A stretch of 64,000 nt of DNA. Origin: Tsukamurella conjunctivitidis. GTDB taxonomy: Bacteria > Actinomycetota > Actinomycetes > Mycobacteriales > Mycobacteriaceae. Where the stretch lies: positions 62,001-126,000 of the forward strand of contig NZ_VIGX01000003.1 in NCBI RefSeq assembly GCF_007858475.1. The letters run 5' to 3'. Both the position numbers and the translations under genes were made by a program. Below the pieces are notes generated by a model. It saw only the letters and a list, made by a program, of their open reading frames with translations. It was not told the DNA's origin and did not search any database. Shown one piece after another: positions 1 to 64,000 of the stretch (position 1 is its first letter; each line of letters opens with the position of its first letter).

Positions 1-1235
1 GGTCCTACGACGACGTGCTGCCGTACTTCATCAAGGCCGAGAACAACACCGCCCGGCGCGATGACTTCCACGGCACGCGGGGCCCGCTCAACGTCGAGGA
101 CCGGGTCTACACCCACCCCCTGGTCAGCGCGTGGGTCGAGAGCGCCGTCAGTTCCGGGCTCAAGCCCAACGACGATTTCAACGGCGCCACCCAGGACGGC
201 GCCGGCCTGTACCAGGTCACCTGCAAGGGCGGCCGGCGCTGGTCGACCGACAAGGCCTACATCGAACCGGCGCGGTCGCGGCCGAACCTCACGGTCGCGC
301 TGGGCGCCACCGCCCGGCGGATCGAGTTCGACGGTGACCGCGCCTCGGGGGTGACCTTCAAGCAGCAGGCCGCGGAGCACACCGTGAGCGCCCGCCGGGA
401 GGTGATCCTGTCCGGGGGCGCGATCAACTCGCCGCAGCTGCTGATGCTCTCGGGCATCGGCCCGGCCGAGCACCTGGCCGAGTTCGGTATCGACACCCGG
501 GTGGCCCTCGCCGGCGTGGGGGCCAACCTGCACGATCACCCGATCGTGCCGATCATCTTCGACACCCACGGCGTCAGCGACCTCATGGAGGCGCAGAACC
601 TGCAGAACCTCCTCCGCTGGAAGATCTTCGGCAACGGCCCGCTCGCCTCGAACGGCGGCGAGGCGGGCGGCTTCTACCGCTCCCGCGACGATCTCGAGCA
701 CCCGGACCTGCAGTACCACGTGATGGGCTCGGGCTTCTACGACAACATGCTTCACGAGCCGACCAAGCGCGGCTTCATCTGCGGCCCCACCCTGGTCAAC
801 GTCGCCAGTCGCGGCCAGGTGCGGCTGCGCTCGGCGAACCCCGACTGGCACCCGTCGCTGGAACCGAACTACTTCGACCAGTCGGCGGATCTCGACGCCC
901 TCCTCGCCGGCACCCGGGCCGGCTTCGAGCTGTGCCGGCAGGGTCCGCTCGCGCGCAACCTGGGCAAGCCCTGGCACGTGCCCGAGGATCCGTCCGACGA
1001 CGACTTCCTCGCCTTGATCCGCACATACGGCCAGACGCTCTTCCACCCCGTGGGTACCTGCGCCATGGGGTCCGGCGAGGACGCCGTGGTCGACCCGCAG
1101 CTGCGCGTCCGCGGCACCGAGGGACTGCGCGTCGTGGACGCCTCGGTCATGCCGATGATCACCCGCGGTAACACGAACGCCCCCACCATCATGATCGCCG
1201 AGAAGGCGGCCGACGAGATCAGGAAGTCAGCATGA
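1..1235 (+). CDS. GMC-family alcohol/choline dehydrogenase, 5'-truncated
   Basis: The reading frame is already open at the window edge (codons from base 3, reading S-Y-D-D-V-L-P-Y-F, a conserved internal GMC block), so the N-terminal FAD-binding Rossmann fold lies outside. What remains is the substrate domain and the C-terminal signature: HPVGTCAMG with the catalytic His, and VVDASVMP followed by TRGNTNAPT with the second catalytic His/Asn position. Family members are FAD-dependent oxidases or dehydrogenases of alcohols such as choline. The stop overlaps the start of the following aldehyde dehydrogenase (ATGA), so the two are probably cotranscribed and may carry an alcohol to its acid by way of the aldehyde. 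Choline to betaine is one possibility; the substrate cannot be read from sequence. Confidence 0.9.
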
Positions 1236-2719
1236 CTGCAGCGAACACGACGACCTTCGACTCCCTCAACCCCCGCACGGGTGACGTGGTCGAGACCTAT
1301 CCCATCCACTCGGCCGACCACGTGCACGCCGTCGTCGCGCGGGCCCGCGAGCAGGCCGACTGGTGGCAGGAGATCGGCTTCGACGGGCGCAAGCAGGCGC
1401 TCAACACCTGGAAGGGCGTGATCACCAGGCGGATCAACCAGCTGGCGCAGATCGTCCACGACGAGACGGGCAAGCCGCACGGCGACGCGCTGCTCGAGGC
1501 CGCGCTCGGCATCGATCATCTCTCGTACGCCGCCTCGCACGCGAAGAAGGTCCTCGGGCCGCGGCGCGTCGGCTCCGGCCTGGTCATGGCGAACCAGTCG
1601 GCGACGGTGCGCTACCACCCGCTCGGAGTGGTCGGCGTGATCGGCCCGTGGAACTACCCCGTCTTCACCCCGATGGGCTCGATCGCCTACGCCCTCGCCG
1701 CCGGCAACGCCGTGGTCTTCAAGCCCTCGGAGTACACCCCCGGCGTCGGGGTCTGGCTGGCCCGCACCTTCGAGGAGGCCGTGGGCCGCCCCGTGCTGCA
1801 GACGGTCACCGGCCTCGGCGAGACCGGCAACGCGCTCTGCACCTCCGGCGTGAACAAGGTCGCGTTCACCGGCTCCACCAACACGGGCAAGAAGGTCATG
1901 GCGGCCTGCGCCGAGACCCTGACGCCCGTGGTGATCGAGGCCGGCGGCAAGGACGCCTTCCTGGTGGACCGCGACGCCGACCTCGACGCCGCCGCGGACG
2001 CCGCGGCGTGGGGCGCGTTCGCCAACGCCGGCCAGACGTGCGTCGGCGTGGAGCGCGTCTACGTGCACAAGGACGTCTACGACCCGTTCCTGGAGAAGCT
2101 GGTCGCGAAGGCCCGCGAGGTCACCGCGAACGACTCGGACGACTCGAAGATCGGTCCGATCACGATGCCGAGCCAGCTGCCGATCATCAAGTCGCACATC
2201 GAGGACGCGCTCGCCCGCGGCGGCCGTGCCCTCGTCGGCGGGATCGACGCGGTCGGCGAGCGCTTCGTCCAGCCGACGGTGCTCGTCGACGTCCCGGAGG
2301 ACTCGATCGCCGTGACGCAGGAGACCTTCGGCCCGACGGTGACCGTCGCCAAGGTGGAGACGATGGACGAGGCCGTCGAGCTCGCCAACGCCACCAAGTA
2401 CGGCCTCGCGGCGACGGTCTTCTCCAAGGCCCGCGGCATGGAGCTGGCGGACCGGATCCGCTCCGGCATGGCCGCGGTGAACGGCATCATCACCTTCGCG
2501 GGCGTGCCGAACCTGCCCTTCGGCGGTGTCGGCGAGTCGGGCTTCGGCCGCATCCACGGCCCCGACGGCCTGCGCGAGTTCACCTACGCCAAGGGCATCG
2601 CCCGCAAGCGCTTCACTCCGCTGCTCAACCTGACGAGCTTCGCGCGCACGGCGGCGCAGGAGGGTCAGCTCACGCAGCTGATGACCCTGCTCCACGGCCG
2701 CGGCGGCACGATCAAGTAG
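1232..2719 (+). CDS. NAD(P)-dependent aldehyde dehydrogenase
   Basis: A 495-residue ALDH superfamily enzyme that oxidises an aldehyde to a carboxylate. The cofactor-binding block GPWNYP lies near residue 136, the general base is Glu236 in [10 protein letters not shown], and the nucleophile is Cys270 in NAGQTCVG, a normal spacing. The EAGGKD block differs from the commoner ELGGKS and resembles the GabD2/coniferyl-aldehyde dehydrogenase branch. Its ATG overlaps the stop of the GMC dehydrogenase, implying translational coupling and a two-step oxidation. Betaine-aldehyde or succinate-semialdehyde activity are both possible. The gene ends 4 bases before the convergent PH-domain gene. Confidence 0.93.
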
Positions 2720-2723
2720 CGCC

Positions 2724-3179
2724 TCAGCGCTGGTAGACGGCGGCGATCTCGCGGGCGCGGTCCAGCGACTGCACCGCGAGTTCGCCGTCCCGCGCCTGGA
2801 TGGCCCAGATCGCGACGAACTCGTCGCGCGGGAGTTCGAGGTGCGCGAACTGCGCGCCCTCGGGGAACGAGAAGCCCTCGACGATGTCCCACGGGTAGGT
2901 GTTCTCATTCAGAAGGTTGCGCACCGACACCCCGTCGGGACCGAGGCGCAGCCGCGGGCGGGCGAACAGGAGCGAACCGCCCGCCAGGATCAGGCCGATC
3001 ACGACCATGCCGATCTGGTCGGACAGCCGGAAGGTGAGCCCCGAGTCGCCACCGGCCTTGAGCAGCCAGGCGACGAAGGCGTGGCCCAGGACCAGCACCA
3101 CGGCGAAGGACCAGGCGTAGATCTTGATCTTGCGCGGGGTCACGTCGAGCACGGGCTGCGTGGTGGCGTCGGTCATCAC
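2724..3179 (-). CDS. PH-domain membrane protein (Rv1417-like)
   Basis: 151 residues. Two hydrophobic helices (about residues 23-42 and 53-70) precede a C-terminal bacterial PH-like domain with a LGPDGVSVRN strand, a conserved PWDIVEGFSFP segment and LPRDEFVAIWAIQ. M. tuberculosis has a protein of this type (Rv1417) directly after ribH, and here it also follows the lumazine synthases on the same strand. The start is the ATG at 3179; a second ATG follows immediately. The molecular role is unknown. The conserved place at the end of the riboflavin operon suggests cotranscription, but no enzymatic residues are visible. Confidence 0.8.
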   Translation of the reverse strand: MMTDATTQPVLDVTPRKIKIYAWSFAVVLVLGHAFVAWLLKAGGDSGLTFRLSDQIGMVVIGLILAGGSLLFARPRLRLGPDGVSVRNLLNENTYPWDIVEGFSFPEGAQFAHLELPRDEFVAIWAIQARDGELAVQSLDRAREIAAVYQR

Positions 3180-3229
3180 GCGGCCATTCTACGTAAACCG
3201 GACCGTGGGTCGCCGCGCACGTGTGTCGG

Positions 3230-5396
<2,167 letters not shown>

Positions 5397-5398
5397 GG

Positions 5399-6031
5399 CT
5401 ACTTCTCCTCCTCGCGCCCGGCGAAACCGGTCAGGCGCTCGACGTACTTGGCGACGATGTCGACTTCGAGGTTGACGACGGTGCCGGGCTCGGCCCCACC
5501 GAGGTTGGTCAGCTCGAGGGTGGTGGGGATGAGCGAGACCTCGAACCAGTGCTGCGCGTCGTCGCCGGTCACCCCCTGCCCCAGTGCGGAGACGGTGAGC
5601 GAGACGCCGTCGATGGTGATGGAGCCCTTCTCCACGACGTAGCGGGCCAGCTGCTCCGGCAGGGCGAGGCGCACGACCGTCCAGTGCTCGGACGGGCTCA
5701 GGCTCAGGACGTGGCCGGTGCCGTCGACGTGGCCCTGGACGATGTGGCCGCCGAGACGGGAGTTCACGGCGGCGGCGCGCTCGAGGTTGACGCGGTCGCC
5801 GGGGCCGAGTTTGCTCAGCGAGCTGCGACGGAGCGATTCCTCCATGACATCGGCGGTGAACGCACCGCCCTCGACCGTGACGACCGTGAGGCAGACACCG
5901 TTGACCGCGATCGAATCGCCGTGTTTCGCATCGGAGGTGACGAGATCGCCCTGGACCGTGAATCGGGCCGCATCCGGGAGATCCTCGCGGGCGGTGATCA
6001 CGCCCAGCTCTTCGACGATGCCGGTGAACAT
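5399..6031 (-). CDS. ribE: riboflavin synthase alpha chain
   Basis: 210 residues built from two homologous lumazine-binding barrels. The first begins [10 protein letters not shown] and the second contains [20 protein letters not shown]. The enzyme dismutates two molecules of 6,7-dimethyl-8-ribityllumazine to riboflavin. The start is the ATG at 6031, with AGGAG about 9 bases upstream; the family always begins MFTG. It is the first gene after the FMN riboswitch, about 60 bases downstream, so the ribE-ribBA-ribH-ribH2 group is the unit the switch controls. The stop is 2 bases from the ribBA start. Confidence 0.96.
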
Positions 6032-6092
6032 CCGCCGCTCCTGCCACTTCGGCCTCAGGGCGGCACGACGACGCGGGAACGACCCGCGTAGT

Positions 6093-6243
6093 TCTCTTTC
6101 ATCCGGACTATGACCGTCGGCTCCGGGATCGCACCGGAATCTGCTGACCCCCACCTCGCGGTGGGGCGCTCGCGGGCTCGAACACCGGGATCGCCCGGAG
6201 TCCATCACCGCCGGTGGGGAATCGCACCCCGCCCTGAGAACTT
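6093..6243 (-). promoter_or_regulatory. FMN riboswitch (RFN element)
   Basis: Read on the minus strand the segment carries the RFN core in order: a 5' arm TTCTCAGGGCGGGGTG, CCCCACCGGCGGTGAT, AGCCCGCGAGC, GGTCAGCAGATTCCGGTG, and the closing GAGCCGACGGTCATAGTCC followed by GGATGAAAGAGAAC. These are the conserved blocks of the FMN-binding six-way junction. It lies between a promoter at about 6246-6281 and the ribE start at 6031. FMN binding should lower expression of ribE and the genes after it. With no poly-U terminator visible, control at translation or by Rho is more likely than intrinsic termination. Confidence 0.95.
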
Positions 6244-6245
6244 CC

Positions 6246-6281
6246 GCTTCCGAAGGTAGCACTCGTTCGCCGTGCCCCCAA
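6246..6281 (-). promoter_or_regulatory. promoter of the ribE operon
   Basis: On the minus strand TTGGGG (6281-6276) and TACCTT (6258-6253) are 17 bases apart. Transcription would start near 6246, just before the first conserved helix of the riboswitch. The -35 hexamer overlaps a 13-base inverted repeat, CCCAA-GTG-TTGGG (6277-6289), which may be an operator. The position shows that ribE-ribBA-ribH can be transcribed independently of rpe-ribD. Confidence 0.5.
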
Positions 6282-6320
6282 GTGTTGGGTTCACGTCGAA
6301 CGAAAGGGAAGGTCCGCGGG

Positions 6321-7307
6321 TCAGCGCAGCAACGTGAGCAGGACGTCGTCGCCGACGCGTTCGACGGCGTGCATCCGCATCCGGAGCGCATCGCCGAGCG
6401 TGCCGACACCGGGGACGGTGAGGGCGGGCAGGCCGGCACCGAGGAGAACCGGGGCGATGTACGCCTGCACCCGGTCGACGAGGCCTGCGGCGAGGAAGGC
6501 GCCGATCACGTGCGAGCCGCCCTCGACCTGCACGTTGACCGCGTCGCCCGCCGCCGCGAGGGCATCCTCGGGACGGTGCGTGCGCACGTGGATCGCCTCG
6601 CCCGGGCCGGTGAGGACGGCGGCCTGCGCAGGAATCGACCGCTCCCCCATGACGATTCGCGTCGGTTGGTGCGGATGGAGCGATCCGTCGGGGCGGCGGG
6701 CGGTGAGTGCGGGATCGTCGGCGACAACCGTGCCCGTGCCCACGATGATCGCGTCGAGCTGGGCGCGCTCGGCGTGCGCGCGCTCGCGCGCCGCGGGGCC
6801 CGTGATCCACTTGCTCGTGCCGTCGGGGGCGGCGATCCGGCCGTCGACGGTGGCCGCGATCTTGACCGTGACCATCGGGCGGCCGTGGCGTTGCCGGAAC
6901 AGCCATTCGGTGAGCGGCCACGGCTCGGTCTCGAGGTGCTCCACCTCGAGACCGGCCTTGCGCAGGGTCTGCGCGCCACCGGCGGCGAGCGGGTTGGGGT
7001 CGGCCAGGGCGTAGGCGACGCGCACGATCCCGGCGGCGAGGAGCGCCTGCGTGCAGGGGCCGGTGCGGCCGGTGTGATCGCACGGCTCCAGGGTGACGAC
7101 GGCGGTGCCACCGCGCGCCGCCTCCCCCGCCTCGGCCAGGGCCACGACCTCCGCATGCGGCCCACCCGCGGGCGCGGTCCGGCCCCGTCCGGCCACGGTG
7201 CCGTCGGCGGCGAGGATCACCGCCCCGACGGGCGGGTTGGGCGTGCTCGTCCCCCGAGCGGCCACCGATTCCTCGACGGCGAGCGCGAGTGCGTCCTGCA
7301 GGTCCAC
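6321..7307 (-). CDS. ribD: bifunctional deaminase/reductase for riboflavin synthesis
   Basis: 328 residues. The N-terminal cytidine-deaminase-like domain has zinc ligands in GGPHAEVVAL and TLEPCDHTGRTGPC. The C-terminal reductase domain starts near RPMVTVKIAATVDGRI and contains SKWITG and the NVQVEGG segment. It deaminates 2,5-diamino-6-ribosylamino-pyrimidinone phosphate and then reduces the ribosyl side chain with NADPH. The start is the GTG at 7307, 2 bases after the rpe stop, giving VDLQDALALAV; no better start exists without running into rpe. It is upstream of the riboswitch and so probably depends on the rpe promoter rather than FMN. Confidence 0.94.
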   Translation of the reverse strand: MDLQDALALAVEESVAARGTSTPNPPVGAVILAADGTVAGRGRTAPAGGPHAEVVALAEAGEAARGGTAVVTLEPCDHTGRTGPCTQALLAAGIVRVAYALADPNPLAAGGAQTLRKAGLEVEHLETEPWPLTEWLFRQRHGRPMVTVKIAATVDGRIAAPDGTSKWITGPAARERAHAERAQLDAIIVGTGTVVADDPALTARRPDGSLHPHQPTRIVMGERSIPAQAAVLTGPGEAIHVRTHRPEDALAAAGDAVNVQVEGGSHVIGAFLAAGLVDRVQAYIAPVLLGAGLPALTVPGVGTLGDALRMRMHAVERVGDDVLLTLLR

Positions 7308-7309
7308 CG

Positions 7310-7987
7310 TCAGCCGCGGGGCACGGCGGCGGCCTGAGCGCGGAGCTTGCGCACCGCCTCCGCCGGGTCGGCGGCGTTGTAGACGGCGGATCCGGCGACG
7401 AAGCAGTCGACGCCGGCTGCGGCGGCCTGCTCGATGGTGTCGGCGTTGATGCCGCCGTCGATCTCGACCAGCAGCCGCAGCTCCCCGGAATCGACGAGGC
7501 GGCGCGCCTGCCGCGCCTTGTCCAGCACGTCGGCGATGAAGGACTGACCGCCGAAGCCCGGCTCGACACTCATCACCAGCAGGGTGTCGAAGCTCTTGAG
7601 GATCTCGGCGTAGGGCTCGAAGGCGGTGCCGGGCTTGATCGCGAGGCCGGCCTTGCCGCCCGCGGCGCGGATGTCCTTGGCGACGGCCACCGGATCGCCG
7701 GTGGCCTCGGCGTGGAAGGTCACGTTGTACGCCCCGGCCTCGGCGTACGGCGGCGCCCACCGCGCGGGGTCGTCGATCATCAGGTGGCAGTCCAGCGGGA
7801 TGGTCGTGGCCTTCAGCAGGCTCTGCACGACGGGCAGCCCGAGGGTGAGGTTCGGGACGAAGTGGTTGTCCATCACGTCGACGTGCACCCAGTCGGCGCC
7901 TTCCGGCCCGCCCACGGCCTCGACTTCGGCCCCGAGCCGGGCGAAGTCGGCGGAGAGGATGGACGGCGCGATCATCGGCGAGGACAT
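7310..7987 (-). CDS. rpe: ribulose-phosphate 3-epimerase
   Basis: 225 residues, a TIM-barrel enzyme interconverting D-ribulose 5-phosphate and D-xylulose 5-phosphate. Metal and catalytic residues are visible in [45 protein letters not shown] and EIDGGI. The ATG at 7987 (MSSPMIAPS) is preferred over the ATG at 7996 because a TACAAT box ends 7 bases before it and no Shine-Dalgarno is present, which fits a leaderless mRNA. It precedes ribD by 2 bases, so pentose-phosphate supply for riboflavin is cotranscribed, as in M. tuberculosis. Confidence 0.94.
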
Positions 7988-7994
7988 GCGCAGC

Positions 7995-8000
7995 ATTGTA
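7995..8000 (-). promoter_or_regulatory. -10 box TACAAT of rpe (leaderless type)
   Basis: TACAAT on the minus strand leaves 7 bases before the rpe ATG at 7987, so transcription would start at or next to the start codon. A weak -35 (GGGACC, ending 17 bases upstream) is the only other element. The box overlaps the alternative ATG at 7996, which argues against that start. Confidence 0.45.
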
Positions 8001-8060
8001 GGTCGTGGACGCGCAGCGGTCCCCTGATGCCGCCGCTCGCCACGCCGGATCGCCACTGCA

Positions 8061-8103
8061 TTGAATTCGACTAATCACTTTAGTAACATCAGCATCATTA
8101 GTC
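8061..8103 (+). promoter_or_regulatory. promoter with inverted repeat for the LGFP-repeat gene
   Basis: TTGAAT (8061-8066) and TAACAT (8084-8089) are separated by 17 bases. A perfect 7-base inverted repeat GACTAAT (8069-8075) / ATTAGTC (8097-8103) brackets the -10 region, starting in the spacer and ending past the predicted start near 8096. The patch is conspicuously AT-rich compared with its surroundings. The repeat is a candidate operator. Confidence 0.5.
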
Positions 8104-8144
8104 ACACGGGTAACTCTCGTGCCGTCGATTGTTGAGAGGTCGTC

Positions 8145-9083
8145 ATGCGGATCGCACGCACCACCTTGACCACGTTCGTGGCGGTCGCCGCGGCCACCGT
8201 CTTCGCCGCGGGTCCCGCCCTGGCCGATCCCGCCGTGCCGGCGGTCCCCGTCGCCCCCGCGGCCCCTGCGGCCCCTGCCGCCGCTCCCGCCGCAGCCCCT
8301 GCCGCAGCCCCTGCCGCCGCTCCCGCAGCCGCTGCGCCCGGCGCGGCGAGCACCCCGCTCGTCTCCACCGCGAACGCGGTCCCGGCGTCCGCACAGCCCG
8401 CGCTGACGGAGCTGGCGAAGATCCCGGGCGTGCAGCAGATCCTGGCGACCGGCCAGTTGCCCACGACCGACGTCGCGACGCTGGTCAAGATGTTCGGCAG
8501 CGATCCGAACGCGCAGAAGCTCCTCGGTCAGCTGCTCGCCGGCCAGGCCGCGGCGACCACCCCCGCCGCCGACACCACGCCCGACGAGCCGCTGAAGTTC
8601 GCGGTCACCGGGGCGATCAAGGACACCTTCACCAAGGACGGCGGCCAGAAGAAGTACGGCCAGCCGCTGGGCGTGGAGAAGGACGTCGCGGGCGGTTCCA
8701 AGGTGCAGGAGTTCACCAACGGGACCATCTACTGGAATCCGAAGGTGAACGGCGGCAAGGCCGCCGGCGTCACGGGCGCCATCCGCGACCTGTACCTCAA
8801 GCAGGGTGGCCCCACCGGCAAGCTGGGCTTCCCGCTGATGAGCGAGCTCTCCGTCGGCGGCGCCACCGCCGGTTCCGTGGCGGGCGCTTACAACGACTTC
8901 CAGAACGGCTCGATCGTCTGGTCGCCCGAGGCGGGCGCGCACGTCGTCTCCGGCAAGATCAAGGACCAGTGGGTCAAGGGCGGCGGCGCGTTCGGCATGG
9001 GCTACCCGAAGGGTGACGCGAAGCCGGGTCCCGGCGGCGTCCTCACCCAGGAGTTCTCGAAGGGCGGCGTCCTCAAGGGCTGA
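8145..9083 (+). CDS. secreted LGFP-repeat cell-envelope protein
   Basis: 312 residues. A Sec signal peptide (MRIARTTLTTFVAVAAATV, cleavage expected after ALA at about residue 27) is followed by a low-complexity Pro-Ala stretch (about 28-68), a short helical segment, and three LGFP-type repeats between about 150 and 300, each of the form GAI+D-x-(Y/W)-GG-x-x-G-x-(L/M)G-(F/Y/V)P. LGFP repeats occur in mycolata surface proteins, including some mycolyltransferases, and are thought to help anchor proteins to the cell wall. No catalytic domain is visible. GAGAGG lies 5 bases before the ATG. It is monocistronic and ends in a strong hairpin. Confidence 0.85.
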   Translation: MRIARTTLTTFVAVAAATVFAAGPALADPAVPAVPVAPAAPAAPAAAPAAAPAAAPAAAPAAAAPGAASTPLVSTANAVPASAQPALTELAKIPGVQQILATGQLPTTDVATLVKMFGSDPNAQKLLGQLLAGQAAATTPAADTTPDEPLKFAVTGAIKDTFTKDGGQKKYGQPLGVEKDVAGGSKVQEFTNGTIYWNPKVNGGKAAGVTGAIRDLYLKQGGPTGKLGFPLMSELSVGGATAGSVAGAYNDFQNGSIVWSPEAGAHVVSGKIKDQWVKGGGAFGMGYPKGDAKPGPGGVLTQEFSKGGVLKG

Positions 9084-9103
9084 CGCCCCGACCGCAGCAG
9101 ACA

Positions 9104-9142
9104 CGAACGGCCCGCCTCCGGCTCTCGGAAGCGGGCCGTTCG
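9104..9142. terminator. bidirectional hairpin terminator
   Basis: CGAACGGCCCGC (9104-9115) and GCGGGCCGTTCG (9131-9142) form a perfect 12-bp stem with a 15-base loop, between the convergent LGFP gene and rsmB. It has no U-tract, as is usual for actinobacterial terminators. Confidence 0.7.
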
Positions 9143-9147
9143 CCGTC

Positions 9148-10602
9148 TCAGCGCTTACGGAGCGCCTGGAAGAACATCCCGTCGGTGCCGTGCAGATGCG
9201 GCCAGAGCTGCACGTGCGGGCCGTCGCCCAGCGCCAGGTCTGTTTCCGGAACCAGCGGGCGCGTGTCGATCCGCTCCAGTCCGGCGGTCGCCAGCAGGTC
9301 GTCGTCACCGACGATGCCCAGCGTCTCGGCGACGTGCGGCGAGCAGGTCGCGTAGAGCACGACGCCGCCCGGCCGGGTGAGCGCCGCGGCCGCGGTCAGG
9401 AGTTCCCGTTGCAGCACCGCGAGGCCCTCGACGTCCGACGGCTGCTTGCGCCACCGCGCCTCGGGGCGCCGCCGCAGCGCGCCGATGCCCGAGCACGGCG
9501 CGTCGACCAGCACGCGGTCGTAGCCCGGCTCGAGCCCGGATTCGCGGCCGTCGGCGACGTGCACGTCGACCGGTAGCCCTGTCACCGCCTTCCGGACCAG
9601 CTCGGCGCGGTGCTCGGCCGGCTCCACGGCGTCGACCCGCGCGCCGTCGATCGCGGCGAGCGCGCCCAGCAGGGCAGCCTTGCCACCCGGTCCGGCGCAG
9701 AGGTCGAGCCAGCGGCCGGCGTCGGCGCCCTCGAGCGGCGCGACGGCCGCGGCCCGGGCGACGAGCTGGCTGCCCTCGTCCTGCACGCCGGCGAGGCCGT
9801 CGCGGACGGGCTCGAGCGCACCCGGATCCCCGCCGGGCAGGTACACGGCGTAGGGCGAGAGCCGGCCGATCTCGCCCTCGACGATGAGCGCCAGTTCGTC
9901 GGCCGAGATCTCCCCCGGTCGCGCGACGAGGTGCACGGGCGGCCGGGCGTCGTCGGAGGCGAGCAGCGCCTGCAGCTGCCCCATCGAGTTGATGCCGTTG
10001 GCCCGCAGGGACTCCCAGAAGGCCTCGGCGATCCAGCGCGGATGCGCGTACTGCATCGCCAGGTGCCCGAGGAGATCGTCGGCGGCGGGCGGCGCGACCC
10101 GGGCGACCCAGGTGTCCTCGTCATCGCGCGAGACCTTGCGCAGCACCGCGTTGACGAAGCCGGACGCGCCGCGCCCGGAGGTCTCCTTCACGGAGTCCAC
10201 CGTCTCGGAGACGGCGGCGTGGGCGCCCACCCGGGTGCGGAGCAGTTGGTAGACGCCGAGCCGCAGCGCGTCGAGCACGGGGCCGTCGATGTCGGCCGTC
10301 GAGCGCCCGGAGGCGTTCTCGATCACCGCGTCGAGCAGGCCCTGCGCACGGCAGGTGCCGTAGGTGAGCTCCGTCGCGAAGGCGGCATCGCGCCCCTTGA
10401 GCCTCGCTTCGCGCAGCAGGCCGGGCAGCACGAGGTTCGCGTACGCACCGCGCTCACGAACCGCGGCGAGGGTCTGCAGCGCGGCGCTGCGGGCGGGATC
10501 GGTCCCCGCCGGACTCGGGCGGTTCTTCCCCGCCGGACTCGGGCGGTTCTTCTCCGCCGGACTCGGGCGGTTCTTCTCCGCCGGACTCGGGCGATGCTTC
10601 AC
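9148..10602 (-). CDS. rsmB: 16S rRNA m5C967 methyltransferase (RsmB/Sun family)
   Basis: 484 residues. After an unusual tail, residues about 35-165 form the NusB-like RNA-binding domain, and the C-terminal half is a SAM-dependent methyltransferase with [17 protein letters not shown] and the two catalytic cysteines in [16 protein letters not shown] and [11 protein letters not shown]. The start is the GTG at 10602, overlapping the fmt stop as GTGA, as in the fmt-fmu pair of mycobacteria. Residues 4-33 are four copies of R-P-S-P-A-(E/G)-K-N encoded by a 24-base tandem repeat. This is a lineage-specific extension and could instead mean that the real start is further downstream. Confidence 0.92.
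10507..10597. repeat. 24-bp tandem repeat at the 5' end of rsmB
   Basis: Three full units (10507-10530, 10531-10554, 10555-10578) and a partial fourth (10579-10597) are identical except for one transition per unit and the divergent end. The period is 24 bases, so copy changes keep the frame. On the minus strand each unit encodes N-R-P-S-P-A-(E/G)-K. Confidence 0.95.
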
Positions 10603-11534
10603 TGTTCGACTCCGATGATCGTGCCGTCCTCGATGCGCGCGCCCCGCGCCCAATCGGCGGCGGGCATGGGCTTCTTCCCCGGGGGCTGCACGGTGCCCAG
10701 GCGCAGCGCGGCGGTCGCGGTGCCGACGAAGACCGCGCGCTTGGTCACCCGGAGCTCGCCGGGAGCGAGCCCCGTCGTCTCCCCGTCGACGACCGCCGGG
10801 CCCAGCTTGAGCCGTGCCTCGCCGAAGGGCACCCACGCACCGGGCGCGTCGGTCATGGCGCGGATGTGCCGGTCGACGGCGCCGGCGGGCCGATCGAACC
10901 GCACCCGGGCGCTGTCGACGGTGACCTTGGGCGCGTGCGAGACGCCGTCCGGCGACTGGGGCTGCGCCTGCAGCGCCCCGGCCTCCACCCCGTCGACGGT
11001 GCGCGTGAGCAGCTCCGCGCCGTGCTCTGCCAGTCGCGCGAGCAGCGCCGTCGCGGTGTCGTCGGGCCGGATCCGCTCGGTGAGCACGCCGAACACCGGG
11101 CCCGTATCCAGGCCCGCCTCGATCCGGAAGGTGGACGCGCCGGTGACCTCGTCGCCGGCCTCGAGGGCGGCCTGCACGGGCGCCGCGCCGCGCCAGGCGG
11201 GCAGCAGGGAGAAGTGCAGGTTGATCCAGCCGTGCGCCGGGACGTCCAGCAGGTCGGGCGGAATCATCCCGCCGTACGCCACCACCGGGCAGCAGTCGGG
11301 TGCCAGTTCGACGATCGCGGCCCGCGCCTGCGGATCGCGCAGCGTGGCGGGGGTGAGCACCGGGATCCCCGCCTCGTCCGCGACCTGCCCGACGGGCGAG
11401 CGCCGCACGCCGCGGCCGCGGCCGGAGCGGGCGTCGGGACGGGTCAGCACGCCGACGACTTCGTGACCGGAGTCGAGCAGCGCGCGCAGCGCCGGAACGG
11501 CGGGCTCGGGAGTACCCGCGAACAGCAGCCGCAT
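10599..11534 (-). CDS. fmt: methionyl-tRNA formyltransferase
   Basis: 311 residues. It formylates the initiator Met-tRNA using 10-formyl-tetrahydrofolate. The N-terminal formyltransferase domain starts [19 protein letters not shown] and carries the catalytic Asn/His block [19 protein letters not shown] and the Asp of EAGLDTGPV; the C-terminal OB-like domain follows from about residue 205. The ATG at 11534 overlaps the def stop by one base (TGATG). The pairing with def, the enzyme that removes the formyl group, is the classic arrangement. Confidence 0.96.
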
Positions 11535-12073
11535 CAGCCGCGACTCCCGGCCGCGCCCGCGCCCAGGGTGGCCGCCGGGTCGGTGAACCACGGCGAACTG
11601 CGGATCACCCGCATCACGGCCTTGCGCTCCTCGGGATCGAGACGGCTGAGGTACAGCACGCCGTCCAGATGGTCGCTCTCGTGCTGGATGCAGCGGGCCA
11701 GGATCTCCGTCGCCTCCAGGGTGACGGGCGCCCCCGTGACGTCGACGCCCTCGGCGACGACGTGCATGTGCCGCGTGCAGTCGCCCCGCACCTCCGGGAT
11801 CGACAGGCAGCCCTCGGCCGCGGTCTGCATCTCCTCGCCGACGGCGCGCCACACCGGGTTGATCAGGTGGCCCTCACGGCCGCCGCAGCCGTAGACGAAG
11901 ACCCGCTTGCTCACGCCGACCTGCGGAGCGGCCAGTCCGGCACCGTTGTGGTGGTGCATCGTGTCGATCATGTCGTCGACCAGTCGCGCGAGGTCAGCGT
12001 CGAAGACCGTCACCTCGTCCGCGGGGGTGCGCAGGACGGGGTCCGGATAGATGCGAATGGGGAGCACGCTCAT
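11534..12073 (-). CDS. def: peptide deformylase
   Basis: 179 residues. It removes the N-formyl group from nascent proteins. The three motifs are present: [10 protein letters not shown], the metal-binding Cys in EGCLSIPE, and QHESDHLDG with HExxH. The C-terminus extends past the core, as in mycobacterial enzymes. The ATG at 12073 gives [21 protein letters not shown] (12085-12080 on the minus strand) ends 6 bases before the ATG, so the mRNA may be leaderless; GAGGGA in that gap could alternatively act as a ribosome-binding site. It heads the def-fmt-rsmB operon. Confidence 0.96.
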
Positions 12074-12218
12074 TCCCTCATTATCCAGCCCGGACCGTGG
12101 CCCGGACCAGCCGCACCTGTCACAGCGGACCGCCCGCACTAGCAGTTCGAGCCAGGGTTGCCTTAGGATTCCGGACGGAAACGCCAGAAACCGCCCCGCC
12201 GGGCGAGAGAGGGTCGAC

Positions 12219-13271
12219 GTGCAGTTCGCGCGCGCCCGGCGGCCGCTGATCGGCGCCGCCGTATGCCTTTCCGTGCTCGTCAGCACGGCGTGCACCACCA
12301 CCGTTCACGGTGGCACGGGTGCTCCCTCGTCGTCGGCGCCCGCGTCCCCCTCGGCCTCGTACCCGCCGATGAACGCGGCGTCGCTGGTCGGGAAGTTCCC
12401 GGTGACGCAGCCGCAGCGCATCGTCTACCCGGTGCCGGACGGCGCCCCGGACCCGGAACAGAACTACGGCGAGCTCTACCTGCCGGCCAATCCGGCGCTG
12501 CAGCAGAACCCGTCGGGCGGCCCGCTCAGCGCGCGGACGACGATCCAGCTCCCCGCGCAGATCCCCGTCGTGGTGCTGCTGCACGGCGGTGGCTGGCGCA
12601 CGCCGTCGGCGGCGGGATCGATGTCGGAGATGGCGCGCTCGCTGGTCAGCCACGGCGTCGCGGTGTGGAACGTCGAGTACCGCCGGATCGGGGCGGGCGG
12701 CGGATACCCCGTCACGCTCACCGACACGGCCGCGGCGATCGATTTCCTGCAGACCGTCAAGGCGCAGTACGCACCGAACCTCGACCTGAACGACGTGGTG
12801 GTCGCCGGACACTCCGCGGGCGGCCAGCTCGCGGTGTGGGCCTCGGCCCGGTCGATGCTGACGCCGGGCGCCATGGGCAGCGTGCCCGCGGTGACCCCGG
12901 CCGCCGTCGTGTCGATGGGCGGCGTGCTCGACATGCGCCGCGCGGTCGCGGACGGCAACGTCAACACCCGGCTGTTCCTGGGCCTGCCCGACGAGTTCCC
13001 GCAGCAGTTCGCGGTGGCCGACCCGATCCAGAACATCAATCCGAAGGTCCCGGTGACGTGCTTCAACGGCACTGCGGACCGCATCGTCCGGCCCGCGGGA
13101 TGCGAGGCCTTCGTCGCGGCCCTGCGCTCCAAGGGCGGCCGTGGCGAGACCGTGCTGCTGCCCGGCGCGGGGCACAACATCTACCTCCCCTCGCAGTCCC
13201 AGAACCGCTACTGGCCCGTAGTCCAGAAGGCGATCCTGGGCTACGTCGACGAGTTCCGCCCGCGCGGGTGA
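12219..13271 (+). CDS. exported alpha/beta-hydrolase (esterase) lipoprotein
   Basis: 350 residues. The N-terminus (VQFARARRPLIGAAVCLSV) is a signal peptide running to STAC, a plausible though not perfect lipobox, followed by a Ser/Pro-rich linker. The hydrolase domain shows the oxyanion-hole HGGGW, the nucleophile Ser in GHSAGGQLA, an Asp in NGTADRIV and the His in GAGHNIY. This HGGGW/GHSAGG pattern is typical of BD-FAE/carboxylesterase-like enzymes acting on short acyl esters. The start is the GTG at 12219 with GAGAGAGGG just upstream; a longer in-frame extension overlaps the def promoter. A TAGGAT box at 12164-12169 may be its -10. Confidence 0.82.
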   Translation: MQFARARRPLIGAAVCLSVLVSTACTTTVHGGTGAPSSSAPASPSASYPPMNAASLVGKFPVTQPQRIVYPVPDGAPDPEQNYGELYLPANPALQQNPSGGPLSARTTIQLPAQIPVVVLLHGGGWRTPSAAGSMSEMARSLVSHGVAVWNVEYRRIGAGGGYPVTLTDTAAAIDFLQTVKAQYAPNLDLNDVVVAGHSAGGQLAVWASARSMLTPGAMGSVPAVTPAAVVSMGGVLDMRRAVADGNVNTRLFLGLPDEFPQQFAVADPIQNINPKVPVTCFNGTADRIVRPAGCEAFVAALRSKGGRGETVLLPGAGHNIYLPSQSQNRYWPVVQKAILGYVDEFRPRG

Positions 13272-14720
<1,449 letters not shown>

Positions 14721-14739
14721 CCGCAGCTCCCGCTCGACG

Positions 14740-14775
14740 GACGGCCCGGCCCACCTCCGCGGTGGCCGGGCCGTC
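14740..14775. terminator. bidirectional terminator between gdhA and bkdR
   Basis: GACGGCCCGGC-CCACC and GGTGGCCGGGCCGTC pair over 15 bp with one bulged C around a 5-base loop. It lies between the convergent gdhA and Lrp-type regulator genes. Confidence 0.7.
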
Positions 14776-14778
14776 GCG

Positions 14779-15291
14779 CTATCCGGCTGCGCCCGGACCG
14801 GGCGGCCCGACGCCCGGACCGGGCGGCCCGAGCGCCCCCGGACCGTCGGCCTCGTCGAAGATGAGCCACGTGCGGGTCGCGCGCACCCCGTCCACCCCCT
14901 GCAGCCGCTCGAGCACCACGTCGCGCAGGGCGGCGTTGTCCGGCGTCCGAACCAGGGCCAGGACGTCGAAATCGCCGCCGACCAGCGCGAAATGTTCCAC
15001 GAAGGGCAGTTCGCGCAGCTGTGCGGCGACGCGCTTCCACGAGTCCTGGCGGATCGACAGCCCGATGAACGCGGAGGTACCCGAGCCCGCCCGCGCCGGG
15101 TCGATCCGTGCCGTGTAGCCGCGGATCACCCCGCTGCGCTCCAGGCGCTCGACGCGCACGTAGGCGTTCGCCCGCGAGACGTGCACGCGTTCGGCGAGCG
15201 CCCGCATCGAGATCCGGCCGTCCTCGGCGAGCACCTGCAGGATGCGCCGGTCGAAGTCGTCCAACGAGGGGTGCTCGACACCGTCCGCCAT
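14779..15291 (-). CDS. Lrp/AsnC-family regulator, probable BkdR
   Basis: 170 residues. An N-terminal winged helix-turn-helix (LDDFDRRILQVLAEDGRISM, then RALAERVHVSRANAYVRVERL) precedes a ligand-binding RAM domain (about residues 65-150). The last 20 residues are Gly/Pro-rich. It is divergent from the bkdABC operon, the arrangement seen for Lrp-type bkd regulators in Streptomyces and Pseudomonas, so it probably senses branched-chain amino acids or keto acids and controls bkd. The ATG at 15291 is preferred; an upstream GTG at 15315 would add 8 residues. Confidence 0.85.
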   Translation of the reverse strand: MADGVEHPSLDDFDRRILQVLAEDGRISMRALAERVHVSRANAYVRVERLERSGVIRGYTARIDPARAGSGTSAFIGLSIRQDSWKRVAAQLRELPFVEHFALVGGDFDVLALVRTPDNAALRDVVLERLQGVDGVRATRTWLIFDEADGPGALGPPGPGVGPPGPGAAG

Positions 15292-15358
15292 CCGTCCAGC
15301 TCCGTCCCGTGTCACGCCCCGATCTGGGACGATCTGCTCGAATCCGCCTCGACTCTAC

Positions 15359-15397
15359 GACGATCGTCTCGCTACCGGCGGGTATCGCGGGAATACC
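15359..15397. promoter_or_regulatory. candidate bkd control region
   Basis: In the divergent bkdR-bkdA gap are a palindrome GACGATCGTC (15359-15368) and an inverted repeat GGTAT-N7-ATACC (15381-15397). TACCGT at 15394-15399 fits a -10 box for bkdA about 47 bases before its GTG. Lrp-family proteins bind loosely conserved palindromes, so this is the natural place for autoregulation and operon control. Confidence 0.35.
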
Positions 15398-15445
15398 GTC
15401 CCCGCGGTGCGACTCTCGACGGGCAGCCGGATCAGGGAGGACGAC

Positions 15446-16708
15446 GTGACCACGACCACGGACCTCACGGGCGAACCGACGTACCGGAAGTTCCTTCCGG
15501 CCGACACGCCCGTGCAGTACCTCGACGAGGCGGGCGAGCTCACCGACTCGCACGCCCGCTATCCCCACCCCGACGACGACCGGATGGCGGAGATGTACCG
15601 CCTCATGGTGCTCGGGCGACGGTTCGACGCGCAGGCGACGGCGCTCACGAAGCAGGGGCGGCTCGCCGTCTACCCGTCCTCCCACGGGCAGGACGCGTGC
15701 CAGATCGCCGCGGCGATGTGCCTGCGCCCCACGGACTGGATGTTCCCCACGTACCGCGACTCGGTCGCGCTCACCGCCCGCGGGGTGGATCCCGTGCAGG
15801 TGCTCACGCTCCTGGCCGGCGACTGGCACTGCGGCTACGATCCCACGGCGCTGCGCACCGCGCCGCAGTGCACACCGCTCGCCACTCAGCTGCTGCACGC
15901 GGCCGGTGTCGCGCACGGGGAGCACCTGCGCGGCACCGACACGATCGCGCTCGCCCTCTGCGGCGACGGCGGCACCAGCGAGGGCGACTTCCACGAGGCG
16001 CTCAACTTCGCGGCCGTCTTCCACGCACCCGTGGTCTTCCTCGTGCAGAACAACGGCTTCGCCATCAGCGTCCCGCTCTCGCGGCAGACCGCCGCGCCCA
16101 GCCTCGCGCACAAGGGCGTCGGCTACGGCATCGGCTCCGAGCAGGTCGACGGCAACGACCCCATCGCCATGCTCGGTGTGATGCAGGAGGCCGCCCACTT
16201 CGTGCGCTCGGGCAACGGGCCCGTGATCGTCGAAGCGCACACCTACCGCATCGACGCCCACACCAACGCCGACGACGCGACCCGCTACCGCACGTCCGCG
16301 GAGGTCGAGGAGTGGGTCCGCCGCGATCCCATCACCCGGCTGGAGCGCCACCTCCGCGCGCGGGGCCGGATCGACGACGCCTTCGTCGCCGCGGTCGCCG
16401 ACGAGGCCGAAGCGGCCGCGGCCGCTCTGCGCGCCCGGATGAACGCCGACCGCCCCGTCGACCCCGCCGACCTGTTCCGGCACGTCTACGCCGAACCCAC
16501 CCCTCAGCTGCGCGAGCAACAGGCGCAGGTGGAGGCCGAGCTCGCCGCCGCGGCGACCCCCTGGAGGGCTGAGACATGCCGCGACACACGATGGCCCAGG
16601 CGCTCAACACCGCCCTGCGGGACGCGCTCGCCGCGGACCCCGCCGTGGTCGTCTTCGGCGAGGACGTCGGCACGCTCGGCGGCGTCTTCCGCGTCACCGA
16701 CGGCCTGA
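15446..16708 (+). CDS. bkdA: branched-chain 2-oxoacid dehydrogenase E1 alpha; 3' end probably frameshifted
   Basis: E1 alpha of the complex that decarboxylates branched-chain 2-oxo acids with thiamine diphosphate. The ThDP motif runs from CGDGGTSEGD to FLVQNNGF, and the phosphorylation-loop-like HTYRIDAHTN is present. The GTG at 15446 has AGGGAGGA 4 bases upstream. As written the frame runs to 16708 and overlaps bkdB by 133 bases, giving 420 residues, but the last 44 or so are Arg/Ser/Pro-rich and are simply bkdB read out of frame. One extra C in the C5 run at 16557-16561 would give ATPLEG and a stop at 16570-16572, 3 bases before bkdB, and about 375 residues as in M. tuberculosis. So the true end is probably 16572. 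Confidence 0.9.
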   Translation: MTTTTDLTGEPTYRKFLPADTPVQYLDEAGELTDSHARYPHPDDDRMAEMYRLMVLGRRFDAQATALTKQGRLAVYPSSHGQDACQIAAAMCLRPTDWMFPTYRDSVALTARGVDPVQVLTLLAGDWHCGYDPTALRTAPQCTPLATQLLHAAGVAHGEHLRGTDTIALALCGDGGTSEGDFHEALNFAAVFHAPVVFLVQNNGFAISVPLSRQTAAPSLAHKGVGYGIGSEQVDGNDPIAMLGVMQEAAHFVRSGNGPVIVEAHTYRIDAHTNADDATRYRTSAEVEEWVRRDPITRLERHLRARGRIDDAFVAAVADEAEAAAAALRARMNADRPVDPADLFRHVYAEPTPQLREQQAQVEAELAAAATPWRAETCRDTRWPRRSTPPCGTRSPRTPPWSSSARTSARSAASSASPTA

Positions 16709-17580
16709 CCCGCGAGTTCGGCGCCGACCGGTGCTTCGACACGCCGCTCGCCGAGTCGGGGATCGTGGGCTTCGCCGTCGGCATGACCATGGCGGGCTTC
16801 AAGCCCGTGGTGGAGATGCAGTTCGACGCCTTCGCGTACCCCGCGTTCGAGCAGATCGTCTCGCACGTGGCCAAGCTGCGTAATCGGACCCGCGGCGCGC
16901 TCTCCGTCCCGATGGTGATCCGGGTGCCCTACGCCGGCGGGATCGGCGGGGTGGAGCACCACTGCGATTCGAGCGAGGCCTACTACGTCCACACGCCCGG
17001 GTTGAAGGTCGCGGCGCCCGCCACGGTCGACGACGCCTACACGCTGCTGCGGCGTGCGATCGACGACCCCGACCCCGTCGTCCTCCTGGAACCCAAGCGC
17101 CTCTACTTCGCCTCCGCCGACACCGATCTCGCCGTCGGCGAGCCGATGGGACGGGCTGTCGTGCGACGCGAGGGCACGGACGCGACGCTGATCGCCTACG
17201 GGCCGGCGGTCCGTGTCGCCCTCGACGCGGCGGCCGCGGCCGCGGAGGACGGGCTCTCGCTCGAGGTCGTCGATCTGCGCACCCTCGTCCCGTTCGACGA
17301 CGAGACCGTGGCGGCGTCGGTGCGGCGCACCGGCCGGTGCGTGGTGGTGCAGGAGGCGCAGGGATTCGCCGGCGTCGGCGCCGAGATCGCCGCCCGGGTG
17401 CAGGAACGCTGCTTCCATCACCTGCACGCCCCCGTACTGCGGGTGAGCGGCCTCGACATCCCCTACCCGCCACCCAAACTCGAGCGCTTCCACCTGCCCG
17501 GAGTGGACCGGATCCTGGACACCGTCGACCGACTGCAGTGGAGCGACCGCGTGGATCCCCGGTGGGTGGTGACGGCGTGA
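16576..17580 (+). CDS. bkdB: branched-chain 2-oxoacid dehydrogenase E1 beta
   Basis: 334 residues, a standard E1 beta length. Motifs are VVFGEDVGTLGGVFRVTDGL, the subunit interface DTPLAESGIVGFAVGM, EMQFDAFAYPAFEQIV and RVPYAGGIGGVEHH; the C-terminal transketolase domain ends in the IPYPPPKLE segment found in branched-chain-type enzymes. It pairs with E1 alpha to form the alpha2-beta2 decarboxylase that acylates lipoyl-E2. The ATG at 16576 is clear despite the frame conflict upstream. The stop overlaps the bkdC start (GTGA). Confidence 0.95.
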   Translation: MPRHTMAQALNTALRDALAADPAVVVFGEDVGTLGGVFRVTDGLTREFGADRCFDTPLAESGIVGFAVGMTMAGFKPVVEMQFDAFAYPAFEQIVSHVAKLRNRTRGALSVPMVIRVPYAGGIGGVEHHCDSSEAYYVHTPGLKVAAPATVDDAYTLLRRAIDDPDPVVLLEPKRLYFASADTDLAVGEPMGRAVVRREGTDATLIAYGPAVRVALDAAAAAAEDGLSLEVVDLRTLVPFDDETVAASVRRTGRCVVVQEAQGFAGVGAEIAARVQERCFHHLHAPVLRVSGLDIPYPPPKLERFHLPGVDRILDTVDRLQWSDRVDPRWVVTA

Positions 17581-18872
17581 GCGATCGGGTCTTCCTGCTG
17601 CCCGACCTCGGCGAAGGACTCACCGAGGCCGACATCCTGTCGTGGCGCGTCCGCGTCGGCGACACCGTGACCGTCGATCAGGTGGTCGTCGAGGTCGAAA
17701 CGGCCAAGGCCGCCGTCGAGGTGCCGGTCCCGTTCGCGGGTACCGTCGTCGCCCTCCACGGCGCGCCGGGCGAGACGCTCCGCGTCGGCTCGCCGCTGAT
17801 CTCGGTCGGCGTGCCGGGAACCGCGAGCACCGCCGCGCCGGGCCCCGACGGCCCGTCCGGCAACGTGCTCATCGGGTACGGGACGAGCGAGGACGAGCCC
17901 GCCCGCCGCCGCCGGACGGCGCGTGCCGAACGCACCGTCGTACCGCCGTCCGAGTCCGTCGCCGCACCCGTCCCGGAGCGGCCCGCGCCGTCCGTGGCGC
18001 GGGTCATCTCGCCCGTGGTACGCGACCTGGCCCGGGAACACGGACTGGACCTGGCGACGGTGCGGCCGTCCGGCGTGGGCGGGGTGATCCGGCGGGCGGA
18101 CGTCGATGCCGCGCTCGCCGCCCGCAGCGAGGCGCCCTCCCCCGCCGCCGCGGTCCCGCCGCCCGCGGCATCGCGCAGCGACGTGCGGATCCCGCTGAAC
18201 GGGCTCCGGAAAGCCGTGGCGGACAAGCTGACCACGAGCCGCCGGGAGATACCGGAGGCCACGACCTGGGTGGACGTGGACGCCACCGCGCTTCTCGCCG
18301 CGCGGGACGCGATGAACGCGACGCTCCCGGATGCGGAACGGGTGAGCCTGCTCGCGCTGCTGGCGCGACTCGCCGTGGCTGCGCTGCGCCGGTTCCCGCA
18401 GCTCAACTCCTCCGTGGACGCGGACCGCCGGCAGATCGTCCAGCACGGGCGCGTGCACCTCGGCATCGCGGCGCAGACCCCGCGGGGGCTCGTCGTCCCC
18501 GTCGTCGCGGACGCCGACACCCTGACCACCGTCGAACTCGCGCGGCGGCTGGCGGAGACGACCGCGCTCGCCCGCGACGGCGCGCTGCCGCTCGGACGGC
18601 CGACGGGCGGCACGTTCACGCTCAACAACTATGGCGTCTTCGGCGTCGACGGTTCCGCGCCGATCATCAACCACCCCGAGGCCGCGATCCTCGGGATCGG
18701 GCGGATCATCGACCGGCCCTGGGTGGTCGACGGTGCCGTCGTCGCCCGCAAAGTCGCCCAGGTCTCCCTCGCCTTCGACCACCGGGTGTGCGACGGCGGC
18801 GAGGCGGGCGGCTTCCTCCGGCTGTTCGCGGACTACGTGGAGTCACCCGTCGCGGCGCTCGCCCGGCTCTGA
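17577..18872 (+). CDS. bkdC: branched-chain 2-oxoacid dehydrogenase E2 (dihydrolipoyl acyltransferase)
   Basis: 431 residues in three parts. A lipoyl domain (about 3-78) carries the lipoylated Lys44 in VETAKAAVEV. A peripheral subunit-binding domain lies at about 140-178 (ISPVVRDLAREHGLDL). The catalytic acyltransferase domain (about 200-431) ends in DHRVCDGG with His402 and Asp406; the usual DHRVVDG has Cys here. It transfers the acyl group from E1 to CoA. No E3 gene is adjacent, so the shared housekeeping lipoamide dehydrogenase is presumably used. The last 40 bases overlap the end of the convergent ceramidase gene. Confidence 0.95.
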   Translation: MSDRVFLLPDLGEGLTEADILSWRVRVGDTVTVDQVVVEVETAKAAVEVPVPFAGTVVALHGAPGETLRVGSPLISVGVPGTASTAAPGPDGPSGNVLIGYGTSEDEPARRRRTARAERTVVPPSESVAAPVPERPAPSVARVISPVVRDLAREHGLDLATVRPSGVGGVIRRADVDAALAARSEAPSPAAAVPPPAASRSDVRIPLNGLRKAVADKLTTSRREIPEATTWVDVDATALLAARDAMNATLPDAERVSLLALLARLAVAALRRFPQLNSSVDADRRQIVQHGRVHLGIAAQTPRGLVVPVVADADTLTTVELARRLAETTALARDGALPLGRPTGGTFTLNNYGVFGVDGSAPIINHPEAAILGIGRIIDRPWVVDGAVVARKVAQVSLAFDHRVCDGGEAGGFLRLFADYVESPVAALARL

Positions 18873-20707
18873 CCGCCGGGCCGCGGCGGGGCCACGCGCA
18901 CCTCGGCCCAGACGTACCGGCCCGGGATCGCCTCGGCGTAGCCGACACGGTACCGTCCGCCCCGCCCCGCGAGGTCGACGAGGACCGTCGCCCTGAACGT
19001 GATTCCCCTACGCCGCCAGACGATTTCGGTCGAGGGGTCGTCGTCTCCGGCGACCGGGACCCAGCGGTCTCCGTCGCGCCGCTCGACCCGCGTGTAGCCG
19101 GCGGGGATCGACCGGTTCGGGTGCGGGCAGTCGAAGTCGACCGCGAGCCGGCCATCGGGGCCGGGCGTCCGCACCGCGGCCACGCGGACGGGGCGGGCAC
19201 CGCTCAGCAGCGTCGAGCCCGACGGTGCGCCGATCCGCCCGGGCCGTTGCCGGGGCGGGGGCGTGCCGGGCTCGGACGGGCGTCCCGCGGCGAGGTCGGC
19301 CGCGAGCCGCTGCGCCGCCTCGGCGAAGGCGGCGAGCTGATTGCGCCCGAAGACGGTGCTCCCCGCCTCGTAGCGCTGCGCGTCGTACTCCTCGGGTGTG
19401 GTGAGGTAGTGCGCGTAACCGTTGGCGTACCCCTGGACCAGCACGTCGTCGGCGGCGATCCCCGCGGCCGCGGCGACGGCGTCGCGGAGGCGCGCGCCCG
19501 CCATGACGGTGACCTCGACCGGCAGGCACAGCAGGTGCAGCTCCCCCAGCCGCACCAGCTGCACCGGCAGCCGCTCCTGGACCCAGCCGAGCGCGCCGGC
19601 GGGCAGGAACATCTCCTTCGGCGCCTGCTGGGCGGCGAGCACCGGGCGGCGGCGGTACAGCGCGCGGCTCACGGCCCCGATGCGGTTGCCGAGCCCCTGA
19701 TGAAAGGCCGGCGACCCGAGCCCGTCGGACGTGCCCGCGGCGAAGGCGGCCCCGAGCACCGCCCGCCCGGTGGGTCCGGACGCGGTGTGGACCGCTCCGA
19801 AGTCGACGTACGTGATCCGGTGGTCGATCGTGGGCGTCAGCGGGCGGCCGGGCGCGGCGGCCAGCCGGCGTGCGGCGGCGAGCTGGCGTCGGCCGATCTC
19901 GGCGGTGTTGTCCCGCTCGTCGTCGGTGGGGCCGTGCCCCGCGACGCCGCCGAGGTTCGGCGACATGTCGCCCGCATTGGTCTGGGCGAAGACGCCGACG
20001 AAGTCGGGGTGGCGCTCGCGCTCGGCGGCCTCCCACGCCGACGCCGCCCAGCCCTTGTTGTCGGAGCTGATCAGGCGGTTGCCGTTGCCCATCGACGTGC
20101 AGTGCACGGCGAACCAGTCGATCGCGGCGCGGAGCTCGCCGTCGCGTTCGACGCGCAGCAGGGTGACCGCGGGGTCGATCCGCTGCGGCATCCGGTCGCG
20201 GTCCGGGTTGCGGTCGAAGGAACTCGGGCTGCGGTTGACCGAGGCGTCGAGCAGCTCACCCCGGGCCAGCGACAGTGCGGCCGGTGCGAGGGCGGCCTCG
20301 GCGTCGAGGACGGCGCGCACCACCCCGTCGACCAGGCGGTGGAACGTACGGCGATGATGCCCCAGGGTGGTGATGTTGTAGAGCCGGTGCCGGCCGTGGC
20401 CCCCGGGTCCGCAGTGGGTGTGGGTCGCGGTGAGCACCACGTTCGCGGCGGAGAGCCGACCGCAGGTCGCGGCGTCCAGCCGGTCGGTGATCTCGTCGAC
20501 CGCGGCCTGGAAGAACATCCCGATGTCGGCGACCACGTGGGCCACCCGGTGCGTGGGGGTCGCGAGGACGACGGCACGGGCCCACTGGCGGGTCAGCAGG
20601 CCTCGGCCGCGCTGGCCGGGCATGCCGTAGCCCATCAGTCCCACGCCCCACGGCTCCCCCGTGATGTCCGCTTTCGCCCATCCGGCCCGCCACCCCGTCG
20701 CAGTCAC
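18833..20707 (-). CDS. neutral/alkaline ceramidase
   Basis: 624 residues, full length against M. tuberculosis Rv0669c. It should hydrolyse ceramide to sphingosine and fatty acid. Visible family blocks are GWAKADITGE, the zinc-site THTHCGPGG, FAVHCTSM, SSDNKGWAA, the nucleophile Ser249 in NAGDMSPN, and the second zinc-binding region GYANGYAHYLTTPEEY. The C-terminal part is the beta-rich domain. No signal peptide is visible, unlike the secreted Pseudomonas enzyme. The start is the GTG at 20707, 7 bases after TAACCT, hence probably leaderless. A perfect palindrome overlaps that box. A role in using host or environmental sphingolipids is an inference. Confidence 0.93.
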   Translation of the reverse strand: MTATGWRAGWAKADITGEPWGVGLMGYGMPGQRGRGLLTRQWARAVVLATPTHRVAHVVADIGMFFQAAVDEITDRLDAATCGRLSAANVVLTATHTHCGPGGHGRHRLYNITTLGHHRRTFHRLVDGVVRAVLDAEAALAPAALSLARGELLDASVNRSPSSFDRNPDRDRMPQRIDPAVTLLRVERDGELRAAIDWFAVHCTSMGNGNRLISSDNKGWAASAWEAAERERHPDFVGVFAQTNAGDMSPNLGGVAGHGPTDDERDNTAEIGRRQLAAARRLAAAPGRPLTPTIDHRITYVDFGAVHTASGPTGRAVLGAAFAAGTSDGLGSPAFHQGLGNRIGAVSRALYRRRPVLAAQQAPKEMFLPAGALGWVQERLPVQLVRLGELHLLCLPVEVTVMAGARLRDAVAAAAGIAADDVLVQGYANGYAHYLTTPEEYDAQRYEAGSTVFGRNQLAAFAEAAQRLAADLAAGRPSEPGTPPPRQRPGRIGAPSGSTLLSGARPVRVAAVRTPGPDGRLAVDFDCPHPNRSIPAGYTRVERRDGDRWVPVAGDDDPSTEIVWRRRGITFRATVLVDLAGRGGRYRVGYAEAIPGRYVWAEVRVAPPRPGGQSRASAATGDST

Positions 20708-20712
20708 GCGTT

Positions 20713-20728
20713 CGAGGTTAGAACCTCG
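20713..20728 (-). promoter_or_regulatory. palindromic operator on the ceramidase -10 box
   Basis: CGAGGTT-AG-AACCTCG is a perfect 7-base inverted repeat with a 2-base spacer. On the minus strand TAACCT (20720-20715) is a TANNNT -10 whose last base is followed by 7 bases and then the ceramidase GTG at 20707. A protein bound here would cover the promoter. Confidence 0.5.
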
Positions 20729-20814
20729 CCTGCGCGACGGGGCCGCCCGGCGTAGGCTCAGTCACGCGATGAAGGAACGGTCGCCCCCACAGCCGCCGAG
20801 CCCAGGACTCCGAC

Positions 20815-21120
20815 ATGCGCACTCTCGCAACCATCGTCGTCACCGCAGCCATCACCCTCTCCGGCGCCGGGATCGCCGCCGCCGAGGAGGAGACCGAGAA
20901 GCCCCCGACCGCGACCATCGACTCCGGAAGCTCGCCGCGCGACGTGGGTGCCTCCGCCGAACCGGCCGGCACGATCGAGCCGGCCGCCGAGCCCGAGTCC
21001 GGAGCGGAGCCGATCGACACCGCCGCCGCGCCCGAGGACGCGGATGCGCCGCGCCCGGACCCCACGACCGTCACGACCGACGAGCTGATCGAGGCCACCG
21101 CGCCCGACGACGAGGAATGA
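20815..21120 (+). CDS. small acidic secreted protein
   Basis: 101 residues, not recognised. A Sec signal peptide (MRTLATIVVTAAITLSGAG, cleavage likely after IAAA near residue 23) is followed by a strongly acidic, Pro/Ala/Glu-rich, probably disordered mature part with no Cys. It is divergent from the ceramidase gene and may use a TAGGCT box at 20753-20758. It ends 12 bases before the convergent SnoaL-like gene. The signal peptide and codon use support a real gene, but no function can be proposed. Confidence 0.6.
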   Translation: MRTLATIVVTAAITLSGAGIAAAEEETEKPPTATIDSGSSPRDVGASAEPAGTIEPAAEPESGAEPIDTAAAPEDADAPRPDPTTVTTDELIEATAPDDEE

Positions 21121-21132
21121 TCGCCGCGGGCC

Positions 21133-21705
21133 TCAGTCGTCCAAGCGGGGCGGCGTCGTCCGCGTCAGCCTGGGGTCCGCGTCCCGCCCGGACATGCGTA
21201 GGGCGCCGAGGAGGACCCTCCCCAGCGTCAGGAGCCCGCGCGGGCTGCGCAGGTTCAGCCCGGCGATGAGCTGCCGGAGAATGGTCAGCTGGTCGAAGTA
21301 GATCCGCTCGGCGACCAGCCTCTCCTGCTCGTCGAACACGAAGTAGGCCGTCATGCGGGTGCGATGGCTGCCCCCGGTCGGCGGGATCGCGCCGAGCGGG
21401 CCGCGCTGGGTGCCGAGCAGCCAGAACTCGACGATGACCGCGTCCACGCTGTGCCGCAACGCGATGAGCTCGTGGTCCTGGTCGGGGAAGGCCACACGCG
21501 TGTCCGCGTAGTAGTTCCGCACCTCCTCGTCGCCGTCGTGCACGGTCATCGGGGCGATCAGCTCGTAGTGCGGGTGCGGGAAGGTCTCCAGCGTCGCGTC
21601 CCAGTCCTGCCGGACCTCGTCGTGGAAGTGGTCGAGCACCAGCTTCTCGCGAGCACGGAGGACGGACGCGGGAGGCATCACGAAGCGGGACGTGTGGGCG
21701 ATCAT
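21133..21705 (-). CDS. SnoaL-like (NTF2-fold) protein
   Basis: 190 residues. The N-terminal 40 residues are helical. Then follows a cone-shaped NTF2/SnoaL-type fold with HYELIAPMTVHDGDEEVRNYY, VDAVIVEFWLLGTQRG and a closing strand RMTAYFVFDEQERLVAERIYFD. Members include polyketide cyclases, limonene-epoxide hydrolases and many proteins of unknown role; the substrate is not predictable. It is divergent from a TetR gene, and both -10 boxes sit in one palindrome, so that regulator probably controls it. The ATG at 21705 follows TAATAT by 6 bases, fitting a leaderless mRNA. Confidence 0.78.
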   Translation of the reverse strand: MIAHTSRFVMPPASVLRAREKLVLDHFHDEVRQDWDATLETFPHPHYELIAPMTVHDGDEEVRNYYADTRVAFPDQDHELIALRHSVDAVIVEFWLLGTQRGPLGAIPPTGGSHRTRMTAYFVFDEQERLVAERIYFDQLTILRQLIAGLNLRSPRGLLTLGRVLLGALRMSGRDADPRLTRTTPPRLDD

Positions 21706-21711
21706 GCGGTC

Positions 21712-21734
21712 ATATTACCCACGCTGTGGATAAT
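21712..21734. promoter_or_regulatory. divergent promoters sharing a TetR-type operator
   Basis: ATTACCCAC-GCT-GTGGATAAT (21714-21734) is an 18-of-21 dyad with a single mismatched pair. TAATAT on the minus strand (21717-21712) lies 6 bases before the SnoaL-like ATG, and GATAAT on the plus strand (21729-21734) precedes the TetR gene. One repressor dimer would block both promoters. Confidence 0.55.
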
Positions 21735-21767
21735 TTCGGGTGCCGAATGTAGGGGATGATGGGGTTC

Positions 21768-22442
21768 ATGACCACGCCGCGACCCCGACGCGGGCGCCCC
21801 GCCCTCGGTGCGCCGAGGCTCTCGCGCGCCGCGGTCGTCGAGGCCGCACTCGCGCTGATCGACCGGGACGGGGTGGCCGACGTCGGCATGCGATCGATCG
21901 CGCGCCACCTCTCCGTGGACGCGAAGAGCCTGTACAACCACGTCCGCGACAAGGACGACCTGCTCGACGCGGTCACCGAGCACCTGCTCCGGTCCATCGT
22001 CGTGCACGTCCCGACCGGCGATCTGCGCACGGACCTCGCGGGCGTCGCCAGCGCCTTCCGCACCGCCGCGCAGGCGCACCCGCGGGCGGCGACGCTCGTC
22101 CTGACCCGGCAGGTGCAGTCCGTCGCGGCGCTCGCGCCCACCCAGTCGATCCTCGAGGTCCTGCTCGCCGCCGGCTTCGCCCCCACGGAGGCCGTGCACC
22201 TGATGCGCACCCTCCTCGCCTCCCTCATCGGGACGCTGCTGCGCGAGTTCGAGGCGGCTCCGACGTTCGGCATGACGGACGCCGAGGCCATCGCCCGCCG
22301 CGAGGCGGGGCTCGCCGCATGCGGACTCCCGGCGGTGCAGTCGGTGGCGCCCGACCTCGCGCGCTTCGACGCCGACGCCGAGTTCGAGTACATGATCGGC
22401 CTGTCGATCAGCGCCGTCGAGGCCCGCCTGCCCCGGCGCTGA
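21768..22442 (+). CDS. TetR-family regulator
   Basis: 224 residues. The N-terminal HTH reads RAAVVEAALALIDRDGVADV followed by RSIARHLSVDAKSLYNHVRDKDDLLDAV, with the Y-N-H-V recognition helix of the TetR class. The C-terminal half (about 80-220) resembles the tetracycline-repressor-type ligand domain. The ATG at 21768 is chosen; two earlier ATGs (21756, 21759) would add 3-4 residues. It is divergent from the SnoaL-like gene over a shared palindrome and probably autoregulates. The ligand is unknown. Confidence 0.88.
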   Translation: MTTPRPRRGRPALGAPRLSRAAVVEAALALIDRDGVADVGMRSIARHLSVDAKSLYNHVRDKDDLLDAVTEHLLRSIVVHVPTGDLRTDLAGVASAFRTAAQAHPRAATLVLTRQVQSVAALAPTQSILEVLLAAGFAPTEAVHLMRTLLASLIGTLLREFEAAPTFGMTDAEAIARREAGLAACGLPAVQSVAPDLARFDADAEFEYMIGLSISAVEARLPRR

Positions 22443-22451
22443 CCTGTCGTT

Positions 22452-24443
22452 CTAACCGATCCGCAGGGGGTCGATCTGGATGCGGACGGGGCCGCCCTCA
22501 CGCCGCAGGCTGCGGCCCACCTGCGCCACGAACAGCGCCCGCGCGAGCGCGCGTCCGTCCCGCCGCGCGACGCGGACCAGCAGTCGCTGCGGCGGCGGCC
22601 CCTCGTCGGGCGCGCCGGGGATGCGCACCCCGGGCGGCAGGTCGACCGGGCCGAGCACCTCGGCACCGTCGGGCAGGGCCGCCGCCTCCGCGACCGCCCC
22701 GATGTCGGCTTCCGCGCCGTCGAGCGCGGCGAGGTGGGTCGCCGGCGGGAAGCCGACCTCCGCCCGCTCGGCGAGTTCGGCGGCGGCGAATCCAGCCGCG
22801 TCCCAGCGGATCAGGGCCTGGACCGCCCGGATCCCGGCGTCGGCGCCGCAGACGACCGCCCCGTCCGAGGCGACCAGCGCGGTCGCGTTCATCCAGCGGC
22901 GCAGCGTCTCCTCCGCCGCGCGCAGGTCCGCCCGGCCGAGCAGCAGCCAGCCGTCGAGCAGCAGCGCCGCGCCGTAGCCGCCGTCGACCACCGGCTCGGC
23001 CCCCGGCGTCGCCACCACGATCCGCCGTCCGCCCGGCACCTCGGCGTGCACGGTCTCGCCGCCCGACACGGTCACGGCCGCTCCGGGGAAGGCCCGACCG
23101 AGTTCCTCCGCGGTGCGCATGGTGCCGACGATCACGGCGCGCATGGTGGTCCCACCGCAGGCGGGGCACCGGTACCCGGCATCCACCTGCGCGCACCAGC
23201 GACAGCGCAGGACACCCCCATCGGCCTGTTCGAGCGGGCCGTGGCAGCGCCGGCACCGCGCCGGTGTACGGCACTGCGAGCAGGACAGGGCGGGCGCGTA
23301 CCCGCGGCGCGGCACCTGCACGAGCACCGGGCGCTCGGCGTCGAGCGCCTCCCGCGCCACCGCGAAGGCCGCGCCGGGCAGGCGGGCCGACCGGGCCAGC
23401 GGGTCGCGGGCCAGCGCGACATCCGAGTCCGCGGTGCCGGAGATGCGGGGCGAGCGGCTACGGATCAGCTCGCGCGGCGCCGTGATCTCCCCGGCCCACC
23501 CGGCCTCGACGAGCGACTGCGATTCCGGCGTGCGGGCGAAGCCGCCGATGACCAGCGCGGCGCCCTCCTGGTGCGCCCGCAGCGCGAGCACCTCCCGCGT
23601 GTGCGGGTACGGGGCGCGCGGCTCGACGAGGGATTCGTCGCCGTCGTCCCAGAGCGCGATGAGCCCGAGATCGGGCAGCGGCGCGAACGCGGCGCTGCGG
23701 GTGCCGATCACGATGCGGGCGCGGCCGAGCAGGGCGAGGAGCCACCGCCGGTACCGGGCCGACGGCCCCAGCCCCGCGGCCAGCACCGCGGGGTCGAGGT
23801 GCGCGCACGCGGCGGCGAGCCGGTCGAGGTCGGTCTGGTCGGGGACGATCAGCAGGGCCGTGCGGCCGGTCGCGACGACGGTGGCCGCGAGCTCGGCGAG
23901 CCGCGCCGCCCAGTCCTCCCCCGGCAGTGCCTGCCAGACGGCACGGGGCGCCCTCCCGGCGACGGCGGCGGCGGCGAACTGGGAACCGTGGGTGTACTCC
24001 GCCAGGGCGAGGGTGGACACCTCGGGTGCGACGGCGACGACGGGCTCCTGTTCGAGCAGCGTCTTCTCGACCCGCGCGTGCCGCGGCGGGACCGCGAGCC
24101 GCAGCACATCGGCCCGAGTACCCGCGTACCGCGCCGCGACCTCCGTCACCAGCCGCAGCACGGCCGGGGTGAGAACTGGCAGCGGGGAGACGACGCGGTG
24201 CAGCGGGGCGAGCTTGCCCTCGTGCTCGGTGCGCGGGAGCCGCTCGAGGAGGTAGCCGTCGACCAGCCGGCCGGAGAAGCGCACCCGCACCCGCACCCCG
24301 GGCCTGGCCTGCTCGTCCAGGTCCGGGGGCACGAGATAGTCGAACTCCCGATCGAGGTGGCTGACCTGCAGCAGGGGCAGGACGCGGGCGATCGGGAGTT
24401 CGACGGCCGCCTGAGCGGCCTCGGCGGGGCCGGGTGCGGTCAC
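22452..24443 (-). CDS. priA: PriA-like primosomal protein N', helicase motifs lost
   Basis: 663 residues. PriA in E. coli restarts stalled forks. Here the N-terminal DNA-binding domain (VLPLLQVSHLDREFDYLVP) and the eight zinc-binding cysteines (CSQCRTPARCRRC, then CRWCAQVDAGYRCPAC) are kept. The Walker A site is replaced by ALPGEDWAARL, and the DEEH box by ALWDDGDE, so ATP-driven unwinding is unlikely. The same degeneration is known for mycobacterial PriA, so it is a lineage trait. The start is the GTG at 24443, 17 bases after metK; an earlier in-frame start would overlap metK. Confidence 0.9.
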   Translation of the reverse strand: MTAPGPAEAAQAAVELPIARVLPLLQVSHLDREFDYLVPPDLDEQARPGVRVRVRFSGRLVDGYLLERLPRTEHEGKLAPLHRVVSPLPVLTPAVLRLVTEVAARYAGTRADVLRLAVPPRHARVEKTLLEQEPVVAVAPEVSTLALAEYTHGSQFAAAAVAGRAPRAVWQALPGEDWAARLAELAATVVATGRTALLIVPDQTDLDRLAAACAHLDPAVLAAGLGPSARYRRWLLALLGRARIVIGTRSAAFAPLPDLGLIALWDDGDESLVEPRAPYPHTREVLALRAHQEGAALVIGGFARTPESQSLVEAGWAGEITAPRELIRSRSPRISGTADSDVALARDPLARSARLPGAAFAVAREALDAERPVLVQVPRRGYAPALSCSQCRTPARCRRCHGPLEQADGGVLRCRWCAQVDAGYRCPACGGTTMRAVIVGTMRTAEELGRAFPGAAVTVSGGETVHAEVPGGRRIVVATPGAEPVVDGGYGAALLLDGWLLLGRADLRAAEETLRRWMNATALVASDGAVVCGADAGIRAVQALIRWDAAGFAAAELAERAEVGFPPATHLAALDGAEADIGAVAEAAALPDGAEVLGPVDLPPGVRIPGAPDEGPPPQRLLVRVARRDGRALARALFVAQVGRSLRREGGPVRIQIDPLRIG

Positions 24444-24460
24444 ACCGTCGGAGGCCGGTG

Positions 24461-25684
24461 TCAGAGGCCGGCCGCGGAGCGCAGGGCGTCCACGCGGTCG
24501 GTGCGCTCCCACGGCAGGTCGATGTCGGTGCGACCGAAGTGGCCGTACGCGGCGGTGGGCGCGTAGATCGGCCGCAGCAGGTCGAGTTCGTTGATGATGG
24601 CGCGCGGGCGCAGGTCGAAGACCTGAGCGATGGCCTGCTGGATCTTGATCGGATCGAGCTGCTCGGTGCCGAAGGTCTCCACGAACAGGCCCACGGGCGA
24701 TGCCTTGCCGATGGCGTAGGCGACCTGCACCTCGATCCGCTCCGCGAGGCCCGCGGCGACGGCGTTCTTGGCCACCCAGCGCATCGCGTACGCGGCCGAG
24801 CGGTCCACCTTCGACGGGTCCTTGCCGGAGAATGCGCCGCCACCGTGGCGGGCCATGCCGCCGTAGGTGTCGACGATGATCTTGCGGCCCGTCAGGCCCG
24901 CGTCACCCATCGGCCCGCCGAGGACGAACTTGCCGGTCGGGTTGACCAGCAACCGCACCTCGGAGGTGTCGAGGGTGGGCAGGTCCAGGTCCGCGATCAC
25001 CGTGTTCAGCACGTGGCTGCGCAGGTCGGGGGCCAGCATGCCGTCGATGTCGATGTCCGCGGCGTGCTGGCTGGAGATGACGACGGTGTCGAGGCGCACC
25101 GGCTGCTCGCCCGCGTACTCGATCGTGACCTGCGTCTTGCCGTCCGGGCGCAGGTACGGCAGCGTGCCGTTCTTGCGCACCTCGGTCAGGCGACGCGAGA
25201 GGCGATGCGCGAGCGAGATCGGCAGCGGCATCAGCTCGGGGGTGTCCGAGCAGGCGTAACCGAACATCAGGCCCTGATCGCCCGCGCCCTGGGCGTCGAT
25301 CTCGTCCTCGCCGCCGTCGACGCGGTGCTCGTAGGCGCGGTCGACGCCCTGCGCGATCTCGGGGCTCTGCGCACCGATGGCGATGTTCACGCCGCAGGAG
25401 TTGCCGTCGAAGCCCTTGGCGGAGCTGTCGTAGCCGATCTCGAGGACCTTGTCGCGCACGATGTGCGGGATGTCGGCGTAGGCGGAGGTGGTCACCTCAC
25501 CGGCGACGTGCACCTGGCCGGTGGTGACCAGCGTCTCGACGGCGACGCGCGACGTCGGATCCTCCGCGAGCAGCGCATCGAGGATCGAGTCCGAGATGGC
25601 GTCACAGATCTTATCCGGGTGGCCCTCGGTGACCGACTCGCTGGTGAACAGGCGGTGGGCGGAACTGGCGAAACCGGAAACCAC
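24461..25684 (-). CDS. metK: S-adenosylmethionine synthetase
   Basis: 407 residues, near the mycobacterial length. It makes S-adenosylmethionine from ATP and methionine. Signature blocks are [19 protein letters not shown], the hexapeptide GAGDQG followed by [25 protein letters not shown] and the C-terminal [17 protein letters not shown]. The GTG at 25684 is preceded by GAGAGGAC. It lies 38 bases after coaBC and before priA, the order of M. tuberculosis, and is probably cotranscribed from rpoZ-coaBC. Confidence 0.97.
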
Positions 25685-25722
25685 TTCGGACGTCCTCTCG
25701 ATGATGTTTGCGATTGGAAAGG

Positions 25723-26961
25723 CTAGCGGGTCGAGCGCACCCGATCGGCGGCGGCATCCAGTATGCGCGCGGCCATCGCGGACTTCGAACCGAGGGGCAG
25801 GGCGGTCTCGCCGCCGTCCGCACCGAGCAGCCAGCCGGAGTTCTCGTCGACCTCGAAGGCCCGGCCGTCGCCGACGGCGTTGAGGACCAACAGGTCACAA
25901 CCCTTGCGGCGCAGCTTGGCCCGGCCGTAGTCGAGCACGGAGCCGTTCTCGTCACCGGTCTCGGCGGCGAAGCCGACGATGACGGCGTCCGAACGGAGCA
26001 CGCCGTCGCGCCGCGCGGCGACGAGGCCCGCGAGCACGTCGGGGTTTTCGATCATCGTGATCGATTCCAGTGCCTCGCTCGTGCCGTCCGCACCCTTCTT
26101 GAGCTTGGTGGTCGCGACCTCGGCGGGGCGGTAGTCGGCGACCGCGGCGGCCATGATGATCAGATCGGCATCGGCCGCGTGCTCGGTCATCGCCGCCTGC
26201 AGGTCCAGCGCGGAGCCGATGCGCACGACGTCGACCGCGGACGGTTCGGCGAGGCCGACGGTGTTACCGGCGACCAGGGTGACCCGCGCGCCCCGTTGGG
26301 CCGCCAGCCGGGCGAGGGCGTAGCCCTGCTTGCCGGAGCTGCGGTTGGTGAGGTAGCGCACCGGGTCCAGCGCCTCCTTCGTGCCGCCCGCGGAGACGAC
26401 GACCCTCCGGCCCTCGAGGTCGCGGTTGAGCGCGCCCGGATGCTCCAGGAGGACGTCGGCGAGCAGCCCGATCTCGTCCGGCTCGGGCAGTCGGCCGGCG
26501 CCGGTGTCCTTACCCGTGAGCCGGCCCGAGGCGGGCTCGATGACGATCGCGCCGCGCTCACGCAGGGTGGCGACGTTGGCACGGGTGGCGGGATGCTCCC
26601 ACATCTCGGTGTGCATCGCCGGGGCGAAGACCACCGGGCAGCGCGCGGTGAGGAGGGTGCCCGTCAGCAGGTCGTCGGCGCGGCCCTGTGCGGCGCGCGC
26701 CATCAGGTCGGCGGTCGCCGGCGCGATCACGACCAGGTCGGCCGACTGCCCGAGGCGCACGTGCGGCACCTCGGGGATCGACTCGAAGACCCCCGTCTGG
26801 ACGGGGTTGCCCGACAGCGCCTCGAAGGTCGCGGCGCCGACGAACTTGAGCGCGGACTCGGTGGGGATGACCCGCACCTCGTGCCCGCGTTCGGTGAAAT
26901 GCCGGACCAGAGCGCACGCCTTGTAGGCGGCGATGCCGCCGCCGACGCCGACGATGATCAT
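25723..26961 (-). CDS. coaBC: bifunctional phosphopantothenoylcysteine decarboxylase/synthetase
   Basis: 412 residues. The N-terminal CoaC flavoprotein (about 1-180) has [10 protein letters not shown] and [12 protein letters not shown], where His replaces the Asn of the E. coli PAMN motif as in mycobacteria. The C-terminal CoaB domain (about 185-412) has [29 protein letters not shown] and [15 protein letters not shown]. Together they convert 4'-phosphopantothenate to 4'-phosphopantetheine on the way to coenzyme A. The ATG at 26961 lies 11 bases after rpoZ. It is somewhat shorter at the N-terminus than the M. tuberculosis protein. Confidence 0.96.
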
Positions 26962-26972
26962 GGGCTGTTAGC

Positions 26973-27245
26973 TCACTCGCCCTCGGTGTGCTCCAGGAGA
27001 TCCTCGTGGATCTCGCGCATCGCGATCGACAGCGGCTTCTCGTGCAGGCCCGGCTCGACGAGCGGGCCGACGTACTCGAGGATGCCGTCGGAGAGGCTGT
27101 TGTAGTAGTCGTTGATCTGGCGCGCGCGCTTGGCGGCGTAGATCACCAGGGCGTACTTCGAGGAGGTGCGCTCGAGCAGCTCGTCGATCGGCGGGTTGGT
27201 GATGCCGAGCGGCTGGTCGTACACGGTCTCAGTGGTGGTGCTCAC
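26973..27245 (-). CDS. rpoZ: RNA polymerase omega subunit
   Basis: 90 residues. Omega helps assembly of the beta' subunit into core polymerase. It contains [33 protein letters not shown], the conserved omega core, and [14 protein letters not shown] at the C-terminus. The GTG at 27245 has AGGAGAA 4 bases upstream, and GATAAT (27277-27272, minus strand) fits its own -10 box. The 93-base gap from gmk supports a separate promoter. Confidence 0.95.
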
Positions 27246-27338
27246 GCTTCTCCTACGTTACGAACTTCACGATTATCGCTGGTGTTCCGCCCAGTCTACG
27301 CCCGCGGGACGCCAGGGCCACGCCCTCGGGCCGCGGCG

Positions 27339-27935
27339 CTACGCCCTCGGGTCGCGAGCGCCGACCAGCAAGGATACCAAGTCACCCACGGCGCGGTCCA
27401 AGTCGTCGTTGACGACGACCGCGTCGTAGTCGTCCCGGGTGGCCATCTCGGCCCGGGCGGTCTCGAGCCGGCGCTCGATCTTCTCCGCGCTCTCGGTACC
27501 CCGGCCGCGGAGCCGGCGCTCCAGCTCGTCCCAGCTCGGCGGGCTGAGGAAGACCGTCACGGCCTCCGGTAGCGCCGCCTTCACGCTGGCGGCGCCGGCG
27601 AGATCCACCTCCACCAGCACCGGCCGGCCGGCCTCGAGCGCGTCGTACACCGGCTGCGCGGGCGTGCCCGATCGCTGCAGGCCACCGTGGATCTCCGCCC
27701 ACTCGAGGAGGGCGCCGTCGGCGACGAGGCGGTCGAAACCCTGATCGCCGACGAAGTGGTAGTCCCGGCCGTCCACCTCACCCGGGCGCGGATCGCGCGT
27801 GGTGGCGGACACCGAGAAGAACAGGTCGGGCACCTCCGAACGGAGCTTGCCGACCACAGAAGACTTACCGACGGCGGAGGGGCCGACCAGTACAACCAGT
27901 CGGCCCCTCCGGCCCGCGGGAACTACTCCGGACAC
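27339..27935 (-). CDS. gmk: guanylate kinase
   Basis: 198 residues. It phosphorylates GMP to GDP with ATP. The P-loop is [13 protein letters not shown]; the GMP-binding region contains [21 protein letters not shown]; a lid segment RLRGRGTES and the conserved RLETARAEM follow. The start is the GTG at 27935, giving a short leader before the P-loop, 8 bases after the mihF stop. The mihF-gmk pairing is conserved in mycobacteria. Confidence 0.96.
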
Positions 27936-27943
27936 GTGACGTG

Positions 27944-28258
27944 TCAGGCGGAGAACTTCTCGAGCAGCGCCTTGCGCTGCCGGTCGCCCAGACCCCGCAC
28001 GCGGCGGGTGGGGGCGATCTCCAGCTCGGTCATCAGCTCCTGAGCCTTGACCTTGCCCACCTTGGGCAGGGCCTCGAGCAGAGCCGAGACCTTCATCTTG
28101 CCGAGAACCTCATCGGTCTCCGCGTCCTTCAGCACCTGCTGCAGGGTGGTGCCGCCGCTCTTCAGCCGGTTCTTCAGCTCGGCGCGTGCACGACGAGCGG
28201 CAGCTGCCTTCTCCAGAGCAGCGGCGCGCTGCTCGTCGGTCAACTGGGGAAGGGCCAC
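27944..28258 (-). CDS. mihF: integration host factor (mIHF)
   Basis: 104 residues, the actinobacterial mIHF nucleoid protein, which is unrelated to enterobacterial IHF. It has the helix-two turns-helix DNA-binding region: [20 protein letters not shown] followed by [20 protein letters not shown]. The GTG at 28258 ([17 protein letters not shown]) is chosen because GGAGGAA lies just upstream and it matches the experimentally relevant short form in mycobacteria; an open frame extending upstream is not conserved-looking. It organises the chromosome and affects transcription widely. TACCGT (28319-28314) is a possible -10 about 50 bases upstream of the leader. Confidence 0.95.
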
Positions 28259-28601
28259 GATTCCTCCGTCTTCGATGTACTTAGGTCTTTGCCGCGAACT
28301 TGCGACTCCTGCGACGGTACCCACGATTCGCTCGGGATGGGAACCCCACCCCCCTCTCACCTGCGGTTTGGCGGTGATGTAAGCATCCCCGACCGCCCTT
28401 CGCGGGCGGTGCCGCACACGCAGTGCGTTGCAATCGAGAACCGTTGCACCACAATGCTTTCAGTTCGGTACGACCGCACCGGGGTCAACTCGGCGATGTG
28501 ACGGGTGAAACTCAAGTGACCTGCGAAAATACCTGCAGTTCGTCACCGCCCCGGGCGTGTCGGCGCCCCGCCCGGCGTCGTCGCAGGTCCGTGCCGCGGC
28601 G
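28259..28601. other. intergenic region between the antiporter gene and mihF
   Basis: No gene of convincing codon use is seen. It holds the mihF leader and probable promoter (TACCGT at 28319-28314, minus strand), a hairpin at 28392-28410, and an AT-richer stretch at about 28425-28520 with the direct repeat GTTGCA. The length and lower GC suggest regulated transcription of mihF. Confidence 0.6.
28392..28410 (-). terminator. hairpin downstream of the antiporter operon
   Basis: ACCGCCC-TTCGC-GGGCGGT forms a perfect 7-bp stem with a 5-base loop. It could end transcripts of the antiporter operon about 190 bases past the stop, or act in a mihF leader. No U-tract is present. Confidence 0.35.
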
Positions 28602-29813
28602 TCAGCCCGCCGTCGGGGAGGCACCGCTGCGCATGCGCCGCACCGTCCGCTCCCCCGCCCGGACCGCGGGTTCGACCACCCGCGCGATGATCGGCCCCAC
28701 CACCGCCATGATCAGGACGTACGTCGTCGCCAGCGCGGCAAGCCGGCCGTCGACGGCACCCGCCGCGACGGCGAGCCCGGCGATGACGATGGAGAACTCC
28801 CCGCGGGCGACCAGGGCCGCTCCCGCGCGGGCCCGGCCCATCCGCTTGACCCCGACCCGCCGGGCCGCCCACCAGCCCGTCGCGAGCTTGGTCGCCGTGG
28901 TGACCAGCGCCAGCAGCACCGCCCACCCGAGCACGGGCGGTATCGCGCGAGGATCGGTGTTGAGCCCGAAGACGACGAAGAACAGGGCGGCGAAGAGATC
29001 GCGCAGCGGCTCCAGCAGGCGCGTGGCCTCGTGCGCGATCGACCCGGAGATCGCGATCCCGAGCAGGAAGGCGCCGACCGCGGCGGAGACCTGCAACGCC
29101 GAGGCCACCCCCGCGACCAGGAGGGCGGCGCCGATGAGTTTGAGGAGGAAGACCTCGCGGTCGTCGCTGTAGACCAGCGCGGACACCCGGTGCCCGTACT
29201 TGACGGCCGAGATCAGCACGACGGTGACGACGACGACCGCGATCGTCACGGCGGACACCTCACCCACGAGGCCGATTCCGGCCAGCACCGCCGTGAGGAT
29301 CGGCAGGTACACCGCCATCGCCAGATCCTCGAAGACCAGCACGGAGAGCACCACGGGCGTCTCGCGGTTGCCGAGCCGGCCGAGGTCGCTGAGCACCTTC
29401 GCCGCGATACCGGACGACGAGATGTACGTGACGCCCGCGAGCACGAGGGCCCCCTTCGGCCCCCAGCCGAGCACGAGCGCCACGATCACGCCCGGGGTGG
29501 CGTTGAGCACGATGTCGAGGACGCCGGCCAGCCAGGACTGTCGCAGTCCGGTGGTCAGCTCGGCCGCGGTGTATTCGAGGCCGAGCATCAGCAGGAGGAG
29601 GACCACGCCGATCTCGCCGGCGGTGTGGCTGAAGTCCGAGGCCTCACCGAGCGGGATGACGCCGCCGACACCGAAGGCCAGGCCGCCGATGAGGTACAGC
29701 GGGATCGGCGAGACGCCCACCTTGCTGGCGGCGCGGCCGAGGAAACCCAGGACGAAGAAGACAGCGCCGAGTTCGATCAGCGCGACCGTGTTCTCGTCGA
29801 GGTGGAGGGTCAC
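28602..29813 (-). CDS. CPA2-type cation/proton antiporter (KhtU-like)
   Basis: 403 residues with about 12 hydrophobic helices, an integral membrane Na+(K+)/H+ exchanger of the CPA2/KefB type. Typical segments are LLLLMLGLEYTAAEL in helix 3, TYISSSGIAAKVLSDLGRL and the discontinuous-helix region with VLVFEDLAMAVYLPIL, where the Glu-Asp pair corresponds to the ion site. There is no C-terminal RCK domain; that part is encoded by the preceding gene, whose stop overlaps this GTG start (GTGA). Together they resemble the KhtT-KhtU potassium efflux pair. Confidence 0.88.
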   Translation of the reverse strand: MTLHLDENTVALIELGAVFFVLGFLGRAASKVGVSPIPLYLIGGLAFGVGGVIPLGEASDFSHTAGEIGVVLLLLMLGLEYTAAELTTGLRQSWLAGVLDIVLNATPGVIVALVLGWGPKGALVLAGVTYISSSGIAAKVLSDLGRLGNRETPVVLSVLVFEDLAMAVYLPILTAVLAGIGLVGEVSAVTIAVVVVTVVLISAVKYGHRVSALVYSDDREVFLLKLIGAALLVAGVASALQVSAAVGAFLLGIAISGSIAHEATRLLEPLRDLFAALFFVVFGLNTDPRAIPPVLGWAVLLALVTTATKLATGWWAARRVGVKRMGRARAGAALVARGEFSIVIAGLAVAAGAVDGRLAALATTYVLIMAVVGPIIARVVEPAVRAGERTVRRMRSGASPTAG

Positions 29814-30292
29814 CCGTTCGTCAGGATCTGCGCGGCGGCCTCGAGTCCCTCGGCGGTACCGACGACCACGAGGAGGTCGCCCGCGGTGAAGACGAACTCG
29901 GGCCCGGGCGACGGCTGCACCTCGCCCGCCCGCATCACCGCGACGAGGGAGACCTTGGTCCGGGTCCGCATCTGGGTCTCCCCCAGCGTCCGGCCGTCGT
30001 AGGGCGAACCGGAGAGGATCGGCAGCTGCCGGGTGTTGACGCCCTCCAGCTCGCGCTGATCCGCGCGCAGCTGGTTGACCAGCTGCGGCGCACCCAGGAG
30101 GTTGGCGAGCACGCCCGCCTCCTCACCGGACAGGGGGACCTGCGCGGCGCACGCGTCGGGATCGTCGCGTTCCGAGAGGAACAGTTCGACGGTGCCGTCG
30201 CGGTGCGCCACCACTCCGACGCGCCTGCCGGTGGCGAGCTCGAAGTCCTTGCGCACTCCGATACCGGGAAGCGGTGTCACATCGACGTTCAC
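29810..30292 (-). CDS. TrkA-C (RCK_C) regulatory subunit of the antiporter (KhtT-like)
   Basis: 160 residues. An N-terminal segment VNVDVTPLPGIGVRKDFELA matches KhtT-type proteins. The C-terminal part (about 75-158) is a TrkA_C domain with TLGETQMRTRTKVSLVAVMR and FVFTAGDLLVVVGTAEGLE, which binds a ligand, possibly a nucleotide, and gates the partner exchanger at the inner face of the membrane. The GTG at 30292 is supported by TATCGT ending 7 bases before it, a leaderless promoter. It overlaps the antiporter gene and starts 41 bases after pyrF ends. Confidence 0.87.
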   Translation of the reverse strand: MNVDVTPLPGIGVRKDFELATGRRVGVVAHRDGTVELFLSERDDPDACAAQVPLSGEEAGVLANLLGAPQLVNQLRADQRELEGVNTRQLPILSGSPYDGRTLGETQMRTRTKVSLVAVMRAGEVQPSPGPEFVFTAGDLLVVVGTAEGLEAAAQILTNG

Positions 30293-30299
30293 CCCGTCG

Positions 30300-30305
30300 A
30301 CGATA
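30300..30305 (-). promoter_or_regulatory. -10 box TATCGT of the antiporter operon (leaderless type)
   Basis: TATCGT on the minus strand is followed by CGACGGG (7 bases) and the GTG at 30292. No Shine-Dalgarno is present. It separates the antiporter operon from the pyrimidine operon. Confidence 0.45.
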
Positions 30306-30333
30306 ACCCCCGTGCGCCGGGTGAGGACCGGGT

Positions 30334-31124
30334 TCAGCCGAGGGCCCGCTCGACCTCGTCCCGCACGGAGAGCGCCGCGGATCGCAGGGCCGCCGCATCC
30401 GGGCCGGCGCCGAGCACCTGGCGCGAGGAGTTGGGCAGGACCGTCGCGCCGGGGCCGAAGATGGCGGCCAGGTCCGCCGGGGTGGCGCCCTGCGCCCCGA
30501 GGCCGGGCGCCAGGATCGGCCCGTTCAACCCGCCCAGGTCGAGTCCGTGCTCGCGCGTGGCACCCACCACCAGGCCGACGGTGCCGGCGCCGTCGGCGTT
30601 GTCGGCCCGTGCGTCGTCGACGATGCGCTGGGCGACCCCGCCGGCCTGCACCTGTGCGCCCTCGGGGTTGGAGGTGCGGGCGAGGACGAAGACGCCGCGC
30701 CCGGCGGCGCGGGCGGCGTCGATCGCGGGCCGCAGGGACCCGTAGCCGAGGTACGGCGACAGGGTCACGGCGTCGGCGGCCAGCGGCGAGTCGCCGAGCC
30801 AGGCGCGCGCGTAGCCGGCCATCGTCGAGCCGATGTCGCCGCGCTTGGCGTCCGCGATCACCACGGCCCCCGCCTCCCGGCACGCGGCCATGACCTCCTC
30901 GAGGGCGAGCATCCCCGCAGCGCCGAACTGCTCGAAGAAGGCGACCTGCGGCTTGATGAAACCGACCTCGCCGGCGAACGCCTCGGCGCAGCGCAGGCCG
31001 AACTCCCGCACGCCGGCGGCGTCGTCGGACAGGCCCCACGCCGCGAGCAGCGGCGGGTGCGGGTCGATGCCCACCACCAGCCGCCCCCGCGTGGAGGCGG
31101 CGGTGGCGACACGCGCGGCGAAGG

Positions 31125-31128
<4 letters not shown>
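30334..31128 (-). CDS. pyrF: orotidine 5'-phosphate decarboxylase
   Basis: 264 residues of the long type 2 OMP decarboxylase family typical of actinobacteria. It makes UMP from OMP. Active-site residues lie in [14 protein letters not shown] (the Asp-Lys-Asp array), with the N-terminal [12 protein letters not shown] and the phosphate loop [11 protein letters not shown]. The GTG at 31128 overlaps the carB stop (GTGA). It is the last gene of the pyrimidine operon. Confidence 0.96.
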
Positions 31129-34453
<3,325 letters not shown>

Positions 34454-34454
<1 letters not shown>

Positions 34455-35578
34455 TACTTGTCTCCCATAACAGTCGCGAACTTGTCGAAGAGGTAGGCGG
34501 CGTCGTGCGGACCGGCCGCGGCCTCCGGGTGGTACTGGACGGAGAAGGCTCGGCCGCTCTGCAGCTCGACGCCCTCCACCACTCCGTCGTTGGCGCACAC
34601 GTGGCTGACGCGGCCGCGGCCGAACGGGGTGTCGAACTCGGCGCCGCGCTCGCCCTCGAGGGCGAAGCCGTGGTTCTGCGCGGTGATCGAGATCCGGCCG
34701 GTGGCGTCCTCCACGACCGGGATGTTGATGCCGCGGTGACCGAACTTCATCTTGTAGGTCTGCAGCCCGAACGCGCGGCCCAGGAGCTGGTTGCCCAGGC
34801 AGATGCCGAACAGCGGCAGGCCGGCGTCGAGGACGCCGCGCGTCAGCTCCACCTCGTGGTCCGCGGTCGCGGGGTCGCCGGGGCCGTTGGAGAGGAAGAA
34901 GCCGTCCGGGTTGAAGGAGCGCACCTCGTCGAGCGTGATGGTCGAGGGCACCACGTGCACCCGCATACCGCGCTCGGCGAACATCCGCGGGGTGTTGGTC
35001 TTGATGCCGAGATCCACCGCGACGACGGTGAAGCGCGCCTCACCCTCGGGCTCGATGGTGTAGGACTCGGTGGTCGAGACCTCGCCGATCAGGTTCTGGC
35101 CCTTCATCGACGGCTGCGCGCGCACCCGGTCGAGGAGCTCGGCGTCGGGGGCCAGCGCCTCGCCGGAGAAGATCCCGGCCCGCATGGAGCCGTTGTCCCG
35201 CAGCCGGCGCACCAGCGCGCGGGTGTCGATGCCGCCGATGCCGACGACGCCCTGGCCCACCAGCTCGCCCTCGAGGGTGCCTTCCGCGCGCCAGTTGCTC
35301 ACCCGGCGGGTGGGATTGCGCACCGCGTAACCGGCGACCCAGATCTTGTCGCCGCGGGACTCGTCGTCCTCGTCGTTCCAGCCCGTGTTGCCGATCTGCG
35401 GGGCCGTCGCCACCACGATCTGCCGCGCGTACGACGGGTCGGTGAGCGTCTCCTGGTATCCGGTCATCGCGGTGCAGAAGACCGCCTCGCCGAGGGTCTG
35501 CCCGACGGCGCCGAACTCGACCCCGCGGTGCACGGTTCCGTCCTCGAGAACCAGCAGTGCTTTGTTGTCGGCAGCCAT
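34454..35578 (-). CDS. carA: carbamoyl-phosphate synthase small (glutaminase) subunit
   Basis: 374 residues. The N-terminal CarA domain contains [20 protein letters not shown] followed by [12 protein letters not shown]. The class I glutamine amidotransferase domain (about 190-370) has the nucleophile in [11 protein letters not shown] and the His-Glu pair in SVQYHPEA. It releases ammonia from glutamine and channels it to CarB. The ATG at 35578 follows the PH-like gene directly: the stop at 35579 abuts the start. Confidence 0.97.
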
Positions 35579-36070
35579 CTAACTTTCCCTCACGTCCATC
35601 AGTTTTCGATACGTCGTCTTGTCGTCGGCGCGGAAGCCCGTGTCCACGACGGTGCCGGTGGGCAGCTCCCAGCGGAGCACCAGGAGGCCGTCGCCCGGCA
35701 TCACCTTGCCCGCGAGCTTGGAGGCGCGACGCACCTCCACCAGGTGCTCGTCCGCGATCCACATCGGGTTCCCGCGTCCGCGTTCCATCAGGTAGCCGTC
35801 GGCGTAGCGGCTCAGGTTCACGGTGGCCCGGTAACCCCAGTCCCCCACCGCGACCCGGTCCTGCCAGTGCGGCGCCACGGTGCTGCCGACGTAGACGCCG
35901 GAGACCGGGCCGAAGACCAGGTCGGTGAGCTGTTCCGGCGTGCTGGGGATCTCCCCCACCGACGCCGCCTGGCGCTGACCGCGGCGGCGCCAGCCGAGGG
36001 CCATCAGCGAGAACAGGCCCGCGAGCACCACGAGCACGAGGAGCAGCGTGGCGAAGTCGCTGACGCTCAC
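35579..36070 (-). CDS. PH-like single-pass membrane protein in the pyr operon (Rv1382-like)
   Basis: 163 residues. One N-terminal transmembrane helix (about 5-26, [20 protein letters not shown]) is followed by a cytoplasmic domain with [38 protein letters not shown] and [20 protein letters not shown], a beta-rich PH-like fold. M. tuberculosis has the equivalent (Rv1382) at the same place between pyrC and carA. Start GTG overlaps the pyrC stop (GTGA). The function is unknown; the conserved place suggests a link to the pyrimidine enzymes or only to shared expression. Confidence 0.82.
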
Positions 36071-37380
36071 GCCCGCACCTCGGTCCCCGGCTGCGCGGCC
36101 ACGCCGTCGCGGGCGGTCACCCGGCCGCGGAGCACGGTGAGCACGGGCTTGGCCCGGAAGCTCAGCTCGGCGAACGGGGTGTTGCGCGAGCGGCTCGCGA
36201 GCTCGTCCGCGCGCACCGTCCACCCCAGGTCGGGATCGACCAGCGTCAGGTTCGCCGGCTCGCCCACGCCGATCGGCCGGCCGTGGTCGTCCAGTCGGGC
36301 GATCTGCGCGGGCTTCTCGCTCATCACCCGGGCCACGTCGCGCCAACCGAGGTCGCCGGTCTCGACCGAGACCTGCGCGACGATCGCCAGCGCCGTCTCC
36401 AGCCCCAGCATGCCGGGGCGCGCCGCGGCGAACTCGCAGCACTTGTCCTGTTCCGCGTGCGGTGCATGGTCCGTGGCGACGCAGTCGATCACGCCGTCCC
36501 GCAGCGCCTTCCGCAGCGCGGCCACGTCGGAGGCCTCGCGCAGGGGCGGGTTGACCCGGTTCACGGCGTCGTAGGTCGCGAGGCGGGAGTCGTCGAGCAG
36601 CAGGTGGTGCGGCGTCACCTCGGCGGTGATCGCGATGCCCTGCCCCTTGGCCCAGGTCAGCAGTTCGACGGTGCCCGCGGTGGAGGCGTGGCAGATGTGC
36701 ACGCGCGCACCGGCGTCGCGGGCGAGCAGCGCGTCGCGGGCCACGATCGCCTCCTCGGCGGCGCGCGGCCAGCCGGTGAGGCCGAGGCGCGCGGCCTCGG
36801 GGCCCTCGTGCGCCACGGCGCCCCTGGTCAGGCGCGGTTCCTCGGCGTGCTGGGCGATGACCACGCCCAGGGAGGCCGCGTACTCCAGCGCGCGGCGCAT
36901 GAGCAGCGGATCGGAGACGCAGACGCCGTCGTCGGAGAAGATCCGCACGCGGCCCGGCCCGGCGGCCATCATGCCCATCTCCGCGAGCTTCTCGCCCTGC
37001 AGGCCGACCGTGACCGCGCCGACGGGGTGCACGTCGACGAGGCCGACCTCGCGGCCGCGGCGATGAACGTGGTCGGTGACCACGGCGGAGTCGGCGACCG
37101 GGCTCGTGTTGGCCATCGCGAAGACGGCGGTGTACCCGCCGAGCGCGGCGGCGGCGGAGCCGGATTCGATGGTCTCGGTGTCCTCGCGGCCGGGCTCGCG
37201 CAGGTGCGTGTGCAGGTCGACGAAGCCGGGCAGCAGGATCCTGCCGCCGCCGTCGATCACCTCGGCACCGTCGGCGGGCGCGAGGGACTCTCCGATGGCG
37301 GTGATCTCGCCGCCGGCGATCGCGACATCGACCGGATCGCCCTCGCCGTAGGGCCGGACATTGGTGAGCAGCAGGCTCAT
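36067..37380 (-). CDS. pyrC: dihydroorotase
   Basis: 437 residues, class I dihydroorotase of the amidohydrolase superfamily, closing carbamoyl aspartate to dihydroorotate. Metal ligands are in [19 protein letters not shown] with the nearby [15 protein letters not shown] and VATDHAPH with the catalytic Asp. The ATG at 37380 ([12 protein letters not shown]) is preferred over an upstream start because AGGAT with GGAGGATC precedes it. It lies 52 bases after pyrB, the largest gap within the operon. Confidence 0.96.
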
Positions 37381-37432
37381 TCGGAAGATCCTCCGTTCCG
37401 CGAGCAATGAATGGCACAGGGGCGAGCCGACG

Positions 37433-38389
37433 TCATTCCGTGCTCCCCTCAGTGGCGAGAAGGTGGAACAGGACCGCCATCCGCACGTGCACGCCGTTGT
37501 TGACCTGCTGCAGGATCGCGGCCTGCGCCGAGTCGGCGACCGAGTAGCCGATCTCCATGCCGCGCAGCATCGGTCCGGGGTGCAGCACTACCGCATGCTC
37601 GGGCAGCAGAGCCGCGCGCTGCGGGTTCAGCCCGAAACGGACCGAGTACTCGCGCTCGCTCGGGAAGAAGCCGCCGTTCATGCGCTCGGCCTGCACGCGC
37701 AGCATCATGACCGCGTCGGCGCCGGGCAGCTCGGCCTCGAGCGAGTCGGCGACCGTGACGGGCCAGGTCTCGACGCCCACCGGCAGCAGGGTGCGCGGTG
37801 CGACGAGGACGACCTCGGCGCCGAGCGTGGAGAGCAGCAGTGCGTTGGACCGGGCGACCCGGCTGTGCAGCACGTCGCCGACGACGACGATGCGCCGCCC
37901 CTCGATGCCGCCGAGCCGCTGCCGCAGGGTCAGCGCGTCGAGCAGCGCCTGGGTGGGGTGCTCGTGCATGCCGTCGCCCGCGTTGATGACGACGGGGGCC
38001 GGCAGTCCCCCGAGCGCGGCGGCGGAGTTGGTCCAGGCCGCGATCTGCTGCGCGGCACCGGATGCCGGGTGCCGGACGATGAGCGCGTCGGCGCCCGCGG
38101 CGTGCAGCGTGAGCGCGGTGTCGCGCAGCGACTCGCCCTTGGCGACGGAGCTGCCGGACGCGGAGACGTTGATCACGTCGGCGCTCATCCACTTGCCCGC
38201 CACTTCGAAGGAGACTCGGGTCCGGGTCGAGTTCTCGTAGAAGACCGTCATCACGGTGCGGCCGCGCAGCGTGGGCAGCTTCTTGACCTCGCGGCCGAGC
38301 AGCGCCTGCTGCAGCCGGTCCGCCTCGTCGAGGATCTCCTCGGCCTCGTCCCGGCTGAGGTCCGCGGCGGAGAGCAGGTGCTTGGTCAC
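37433..38389 (-). CDS. pyrB: aspartate carbamoyltransferase catalytic subunit
   Basis: 318 residues. It condenses carbamoyl phosphate with aspartate. The carbamoyl-phosphate loop is [13 protein letters not shown], the 80s-type loop contains [11 protein letters not shown], and [18 protein letters not shown] and LHPGPMLRG complete the active site. No pyrI regulatory subunit is present, as in other actinobacteria. The GTG at 38389 overlaps the pyrR stop (GTGA). Confidence 0.97.
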
Positions 38390-38973
38390 GGTTCCCCCTC
38401 CTCGGCGCCCGGCGCGGGCAGTTCGGAAATCACCACGGCGTCCTCGCCGTCCTTCTCCTGCAGCCGGACCTGCACGTCCTCCTGGCGGGAGGTGGGGATG
38501 TTCTTGCCCACGTAGTCGGCGCGGATCGGCAGCTGCCGGTGGCCCCGATCGACGAGGACCGCGAGCTGGACCGCGGCCGGGCGGCCGATGTCGCGCAGCG
38601 AGTCCAGCGCGGCGCGCACCGTCCGGCCCGAGAACAGCACGTCGTCGACGAGGATGACCAGCGCACCGTCGACACCCTGCGGCGGCACCGTGGTGCGCTC
38701 GAGGGGACGGTGCGGCTTGTGCCGCAGATCGTCGCGGTAGAGGGTGATGTCGAGGTGACCGACGGGCACCGCCACGCCGGAGAACTCCTCGATGTCGGCC
38801 GCCAGCCGGGCGGCGAGAACCGCACCGCGCGTAGGGATGCCGAAGATGACGACGCGGGGATGCGATTCATCACCCGCGGCCCTGGTGTCTAAGGCCGTCT
38901 TCTCGATGATCTGATGCGCGATCCGCGCCACCGTTCGGGTGACATCGGCCGCGGACATGAGTTCCCGAGCCAC
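38386..38973 (-). CDS. pyrR: PyrR bifunctional pyrimidine-operon regulator / uracil phosphoribosyltransferase
   Basis: 195 residues. The PRPP-binding signature is [19 protein letters not shown]; the N-terminal [19 protein letters not shown] and the flexible loop with ITLYRDDL match PyrR, as does [16 protein letters not shown]. PyrR binds pyr mRNA in a UMP-dependent way and has weak uracil phosphoribosyltransferase activity. The GTG at 38973 has AGGAGGT (38983-38977) 3 bases upstream; an ATG at 38958 is an alternative. Two matches to the PyrR RNA-binding loop lie directly upstream of that ribosome-binding site, indicating autogenous control of the whole operon at translation. Confidence 0.96.
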
Positions 38974-38985
38974 GTGACCTCCTTC

Positions 38986-39025
38986 TCCGCCTCTCCGGAC
39001 GGCTCGCTCCGCCTCTCTGGACGGA
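38986..39025 (-). promoter_or_regulatory. two tandem PyrR-binding RNA loops in the pyrR leader
   Basis: On the minus strand, TCCGTCCAGAGAGGCGGA (39025-39008) and GCCGTCCGGAGAGGCGGA (39003-38986) repeat with a 22-base period and few differences. Both contain the core UCC(A/G)GAGAGGC of known PyrR-binding loops, closed by UCCG/CGGA or CCG/CGG stems. The second ends 2 bases before the pyrR ribosome-binding site, so PyrR-UMP binding would hide it. A TATGCT box with upstream TG (39059-39054) is the likely -10, placing the start near 39047. Confidence 0.75.
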
Positions 39026-39042
39026 CTGAAAAGGATGCCTTG

Positions 39043-41040
39043 ATGCGACACGAAGCATACCAGTACGTTCAGGTCATGGAATTGTCGACCAGGCAACGCA
39101 CGACGCTGTCCGCCATCGTCGACTCCTTCGCCCCGGGGGACGGGGTGGCGATCCCGTCCGCGAGCGACCTGCGGGCCGGGGACCTGGCCGTTTCCTATGC
39201 CGACCGCAGCCCGAGCGACAGTGACGGGGTCACCCTCGCGCAGTCGCTCTCGCTCTTCGACAACCGTGTGTTCTGCACCACCGTCCTGGGCACCCGGGGG
39301 CAGCGCTTCGCCGATCTGTCGGCCGCGGAACGCGAGCGGGTCCTGATCGACCTGTCCCGGTCGCGGTTCGTGCAGAAGCGGATGCTGTTCAAGCGCCTGC
39401 GCAACATCGCGCTGCTCGCCTACTACGCCGCGGGTGGGGCCGACGGCGAGCACGGCCCGGGCTCCGAGCTGATGGCCGCGATCGGCTACCCGCGGCAGGC
39501 GCCTATGAAGAAGCCGCGCGCCCGAGCGCTGCGGGCGCAGCGGCCCCTCTCCCCCGCGCGCTACGAGATCGACGCCGCGACGGCCTGCGACGTGGTGGTG
39601 GTCGGCTCGGGCGCGGGTGGCGCCGTCGCCGCCGCGGCGCTCGCCGAAGCGGGCCTCGACGTCCTGGTCCTCGAGCGCGGCGACTACGTCTCCCCGACGG
39701 AAGCGGGCGACTCGGACCTCGACAACCTCGCGCAGTTGTACGCGCCGGGCCCGTTCTGGACCGAGAACGCGCAGTCCTATCTCCTGACCTCGCGCTGCCT
39801 CGGCGGGGGCACGGCCCTGTCCCACGGCGGGTACTTCCTCCCTCCCGAGGAGGTGCGCGCCGATTGGGCGGCACGGGGCATCGAGACGGGCCCCTCGCTG
39901 GACGCGGCGCTCACGGAGGTGTGGCACCGCTCAGGGGTCTCCGACGGCGCCGGCACCCCCTCGGCGCGCGATGTGATCCTGGAGCAGGGCTGCCGCGCGC
40001 TCGACCTACCGGTGCACCCCGTGAGCCTGGCGGACGACGTCGAGCCCGACGGTCGCTGGGGGCCGTCGAGCCGGGTCGCGGCGAAGCAGGACGCGGGACG
40101 CACCTGGCTGCGCGACGCCGAGAAGAAGGGCGCGCGGATCGTCACCGGCGCGCAGGCCCGGTCGATCGAGACGCAGGGCGGCCGGGCGCGCACCGTGATC
40201 GCGCGCACCTCGGGCGGCTCCTGGCTCACGGTGCGGTGCAGCGCGGTCGTGGTGGCGGCGGGCGGCTTCGAGACCCCCGCGCTGCTCACCCGTTCCAGCA
40301 TCGGGGGCCAGCACGTCGGTAAGCACCTGCACCTGCACCCGACCGCGACCGCGGTGGGGCTGTTCGGGGAAACGGTCCGGCCATGGCTGGGCGCACCGTC
40401 GACCCGGTTCAGTGACGCGCACGCGAACCTCGACGGCAAGGGCTTCGGCGTGCGCTACGAGACCGCGCCGCTCACGCCCGCGCTGGCGGCGAGCTTCGTG
40501 CCCTGGCGCAACCCCGTCGAGCACCTCAACGTGATGCGGCAGTTCCCGCACCTGTCGATCGTGCGGGTGGTGCTGCGCGATCGGGGCGCCGGCGAGGTCG
40601 TGATGGACGCCTCCGGTGAGCCCTCCGTCCGGTACGACCTGGCGGAGGCCGACCGGACGCACCTACGGACCGGTGTGGACACGGCGGTCCGCATCCTCGA
40701 GGCGGCCGGGGCACGACGGATCTTCACCGGGCAGCAGCGCGGCGGCGACCACGTGCCCGGAGACCGGCCCGTCGAGCGTTTCCTCGAGCGCTCGCACGCG
40801 GCCGGGTACGGCGTCGGAGAGATCGCGCTCGGCGCGCAGGAGCCGATGAGCACCGCCCGGATGGCCTCCTCCGAGCGCCGCGGCGCGACGAACCCCGAGG
40901 GCACCCTGTGGGACGTGCCGAACGTGGTGATCGCCGACGCCTCGGCCCTGCCGACGGCGAGCGGCGTGCACCCCATCGGCGTCGTGCAGGCGCTGGCCCT
41001 GCGCAACGCCCGGGCGCTGGCCGCGCGTCTCCAGGGCTGA
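39043..41040 (+). CDS. GMC oxidoreductase (long-chain alcohol oxidase-like)
   Basis: 665 residues. An N-terminal helical region (about 10-140; [20 protein letters not shown]) resembles that of FAO-type long-chain-alcohol oxidases and gluconate-dehydrogenase subunit 3 proteins. The FAD-binding GMC domain begins [20 protein letters not shown], with [14 protein letters not shown]. The end carries [20 protein letters not shown] with the catalytic His. It probably oxidises a lipophilic alcohol. The ATG at 39043 has AAAAGGA 7 bases upstream; the ATG at 39076 (MELSTRQ) is a reasonable alternative. It is divergent from pyrR, and its 5' end overlaps the pyrR promoter. Confidence 0.88.
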
Positions 41041-41043
41041 GCG

Positions 41044-41541
41044 CTACTCCGTACGGTCGGCGGGCTGCGCCGCAGCAGCGGCCCGGACCTGGGGCGCGAG
41101 GGTCGCGACCTTGCCGAGCACGCCGTTGAGGTACGTCGGGGACTCGTCGGTCGAGAGCTCCTTGGCGAGCTCGACCGCCTCATCGACCACGACGGCCGGC
41201 GGCACATCCACGGCGTTGAACAGCTCCCAGACGGCGATCCGCAGGATCGCGCGGTCCACGGCCGGGAGACGCGTGAGCGTCCAGCCGGCGAGGTGCGAGG
41301 AGATCACCGAATCGATCTGTGCGCCGTCCAGGCCGACGCCGGTGACCAGCGTGGCGGTGTACTCGGACACCGGGGCGACCGCCGCGTCGTCGGCGGCCAG
41401 CTGCCGCCGCTCCGCGAGCAGGCCGTCGAGGTCGGTGACGCCGCGCGCCTCCGCCTCGAACAGCAGATCGACGGCGCGCTTACGCGCCCGGTGTCGGGCG
41501 CCCGACTTCTTCGGGCGCCGGTTGTCAGACTGCTCGGGCAC
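41044..41541 (-). CDS. nusB: transcription antitermination factor NusB
   Basis: 165 residues. NusB binds boxA RNA with NusE to support rRNA transcription. The fold begins [20 protein letters not shown], an Arg-rich RNA-binding helix, and continues with [17 protein letters not shown] and [13 protein letters not shown]. The C-terminal Ala-rich tail is longer than in E. coli but normal for mycobacteria. The GTG at 41541 directly abuts the efp stop, giving the pepQ-efp-nusB order of M. tuberculosis. Confidence 0.95.
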
Positions 41542-42105
41542 TTAGGAGTTCACGCGCCCCAGGTAGCTGCCGTCACGGGTGTCGACCTTGAGCTTGTCGC
41601 CGGTGTTGATGAACAGCGGGACGTTGATCTCGGCGCCGGTCTCCAGCGTCGCAGGCTTGGTGCCGCCGGTCGAGCGGTCGCCCTGCAGGCCCGGATCGGT
41701 GTGCTGGACCACGTACTCGGCCGAGATCGGCAGCTCGACGAAGAGCGCCTCACCCTCGTGCATCGAGACCTGGACCTGCATGTTCTCCAGGAGGAACTTC
41801 GCGCCGTCGCCGACCTTGGCCTCGTCGAGGTTGATCTGGTCGTAGGTCTCGCCGTCCATGAAGACGTAGTCCGTGCCGTCGTGGTACAGGTAGCTGAAGT
41901 CACGGCGGTCCACGGTGGCGACCTCGACCTTGACGCCGGCGTTGAAGGTCTTGTCGACCGTCTTACCGGAGACCACGTTCTTGAGCTTCGTGCGCACGAA
42001 GGCGGGCCCCTTGCCCGGCTTCACGTGCTGGAACTCGATGATCTGCCACAGCTGGCCCTCCTGGTTGAGGACCAGGCCGTTCTTGAAATCAGCAGTCGAT
42101 GCCAC
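41542..42105 (-). CDS. efp: translation elongation factor P
   Basis: 187 residues, the standard EF-P length with three beta-barrel domains. The N-terminal barrel has [20 protein letters not shown] followed by [14 protein letters not shown], where the loop reads PGKG as in most EF-P proteins; the C-terminal OB domain ends [16 protein letters not shown] relieves ribosome stalling at proline runs. The GTG at 42105 has AGGAGAA upstream and is 15 bases after pepQ. Confidence 0.97.
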
Positions 42106-42120
42106 GTTGTGTCGATTCTC

Positions 42121-43209
42121 CTAGAGTGCGATCAAGTCTTTGGTGGTGCGCGTCAGCAGTTCCGGCCCGTCCACACGGACCACGAGGGTGTCCTCGATGC
42201 GGACTCCACCACGCCCCGGGAGGTACACACCCGGTTCGACGGTGACCACAGCACCGTCGGACAGTGTACCGCTGCCCAGCTTGCCCAGCGTCGGGGCTTC
42301 GTGGATCTGCACGCCGACGCCGTGACCGAGCCCGTGCAGGAACTGCTCGCCGTACCCGGCGGCCTCGATCACCGAGCGGGCCGCACCGTCGATCGCGCGG
42401 ACATCGGCGCCGGGCACGAGGGCCTCCCGCCCGGCGGTCTGCGCGGCCCGGACCACGTCGTAGATCTCGCGCTGCCAGGCGGCCGGCTCACCGAGGACGA
42501 ACGTGCGGGTCTCGTCGGCGTGGTAGCCGCGGAACCGCGCTCCGAAGTCGATCTTCACGAAGTCACCGGCGGCCAGCACCGCGTCGGTGGGGCGATGGTG
42601 CGGGATCGCCGAGTTCGGCCCGGCGGCGACGATGGTCTCGAAGGCCACCGCCTCCGCACCGAACTCGTACATCAGGTTCTCCAGGCGGCGCGCGACCTGC
42701 GTCTCGGTCGCGCCGGGGCGGATCGCGCCCTCCTCCACGAGCGCGGCGAGCGCCTGGTCGCTGATCGCGCAGGCGCGGCGGAGCAGTTCGATCTCGCCGT
42801 CGTCCTTGACCTCGCGGAGCGTCTCGACCATCCGGGTCGTGGGCACGAGGACCGGGGCATCGTCACCGGAGAGCCGGGCGTGGTCCGCATAGCTCAGCGC
42901 CGTGGCCTCGAAGCCGACGGTGCCGTCCGCCTCCGCCAGGAGGGCCTTCGCGACATCGCGCTCGATGACCGCGCGCAGATCACCGGACTGCTCCGCGACC
43001 TGGGTGAGGTAGCGACCGTCGGTGGCGATGGCGTCGCCGTCCGGTTCGGCCGCGATGAGGACCGCGCCGTTGGAGCCGGTGAAGCCGGCCAGGTAGCGCA
43101 CGTTGTCGAGGTCGGTGACCAGGAGGGCGTCGAGGGCGGGCTCGTGACGCGCGAGGGCCGCGCGGAGCGCGTCCCGCCGGCGGGCGTGGTCGGTGGTCGT
43201 CTGCGGCAT
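42121..43209 (-). CDS. pepQ: Xaa-Pro dipeptidase (M24 family)
   Basis: 362 residues. The creatinase-like N-terminal domain (about 1-135) precedes a pita-bread metallopeptidase domain with all five ligands: the Asp pair in VKIDFGARFRGYHADETRTF, His in LHGLGHGVGV, Glu in TVEPGVYLPG and Glu in GVRIEDTLVV. It cleaves Xaa-Pro dipeptides. The ATG at 43209 follows TACCGT by 6 bases with no Shine-Dalgarno, pointing to a leaderless mRNA heading pepQ-efp-nusB. Confidence 0.94.
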   Translation of the reverse strand: MPQTTTDHARRRDALRAALARHEPALDALLVTDLDNVRYLAGFTGSNGAVLIAAEPDGDAIATDGRYLTQVAEQSGDLRAVIERDVAKALLAEADGTVGFEATALSYADHARLSGDDAPVLVPTTRMVETLREVKDDGEIELLRRACAISDQALAALVEEGAIRPGATETQVARRLENLMYEFGAEAVAFETIVAAGPNSAIPHHRPTDAVLAAGDFVKIDFGARFRGYHADETRTFVLGEPAAWQREIYDVVRAAQTAGREALVPGADVRAIDGAARSVIEAAGYGEQFLHGLGHGVGVQIHEAPTLGKLGSGTLSDGAVVTVEPGVYLPGRGGVRIEDTLVVRVDGPELLTRTTKDLIAL

Positions 43210-43215
43210 CCTGCC

Positions 43216-43221
43216 ACGGTA
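43216..43221 (-). promoter_or_regulatory. -10 box TACCGT of pepQ (leaderless type)
   Basis: TACCGT on the minus strand is followed by GGCAGG (6 bases) and the pepQ ATG at 43209. The spacing predicts that the RNA starts at the start codon. Confidence 0.4.
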
Positions 43222-43240
43222 TCGCGGCGCGGCCGAGGTG

Positions 43241-43777
43241 TCAGACGGTGGCGCGGGCGACGACCGTGACCTCGTCCGCGACCTGGAGCGTGCCCATCAT
43301 GAGGGAGAAGGGCTTGATCCCGAAGTCGCTCTGCCGGACCGGGACGGCAGTGGCCAGAACCGGAGCCGGCTCGGCCTCCTCGTAGGCGAGCACGAAGTCG
43401 CACGACCGGGTGGCGCCGCAGATCGTCAGGTCGCCGCGCACGCGGAAGCCGTTCTCCGAGGGCTCGATCGCGGTGGAGCGGTACTCGATCGTCGGATTCG
43501 CCTTGACCTTGAGGGAGCGGTGCGCGTTGGCGGTCGCCACTGCGCGTTCGGGTGCGCTGAGCGGAGTGAGTCCGCCCTCCCCCGAGACGACCTCCAGCGA
43601 CGCCGCGTCGACGGTGACCTCGAGGGAGACGGGCCGCTCGCCGTCGACCTCGACGCTGGCCCGCCACGCGGTCGGCGCGAGCACCAGCCGGTGGCCCAGC
43701 CTGGCGGACCGTCCGGCCACACCGGTGTGCACCTCCAGCACGCCGCTGGACTGATCGATGGTCGTGGTCTCACTCAC
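43241..43777 (-). CDS. YceI-family protein (lipocalin-like)
   Basis: 178 residues. The pattern of strands with SGVLEVHTGVAG at the start, VTVDAASLEVVSGEGG, PTIEYRSTAIEPSENGFRVR, GDLTICGATRSCDF and DFGIKPFSLMMGTLQVADEV at the end is that of YceI proteins, which bind isoprenoids or other amphipaths in a lipocalin-like barrel. No signal peptide is present, so it is cytoplasmic. The GTG at 43777 follows TACATT (43790-43785) by 7 bases, again the leaderless arrangement. It lies 31 bases upstream of pepQ on the same strand. Confidence 0.85.
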   Translation of the reverse strand: MSETTTIDQSSGVLEVHTGVAGRSARLGHRLVLAPTAWRASVEVDGERPVSLEVTVDAASLEVVSGEGGLTPLSAPERAVATANAHRSLKVKANPTIEYRSTAIEPSENGFRVRGDLTICGATRSCDFVLAYEEAEPAPVLATAVPVRQSDFGIKPFSLMMGTLQVADEVTVVARATV

Positions 43778-43784
43778 GCTCTCG

Positions 43785-43790
43785 AATGTA
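43785..43790 (-). promoter_or_regulatory. -10 box TACATT of the YceI gene (leaderless type)
   Basis: TACATT on the minus strand, then CGAGAGC (7 bases), then the GTG at 43777. No -35 match is evident. Confidence 0.4.
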
Positions 43791-43830
43791 CCGGCGTCGC
43801 ACCCGGCCGCGCGCGCCGTCACGCGCGCCG

Positions 43831-44286
43831 TCACGCGCGGTGGATCGCGAAGACGGGGTACCGGTCGGCGGCCGCCGCGAGCTCGTCGTCGGTGCTGTCG
43901 GCGGAGAGTCCGGGGAAGAAGGCCCCGACCTCCCAGGCCCACTTCCGGAGGTAGGCGCGGAGCACCGGAACCTTCGCGGTCGGGTCGGTGATCTCGGTGG
44001 CGCGGAACGGTTCGACGGTGCGGCCGAGCCGGAGCTCACCCCCGGCGGCCGCACGCATGTTCCGCACCCACTGAGTGACGCCGCGCGCTGCGATTAGGTG
44101 GTCGGCCCCGTTGACGGCGAGGACGTTGACGGGGACCGTGCGCCACTCCCCCGACGTCCGCCCGCGCACCGCGAGTTCGCGGCTGCCGTAGACGGAGACG
44201 CCGCGGCGGGCGAGCCAGGCGACGGTGTTGTTGAACGCGGTCGCGGTGCGGCCGGGGCGGACGTGGTCGGCGGCGGGTGCGGTCAT
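43831..44286 (-). CDS. deazaflavin-dependent nitroreductase-family protein (DDN-like)
   Basis: 151 residues of the split-barrel family that includes M. tuberculosis Ddn. The order RGVSVYGSRELAVRGRTSGE, TVPVNVLAVNGADHLIAARG and TQWVRNMRAAAGGELRLG is characteristic, with the RG-(R/K)-x-SG loop binding cofactor phosphate. Members use F420H2 or FAD/FMN to reduce quinones and nitro compounds. The ATG at 44286 has GGAGGAT upstream. Its promoter (TTGACA at 44355-44350, GAGCAT at 44332-44327, 17-base spacing) is flanked by two copies of a TetR-type operator, so the divergent TetR protein probably represses it. Confidence 0.88.
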   Translation of the reverse strand: MTAPAADHVRPGRTATAFNNTVAWLARRGVSVYGSRELAVRGRTSGEWRTVPVNVLAVNGADHLIAARGVTQWVRNMRAAAGGELRLGRTVEPFRATEITDPTAKVPVLRAYLRKWAWEVGAFFPGLSADSTDDELAAAADRYPVFAIHRA

Positions 44287-44302
44287 GGGATCCTCCATTT
44301 GT

Positions 44303-44373
44303 GAGCAGTGCTCTCGTTTCCGTCTCATGCTCTCGCTGCGACTCACAGTTGTCAAGAGCGGTGCTCTCGTTTC
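44303..44373. promoter_or_regulatory. paired TetR operators in a divergent promoter
   Basis: GAGCAGTGCTCTCGTTTC (44303-44320) and GAGCGGTGCTCTCGTTTC (44356-44373) differ at one base and lie 53 bases apart. Each contains a dyad: GAGCA-G-TGCTC in the first, AGAGC-GGT-GCTCT in the second. The minus-strand promoter TTGACA-N17-GAGCAT is between them, with one operator just upstream of the -35 and one just downstream of the -10. Confidence 0.65.
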
Positions 44374-44395
44374 GGATCGGTGCGATGATCGGGCG

Positions 44396-46179
<1,784 letters not shown>

Positions 46180-46182
46180 CTA

Positions 46183-46791
46183 CTACTCCGATCGATTCTT
46201 GGCGGACGTGCGGAGGACGGCGGGCAGCTTCGGCCAGGGGCCCCGGCGCTCCCGCCCGGGTGCGGTGTCCTTGAGGCGCCGCTGCACCTGCCGGACGACC
46301 GACGACGGCGCGCGCCCCACGGTGGAGACGCGGATCGTCGCGAGTTCGCGGTAGATCGGCGTGCGGCGTGCCATCAGGGCGCGGTACGCCGCGGCGGGGT
46401 CGTCCCCCTTGAGGAGCGGGCGGGAGGACCCGACGGTGCGCCGGATCCCCTCCTCCTCGGTCAGTTCCAGGTAGACGACCTGGTGCCGGCGCAGCAGCGC
46501 GCGGGTCGTCTCCGAAAGGACCGCACCGCCGCCGAGGGAGACGACGCCGGGGTGGTGTGCGACCACGTCGGCGACGACGCCCTCTTCGATGGCACGGAAG
46601 ACGGGCTCGCCGTCGCCGGCGAAGATCTGCGGGATCGACCGGCCCTCGCGGCGCTCGATCTCCTCATCGACGTCGAGGAACTCGACCCGGAGGGCCCGGG
46701 CCAGACGCCGGCCGATGGTCGTCTTCCCCGCCCCGGGCGGGCCGATCAGGATCGCCGCGGGCCCCGGCTCTCGGCCGGGCGCGGTGCCCAT
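46183..46791 (-). CDS. aroK: shikimate kinase
   Basis: 202 residues. The P-loop is LIGPPGAGKTTIGRRLA; shikimate-binding residues are in FLDVDEEIERREGRSIPQIF and VVSLGGGAVLS; the lid contains RPLLKGDD. The last 30 residues are a basic tail beyond the enzyme core. It phosphorylates shikimate. The ATG at 46791 overlaps the aroC stop by one base (TGATG). Confidence 0.95.
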   Translation of the reverse strand: MGTAPGREPGPAAILIGPPGAGKTTIGRRLARALRVEFLDVDEEIERREGRSIPQIFAGDGEPVFRAIEEGVVADVVAHHPGVVSLGGGAVLSETTRALLRRHQVVYLELTEEEGIRRTVGSSRPLLKGDDPAAAYRALMARRTPIYRELATIRVSTVGRAPSSVVRQVQRRLKDTAPGRERRGPWPKLPAVLRTSAKNRSE

Positions 46792-47996
46792 CAGATCGCC
46801 TCGGGCGTCACCCGCTGCAACCGCGCCGCCACCTGCTCGGAGTACCGCTCGATGTTGCTGCGGGTCTCGGCGAGGCTGTCGCCGCCGAACTTCTCGAGCG
46901 CGGCCTGGGCAACGACGAGCGCCACCATGGCCTCGGCCACGACGCCGGCCGCCGGCACCGCGCAGACGTCGCTGCGCTGGTGGATCGCCACGGCCTCGGT
47001 GCCCGTCTGCATGTCGATGGTGCGCAGCGCGCGCGGGACCGTCGAGATCGGCTTCATCGCCGCCCGTACGCGCAGCTCCTCACCGTTGGTCATGCCGCCC
47101 TCGACGCCGCCCGCGCGATTCGTCGAACGGAGCACGCCGCCCTTGTCGGGCAGCATCTCGTCGTGCGCGGCGCTGCCGCGGCGGCGGGCGGTCTCGAAGC
47201 CGTCGCCGACCTCGACGCCCTTGATCGCCTGGATGCCCATGAGCGCGGCGGCGAGCCGCGCGTCGAGGCGGCTCTCCCCCGAGGCGACGGAGCCGATGCC
47301 CACCGGCAGACCCGTGACCACGACCTCGACGACGCCGCCGAGGGTGTCGCCGTCCTTCTTGGCGGCCTCGATCTCGGTGATCATCGACTGCTCCGCCGCC
47401 TCGTCGAAGGCGCGGACGGGCGAGGCGTCGATCCGGTCGAGGTCGGCGCCCGTCGGGGTCGGACCCACGTAGGGCTCGGACGCGCCGATCGAGATGACGT
47501 GACTGACGACCTCGGCGCCGAACGCCTGGCGGAGGAAGTTCCGGGCGACGGTGCCGGCCGCGACGCGGGCGGCAGTCTCGCGGGCGCTCGCGCGTTCCAG
47601 CACGGGGCGGGCGTCGTCGAAGCCGTACTTGAGCATGCCCGAGTAGTCGGCGTGACCGGGGCGCGGCCGGGTGAGCGGCGCGTTGCGGGCCATGCCGTCG
47701 AGCAGCTCCTGGTCGACGGGATCGGCCGACATGACCTGCTCCCACTTCGGCCACTCCGTGTTGCCGATCTCGATGGCGACGGGGCCCGCCTGCGTGCGGC
47801 CGTGCCGCACGCCGCCGAGGATGGTGACCTTGTCGGCCTCGAACTTCATGCGCGCACCACGGCCGTAGCCGAGGCGTCGCCGCGCCAACTGGGCGGCGAT
47901 GTCCGACGACGTGACCTCGACGCCCGCGACCATGCCCTCCACGAGGGCCACGAGGGCGGGGCCGTGCGATTCTCCTGCGGTGATCCAGCGCAACAC
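46791..47996 (-). CDS. aroC: chorismate synthase
   Basis: 401 residues, identical in length to the M. tuberculosis enzyme. It forms chorismate from EPSP and needs reduced FMN, linking it to riboflavin supply. Signatures are [50 protein letters not shown] followed by [11 protein letters not shown], and [11 protein letters not shown]. The GTG at 47996 ([12 protein letters not shown]) is chosen by family match over ATGs at 48005 and 48008; GATGAT ends 7 bases upstream, so it too may be leaderless. It heads aroC-aroK-aroB. Confidence 0.96.
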
Positions 47997-48063
47997 GCGT
48001 CCCATCATCCCAGATCGACCCGCCGGACCGTGAGTTCGGGTAGCCGAAATCTCATTCACAGGC

Positions 48064-48069
48064 TATGGT
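48064..48069 (+). promoter_or_regulatory. -10 box TATGGT (leaderless type)
   Basis: TATGGT, then GAAGACC (7 bases), then the ATG at 48077. The box includes the alternative ATG at 48065, which it makes unlikely as a start. Confidence 0.4.
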
Positions 48070-48076
48070 GAAGACC

Positions 48077-48328
48077 ATGACCACCTACACCGCATCCTCG
48101 ACTTCCGACCGTCGCGCCGCCGCGCTGCGGTCCACCGTCGATGTTTTCGGTGTCGCGTGGCCCCGCTACAAGGCGGAGGCCCTGGTCGCCGCGTTGGTCG
48201 TGCTCGCGCTCGGCGCGGTCCTCACCCTCGCCACCGGCGCTGCCTCGTTCGCGCCCGCCGTGCTCGCCGCCACCGGCGTCGGCATCGCGGTGTGGTGGGC
48301 GGCGCGCGCCGTGCACGGTCGCGCCTAG
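48077..48328 (+). CDS. small two-helix membrane protein
   Basis: 83 residues, not recognised. A polar N-terminus (MTTYTASSTSDRRAAALRST) is followed by two predicted transmembrane helices (about 35-55 and 58-78) joined by a short turn, ending in basic residues. It is divergent from aroC. The ATG at 48077 is preferred over the ATG at 48065 because TATGGT (48064-48069) ends 7 bases before it, the leaderless layout. No function can be proposed. Confidence 0.65.
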   Translation: MTTYTASSTSDRRAAALRSTVDVFGVAWPRYKAEALVAALVVLALGAVLTLATGAASFAPAVLAATGVGIAVWWAARAVHGRA

Positions 48329-48379
48329 CCGACCCCGCGTGCGGCGGCCTGTGGACCCGCGCGCGCTCCGCGGGACCCC

Positions 48380-48409
48380 TTGCCCGCGCCTTCCCCGCGG
48401 ACGTACGGT
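48380..48409 (+). promoter_or_regulatory. candidate promoter of the MutS-like pair
   Basis: TTGCCC (48380-48385) and TACGGT (48404-48409) are 18 bases apart, about 85 bases before the first MutS-like gene, in the only gap available upstream of it. Confidence 0.35.
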
Positions 48410-48493
48410 CGAATGACCGGCGGTCCACGTGGGCGCCGCCGACACCACCCGCCGGTCCGGCCGTGACGACACGGGCGAGAGCGGAGGTGCGTT

Positions 48494-50008
48494 GTGAACT
48501 CCCCCTCTCTCCTCGGCACGCCCGCCGGCACCGTCCCCGAGCACGAGCCCGGATACTTCGCCGATCTGGGCCTGGACCGCATCGTCGACGCGGTCGCGGC
48601 CCACGACCCCGCGATCGTCCCCCTCTTCCGCTCCCGTGCCCCGACGGTGCCGGTCGCGCGGTATCGGCAGGACCTGTGCAGAGCCCTCCGGCGGGACGGC
48701 GACCTCGTCGCCGGGCTCCGGCGGTTCGGCGCGGCGATGGCCGAGATGCGCGCGGCCCGGTCGAACGCCGAGCGGCTGCGGCTGCGGCCCGAGTGCGACG
48801 CCTGGGCCCTGGACGGGGCCCGCCGCTACCTCGCCGCGGTCGCCGGGCTCCGTGAGACGCTCGCGGTCGTCGCGGACCCGCCCGCCGCGCTGAGCGACCT
48901 GCGCGCACACCTGGACACACTGATCGATTCGCCCGAGCATCGCGAGACGGCGCACGACGCGGCGGACGTGGCGGCGCAGCTGGCCGGCGTCGAGTACACC
49001 GTGCGGATCAAGAAGTCCGACGTCCGCGTGGGCCGCTACCAGGGAGAACCTGATTACGGCGCCGAGGTCGCGGCCGTCTTCGAGCGGTTCCGGGTCGACG
49101 GCGGTGCCCGCCGCGCGGAGGCCGCCCCCGTGCGGCCCGGTCTCGACGGTGTCGAGGCCGCCATCCTCACCGACGTCACCGCCCTGTTCCCCGACGCCTT
49201 CCGCGCGCTCGCCCGGTTCCGGGAGCGGCACGCCGGTGACGACGACCCGGTCCTGGCCCGCGTGGACCTCGAGATCCGCTGGTACCTGGGCTGTCTGGAC
49301 TTCATCGCCCGTCTGGAGGCGGCGGGGGTACCGTTCACGGTCCCGGCGATCGCCGACGGAACCGTCCTCGACGCGCACGGCACCGTGGACCTCGCGCTCG
49401 CGGCGGACCTGGTCCGGCGAGGCCTGCCGGTCGTGGGCAACGACCTCCGACTCGGCGCCGATGAGCGCGTGCTGGTGATCACCGGGCCCAATCACGGCGG
49501 GAAGACCGCGCTCGCCCGGGCGTTCGGCCAGATCCACCACCTGGCGGCGCTCGGGCTCCCCGTGCCGGGCACCGACGTCACCATCGGGCTCTTCGACGAG
49601 TTGTTCACCCAGTTCGAGCGGCCCGAATCCGCCGACGACCGGCGCGGCCGACTCGAGGCGGACATCGAGGGCATGCGCGCGATCCTGACCGCGGCGACCG
49701 GCCGGAGCGTGGTGGTGATGAACGAGACCTTCGCATCGACCTCCGTGGAGGACGGGGCGCGCCTCGGTGCCGCCGTCGTCGGCCGGCTGGTGGCGACCGG
49801 CGCGCGATGCGCCTACGTCACCTTCGTCGACGAGATCGCCCACCTCGGCGACGGGGTGGTGAGCATGACCGCCGACGTCCCCGTCGAGCCTTCTGCTCGA
49901 ACGTTCCGGGTGCGGCGCGGCCGGCCGCAGGGACTCGCCCACGCCGCGGCGCTCGCCCGCCGGCACGGACTCGACGCCGAGGCCTTGCGCCGGAGGATCG
50001 TGTCGTGA
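48494..50008 (+). CDS. MutS-family ATPase, first of a pair (no mismatch-binding domain)
   Basis: 504 residues, half the length of true MutS. The N-terminal half is helical and resembles the MutS core/lever region; there is no mismatch-recognition domain I. The C-terminal half (about 300-504) is a MutS ABC ATPase with Walker A G331-PNHGGKT (MutS: GPNMGGKST), Walker B VVVMNETFAST with Asn410-Glu411 where MutS has Asp-Glu, and FASTSVEDG matching the MutS signature. At the switch where MutS has Thr-His this protein has Thr443-Phe444. The GTG at 48494 has GGAGG 6 bases upstream. Its stop overlaps the next MutS-like gene, so the two probably form a heterodimer. Function unknown. Confidence 0.85.
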   Translation: MNSPSLLGTPAGTVPEHEPGYFADLGLDRIVDAVAAHDPAIVPLFRSRAPTVPVARYRQDLCRALRRDGDLVAGLRRFGAAMAEMRAARSNAERLRLRPECDAWALDGARRYLAAVAGLRETLAVVADPPAALSDLRAHLDTLIDSPEHRETAHDAADVAAQLAGVEYTVRIKKSDVRVGRYQGEPDYGAEVAAVFERFRVDGGARRAEAAPVRPGLDGVEAAILTDVTALFPDAFRALARFRERHAGDDDPVLARVDLEIRWYLGCLDFIARLEAAGVPFTVPAIADGTVLDAHGTVDLALAADLVRRGLPVVGNDLRLGADERVLVITGPNHGGKTALARAFGQIHHLAALGLPVPGTDVTIGLFDELFTQFERPESADDRRGRLEADIEGMRAILTAATGRSVVVMNETFASTSVEDGARLGAAVVGRLVATGARCAYVTFVDEIAHLGDGVVSMTADVPVEPSARTFRVRRGRPQGLAHAAALARRHGLDAEALRRRIVS

Positions 50009-51486
50009 GGACGCGCCTGCTCTACCGCGACCGGGACCTGCGGGAACCCCCTCAGGCTCCGCCGCGGTCCGAGGAACTGCGCCGGAACCTGGGACTGGAC
50101 CGGCTGCTCCCGGTCATGGCCTCCGGCGACGACGCCCTCTACCGCGTCGCGGAGACGATGCTCCTCGGCGACGTCGCCTCTGCCGACGATATCCGCTACC
50201 GCCACGAGGTCCTGCGGGACTGCCTCGCCCACCCGGACGCGGTCGACGACCTGCGGCGGATCGCGGTGCGCGCGGTCGAGCGGGAGCGCCACAACTACTT
50301 CGGGTTGTTCACCCGCGCCACGCCGGACAAGGTGCTGTACCGATCCCTCGACGTTCTCGACATGTTCCTGGGCGCCTTCACCGAGCTGCGTGCGGCCTGC
50401 GACCGGTGGCGCGGCGCCTTCTCGTCGGCGGGCTTCGACGCCTTCTTCTCGTGCATCGCCACCGACCTCGACGACGACTACCTCGCGGCGGTCCGGGAAC
50501 ACCTGGAGGGACTCCGCTTCGCGAAGGGCGAATTGATCAGCATGCGACTCGGAACCGGCGCGCACGGGACTGATCACGTCCTGCGCCACCCGGACCGCTC
50601 GGGGTGGCGCCGCCTGCGCGCGCGGGACGGCGCGATCGACCTCGACGTCGACGACCCCGCGGCCGCGGAGGCCCTGACCGTGCTGGCGGGCCGCGGTATC
50701 CGGACCGCGGCGGACGCCGTCGCGCAGGCCGCCGAGCACGTGGCCGCCTACTTCCGGACCATCGCCGACGAACTCGGCTTCTACCGCGCCGTGATGAACC
50801 TCCTCGCCGCCCTCGACGAGCGCGGCGCTCCGTGGTGCCTTCCGGAGCCGTCGGCGCGGGGACCGCTGTGCCACGGTCTCTACCATCCGGTGCTGGCTCT
50901 GGAGACGCGGGAACCGGTCGTCGGCAACGACATCGACACCGAGGGCGCGTCGGTCACGATCATCACCGGCGCCAACCACGGCGGGAAGACGACGCTGCTG
51001 CGGAGCATCGGCACGGCGCAGCTCATGTTCCGCTGCGGAATGCCGGTCCCGGCACGCGACTACCGCGGGCCCGTCCATCCTCAGGTCCTCACCCACTTCG
51101 GCGGCGAGGAGCGGGGAGGCGGCGACACCGCGGGGCGGCTGGAGGAGGAACTGGGCCGGATGAGCGCGGTCGCCGACGTGATCCGCCCGGGAGCGCTCCT
51201 GCTGTGCAACGAGTCGCTCGCCTCGACGAACGAGCGCGAGGGGGCGGCGCTGGCGCGGCAGATCGTGGAAACGATGCGGGACTGCGGGATCTCCGTCGTG
51301 TACGTGACGCACATGTACGAGCTCGCGCGCGGTCTCGCCGATGCGGGCGACCCGCGGCACGCCTTCCTGCGCGCGGAGCGCCTCCCCACCGGAGATCGCA
51401 CCTTCCGGATCCTGCCCGGCCGGCCCCTGCCCACGAGCCACGGCGAGGACCTGTTCCAGCGGATCTTCGGGAGCGCCGGGGTGTGA
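50005..51486 (+). CDS. MutS-family ATPase, second of a pair
   Basis: 493 residues. The layout is like its neighbour: a helical N-terminal part (about 20-290) with no mismatch-recognition domain, then a MutS-type ATPase. Walker A is G322-ANHGGKTTLL, Walker B is GALLLCNESLAST with Asn402-Glu403, and NEREGAAL corresponds to the MutS signature region. Unlike the first protein it keeps the switch His436 in YVTHMYEL. The GTG at 50005 overlaps the upstream stop (GTGA), so synthesis is coupled. It ends 5 bases before the convergent dnaE1. Roles in DNA transactions or in remodelling another complex are both open. Confidence 0.85.
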   Translation: MRTRLLYRDRDLREPPQAPPRSEELRRNLGLDRLLPVMASGDDALYRVAETMLLGDVASADDIRYRHEVLRDCLAHPDAVDDLRRIAVRAVERERHNYFGLFTRATPDKVLYRSLDVLDMFLGAFTELRAACDRWRGAFSSAGFDAFFSCIATDLDDDYLAAVREHLEGLRFAKGELISMRLGTGAHGTDHVLRHPDRSGWRRLRARDGAIDLDVDDPAAAEALTVLAGRGIRTAADAVAQAAEHVAAYFRTIADELGFYRAVMNLLAALDERGAPWCLPEPSARGPLCHGLYHPVLALETREPVVGNDIDTEGASVTIITGANHGGKTTLLRSIGTAQLMFRCGMPVPARDYRGPVHPQVLTHFGGEERGGGDTAGRLEEELGRMSAVADVIRPGALLLCNESLASTNEREGAALARQIVETMRDCGISVVYVTHMYELARGLADAGDPRHAFLRAERLPTGDRTFRILPGRPLPTSHGEDLFQRIFGSAGV

Positions 51487-51491
51487 TCGGG

Positions 51492-54400
51492 TCAGGCCAG
51501 GCAGTTCGGGCCGAGCAACGCCTTCAGGTCGCCCATCAGCGACGACGACGGGTTCACCCGGAGGGTGTCGTCGAGCCGCAGCGTGGTGGCCTTGTCGCCG
51601 CTGACGAGCTTGACGTGCACGTCCGAGACGCCGGGGTGACGCTGCAGCACCTGCTTGAGCGCGGAGACCTTGTCCTGCGTGCACACCCGGGTCTGCATCG
51701 TCAGTGACAGCGGCTTCGCCACACCGATCTGGGACAGGTCGATCGGCGCGATGTCGTTGGCGATCAGGGTGACCTTGTCGTCCCGGAAGTTCACGCGCGC
51801 CTTGATGAGCACCACCGCGTCCTCGACGACCTCGGCGCCGTACGCGGCGTAGGCCTGCGGGAAGAAGAACACCTCGATACCACCCGAGAGGTCCTCGATC
51901 TGCGCTGAAGCGAAGGGCGCGCCGTTCTTGTTCACGCGCCGGTTCACGGACTGCAGGATGCCGCCGACGGTGACCTGGGTGCCGTCCTTGACGTCGCCCT
52001 CCACGATGGCCGGGATGGCGGTGTCGGTCTGCGCGGCGATGACGTGCTCGACACCGTCGAGCGGGTGCGCGGAGACGTACAGCCCCAGCATCTCCCGTTC
52101 GAGGGCGAGTTTGTGCTTGCCGTCCCATTCCTCGTCGGGGACCTTGATCGTGAAGACGTCGTCGATCGGACCGGCGGCACCGTCCTCCTCGCCCATCGAT
52201 CCGAAGAGATCGAACTGGCCCACGGCCTCGGCCTTCTTGGTGGACAGGACCGACTCGATCGCGTCGGCGTGCACCAGCAGCAGGCCCTTGCGGGGATGGT
52301 CGAGCGAGTCGAAACCGCCCGCCTTGATGAGGGATTCGGTGACCTTCTTGGAACAGGCCGCGACCTCGATCTTGGCGAGGTAATCCGAGAAGGAGGTGAA
52401 GTTCCCCTTCTCCGTGCGGGTGTTCACGATGGACGCGACCACGCCCTCACCGACGTTGCGCACCGACCCCATGCCGAATCGGATGTCCTCGCCCACCGAG
52501 GTGAAGGCGTGGAAGGACTCGTTGACGTCCGGCGGGAGGACGGTGATGCCGAGGCGGCGGCAGTCACCGAGGTAGATGGCGGCCTTGTCCTTGTCGTCGC
52601 CGACGGAGGTGAGCAGCGCGGCCATGTACTCGGCCGGGTAGTTCGCCTTGAGGTAGGCGGTCCAGTAGGAGACCAGGCCGTAGGCGGCGGCGTGCGACTT
52701 GTTGAACGCGTAACCCGCGAAGGGCAGCACCGTCTCCCACAGTGCGGTGATCGCGGCCTGGGAGAAGCCGTTGTCGAGCATGCCCTGCTGGAAGCCGCCG
52801 TACGCTTCGTCGAGGACCTCCTTCTTCTTCTTGCCCATCGCGCGCCGCAGGATGTCGGCCTGTCCGAGGCTGTACCCGGCGACCTTCTGCGCGATCTGCA
52901 TGATCTGCTCCTGGAACACGATCAGGCCGAACGTGTCCGCGAGGATCTCCTTGAGCGGCTCCTCGAGCTCCGGATGGATCGGCTTGACCTGTTGCCGGCC
53001 GTTCTTGCGATCCGCGTAGTCGTTGTGCGCGTTCATGCCCATCGGGCCGGGTCGGTACAGGGCGCCGACGGCCACGATGTCCTCGAACTTGGTCGGCTGC
53101 ATGCGGCGCAGGAGGTCGCGCATCGGCCCGCCGTCGAGCTGGAAGACGCCGAGGGTGTTGCCCCGCTGCAGCAGCTCGTACGTGGTCTCGTCGTCGAGTG
53201 GGAGCTGGTCCATGTCCAGCTCGACACCGCGGTTGTGCTTGATGTTGTCCAGCGCGTCACCGATGACGGTGAGGTTGCGCAGGCCCAGGAAGTCCATCTT
53301 CAGCAGGCCGATGGCCTCGCACGACGGGTAGTCCCAACCGGTGATGATCGCGCCGTCCTGCGCACGCTTCCACACCGGGATCGCGTCGGTGAGCGGATCA
53401 CAGGACATGATCACCGCGCAGGCGTGCACGCCGGCGTTGCGGATCAGGCCCTCGAGCCCGAGCGCCATGTCGTAGATCTTCTTGACATCCGGATCGGTCT
53501 CGATCAGCTGCCGGACCTCGACGGCCTCCTTGTACCGCTCGTGCTCCGGGTCGGTGATGCCCTTGACCGAGATGTCCTTGGCCATGATGGGCGGCGGGAG
53601 CGCCTTGGTGATGCGGTCGGCGATCGAGTAACCGGGCTGGCCGTAGATGACGCGGGCCGAGTCCTTGATGGCGGCCTTCGTCTTGATGGTGCCGAACGTG
53701 ATGACCTGGGCCACCTTGTCGGAGCCCCACTTCTCCGAGGCGTAGGTGATCATCTCCCCGCGGCGGCGATCGTCGAAGTCGATGTCGATATCGGGCATCG
53801 AGACGCGCTCGGGGTTGAGGAACCGCTCGAACAGCAGGCCGTGCGGGATCGGGTCGATGTTGGTGATGCCCAGCGCCCACGCCACGAGCGAGCCTGCGGC
53901 GGAACCACGGCCCGGACCCACGCGGATGCCGACCTCGTGCGCGTGCGCGATCAGGTCGCCGACGACGAGGAAGTACGCCGGGAAACCCATCTCGTTGATG
54001 ACCGAGAGCTCGTACTTCGCCCGCTCGACGTAGTCCTCCGGCGGACCGTCGGGGAAGCGGCGGTTCAGCCCGTCCATCACCTCGGACTCGAGGAAGGACT
54101 CCTGCGTGTGGTTCTCCGGTACGGGGAACCGGGGCATCCGGTCCTTGTGCTCCCACACCTCGGCGTAGGACTGGACGCGCTCGCCGATCTCCACCGTCGA
54201 ATCGCACGCGCCCGGCACCTGCGAATCCCAGAGTTCCCGCATCTCCTGCGCGGACTTGAGGTAGTAGCCGTCACCGTCGAACTGGAAACGCGTGGGATCG
54301 GACAGCGTCTTGCCGGTCTGGATGCACAGCAGCGCGCCGTGCGACTCGGCCTTGTCCTTGGTGACGTAATGGCAGTCGTTCGTGGCCAGCGGCTTGATGC

Positions 54401-55046
54401 CCAGCTGGCGGCCGATGTTGAGCAGCCCCTCGCGGACGCGGCGCTCGATGTCGATGCCGTGGTCCATGAGCTCGAGGTAGAAGTTCTCCTTGCCGAAGAT
54501 CTCCTGCCACTTCGCGGCGGCCTCCAGCGCCTCCCGCTCGTGCCCGAGCCGCAGCCGGGTCTGCACCTCCCCCGACGGGCAGCCCGTGGTGGCGATGATG
54601 CCCTCGGCGTGCTCGGCGATGATCTCCGCGTCCATGCGGGACCACTTGCCCAGCTGCCCCTCGATCGACGCCAGCGAGCTGAGCTTGAACAGGTTCCTCA
54701 GACCGGTCGCGTTCTCCGCCACCATGGTCATGTGGGTGTACGCACCCGAACCCGAGACGTCGTCGCTCTTCTGCGACGGATCGCCCCACTTGACGCGCTT
54801 GGTGTTGAACCGGGACTCGGGGGCGATGTACGCCTCGATCCCGATGATCGGGGTGATGTCGTACTTCTTCGCCGTGTTGTAGAAGTCCGATGCACCGAAC
54901 ATGTTGCCGTGGTCGGACATGCCCACCGCCGTCATGCCCAGACGCTTGGCCTCCGCGAACAGCGGATCGACCTTGGCCGCACCGTCGAGCATCGAGTACT
55001 CGGTGTGGTTGTGCAGATGCACGAAGGAGCCGGCGGCGGACGTCAT
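51492..55046 (-). CDS. dnaE1: DNA polymerase III alpha subunit, DnaE1
   Basis: 1184 residues, the exact length of M. tuberculosis DnaE1. The PHP domain (about 5-280) begins [20 protein letters not shown] and keeps the metal ligands, in line with the proofreading role of the PHP domain in mycobacteria. The palm catalytic aspartates are in [33 protein letters not shown], the helix-hairpin-helix and OB domains follow. It is the replicative polymerase. The ATG at 55046 has GGAGGTGA upstream, and TACACT (55096-55091) is the likely -10. Confidence 0.97.
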
Positions 55047-55090
55047 GGGCTACTCACCTCCGGTGGAGAATCTCATCGCTGTCATTACGC

Positions 55091-55096
55091 AGTGTA
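55091..55096 (-). promoter_or_regulatory. -10 box TACACT of dnaE1
   Basis: TACACT on the minus strand, about 45 bases before the ATG at 55046. A weak -35 (CGGACG) ends 16 bases upstream. It predicts a leader of about 38 bases with a Shine-Dalgarno sequence. Confidence 0.4.
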
Positions 55097-55126
55097 GGCG
55101 CTGCCACCGACACGTCCGACCGATCG

Positions 55127-56398
55127 TCAGCCGAAGGCGATGACCAGGATCAACACCAGCAACGCGACCACCGCCACTCCCACCAGCACCAGCACGCCGG
55201 GCGACATTCCGCCCGATGCCGGAGCCTTCGCGGGCTGCGCACGCGGCGCCGGCGGTCGCTGCAGCGCCCCGGACCGGGCGCCGGGGCTCGCGCCGTACAG
55301 CGGCTGCGGCCCCGCGGACGGCGGACCGGGTTGCGGGGCGGCGGGCTGCGGCGGTCGCGCCGTCGGGTAGCTGGGGCGATTCGCCTGCCCGCGGATGCCC
55401 GGCGCGACGCTCCGCTGTGCGGGCAGCGACGGCCTGCCCGCCGTCGCGGGCGGCTGCGGGCCGGACGGGTGCCCGGGCCCGGGCACGTAGCCCGGCGGTG
55501 CGGGGCGCGGCACGGGGCGCGGCGCGGCGCGGCCGACGGGCGCCGTCAGCGCCGACTTCAGCGCGGTCGCGAACTCCTTGCACGTGGCGAACCGCTCCGC
55601 CGGAGTCTTGGCGAGCCCGCGCGCGACCACGGCGTCGACGGCCGGCGGGACGCCCTCCCGGATCTGCGAGATGCGCGGCGGCGGCGCGTTGAAGTGCGCG
55701 TCGATCACCGCGTCGGTGCTCGCACCGGTGTACGGGACCTTGCCCGTGACCAGGTGGAAGAAGGTCGCGGCCAGCGAGTACTGGTCCGAGCGCGGGTCCA
55801 GCTCCTCGCCGCACAGCTGCTCCGGCGAGGCGTAGGCGAGCGTCGCGAGGACGGTGCCGACGGCCGTGAGCTGCGAGGTGTCCTCGCCGCCCTTGGCGAC
55901 CCCGAAGTCGGTGAGCAGCGCCCGCCGCTCCTCGCCGTCGTCCTCGTCGTCGGGAGCCGCGACCAGGATGTTCGCGGGCTTGATGTCGCGGTGCAGCAGC
56001 CCGGCGCGGTGCGCCCGGTCCAGCCCGCGCCCGATCTGGCCGATGATCTCGACCGCGACGGCGGGCGGCAACCCGCCCGGGTTGCGCTTGAGCAGCACCG
56101 CGCAGTCGTCGCCCTCGACGTACTGCATCGCGATCCACAGCCGCGCGCCCTCCGTGCCGCGGTTGTAGATCGTGACCACGTTGGGGTGATCGAGCCGGGC
56201 TGCGAGCTCGGCCTCGCGCAGGAAACGCTTGCGGAAGGCCTCGTCGCCCGAGTAGCCGGCCCCCAGGACCTTGAGGGCGTCGTACCGGGGCAGCTCGGGG
56301 TGCTTGGCGAGGTAGACGGAGCCCATGCCGCCGGATCCGAGGCGTCGCTCGATCCGATAACCGCCGATCACCGTCCCGGGTGCGAGTTCGTCACTCAT
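55127..56398 (-). CDS. membrane-anchored Ser/Thr protein kinase (PknB-type)
   Basis: 423 residues. The kinase domain (about 13-280) has the glycine loop RLGSGGMGSVYLAKH, the ATP-binding Lys in DALKVLG, the catalytic loop LLHRDIKPANIL, TDFGVAKGG and YASPEQLCGEELDPRSDQYS. A Pro/Gly-rich linker (about 290-395) leads to one C-terminal transmembrane helix (SPGVLVLVGVAVVALLVLIL) with almost nothing outside the cell, so no extracellular sensor. Compared with typical kinases an acidic insert DDEDDGEE sits before the DFG loop. It lies between dnaE1 and an ABC exporter; its substrates are not indicated. Confidence 0.93.
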   Translation of the reverse strand: MSDELAPGTVIGGYRIERRLGSGGMGSVYLAKHPELPRYDALKVLGAGYSGDEAFRKRFLREAELAARLDHPNVVTIYNRGTEGARLWIAMQYVEGDDCAVLLKRNPGGLPPAVAVEIIGQIGRGLDRAHRAGLLHRDIKPANILVAAPDDEDDGEERRALLTDFGVAKGGEDTSQLTAVGTVLATLAYASPEQLCGEELDPRSDQYSLAATFFHLVTGKVPYTGASTDAVIDAHFNAPPPRISQIREGVPPAVDAVVARGLAKTPAERFATCKEFATALKSALTAPVGRAAPRPVPRPAPPGYVPGPGHPSGPQPPATAGRPSLPAQRSVAPGIRGQANRPSYPTARPPQPAAPQPGPPSAGPQPLYGASPGARSGALQRPPAPRAQPAKAPASGGMSPGVLVLVGVAVVALLVLILVIAFG

Positions 56399-56497
56399 GT
56401 CCGTCGCTTCTGCCCCATGTCGTCCGTTCCGTCGAGCACCAGCGTAACCCGCTCGCGCAGCGGCGCCCCGTCGGCGAGTACTTCACCGACTCGCGCG

Positions 56498-58327
56498 TCA
56501 GATCTCCACGCCCTCGAACTGCGCCCGGTACAGCCCGGCGTAGTGTCCGCCCGCCGCGAGCAGCTCGTCGTGCGAACCCTGCTCGACGATCCGACCGTGG
56601 TCCATCACGACGATGACGTCCGCGTCGCGGATGGTCGAAAGGCGATGCGCGATGACGAAGCTCGTACGGTCGGCGCGGAGGGCGTGCATCGCGCGCTGCA
56701 ACAGCACCTCCGTGCGGGTGTCCACCGAGCTGGTCGCCTCGTCGAGGATGAGGATGGCCGGCTCGGCGAGGAAGGCCCGCGCGATCGTGATGAGCTGCCG
56801 CTCACCCGCGGAGACGCTGCCCGACTCGTCGTCGAGCACGGTGTCGTAGCCGTCCGGTAAGGAGTGCGCGAAGCGGTCGACGAAGGTGGCGCGCGCTGCG
56901 GCGTAGACCTCCTCGTCGGTCGCGTCCAGGCGGCCGTAGCGGATGTTCTCCATGATGGTGCCCTCGAACAGCCAGGTGTCCTGCAGCACCATGCCCATCC
57001 GCCGGCGCAGGTCGGCGCGCTCGACCTCGGCGATGTCGGTCCCGTCGATCGTGATCCGGCCGCCGGTGAGCTCGTAGAACCGCATGATCAGGTTGACCAG
57101 GGTGGTCTTGCCCGCGCCCGTGTGTCCCACCACGGCGACGGTGCGCCCCGGCTCGGCCACGAGGTTCAGTCCTTCGATGAGCGGCTCGTCGCTCTTGTAG
57201 CCGAAGGAGACGTCCTCGAACGCGACCCGGCCACGGGTCGGCTCCGGCAGCGCGCCCGGCCGTTCCGCCGTCTGCTCGTCGGCGTCGAGGATCGCGAAGA
57301 CGCGCTCGGCGGAGGCCACGCCCGACTGCAGCATGTTGACCATCGAGGCCATCTGCGTGACGGGCTGGGTGAACTGGCGCGAGTACTGGATGAAGGCGAT
57401 GACGTCGCCCAGGCTCATGCCGCCCGCCGCGACGCGCAGGCCGCCGACCACGCACACCGCCACGTACTGCAGGTTGCCGACGAACATGCTGATCGGCATG
57501 ACCAGCCCCGAGAGGAACTGCGCCTTGTAGCTCGCCGTCATGAGCGCGTCGTTCTCCTGAGCGAAACGCTCCTGCAGCGCGTCGCCCCGGCCGTAGACGG
57601 TGACCAGATCGTGACCGGTGAAGGCCTCCTCGACCTGGGCGTTGAGCGATCCCGTCGACTTCCACTGCGCCACGAAGTGCTTCTGGCTGCGCTTCATGAT
57701 CTGCCCCGCGAAGATCACGATGAGCGGGATCACGACGACCGCGACCGCGGTGAGCAGCGGCGAGACCACGAGCATCATGATCAGGACCCCGATCACGGTG
57801 AACGCCGAGACGATGAGCTGGCTCAGCGCCTGGGTCAGCGACTGACCGAGGTTGTCGATGTCGTTGGTCACGCGGGAGAGCAACTCGCCGCGGGGCTGCT
57901 TGTCGAAGTAGCTCAGCGGCAGGCGGTTCAGCTTCTCCTCGACCTCGCGCCGCAGCGAGTACATGACCCGCTGCACCGCGCCGTTGAGCAGGTAGCCCTG
58001 CGCGTACTGCAGCACCGCACTCGCGACGAACAGCGCGATCACCCAGGCGAGAATAGTTCCCACCCGGTGGAAGTCGATGCCGGGACCGTGCTGCAGCTGT
58101 GAGCGGAAGCCGTCGTAGATCGCGTCGACCGCGGAGCCCACCACCTTCGGCGCGATCACCGCGGCCGTGACCGACCCGATGGAGAGCAGCACCGCCGCCG
58201 CCATCGCCGAGCGCTGCTCGCGCAGCCGGCCCAGGAGCCGTTTCAACGAGGGCCAGAAGGTCATCGGCTTCTGCGCGGGCGAACCCGCCGTCGCCGCGGC
58301 GGAGGCCCGTGCTCCCGGTCCGGTCAT
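56498..58327 (-). CDS. ABC exporter half-transporter, catalytic-site subunit
   Basis: 609 residues. Six transmembrane helices (about 40-340) with the exporter coupling region LPLSYFDKQPRGELLSRVTND precede an ATPase with Walker A GHTGAGKTT, Q-loop MVLQDTWLFEGT, the degenerate signature SVSAGERQ, canonical Walker B ILILDEATSSVD and H-loop VIAHRLSTI. The partner gene has the opposite pattern, so the two form a heterodimeric multidrug-type exporter (TM287/288, BmrCD, Rv1272c/Rv1273c class). The ATG at 58327 overlaps the partner's stop (ATGA). The substrate is unknown. Confidence 0.94.
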   Translation of the reverse strand: MTGPGARASAAATAGSPAQKPMTFWPSLKRLLGRLREQRSAMAAAVLLSIGSVTAAVIAPKVVGSAVDAIYDGFRSQLQHGPGIDFHRVGTILAWVIALFVASAVLQYAQGYLLNGAVQRVMYSLRREVEEKLNRLPLSYFDKQPRGELLSRVTNDIDNLGQSLTQALSQLIVSAFTVIGVLIMMLVVSPLLTAVAVVVIPLIVIFAGQIMKRSQKHFVAQWKSTGSLNAQVEEAFTGHDLVTVYGRGDALQERFAQENDALMTASYKAQFLSGLVMPISMFVGNLQYVAVCVVGGLRVAAGGMSLGDVIAFIQYSRQFTQPVTQMASMVNMLQSGVASAERVFAILDADEQTAERPGALPEPTRGRVAFEDVSFGYKSDEPLIEGLNLVAEPGRTVAVVGHTGAGKTTLVNLIMRFYELTGGRITIDGTDIAEVERADLRRRMGMVLQDTWLFEGTIMENIRYGRLDATDEEVYAAARATFVDRFAHSLPDGYDTVLDDESGSVSAGERQLITIARAFLAEPAILILDEATSSVDTRTEVLLQRAMHALRADRTSFVIAHRLSTIRDADVIVVMDHGRIVEQGSHDELLAAGGHYAGLYRAQFEGVEI

Positions 58328-60057
58328 GCTGCACTCCCCGCCGTCGCCTGGCTGCCGGCGATCTCCTGATAGGTGGGACAGGTCTCGAGCAGCTCGGCGT
58401 GGGTGCCGTGGCCGACCACCTCGCCGTCCTCGAGGACGAGGATCTGGTCGGCGCCCGCGATCGTCGAGATGCGTTGGCCCACGATGAAGACGGTGGCCTC
58501 CCGCGTGTACGGCCGCAGCGCCGCGCGGAGCTTCGCATCGGTCGCGAGGTCGAGCGCGGAGAAGCTGTCGTCGAAGAGATAGATCGCGGGCTTCGCGACG
58601 AGAGCGCGGGCGATCGCGAGCCGCTGGCGCTGACCGCCCGAGACGTTGGTGCCGCCCTGCGCGATCGGGGCGTCGAGGCCGCCGAGCTCGGCGACGAAGT
58701 CCTCCGCCTGCGCGATGCGCAGGGCCTCGGCGAGTTCCTCGTCGGTGGCCTCCGGGTTGCCGAAGCGGAGGTTGCTCGCGACGGTGCCGCTGAACAGGTA
58801 GCCGCGCTGCGGAACCAGCCCGACATGTCCCCACAGGGCGTCGACGGCCAGGTCCTTCACATCCACCCCGTCGTAGCGCACGGCCCCGGAGGTGGCGTCG
58901 AAGAGCCGCGCCAACAGATTGATCAACGTCGACTTCCCGGAACCGGTCGAGCCGATGATGGCGACGGTCTCCCCCGGCCGGGCCGACAGGTTCACGTTCT
59001 GCAACACCGGTTTCGCGGCGCCGGGGTAGCACATGGTCACGTCGTCGAGGTCGACCGCGCCCGTGATCACGGGAAGCGGATCGGGACGGTCCGGCGGCGC
59101 GACGGTGGAGGTGGTGGCGAGCACGTCGGTGATGCGCTCGGCGGCGACGGAGGCGCGCGGCACCATCATCACCATGAACGTCGCCATCATCACCGACATC
59201 AGGATCTGCATCATGTACTGCATGTAGGCGGTGACGGAGCCGATCTGCGCGGTGCCGTCGGCGATCAGGTGCGCGCCGAACCACCACACCGCCACGGTGG
59301 AGAGGTTGAGCACCAGCATCACCCACGGGAACATGACCGCCATCAGGCGCATGACGCGGACGGAGGCGTCGGTGAGGGCCGTGTTGGCACCGTCGAACCG
59401 CTCCCGCTCGACCGGCTCGCGGACGAAGGCCCGGATCACACGGACGCCCGTGAGTTGTTCGCGCAGAACCTGGTTGACCGAGTCCAGGCGGGTCTGCACG
59501 ACGCGGAAGCCGGGGATCATCTTCGCGATCACCACGCCGAGCACGGCGCCCAGGACCGGCACGGCGACCACCATGAGCCAGGCGAGGCCGGGCTCCTCGC
59601 GCAGCGCCATGAAGACGCCGCCGACGGCCATGAACGGGGCCTGGATCATCATCGACAGCGTCATCAGCACGAGGAGCTGGACCTGCTGCACATCGTTCGT
59701 GGTGCGGGTGATGAGCGAGGCGGCGCCGAAACCGGAGACCTCACGGCCGGAGAAGGTGCGGACCCGCCCGAACAGGGAACGCCGGGTGTCGCGGCCGAAG
59801 GCCATCGCGCTGCGCGCCGCGAAGTAGGTCGCGCCACCCGCGGCGATCACCTGGAACAGGGTGATCACCAACATGATTCCGCCCATGCGCCAGATGTAGC
59901 CGGTGTCGCCGGGCGTGACGCCGAGGTCGATGATCTTGGCGTTGATGCTGGGCAGCACGAGGTTCGCGACGACGCTGACGAGCTGGAAGGCCGCGACGGC
60001 CCACAGCCAGGTGCGGTAGGGCCGCAGGTGCGCGGCGACGAGTCTGAGCAGAGTCAC
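58324..60057 (-). CDS. ABC exporter half-transporter, degenerate-site subunit
   Basis: 577 residues. Six transmembrane helices (about 15-300) are followed by an ATPase with Walker A GSTGSGKST, an intact signature NVSGGQRQRL, Walker B IYLFDDSFSALD in which the catalytic Glu is Asp, and Gln in place of the H-loop His (IVGQRISTI). Such changes mark the non-hydrolysing ATP site of heterodimeric exporters. Its good signature completes the active site of the partner. The GTG at 60057 overlaps the stop of the TetR gene (GTGA), giving a regulator-exporter operon. Confidence 0.94.
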   Translation of the reverse strand: MTLLRLVAAHLRPYRTWLWAVAAFQLVSVVANLVLPSINAKIIDLGVTPGDTGYIWRMGGIMLVITLFQVIAAGGATYFAARSAMAFGRDTRRSLFGRVRTFSGREVSGFGAASLITRTTNDVQQVQLLVLMTLSMMIQAPFMAVGGVFMALREEPGLAWLMVVAVPVLGAVLGVVIAKMIPGFRVVQTRLDSVNQVLREQLTGVRVIRAFVREPVERERFDGANTALTDASVRVMRLMAVMFPWVMLVLNLSTVAVWWFGAHLIADGTAQIGSVTAYMQYMMQILMSVMMATFMVMMVPRASVAAERITDVLATTSTVAPPDRPDPLPVITGAVDLDDVTMCYPGAAKPVLQNVNLSARPGETVAIIGSTGSGKSTLINLLARLFDATSGAVRYDGVDVKDLAVDALWGHVGLVPQRGYLFSGTVASNLRFGNPEATDEELAEALRIAQAEDFVAELGGLDAPIAQGGTNVSGGQRQRLAIARALVAKPAIYLFDDSFSALDLATDAKLRAALRPYTREATVFIVGQRISTIAGADQILVLEDGEVVGHGTHAELLETCPTYQEIAGSQATAGSAA

Positions 60058-60719
60058 TGGGGGCTGGTCCTTCGCTCGGAGGTGGCTGAGCCGGCGGGGC
60101 CGGCGGCGGGGCTGATGTTCGGGGCGGCGATGCCGTCGAGCAGGACGTCGACGATGCGGTCGGGCGCGAGGATCGCGCCCTCGCTGATGTGCGGGTGGCT
60201 GCCCGAGAAGGTGAGCAGGCGCAGGAGGTGGATCGCCTCCTCCGGCGGGACACGCAGCTGATCGGCGTCGTCGCCGATGACGCCGCGGAGCCGGGCCATG
60301 ATCGCCGGGCCGCCGTCCTTCGCCCGACGGTGCGCGTCCCGGTCCCGCGTGTGGGGCGGGGCGACGAGGCCGAGTGCGTCCATGAGCCCGAAGATCCGCT
60401 GGAACCGTCCCTGGACGAGTTCGGTGAACCGGTAGAGCCGTGCCCGCAGCGGCAGCGTGGGATCGATGGCGTCGATCGCGGCGAGCAGGTCGTCCGGATC
60501 GAAGGATTCGAGCATCACCGCATCGAGCAGAGCCTCCTTGGAGTCGAAGACCCGGAAGATGGTGCCCTCGGCGACGCCCGCGTGCTGCGCGATCTGCTTG
60601 GTGGTGGGCACGGCGCCGTAATCCAGCAGCGCGTCCCGAGTAGCGGCGATGAGCGCCGCGCGCCGCTCGTCGGGCGGCAGGTGCGGCGCGCGGGATCGGG
60701 TTTCGTTAGCCGCGGGCAC
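60054..60719 (-). CDS. TetR-family repressor of the ABC exporter operon
   Basis: 221 residues. The HTH region is RRAALIAATRDALLDYGAVP followed by TTKQIAQHAGVAEGTIFRVFDSKEALLDAV. The C-terminal ligand domain (about 80-200) has no recognisable specificity. The start is the GTG at 60719, because TAGTCT ends 7 bases before it; an earlier GTG at 60749 lies inside the operator palindrome. It is the first gene of the operon with both exporter halves and probably represses itself and them until a transported compound binds. Confidence 0.9.
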   Translation of the reverse strand: MPAANETRSRAPHLPPDERRAALIAATRDALLDYGAVPTTKQIAQHAGVAEGTIFRVFDSKEALLDAVMLESFDPDDLLAAIDAIDPTLPLRARLYRFTELVQGRFQRIFGLMDALGLVAPPHTRDRDAHRRAKDGGPAIMARLRGVIGDDADQLRVPPEEAIHLLRLLTFSGSHPHISEGAILAPDRIVDVLLDGIAAPNISPAAGPAGSATSERRTSPQ

Positions 60720-60726
60720 GATGTTG

Positions 60727-60755
60727 AGACTACAGAAGTGAGCGCGCACTCACAA
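60727..60755 (-). promoter_or_regulatory. promoter and operator of the TetR-ABC exporter operon
   Basis: On the minus strand TTGTGA (60755-60750) and TAGTCT (60732-60727) are 17 bases apart, and TAGTCT ends 7 bases before the GTG at 60719. The dyad GTGAGCGCGCACTCAC (60738-60753) covers the -35 edge and the spacer. This is a classic position for TetR repression. Confidence 0.6.
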
Positions 60756-60807
60756 TTGATTTTCCGTTCGCCACGGGCGAATCGGTCGATTGCGGACGCG
60801 GGGCGGT

Positions 60808-62175
60808 TCAGCCGAGGAGGTCGGTGAGCGCGCCGTCGAGGGTCGGGTGCGCGAACCGGAAGCCCGCGGCGGGCAGCACCGTCGACGTTGCGTGCCGCCC
60901 CGTGAGGCCGAGCGCGGGATCGCTCCGCATGCCGATCGCGCCGAGCGCGAGCACCGGCGCCGGCGTCGGCGGGGCGAACGGGCGATGCAGGTGGCGGCGC
61001 AACGCCGTCATGAGGTCGGCGTTGCGGACGGGGTTCGGCGCGGCGGCCACGACCACCCCGTCGGGCAGGTCGACGCCGGGTTCGATGCCGAGGCCGGCCC
61101 GGACCACCGCGAGCCAGTCGTCGCGGTGGATCCAGCTGAACCACTGGCGGCCGTCGCCCAGGCTGCCCCCGAGGAACGCCCGGGTGACGCCGACCATCTT
61201 CGCCATCGCGGGCGAGTCGGTGTCGAGCACGATCGAGGTGCGCAGGATCGTGCGGTGCGCGGTGTCGGCGTCGGCCGACGCCTCCTCCCACGGGCGGGCG
61301 ACGCCCGTCATCTGCGGGAGCCCCGGATCGGGCAGCGGGGTGTCCTCGGTGCACCAGCGCTCCCCCGCGTCGCTCCAGATCGCGGTGGTGCTCGCCTGCA
61401 CCCAGCGGCGGACGCCGCGACCCCGGGCCGCCTCGACGAGGGCGCGCGTGGCATCGACGCGACTGGCCGTGAGCGCGGCGATGTTCGCGGCGGTCGGGCG
61501 GCAGTCGACCAGCTTGCCCGCGAGGTTGATCACCGCGGTGTTCGGCCCGTCGAGCACGGCCGACCACGCCCCGACGGTGCGCCCGTCCCACGTGACCTGC
61601 GGGTACGGCACGTCGGCGCGGATCGACCGGGTGAGGATCGTGACCTCGTGCCCGCGCCGGACCAGGTCCGCCGCGACGCGGCGGCCGAGCGCTCCAGTGC
61701 CGCCGGCGATGACCACGTGGAGCGGGTCGGCGGCGCGCGGCGGGCCGGCGAGCATCGCCAGCCGCGCAAGACTCGTATCGGCGTCGGCGGCGAACCGTCG
61801 GGCGACCATGCGGTCGAAGAACGGTGCCGACGGACCGTCGGCCGTCACCGTCTGCTCGACGACGGTGCCGCCGTCGACCGGACGAAGGGCCCAGCGCAAC
61901 GTCGTGGTCCCCGCCGGCTCGTCCTGCGCGATCGCGAGCGCGCGCTCGGGCTCGAACTCGACGACGGTGGCGGGCGCCGCGAAGCGGCGGTGGATCCACG
62001 CCACACGCAGATCCGGCACCCAGTCCAGGCGCGCGCCGAGCGCGACCGGGTCCCGCAGCGGGGCCGAGACGACGAAGGGCTGCCACCGCGGCAGGCGCTC
62101 CACGTCGACGAGCACGTCCCACAGCGCACGCGCCGGGAGGGCGATGAATCCACTGCTGCGATGCACGGTTGCCAT
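60808..62175 (-). CDS. SRPBCC domain fused to an SDR39U1-type (TIGR01777) epimerase-like protein
   Basis: 455 residues in two parts. Residues about 1-145 are an SRPBCC/START-like ligand-binding domain (HRSSGFIALPARALWDVLVD; TTTLRWALRPVDGG). Residues about 150-455 are an extended SDR with the nucleotide motif VVIAGGTGALGRRVAADLVR, VINLAGKLVDCRPTAANIAA followed by LTASRVDATRALV, and a C-terminal DUF1731-like segment. This fusion is common in actinobacteria; the reaction is not known. The ATG at 62175 follows TAGCGT (62188-62183) by 7 bases, a leaderless layout. Confidence 0.87.
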   Translation of the reverse strand: MATVHRSSGFIALPARALWDVLVDVERLPRWQPFVVSAPLRDPVALGARLDWVPDLRVAWIHRRFAAPATVVEFEPERALAIAQDEPAGTTTLRWALRPVDGGTVVEQTVTADGPSAPFFDRMVARRFAADADTSLARLAMLAGPPRAADPLHVVIAGGTGALGRRVAADLVRRGHEVTILTRSIRADVPYPQVTWDGRTVGAWSAVLDGPNTAVINLAGKLVDCRPTAANIAALTASRVDATRALVEAARGRGVRRWVQASTTAIWSDAGERWCTEDTPLPDPGLPQMTGVARPWEEASADADTAHRTILRTSIVLDTDSPAMAKMVGVTRAFLGGSLGDGRQWFSWIHRDDWLAVVRAGLGIEPGVDLPDGVVVAAAPNPVRNADLMTALRRHLHRPFAPPTPAPVLALGAIGMRSDPALGLTGRHATSTVLPAAGFRFAHPTLDGALTDLLG

Positions 62176-62182
62176 GCCTTCG

Positions 62183-62188
62183 ACGCTA
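62183..62188 (-). promoter_or_regulatory. -10 box TAGCGT of the SRPBCC-SDR gene (leaderless type)
   Basis: TAGCGT on the minus strand, then CGAAGGC (7 bases), then the ATG at 62175. No convincing -35 is seen. Confidence 0.4.
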
Positions 62189-62256
62189 GTTCGCGATGGC
62201 GCGGATTGACTCCGCGATCCCGGAGAGGTTTCTCACATCGTGAGATGTGTCTCGGC

Positions 62257-62853
62257 TCAGGTGTAGGTCACCGCGAGCACGACGCGGCTCGTGCCGTCAT
62301 CCTTCTTCTGGATCGCCATGTCGACGAAGGGACTCGTCGGCCTGGCGAAGACGGTGACGATGTTCCGGCACCGCTCGAGGACTCCGCTCTCGACCGGCCT
62401 GATGACGCTGTAGTCGCCCTCGTACTGTCCCTGCATATTGGCGAACCAGGGCTGCGGGCCCGCGTCGAAGGTTCGTTCCGAACCAGGGAGCTCCGTGAAG
62501 ACGGGCGCCCCCACGGGGGTGGAGCAGTCGGGCGCGAACTCCCGAAGTCGGCGCGCGCCGAGCGTTCCGACGAAGTCGTCGACACCGGCCGTCGGGGCCT
62601 CGAAGACCGCGCTCATGTAGGGATCCATGAAGGCGTCGGTCCGCGACGCGCGGATCACGGTCAACGATTCGGGAAGGGAGGCGCCCGTCCACTCCCGCAC
62701 CGTCTTCCGCAACCCCTTGGCGTCGAGCTCGCGCGGCTTCTCGTCGCCGAAGGTCGCGCACGAGGCGACCACGAAGGCGAGCACCGCCAACACGGCCGTG
62801 CCCGCGACGACGGAGACCAGGCATCCGACCGGGCGCGTTCGCGGCGAGTTCAT
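62257..62853 (-). CDS. putative lipoprotein of unknown function
   Basis: 198 residues, not recognised. The N-terminus MNSPRTRPVGCLVSVVAGTA continues to the lipobox V-A-S-C at residue 32, so the mature protein is probably lipid-anchored outside the membrane. The mature part is soluble-looking, with two cysteines (in APDCSTP and LERCRNI) that could form a disulfide. The ATG at 62853 follows TATCGT by 6 bases with no Shine-Dalgarno. It is monocistronic, between the SDR gene and the membrane-anchored protein. Confidence 0.7.
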   Translation of the reverse strand: MNSPRTRPVGCLVSVVAGTAVLAVLAFVVASCATFGDEKPRELDAKGLRKTVREWTGASLPESLTVIRASRTDAFMDPYMSAVFEAPTAGVDDFVGTLGARRLREFAPDCSTPVGAPVFTELPGSERTFDAGPQPWFANMQGQYEGDYSVIRPVESGVLERCRNIVTVFARPTSPFVDMAIQKKDDGTSRVVLAVTYT

Positions 62854-62859
62854 GTCATC

Positions 62860-62865
62860 ACGATA
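62860..62865 (-). promoter_or_regulatory. -10 box TATCGT of the lipoprotein gene (leaderless type)
   Basis: TATCGT on the minus strand, then GATGAC (6 bases), then the ATG at 62853. GTTAAA (62888-62883), 17 bases upstream, is a weak -35. The surrounding 30 bases are AT-rich. Confidence 0.45.
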
Positions 62866-62883
62866 CAGATGTAGAACAGTAAT

Positions 62884-63552
62884 TTAACGGGCCGGCACCG
62901 GGCGATCGTCGGGGCCCGGAGTCACGGTGTCGGTGTAGGACGGGAGCAGGGCCGAGACGCCGAACCGGGCACCGTCGCGCGGGAGGACCTGCACCGACCG
63001 GACACCGGGTCGACCGGCGACCGCCCGCAGGGCGTCGCCCGTGCCCCACACCACGACGCCGACCACCGCGGGCACCCCGGCGCGCAGCCGGGACGCCGTG
63101 ACCCGCGCGATCGCGTCGCCGCGCGCGCCGGGCGCGACCAGCCCCGGCATCGCCAGCGCGGCGAGCTCGTTCACGGCCGCTACGCCCTCCCTGCTCTGGC
63201 CGGGCGCCACCGCCGCGGTCGGGGTCTGCACGCCCGGGATGCGCACCCGCACCAGCACGCGCCCCACCCGGTCGAGTCCGGCGGCGCGGGTCCACACCTC
63301 GTCGGGCGTCCATTCCGCGGCCGGGGAGAGCAGAGCCCAGCGCCGCTCCCCCGCGGGCGCCGCGCCCAGGGATGCGCGGGCGGCCGCGAGGTACTCCGCG
63401 ACCGCCTGACCGGACTGCGGGCCGAGCCGGTCACCGTCGGGCCGCACATTCCGCACCGGCGTCGCCGAACCCAGCCAGAAGGCCAGCCCCAGGGCGACGA
63501 CGAGCAGCGCGCCCCAGCCCGCTGCCCCGCGGGCGGTCCCAGTGCGGCTCAC
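62884..63552 (-). CDS. membrane-anchored protein of unknown function
   Basis: 222 residues, not recognised. After [14 protein letters not shown] there is one hydrophobic helix (about 15-29, [14 protein letters not shown]), then a mostly extracytoplasmic domain with [20 protein letters not shown] and a run of hydrophobic strands ([28 protein letters not shown]). The GTG at 63552 overlaps the stop of the RluD-type gene (GTGA), so it is cotranscribed with it. No motif suggests an activity. Confidence 0.7.
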
Positions 63553-64000
63553 GCGTCCCGCAGGACGTCCAGGGCGCTCTGCAGATCGTCGGGGTAGGGC
63601 GAGGTGAACTCCACGTACTCCCCCTTCGTGGGGTGCGTGAAGCCGAGCGTCCGGGCGTGCAGCCACTGGCGGTCGAGGCCGAGCCGCTTGGCGAGCACCG
63701 GGTCGCTGCCGTAGGTCTGGTCGCCGCAGCACGGGTGGTGCAGCGCGGCGAAGTGCACGCGGATCTGATGCGTCCGGCCGGTCTCGAGGTGCACGTCGAG
63801 CAGCGTCGCGGCCTGGAAGGCCTCGATCGTGTCGTAGTGCGTGATGGACGGCTTGCCGTCCTTGGTGACCGCGAACTTCCAGTCGGAGCTGCGGTGCCGC
63901 CCGATCGGCGCATCGATCGTCCCGGACATCGGGTCCGGGTGGCCCTGTACCAGCGCGTGGTAGCGCTTGTCGACGGTGCGCTGCTTGAACGCCCGCTTGA
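63549..64000 (-). CDS. RluD-family 23S rRNA pseudouridine synthase, 5' part outside the window
   Basis: The last 150 codons are present and the frame is open to the window edge. It contains [13 protein letters not shown], the [12 protein letters not shown] block typical of RluA/RluC/RluD enzymes, [13 protein letters not shown] and [13 protein letters not shown]. The catalytic Asp segment (GRLDxxTSG) would lie beyond the window. The family isomerises uridines in 23S rRNA. The place relative to dnaE1 matches Rv1540-Rv1547. The stop overlaps the start of the unknown membrane-anchored gene. Confidence 0.93.

Follow-up and report, generated by a model that had tools for sequence, protein, structure and literature searches.

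A coupled pair of MutS-core ATPases in Tsukamurella conjunctivitidis and the linkage of its family to fluoride riboswitches and resistance genes

The window, a 64-kb stretch of the Tsukamurella conjunctivitidis genome, contains two overlapping genes for MutS-core ATPases on the plus strand. ORF1 (48494..50008) encodes the first subunit of 504 aa and ORF2 (50005..51486) the second subunit of 493 aa. Both have a GTG start, and the 3' end of ORF1 overlaps the 5' end of ORF2 in the bases GTGA. The neighbours in the window are aroC, a small ORF and dnaE1. The dnaE1 gene is on the minus strand, convergent to ORF2, and begins at 51492; as the ORF2 stop codon ends at 51486, the gap between them is 5 bases. 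These coordinates confirm the original prediction with respect to the coupling through a GTGA junction, the two protein lengths and the distance to dnaE1. That prediction also called a MutS-like pair unexpected in an organism with NucS, which is supported by a NucS match of 145 bits in the same genome. A search of the genome identifies only two places with a MutS_V domain, ORF1 and ORF2.

According to Pfam, MutS_V covers residues 327-453 of ORF1 with 59.5 bits and residues 319-442 of ORF2 with 42 bits (cut-off 30.2), while neither MutS_I-IV nor Smr has a match in either protein at E<=1. Homology between the two proteins extends over almost the full length of each (hhalign probability 100, 443 columns). 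They are full-length paralogues with MutS-core folds, each consisting of a lever half and a MutS_V ATPase. The best structural matches of both models, using VIA-align, are MutS-beta, MutS-alpha, MutS and MutS2. Against the listed E. coli MutS chains the alignment of the ORF2 model starts at residues 262-266, and that of the ORF1 model at 259-270 in some rows and at 82-171 in others. Such start positions do not show cleanly which domains are missing, and we base the absence of domain I on the Pfam result and on the length of the proteins. A helical half plus a MutS-type ATPase without domain I had been proposed for each protein, and this description holds: an N-terminal mismatch-binding domain or an Smr domain, either of which would speak against it, was looked for with Pfam at E<=1 and neither was found. 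The isoelectric point is uninformative as a hint of DNA binding, as canonical MutS is acidic too. A role in phage defence was considered and rejected; ORF1 has no PADLOC match, and ORF2 has short P-loop matches, the best with an E-value of 8.2e-5 over 37 residues.

The ATPase motifs are strongly conserved and differ between the two subunits. Conservation was counted in 66-row alignments, which leave out L040, L042, L088, L100, L105, L111 and the loci lacking both complete genes. In ORF1 the Walker A motif GPNHGGKT (residues 331-338, 49484..49507, plus strand) has G331, N333, G336 and K337 in 66/66 rows, and the Walker B pair N410-E411 (49721..49726, plus strand) is likewise invariant at both residues (66/66). 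Here an asparagine replaces the aspartate of the canonical MutS control, whose consensus is ILDE. Where the Thr-His switch would be expected, ORF1 has V-T-F (residues 442-444, 49817..49825, plus strand), with V442 and F444 in all 66 rows and T443 in 64. The Walker A motif of ORF2 is GANHGGKT (residues 322-329, 50968..50991, plus strand), where G322, N324, G326, G327 and K328 are found in 66/66 rows. Its Walker B pair N402-E403 (51208..51213, plus strand) has the asparagine in 65/66 and the glutamate in 66/66 rows. The switch histidine is retained in V-T-H (434-436, 51304..51312, plus strand; V434, T435 and H436 in 66/66 rows). Both proteins thus have an N-E Walker B, with phenylalanine as the switch residue in ORF1 and histidine in ORF2. 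Between the window's pair and three other Tsukamurella copies dN/dS is about 0.13-0.38; as the catalytic motifs are also intact, the pair is not there by chance.

Among 61 genomes of relatives the pair is present in 12, and the two genes are adjacent in all twelve. In one of these copies ORF1 is interrupted by a stop codon, and in one ORF2 has a frame shift. A lack of joint conservation in relatives had been named as a finding that would count against the prediction. It was examined in these genomes and not seen, and the idea that the genes are kept together, most simply as a heterodimer, is supported. A search of genome contigs gave at least 576 stretches that were confirmed as relatives, and the best 80 of these 576, ranked by ORF2 similarity and not by context, were analysed further. 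Both genes are complete in 70 of these 80 loci, and an identical 4-base overlap is found in 61 of 71 gene pairs; among the ten others are truncated contigs and disrupted reading frames.

The Tsukamurella pair is an accessory cassette (48327..51491), patchily present at a fixed site between the small ORF, which ends at 48328, and dnaE1. Empty sites occur in six of the seven Tsukamurella genomes without the pair: their homology to the window breaks off at 48307-48326 and starts again at 51489-51499. In the seventh genome (L186) there is a match on the dnaE1 side only. In the FastTree tree the Tsukamurella pair is on a long branch; the trees are from FastTree, as the IQ-TREE tree was unfinished and without support.

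In relatives the pair is linked to fluoride riboswitches. Rfam gave 24 matches in ten pair loci, all of them to the fluoride riboswitch RF01734 and distributed over nine of the ten. From 23 of these matches a riboswitch model, R1, was built. It was applied at E<=0.01 to 79 pair loci, which represent many phyla (from the best 80 of 576). A fluoride riboswitch is found in 53 of them, and in 33 of those 53 it is directly upstream of ORF1 by the rule of our script. In this set the close Tsukamurella loci L040, L042 and L043 were excluded and L037 and L038 added; it contains the near-duplicates L061/L065, L049/L054 and L085/L098 as well as L051 and L100, which are on one contig with two pairs, and short contigs were counted as misses. 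Nine of the 79 loci supplied the model. Of the 79 loci, 30 (L044 included) were also searched with Rfam, as were 14 later loci, and the other 49 were assessed by R1 alone, which misses some sites detected by Rfam (the upstream-gene site of L060 and the second site of L037).

In a separate set, obtained by a KamC family search and analysed with Rfam and the model, a riboswitch is found in 6/7 Actinomycetota pair loci but in 0/11 canonical MutS loci (model; Rfam on 8/11). This contrast does not represent seven independent events, as five of the seven loci are from one family and three from one genus. The controls, L150-L160, are 11 of the 12 numbered canonical MutS loci listed by that search, their identity being confirmed by alignment and Pfam. 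Domains I-V are identified by Pfam in ten of them, and the eleventh (L160) aligns with these.

Genes recurring within about 10 kb of the pair were counted in 74 loci from the best 80 of 576, with Pfam names taken from ten representatives. The most frequent are enolase (21), a dynamin-like GTPase (20), MFS (16), DUF190 (13), a Na+/H+ exchanger (12), UspA (11) and CrcB (11), followed by pyrophosphatase (5) and formate-hydrogenlyase-type subunits (4-5 each). A riboswitch or at least one core gene, MFS excluded, is found in 62 of the 74 loci. The other 12 lack core genes and have no riboswitch at E<=0.01, although one of them, L060, has a riboswitch according to Rfam. The mere co-occurrence of CrcB is a useless test, as it is nearly universal (60/61 relatives, with or without the pair).

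Within the same order, the riboswitch is directly upstream of the pair in Mycobacterium kyorinense and in L176 (57 bits), and elsewhere in the locus in L037. On a Rhodococcus plasmid the pair is inside a fluoride island with eno, crcB, usp and a riboswitch. A Citrobacter plasmid has a riboswitch, an antiporter, a USP and the pair, then a P-type ATPase, crcB, phosphoglycerate mutase, eno and usp. This resembles the island GI3 of Enterobacter cloacae FRM, whose six-gene operon is, in the excerpt of the paper (PMC5533749), fluoride-induced and required for high fluoride resistance. Cation ATPase, crcB, phosphoglycerate mutase, eno and usp appear in a similar order in both, and a DHHA2 protein of the plasmid is at the place of the Mn-dependent pyrophosphatase of GI3. 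Unlike the plasmid, the published island table of FRM has no MutS pair. As FRM is strongly resistant, the pair is, going by that table, not essential for resistance.

The locus in the window lacks these signals. No fluoride riboswitch is found in the window, where the best score is 3.1 bits with filters off, nor above the cut-off among the 150 of 615 candidates scored in the genome. At E<=1 the riboswitch model matches neither the window nor any of 13 additional loci, mostly Tsukamurella, and the fluoride-regulon representatives have no homologue in the 64-kb window or the Tsukamurella loci. A degenerate riboswitch upstream of the window's pair was also considered, and none was found. Within the ten-member FastTree clade to which Tsukamurella belongs, riboswitches are confined to L037 and L099, so the function may have drifted. 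As the Tsukamurella loci are without riboswitch or fluoride neighbours, we infer the role of the window's pair from kinship.

Since the pair elsewhere is often found among riboswitch-controlled fluoride resistance genes, it probably serves fluoride survival rather than mismatch repair. We tentatively describe it as an obligate heterodimeric MutS-core ATPase of a widespread fluoride-response family that does not recognise mismatches, a reading that we give somewhat less than an even chance. A reading away from DNA is backed by the absence of domain I and Smr and by the NucS already present; canonical MutS exists alongside the pair in five genomes, in different surroundings. A replacement of mismatch repair was rejected, as NucS is present and domain I absent. 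ORF1 and ORF2 would associate as a heterodimer, and the Tsukamurella copy would still act in the fluoride response despite the missing riboswitch and neighbours. A remodelling ATPase, one of the two roles offered in the original prediction, is still our best guess; it would remodel or reactivate fluoride-blocked proteins. Driven by ATP, the two-subunit clamp could open and close and so remodel protein targets, and might free enolase, pyrophosphatase or similar enzymes locked by Mg2+, fluoride and phosphate. More speculatively, the natural replacement of Asp by Asn in the two Walker B motifs may protect the Mg-nucleotide site of the motor from fluoride trapping. The full scheme, with a MutS-fold heterodimer that uses ATP to pull fluoride-locked Mg-phosphate complexes out of enolase, pyrophosphatase and similar enzymes, a Walker B asparagine as self-protection and a different control in Tsukamurella, is possible but doubtful. 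It is a point against protein remodelling that no more than 21 of the 74 loci (best 80 of 576) have enolase close to the pair.

The structural similarity to MutS-beta, MutS-alpha, MutS and MutS2, and the description of crcB-linked mutS as DNA repair in the excerpted publication (PMC2864571), fit a role in repairing DNA or sensing its structure during fluoride stress, where the lever ends would clamp DNA and handle damage caused indirectly by fluoride. However, Pfam finds none of domains I, II, III and IV in the pair, while all five are present in the canonical controls, and no DNA-repair gene is prominent among the recurrent neighbour clusters inspected; we regard this role as unlikely, if well short of negligible, and the lever tips may still bind DNA. 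The original prediction had combined coupled ATPases lacking domain I, which the analysis bears out, with a possible DNA-structure sensor, for which there is no evidence beyond the fold. A similarly low weight goes to a repurposed Tsukamurella branch, where the family would serve fluoride stress and the riboswitch-less lineage another client. The bare Tsukamurella loci, the long branch and the patchy presence at a fixed site agree with such a change, but purifying selection and intact motifs in the Tsukamurella pair do not, and the Rhodococcus, Mycobacterium and L037 relatives keep the fluoride context.

In a sequence search of solved structures the top-ranked entry for each of the two proteins is B. 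subtilis MutS2 bound to the ribosome, and the core fold matches MutS2 in VIA-align. A MutS2-like action on stalled or fluoride-poisoned ribosomes is nevertheless improbable: Smr is absent from both proteins, and the further C-terminal part of MutS2 is missing too, as the alignments of the two models cover at most residues 1-511 of MutS2. The NCBIfam KamC model matches ORF1 with 45 bits and ORF2 with 59.1 bits, which could suggest a reactivating ATPase of the B12-dependent lysine 5,6-aminomutase. These scores are far under the 300-bit cut-off, and a canonical MutS reaches 208 bits. PF09043, the alpha subunit of the aminomutase, is missing from 11 of the 12 pair-bearing genomes, the genome studied here included, and of the six aminomutase loci found the four inspected have no MutS-like gene of the pair's kind. 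We therefore rejected a KamB/KamC-type reactivase, which is extremely improbable, given that the aminomutase is absent and that canonical MutS is the better fit to the KamC model.

Bacterial fluoride sensors and exporters are known. Within the open-licence literature, the part of the fluoride regulon discussed here has so far been filed as 'mutS, DNA repair' without explanation. A two-gene pair without a mismatch-reading domain, beside a true MutS in some genomes, makes this old annotation testable. If the fluoride remodelling reading is true, the MutS fold would extend from DNA to protein remodelling, which has a bearing on how microbes that produce or break down organofluorines tolerate fluoride.

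Weinberg et al. (2010) name mutS among the genes behind the crcB RNA motif and call it DNA repair (PMC2864571, in excerpt). The pair very probably belongs to this same family of MutS-type genes directly behind fluoride riboswitches, so the original prediction of an undescribed system stands only in part: the excerpt already lists the gene, and an account of how the pair is built and how its subunits differ was not found in the open-licence literature searched. One gene is named in that excerpt, whereas here there are two coupled genes without domain I, in a window without a riboswitch. The window shares with the family two adjacent coupled MutS-core genes of about 500 aa each; it differs in having no fluoride riboswitch near them and no adjacent fluoride resistance genes. 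KamC (NCBIfam NF052383, a model of 508 positions) is by its label a MutS-like ATPase acting on an enzyme and not on DNA, but its cut-off is far above the pair's scores and the host has no lysine 5,6-aminomutase. MutS2 has the lever and ATPase core in common with the pair, which differs by its two unlike subunits without Smr, its Asn-Glu Walker B and the phenylalanine of ORF1 at the place of the switch histidine. The TIGR01069 (MutS2) scores of 72.1 and 73.9 bits against a cut-off of 400 bits, and the lack of a C-terminal Smr by Pfam, place the pair outside MutS2. Canonical MutS (MutS1, MSH2/MSH3/MSH6) has domain I in all ten controls checked by Pfam, unlike the pair, but both have the lever and ATPase fold, and the heterodimer principle of MSH2-MSH3 can be likened to that of the pair.

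ORF1 (48494-50008, 504 residues) and ORF2 (50005-51486, 493 residues) lie on the forward strand and are coupled by a GTGA junction. The pair is flanked by a small ORF on one side and by the convergent dnaE1 on the other, with 5 bases between the dnaE1 stop and the pair. MutS ATPase domain V is the sole Pfam match over the cut-off in each protein. Coordinates and domains agree with the original prediction of coupled MutS-type ATPase genes 5 bases from dnaE1. The NCBIfam models MutS2, MutS and KamC (NF052383, lysine 5,6-aminomutase reactivase ATPase) match below threshold only. The genome search found no MutS_V places in the own genome besides these two genes, and NucS, the mycobacterial alternative to MutS/MutL, is also encoded there. 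A D693N mutant is among the structures listed in the structural comparison of the ORF1 and ORF2 models; we take Asp693 to be the Walker B counterpart in E. coli MutS. The small ORF (48065-48328, forward strand, 87 residues, unknown function) lies just upstream of the cassette and has homologues at the same site in six other Tsukamurella loci.

The two genes were expected to be kept together, and the neighbourhood survey bears this out: ORF1 is present in 12 of 61 genomes (the own genome and 60 relatives), with ORF2 adjoining it in all twelve. The pair is rare across the order of the window (7/298 genomes) and widespread beyond it, with at least 576 stretches confirmed as ORF2 relatives. Of the best 80 of these loci, 70 have the two genes in complete form, and a 4-base overlap is seen in 61 of 71 gene pairs. 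The pair is under purifying selection. Relatives of ORF2 are found on 48 plasmid records, many from Enterobacteriaceae; 10 of the 20 records listed are annotated "DNA mismatch repair protein".

Comparison of the sequences indicates that in Tsukamurella the pair is an accessory cassette. The aroC-dnaE1 site is empty in six of the seven pair-less species, where homology to the window ends at 48307-48326 and restarts at 51489-51499, while the seventh (locus L186) matches on the dnaE1 side only. One same-genus copy (L035, genome G007) sits at another location. In two species, two extra genes are inserted at the site upstream of the pair (L031, 7859-9731; L033, 8024-9717), which makes the site a possible small hot spot for insertions. 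An inner stop in ORF1 of T. pseudospumae (L033/L042) and a frame shift near the ORF2 start in Tsukamurella sp. PLM1 (L030/L040) reflect either decay or sequencing errors. The record NZ_LR134460.1 "plasmid 18" of Tsukamurella tyrosinosolvens (L187) carries aroB, aroC, dnaE and the pair in chromosomal order and is probably a mislabelled chromosome piece. A 4197-base contig titled Acidobacteriaceae bacterium BOG_194 (L045) holds a pair 51-61% identical to that of the window; a genome with a contig of equal size (G006) is placed in the genus of the window, and the record is mislabelled or contaminated.

Clustering of the neighbours at 79 pair loci, named by Pfam on ten cluster representatives, recovers enolase, CrcB, DUF190, UspA, a Na+/H+ exchanger and pyrophosphatase, as well as a dynamin-like GTPase, an MFS family and formate-hydrogenlyase-type subunits. 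Run on ten of these loci, Rfam gave 24 matches, all of them fluoride riboswitches and spread over nine of the ten. A covariance model made from 23 of these finds the riboswitch (E<=0.01) in 53 of the 79 loci, of which the nine source loci match by construction, and in 52/74 for L046-L119. In 33/79 it immediately precedes ORF1 on the same strand, by a script rule that lets its end fall from -350 to +300 bases relative to the 5' limit of the open frame; two more (L085, L098) are placed alike but within an over-long frame. Twelve of the 74 loci, several of them contigs below 6 kb, have neither a model riboswitch nor a core gene (MFS not counted). Rfam, run on all twelve, detects a riboswitch in L060 only, which the model had missed, so the cut-off is conservative. 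The actinomycete contig PMSW01000120.1 carries two inverted pair copies (L051, L100), each with an upstream fluoride riboswitch. Beside the pair we also see dynamin-like GTPases in 20/74 loci, DUF190 in 13/74 and one MFS family in 16/74 (representatives L054 3682-5520, L104 4850-5251, L096 5186-6475 and their clusters); their roles in fluoride stress seem to merit separate study.

As a control, a KamC family search blind to fluoride was run over 149 Actinomycetota genomes, yielding canonical MutS loci as well as loci of the pair. Rfam and the model both place a fluoride riboswitch at 6 of 7 pair loci, whereas the canonical loci have none (0/11 by the model, 0/8 of these by Rfam); domains I-V are present in ten of the eleven, the ten checked by Pfam. 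Such a split would have a chance of about 4 in 10,000 if the loci were independent, but five of the seven pair loci come from one family. In the five genomes examined that hold both kinds, the riboswitch is at 5/5 pair loci versus 0/5 canonical loci. The fluoride link is thus specific to the pair and not to MutS genes generally, and in these five genomes the pair is no substitute for a missing MutS.

Closer to Tsukamurella, within the order of the window, the riboswitch is directly upstream of the pair in Mycobacterium kyorinense (L073) and in L176. Also in this order, L037 has two riboswitches in the locus, on the opposite strand, with hydrogenase-type genes, and on a Rhodococcus qingshengii plasmid the order is metallophosphoesterase, pair, PAP2 phosphatase, MFS, eno, crcB, crcB, usp, with the riboswitch at the crcB genes. 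Tsukamurella falls within a ten-member clade (support 0.94) that includes the riboswitch carriers L037 and L099. No fluoride riboswitch was found in L038, L177, L178, L179 or the Tsukamurella loci, and no fluoride-regulon homologues in the Tsukamurella loci and the 64-kb window.

We consider it very likely that the pair family is a fluoride-stress module. For the copy in the window the same reading is favoured less firmly, because its control and neighbours differ. The pair may instead act in DNA repair, as put in 2010, when the crcB motif was said to precede genes "involved in DNA repair (mutS)" (Weinberg 2010, PMC2864571); another paper again names DNA repair proteins (PMC7266159), and a term search of a 2024 review (PMC11139923) returned no MutS. 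Our search of the open-licence literature found no description of the pair. The other regulon members pump fluoride out, substitute for or double up inhibited enzymes, or deal with phosphate, and a MutS-core motor without the mismatch-reading part could remodel blocked proteins. Given the regulon partners and the core-only architecture, a remodeller of blocked proteins is the role that fits the pair best.

On a Citrobacter plasmid, a riboswitch leads a run of antiporter, USP and pair, adjoining a P-type ATPase, crcB, phosphoglycerate mutase, eno and usp. It resembles an operon of E. cloacae FRM that fluoride induces 8- to 177-fold; deleting that operon brings the fluoride MIC down to 1,500 mg/L, against growth at 4,000 mg/L in the undeleted strain (PMC5533749). 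For the proposed remodelling, KamC is the parallel, a MutS-like ATPase that already bears the name, as a label only, of an enzyme reactivase in NCBIfam.
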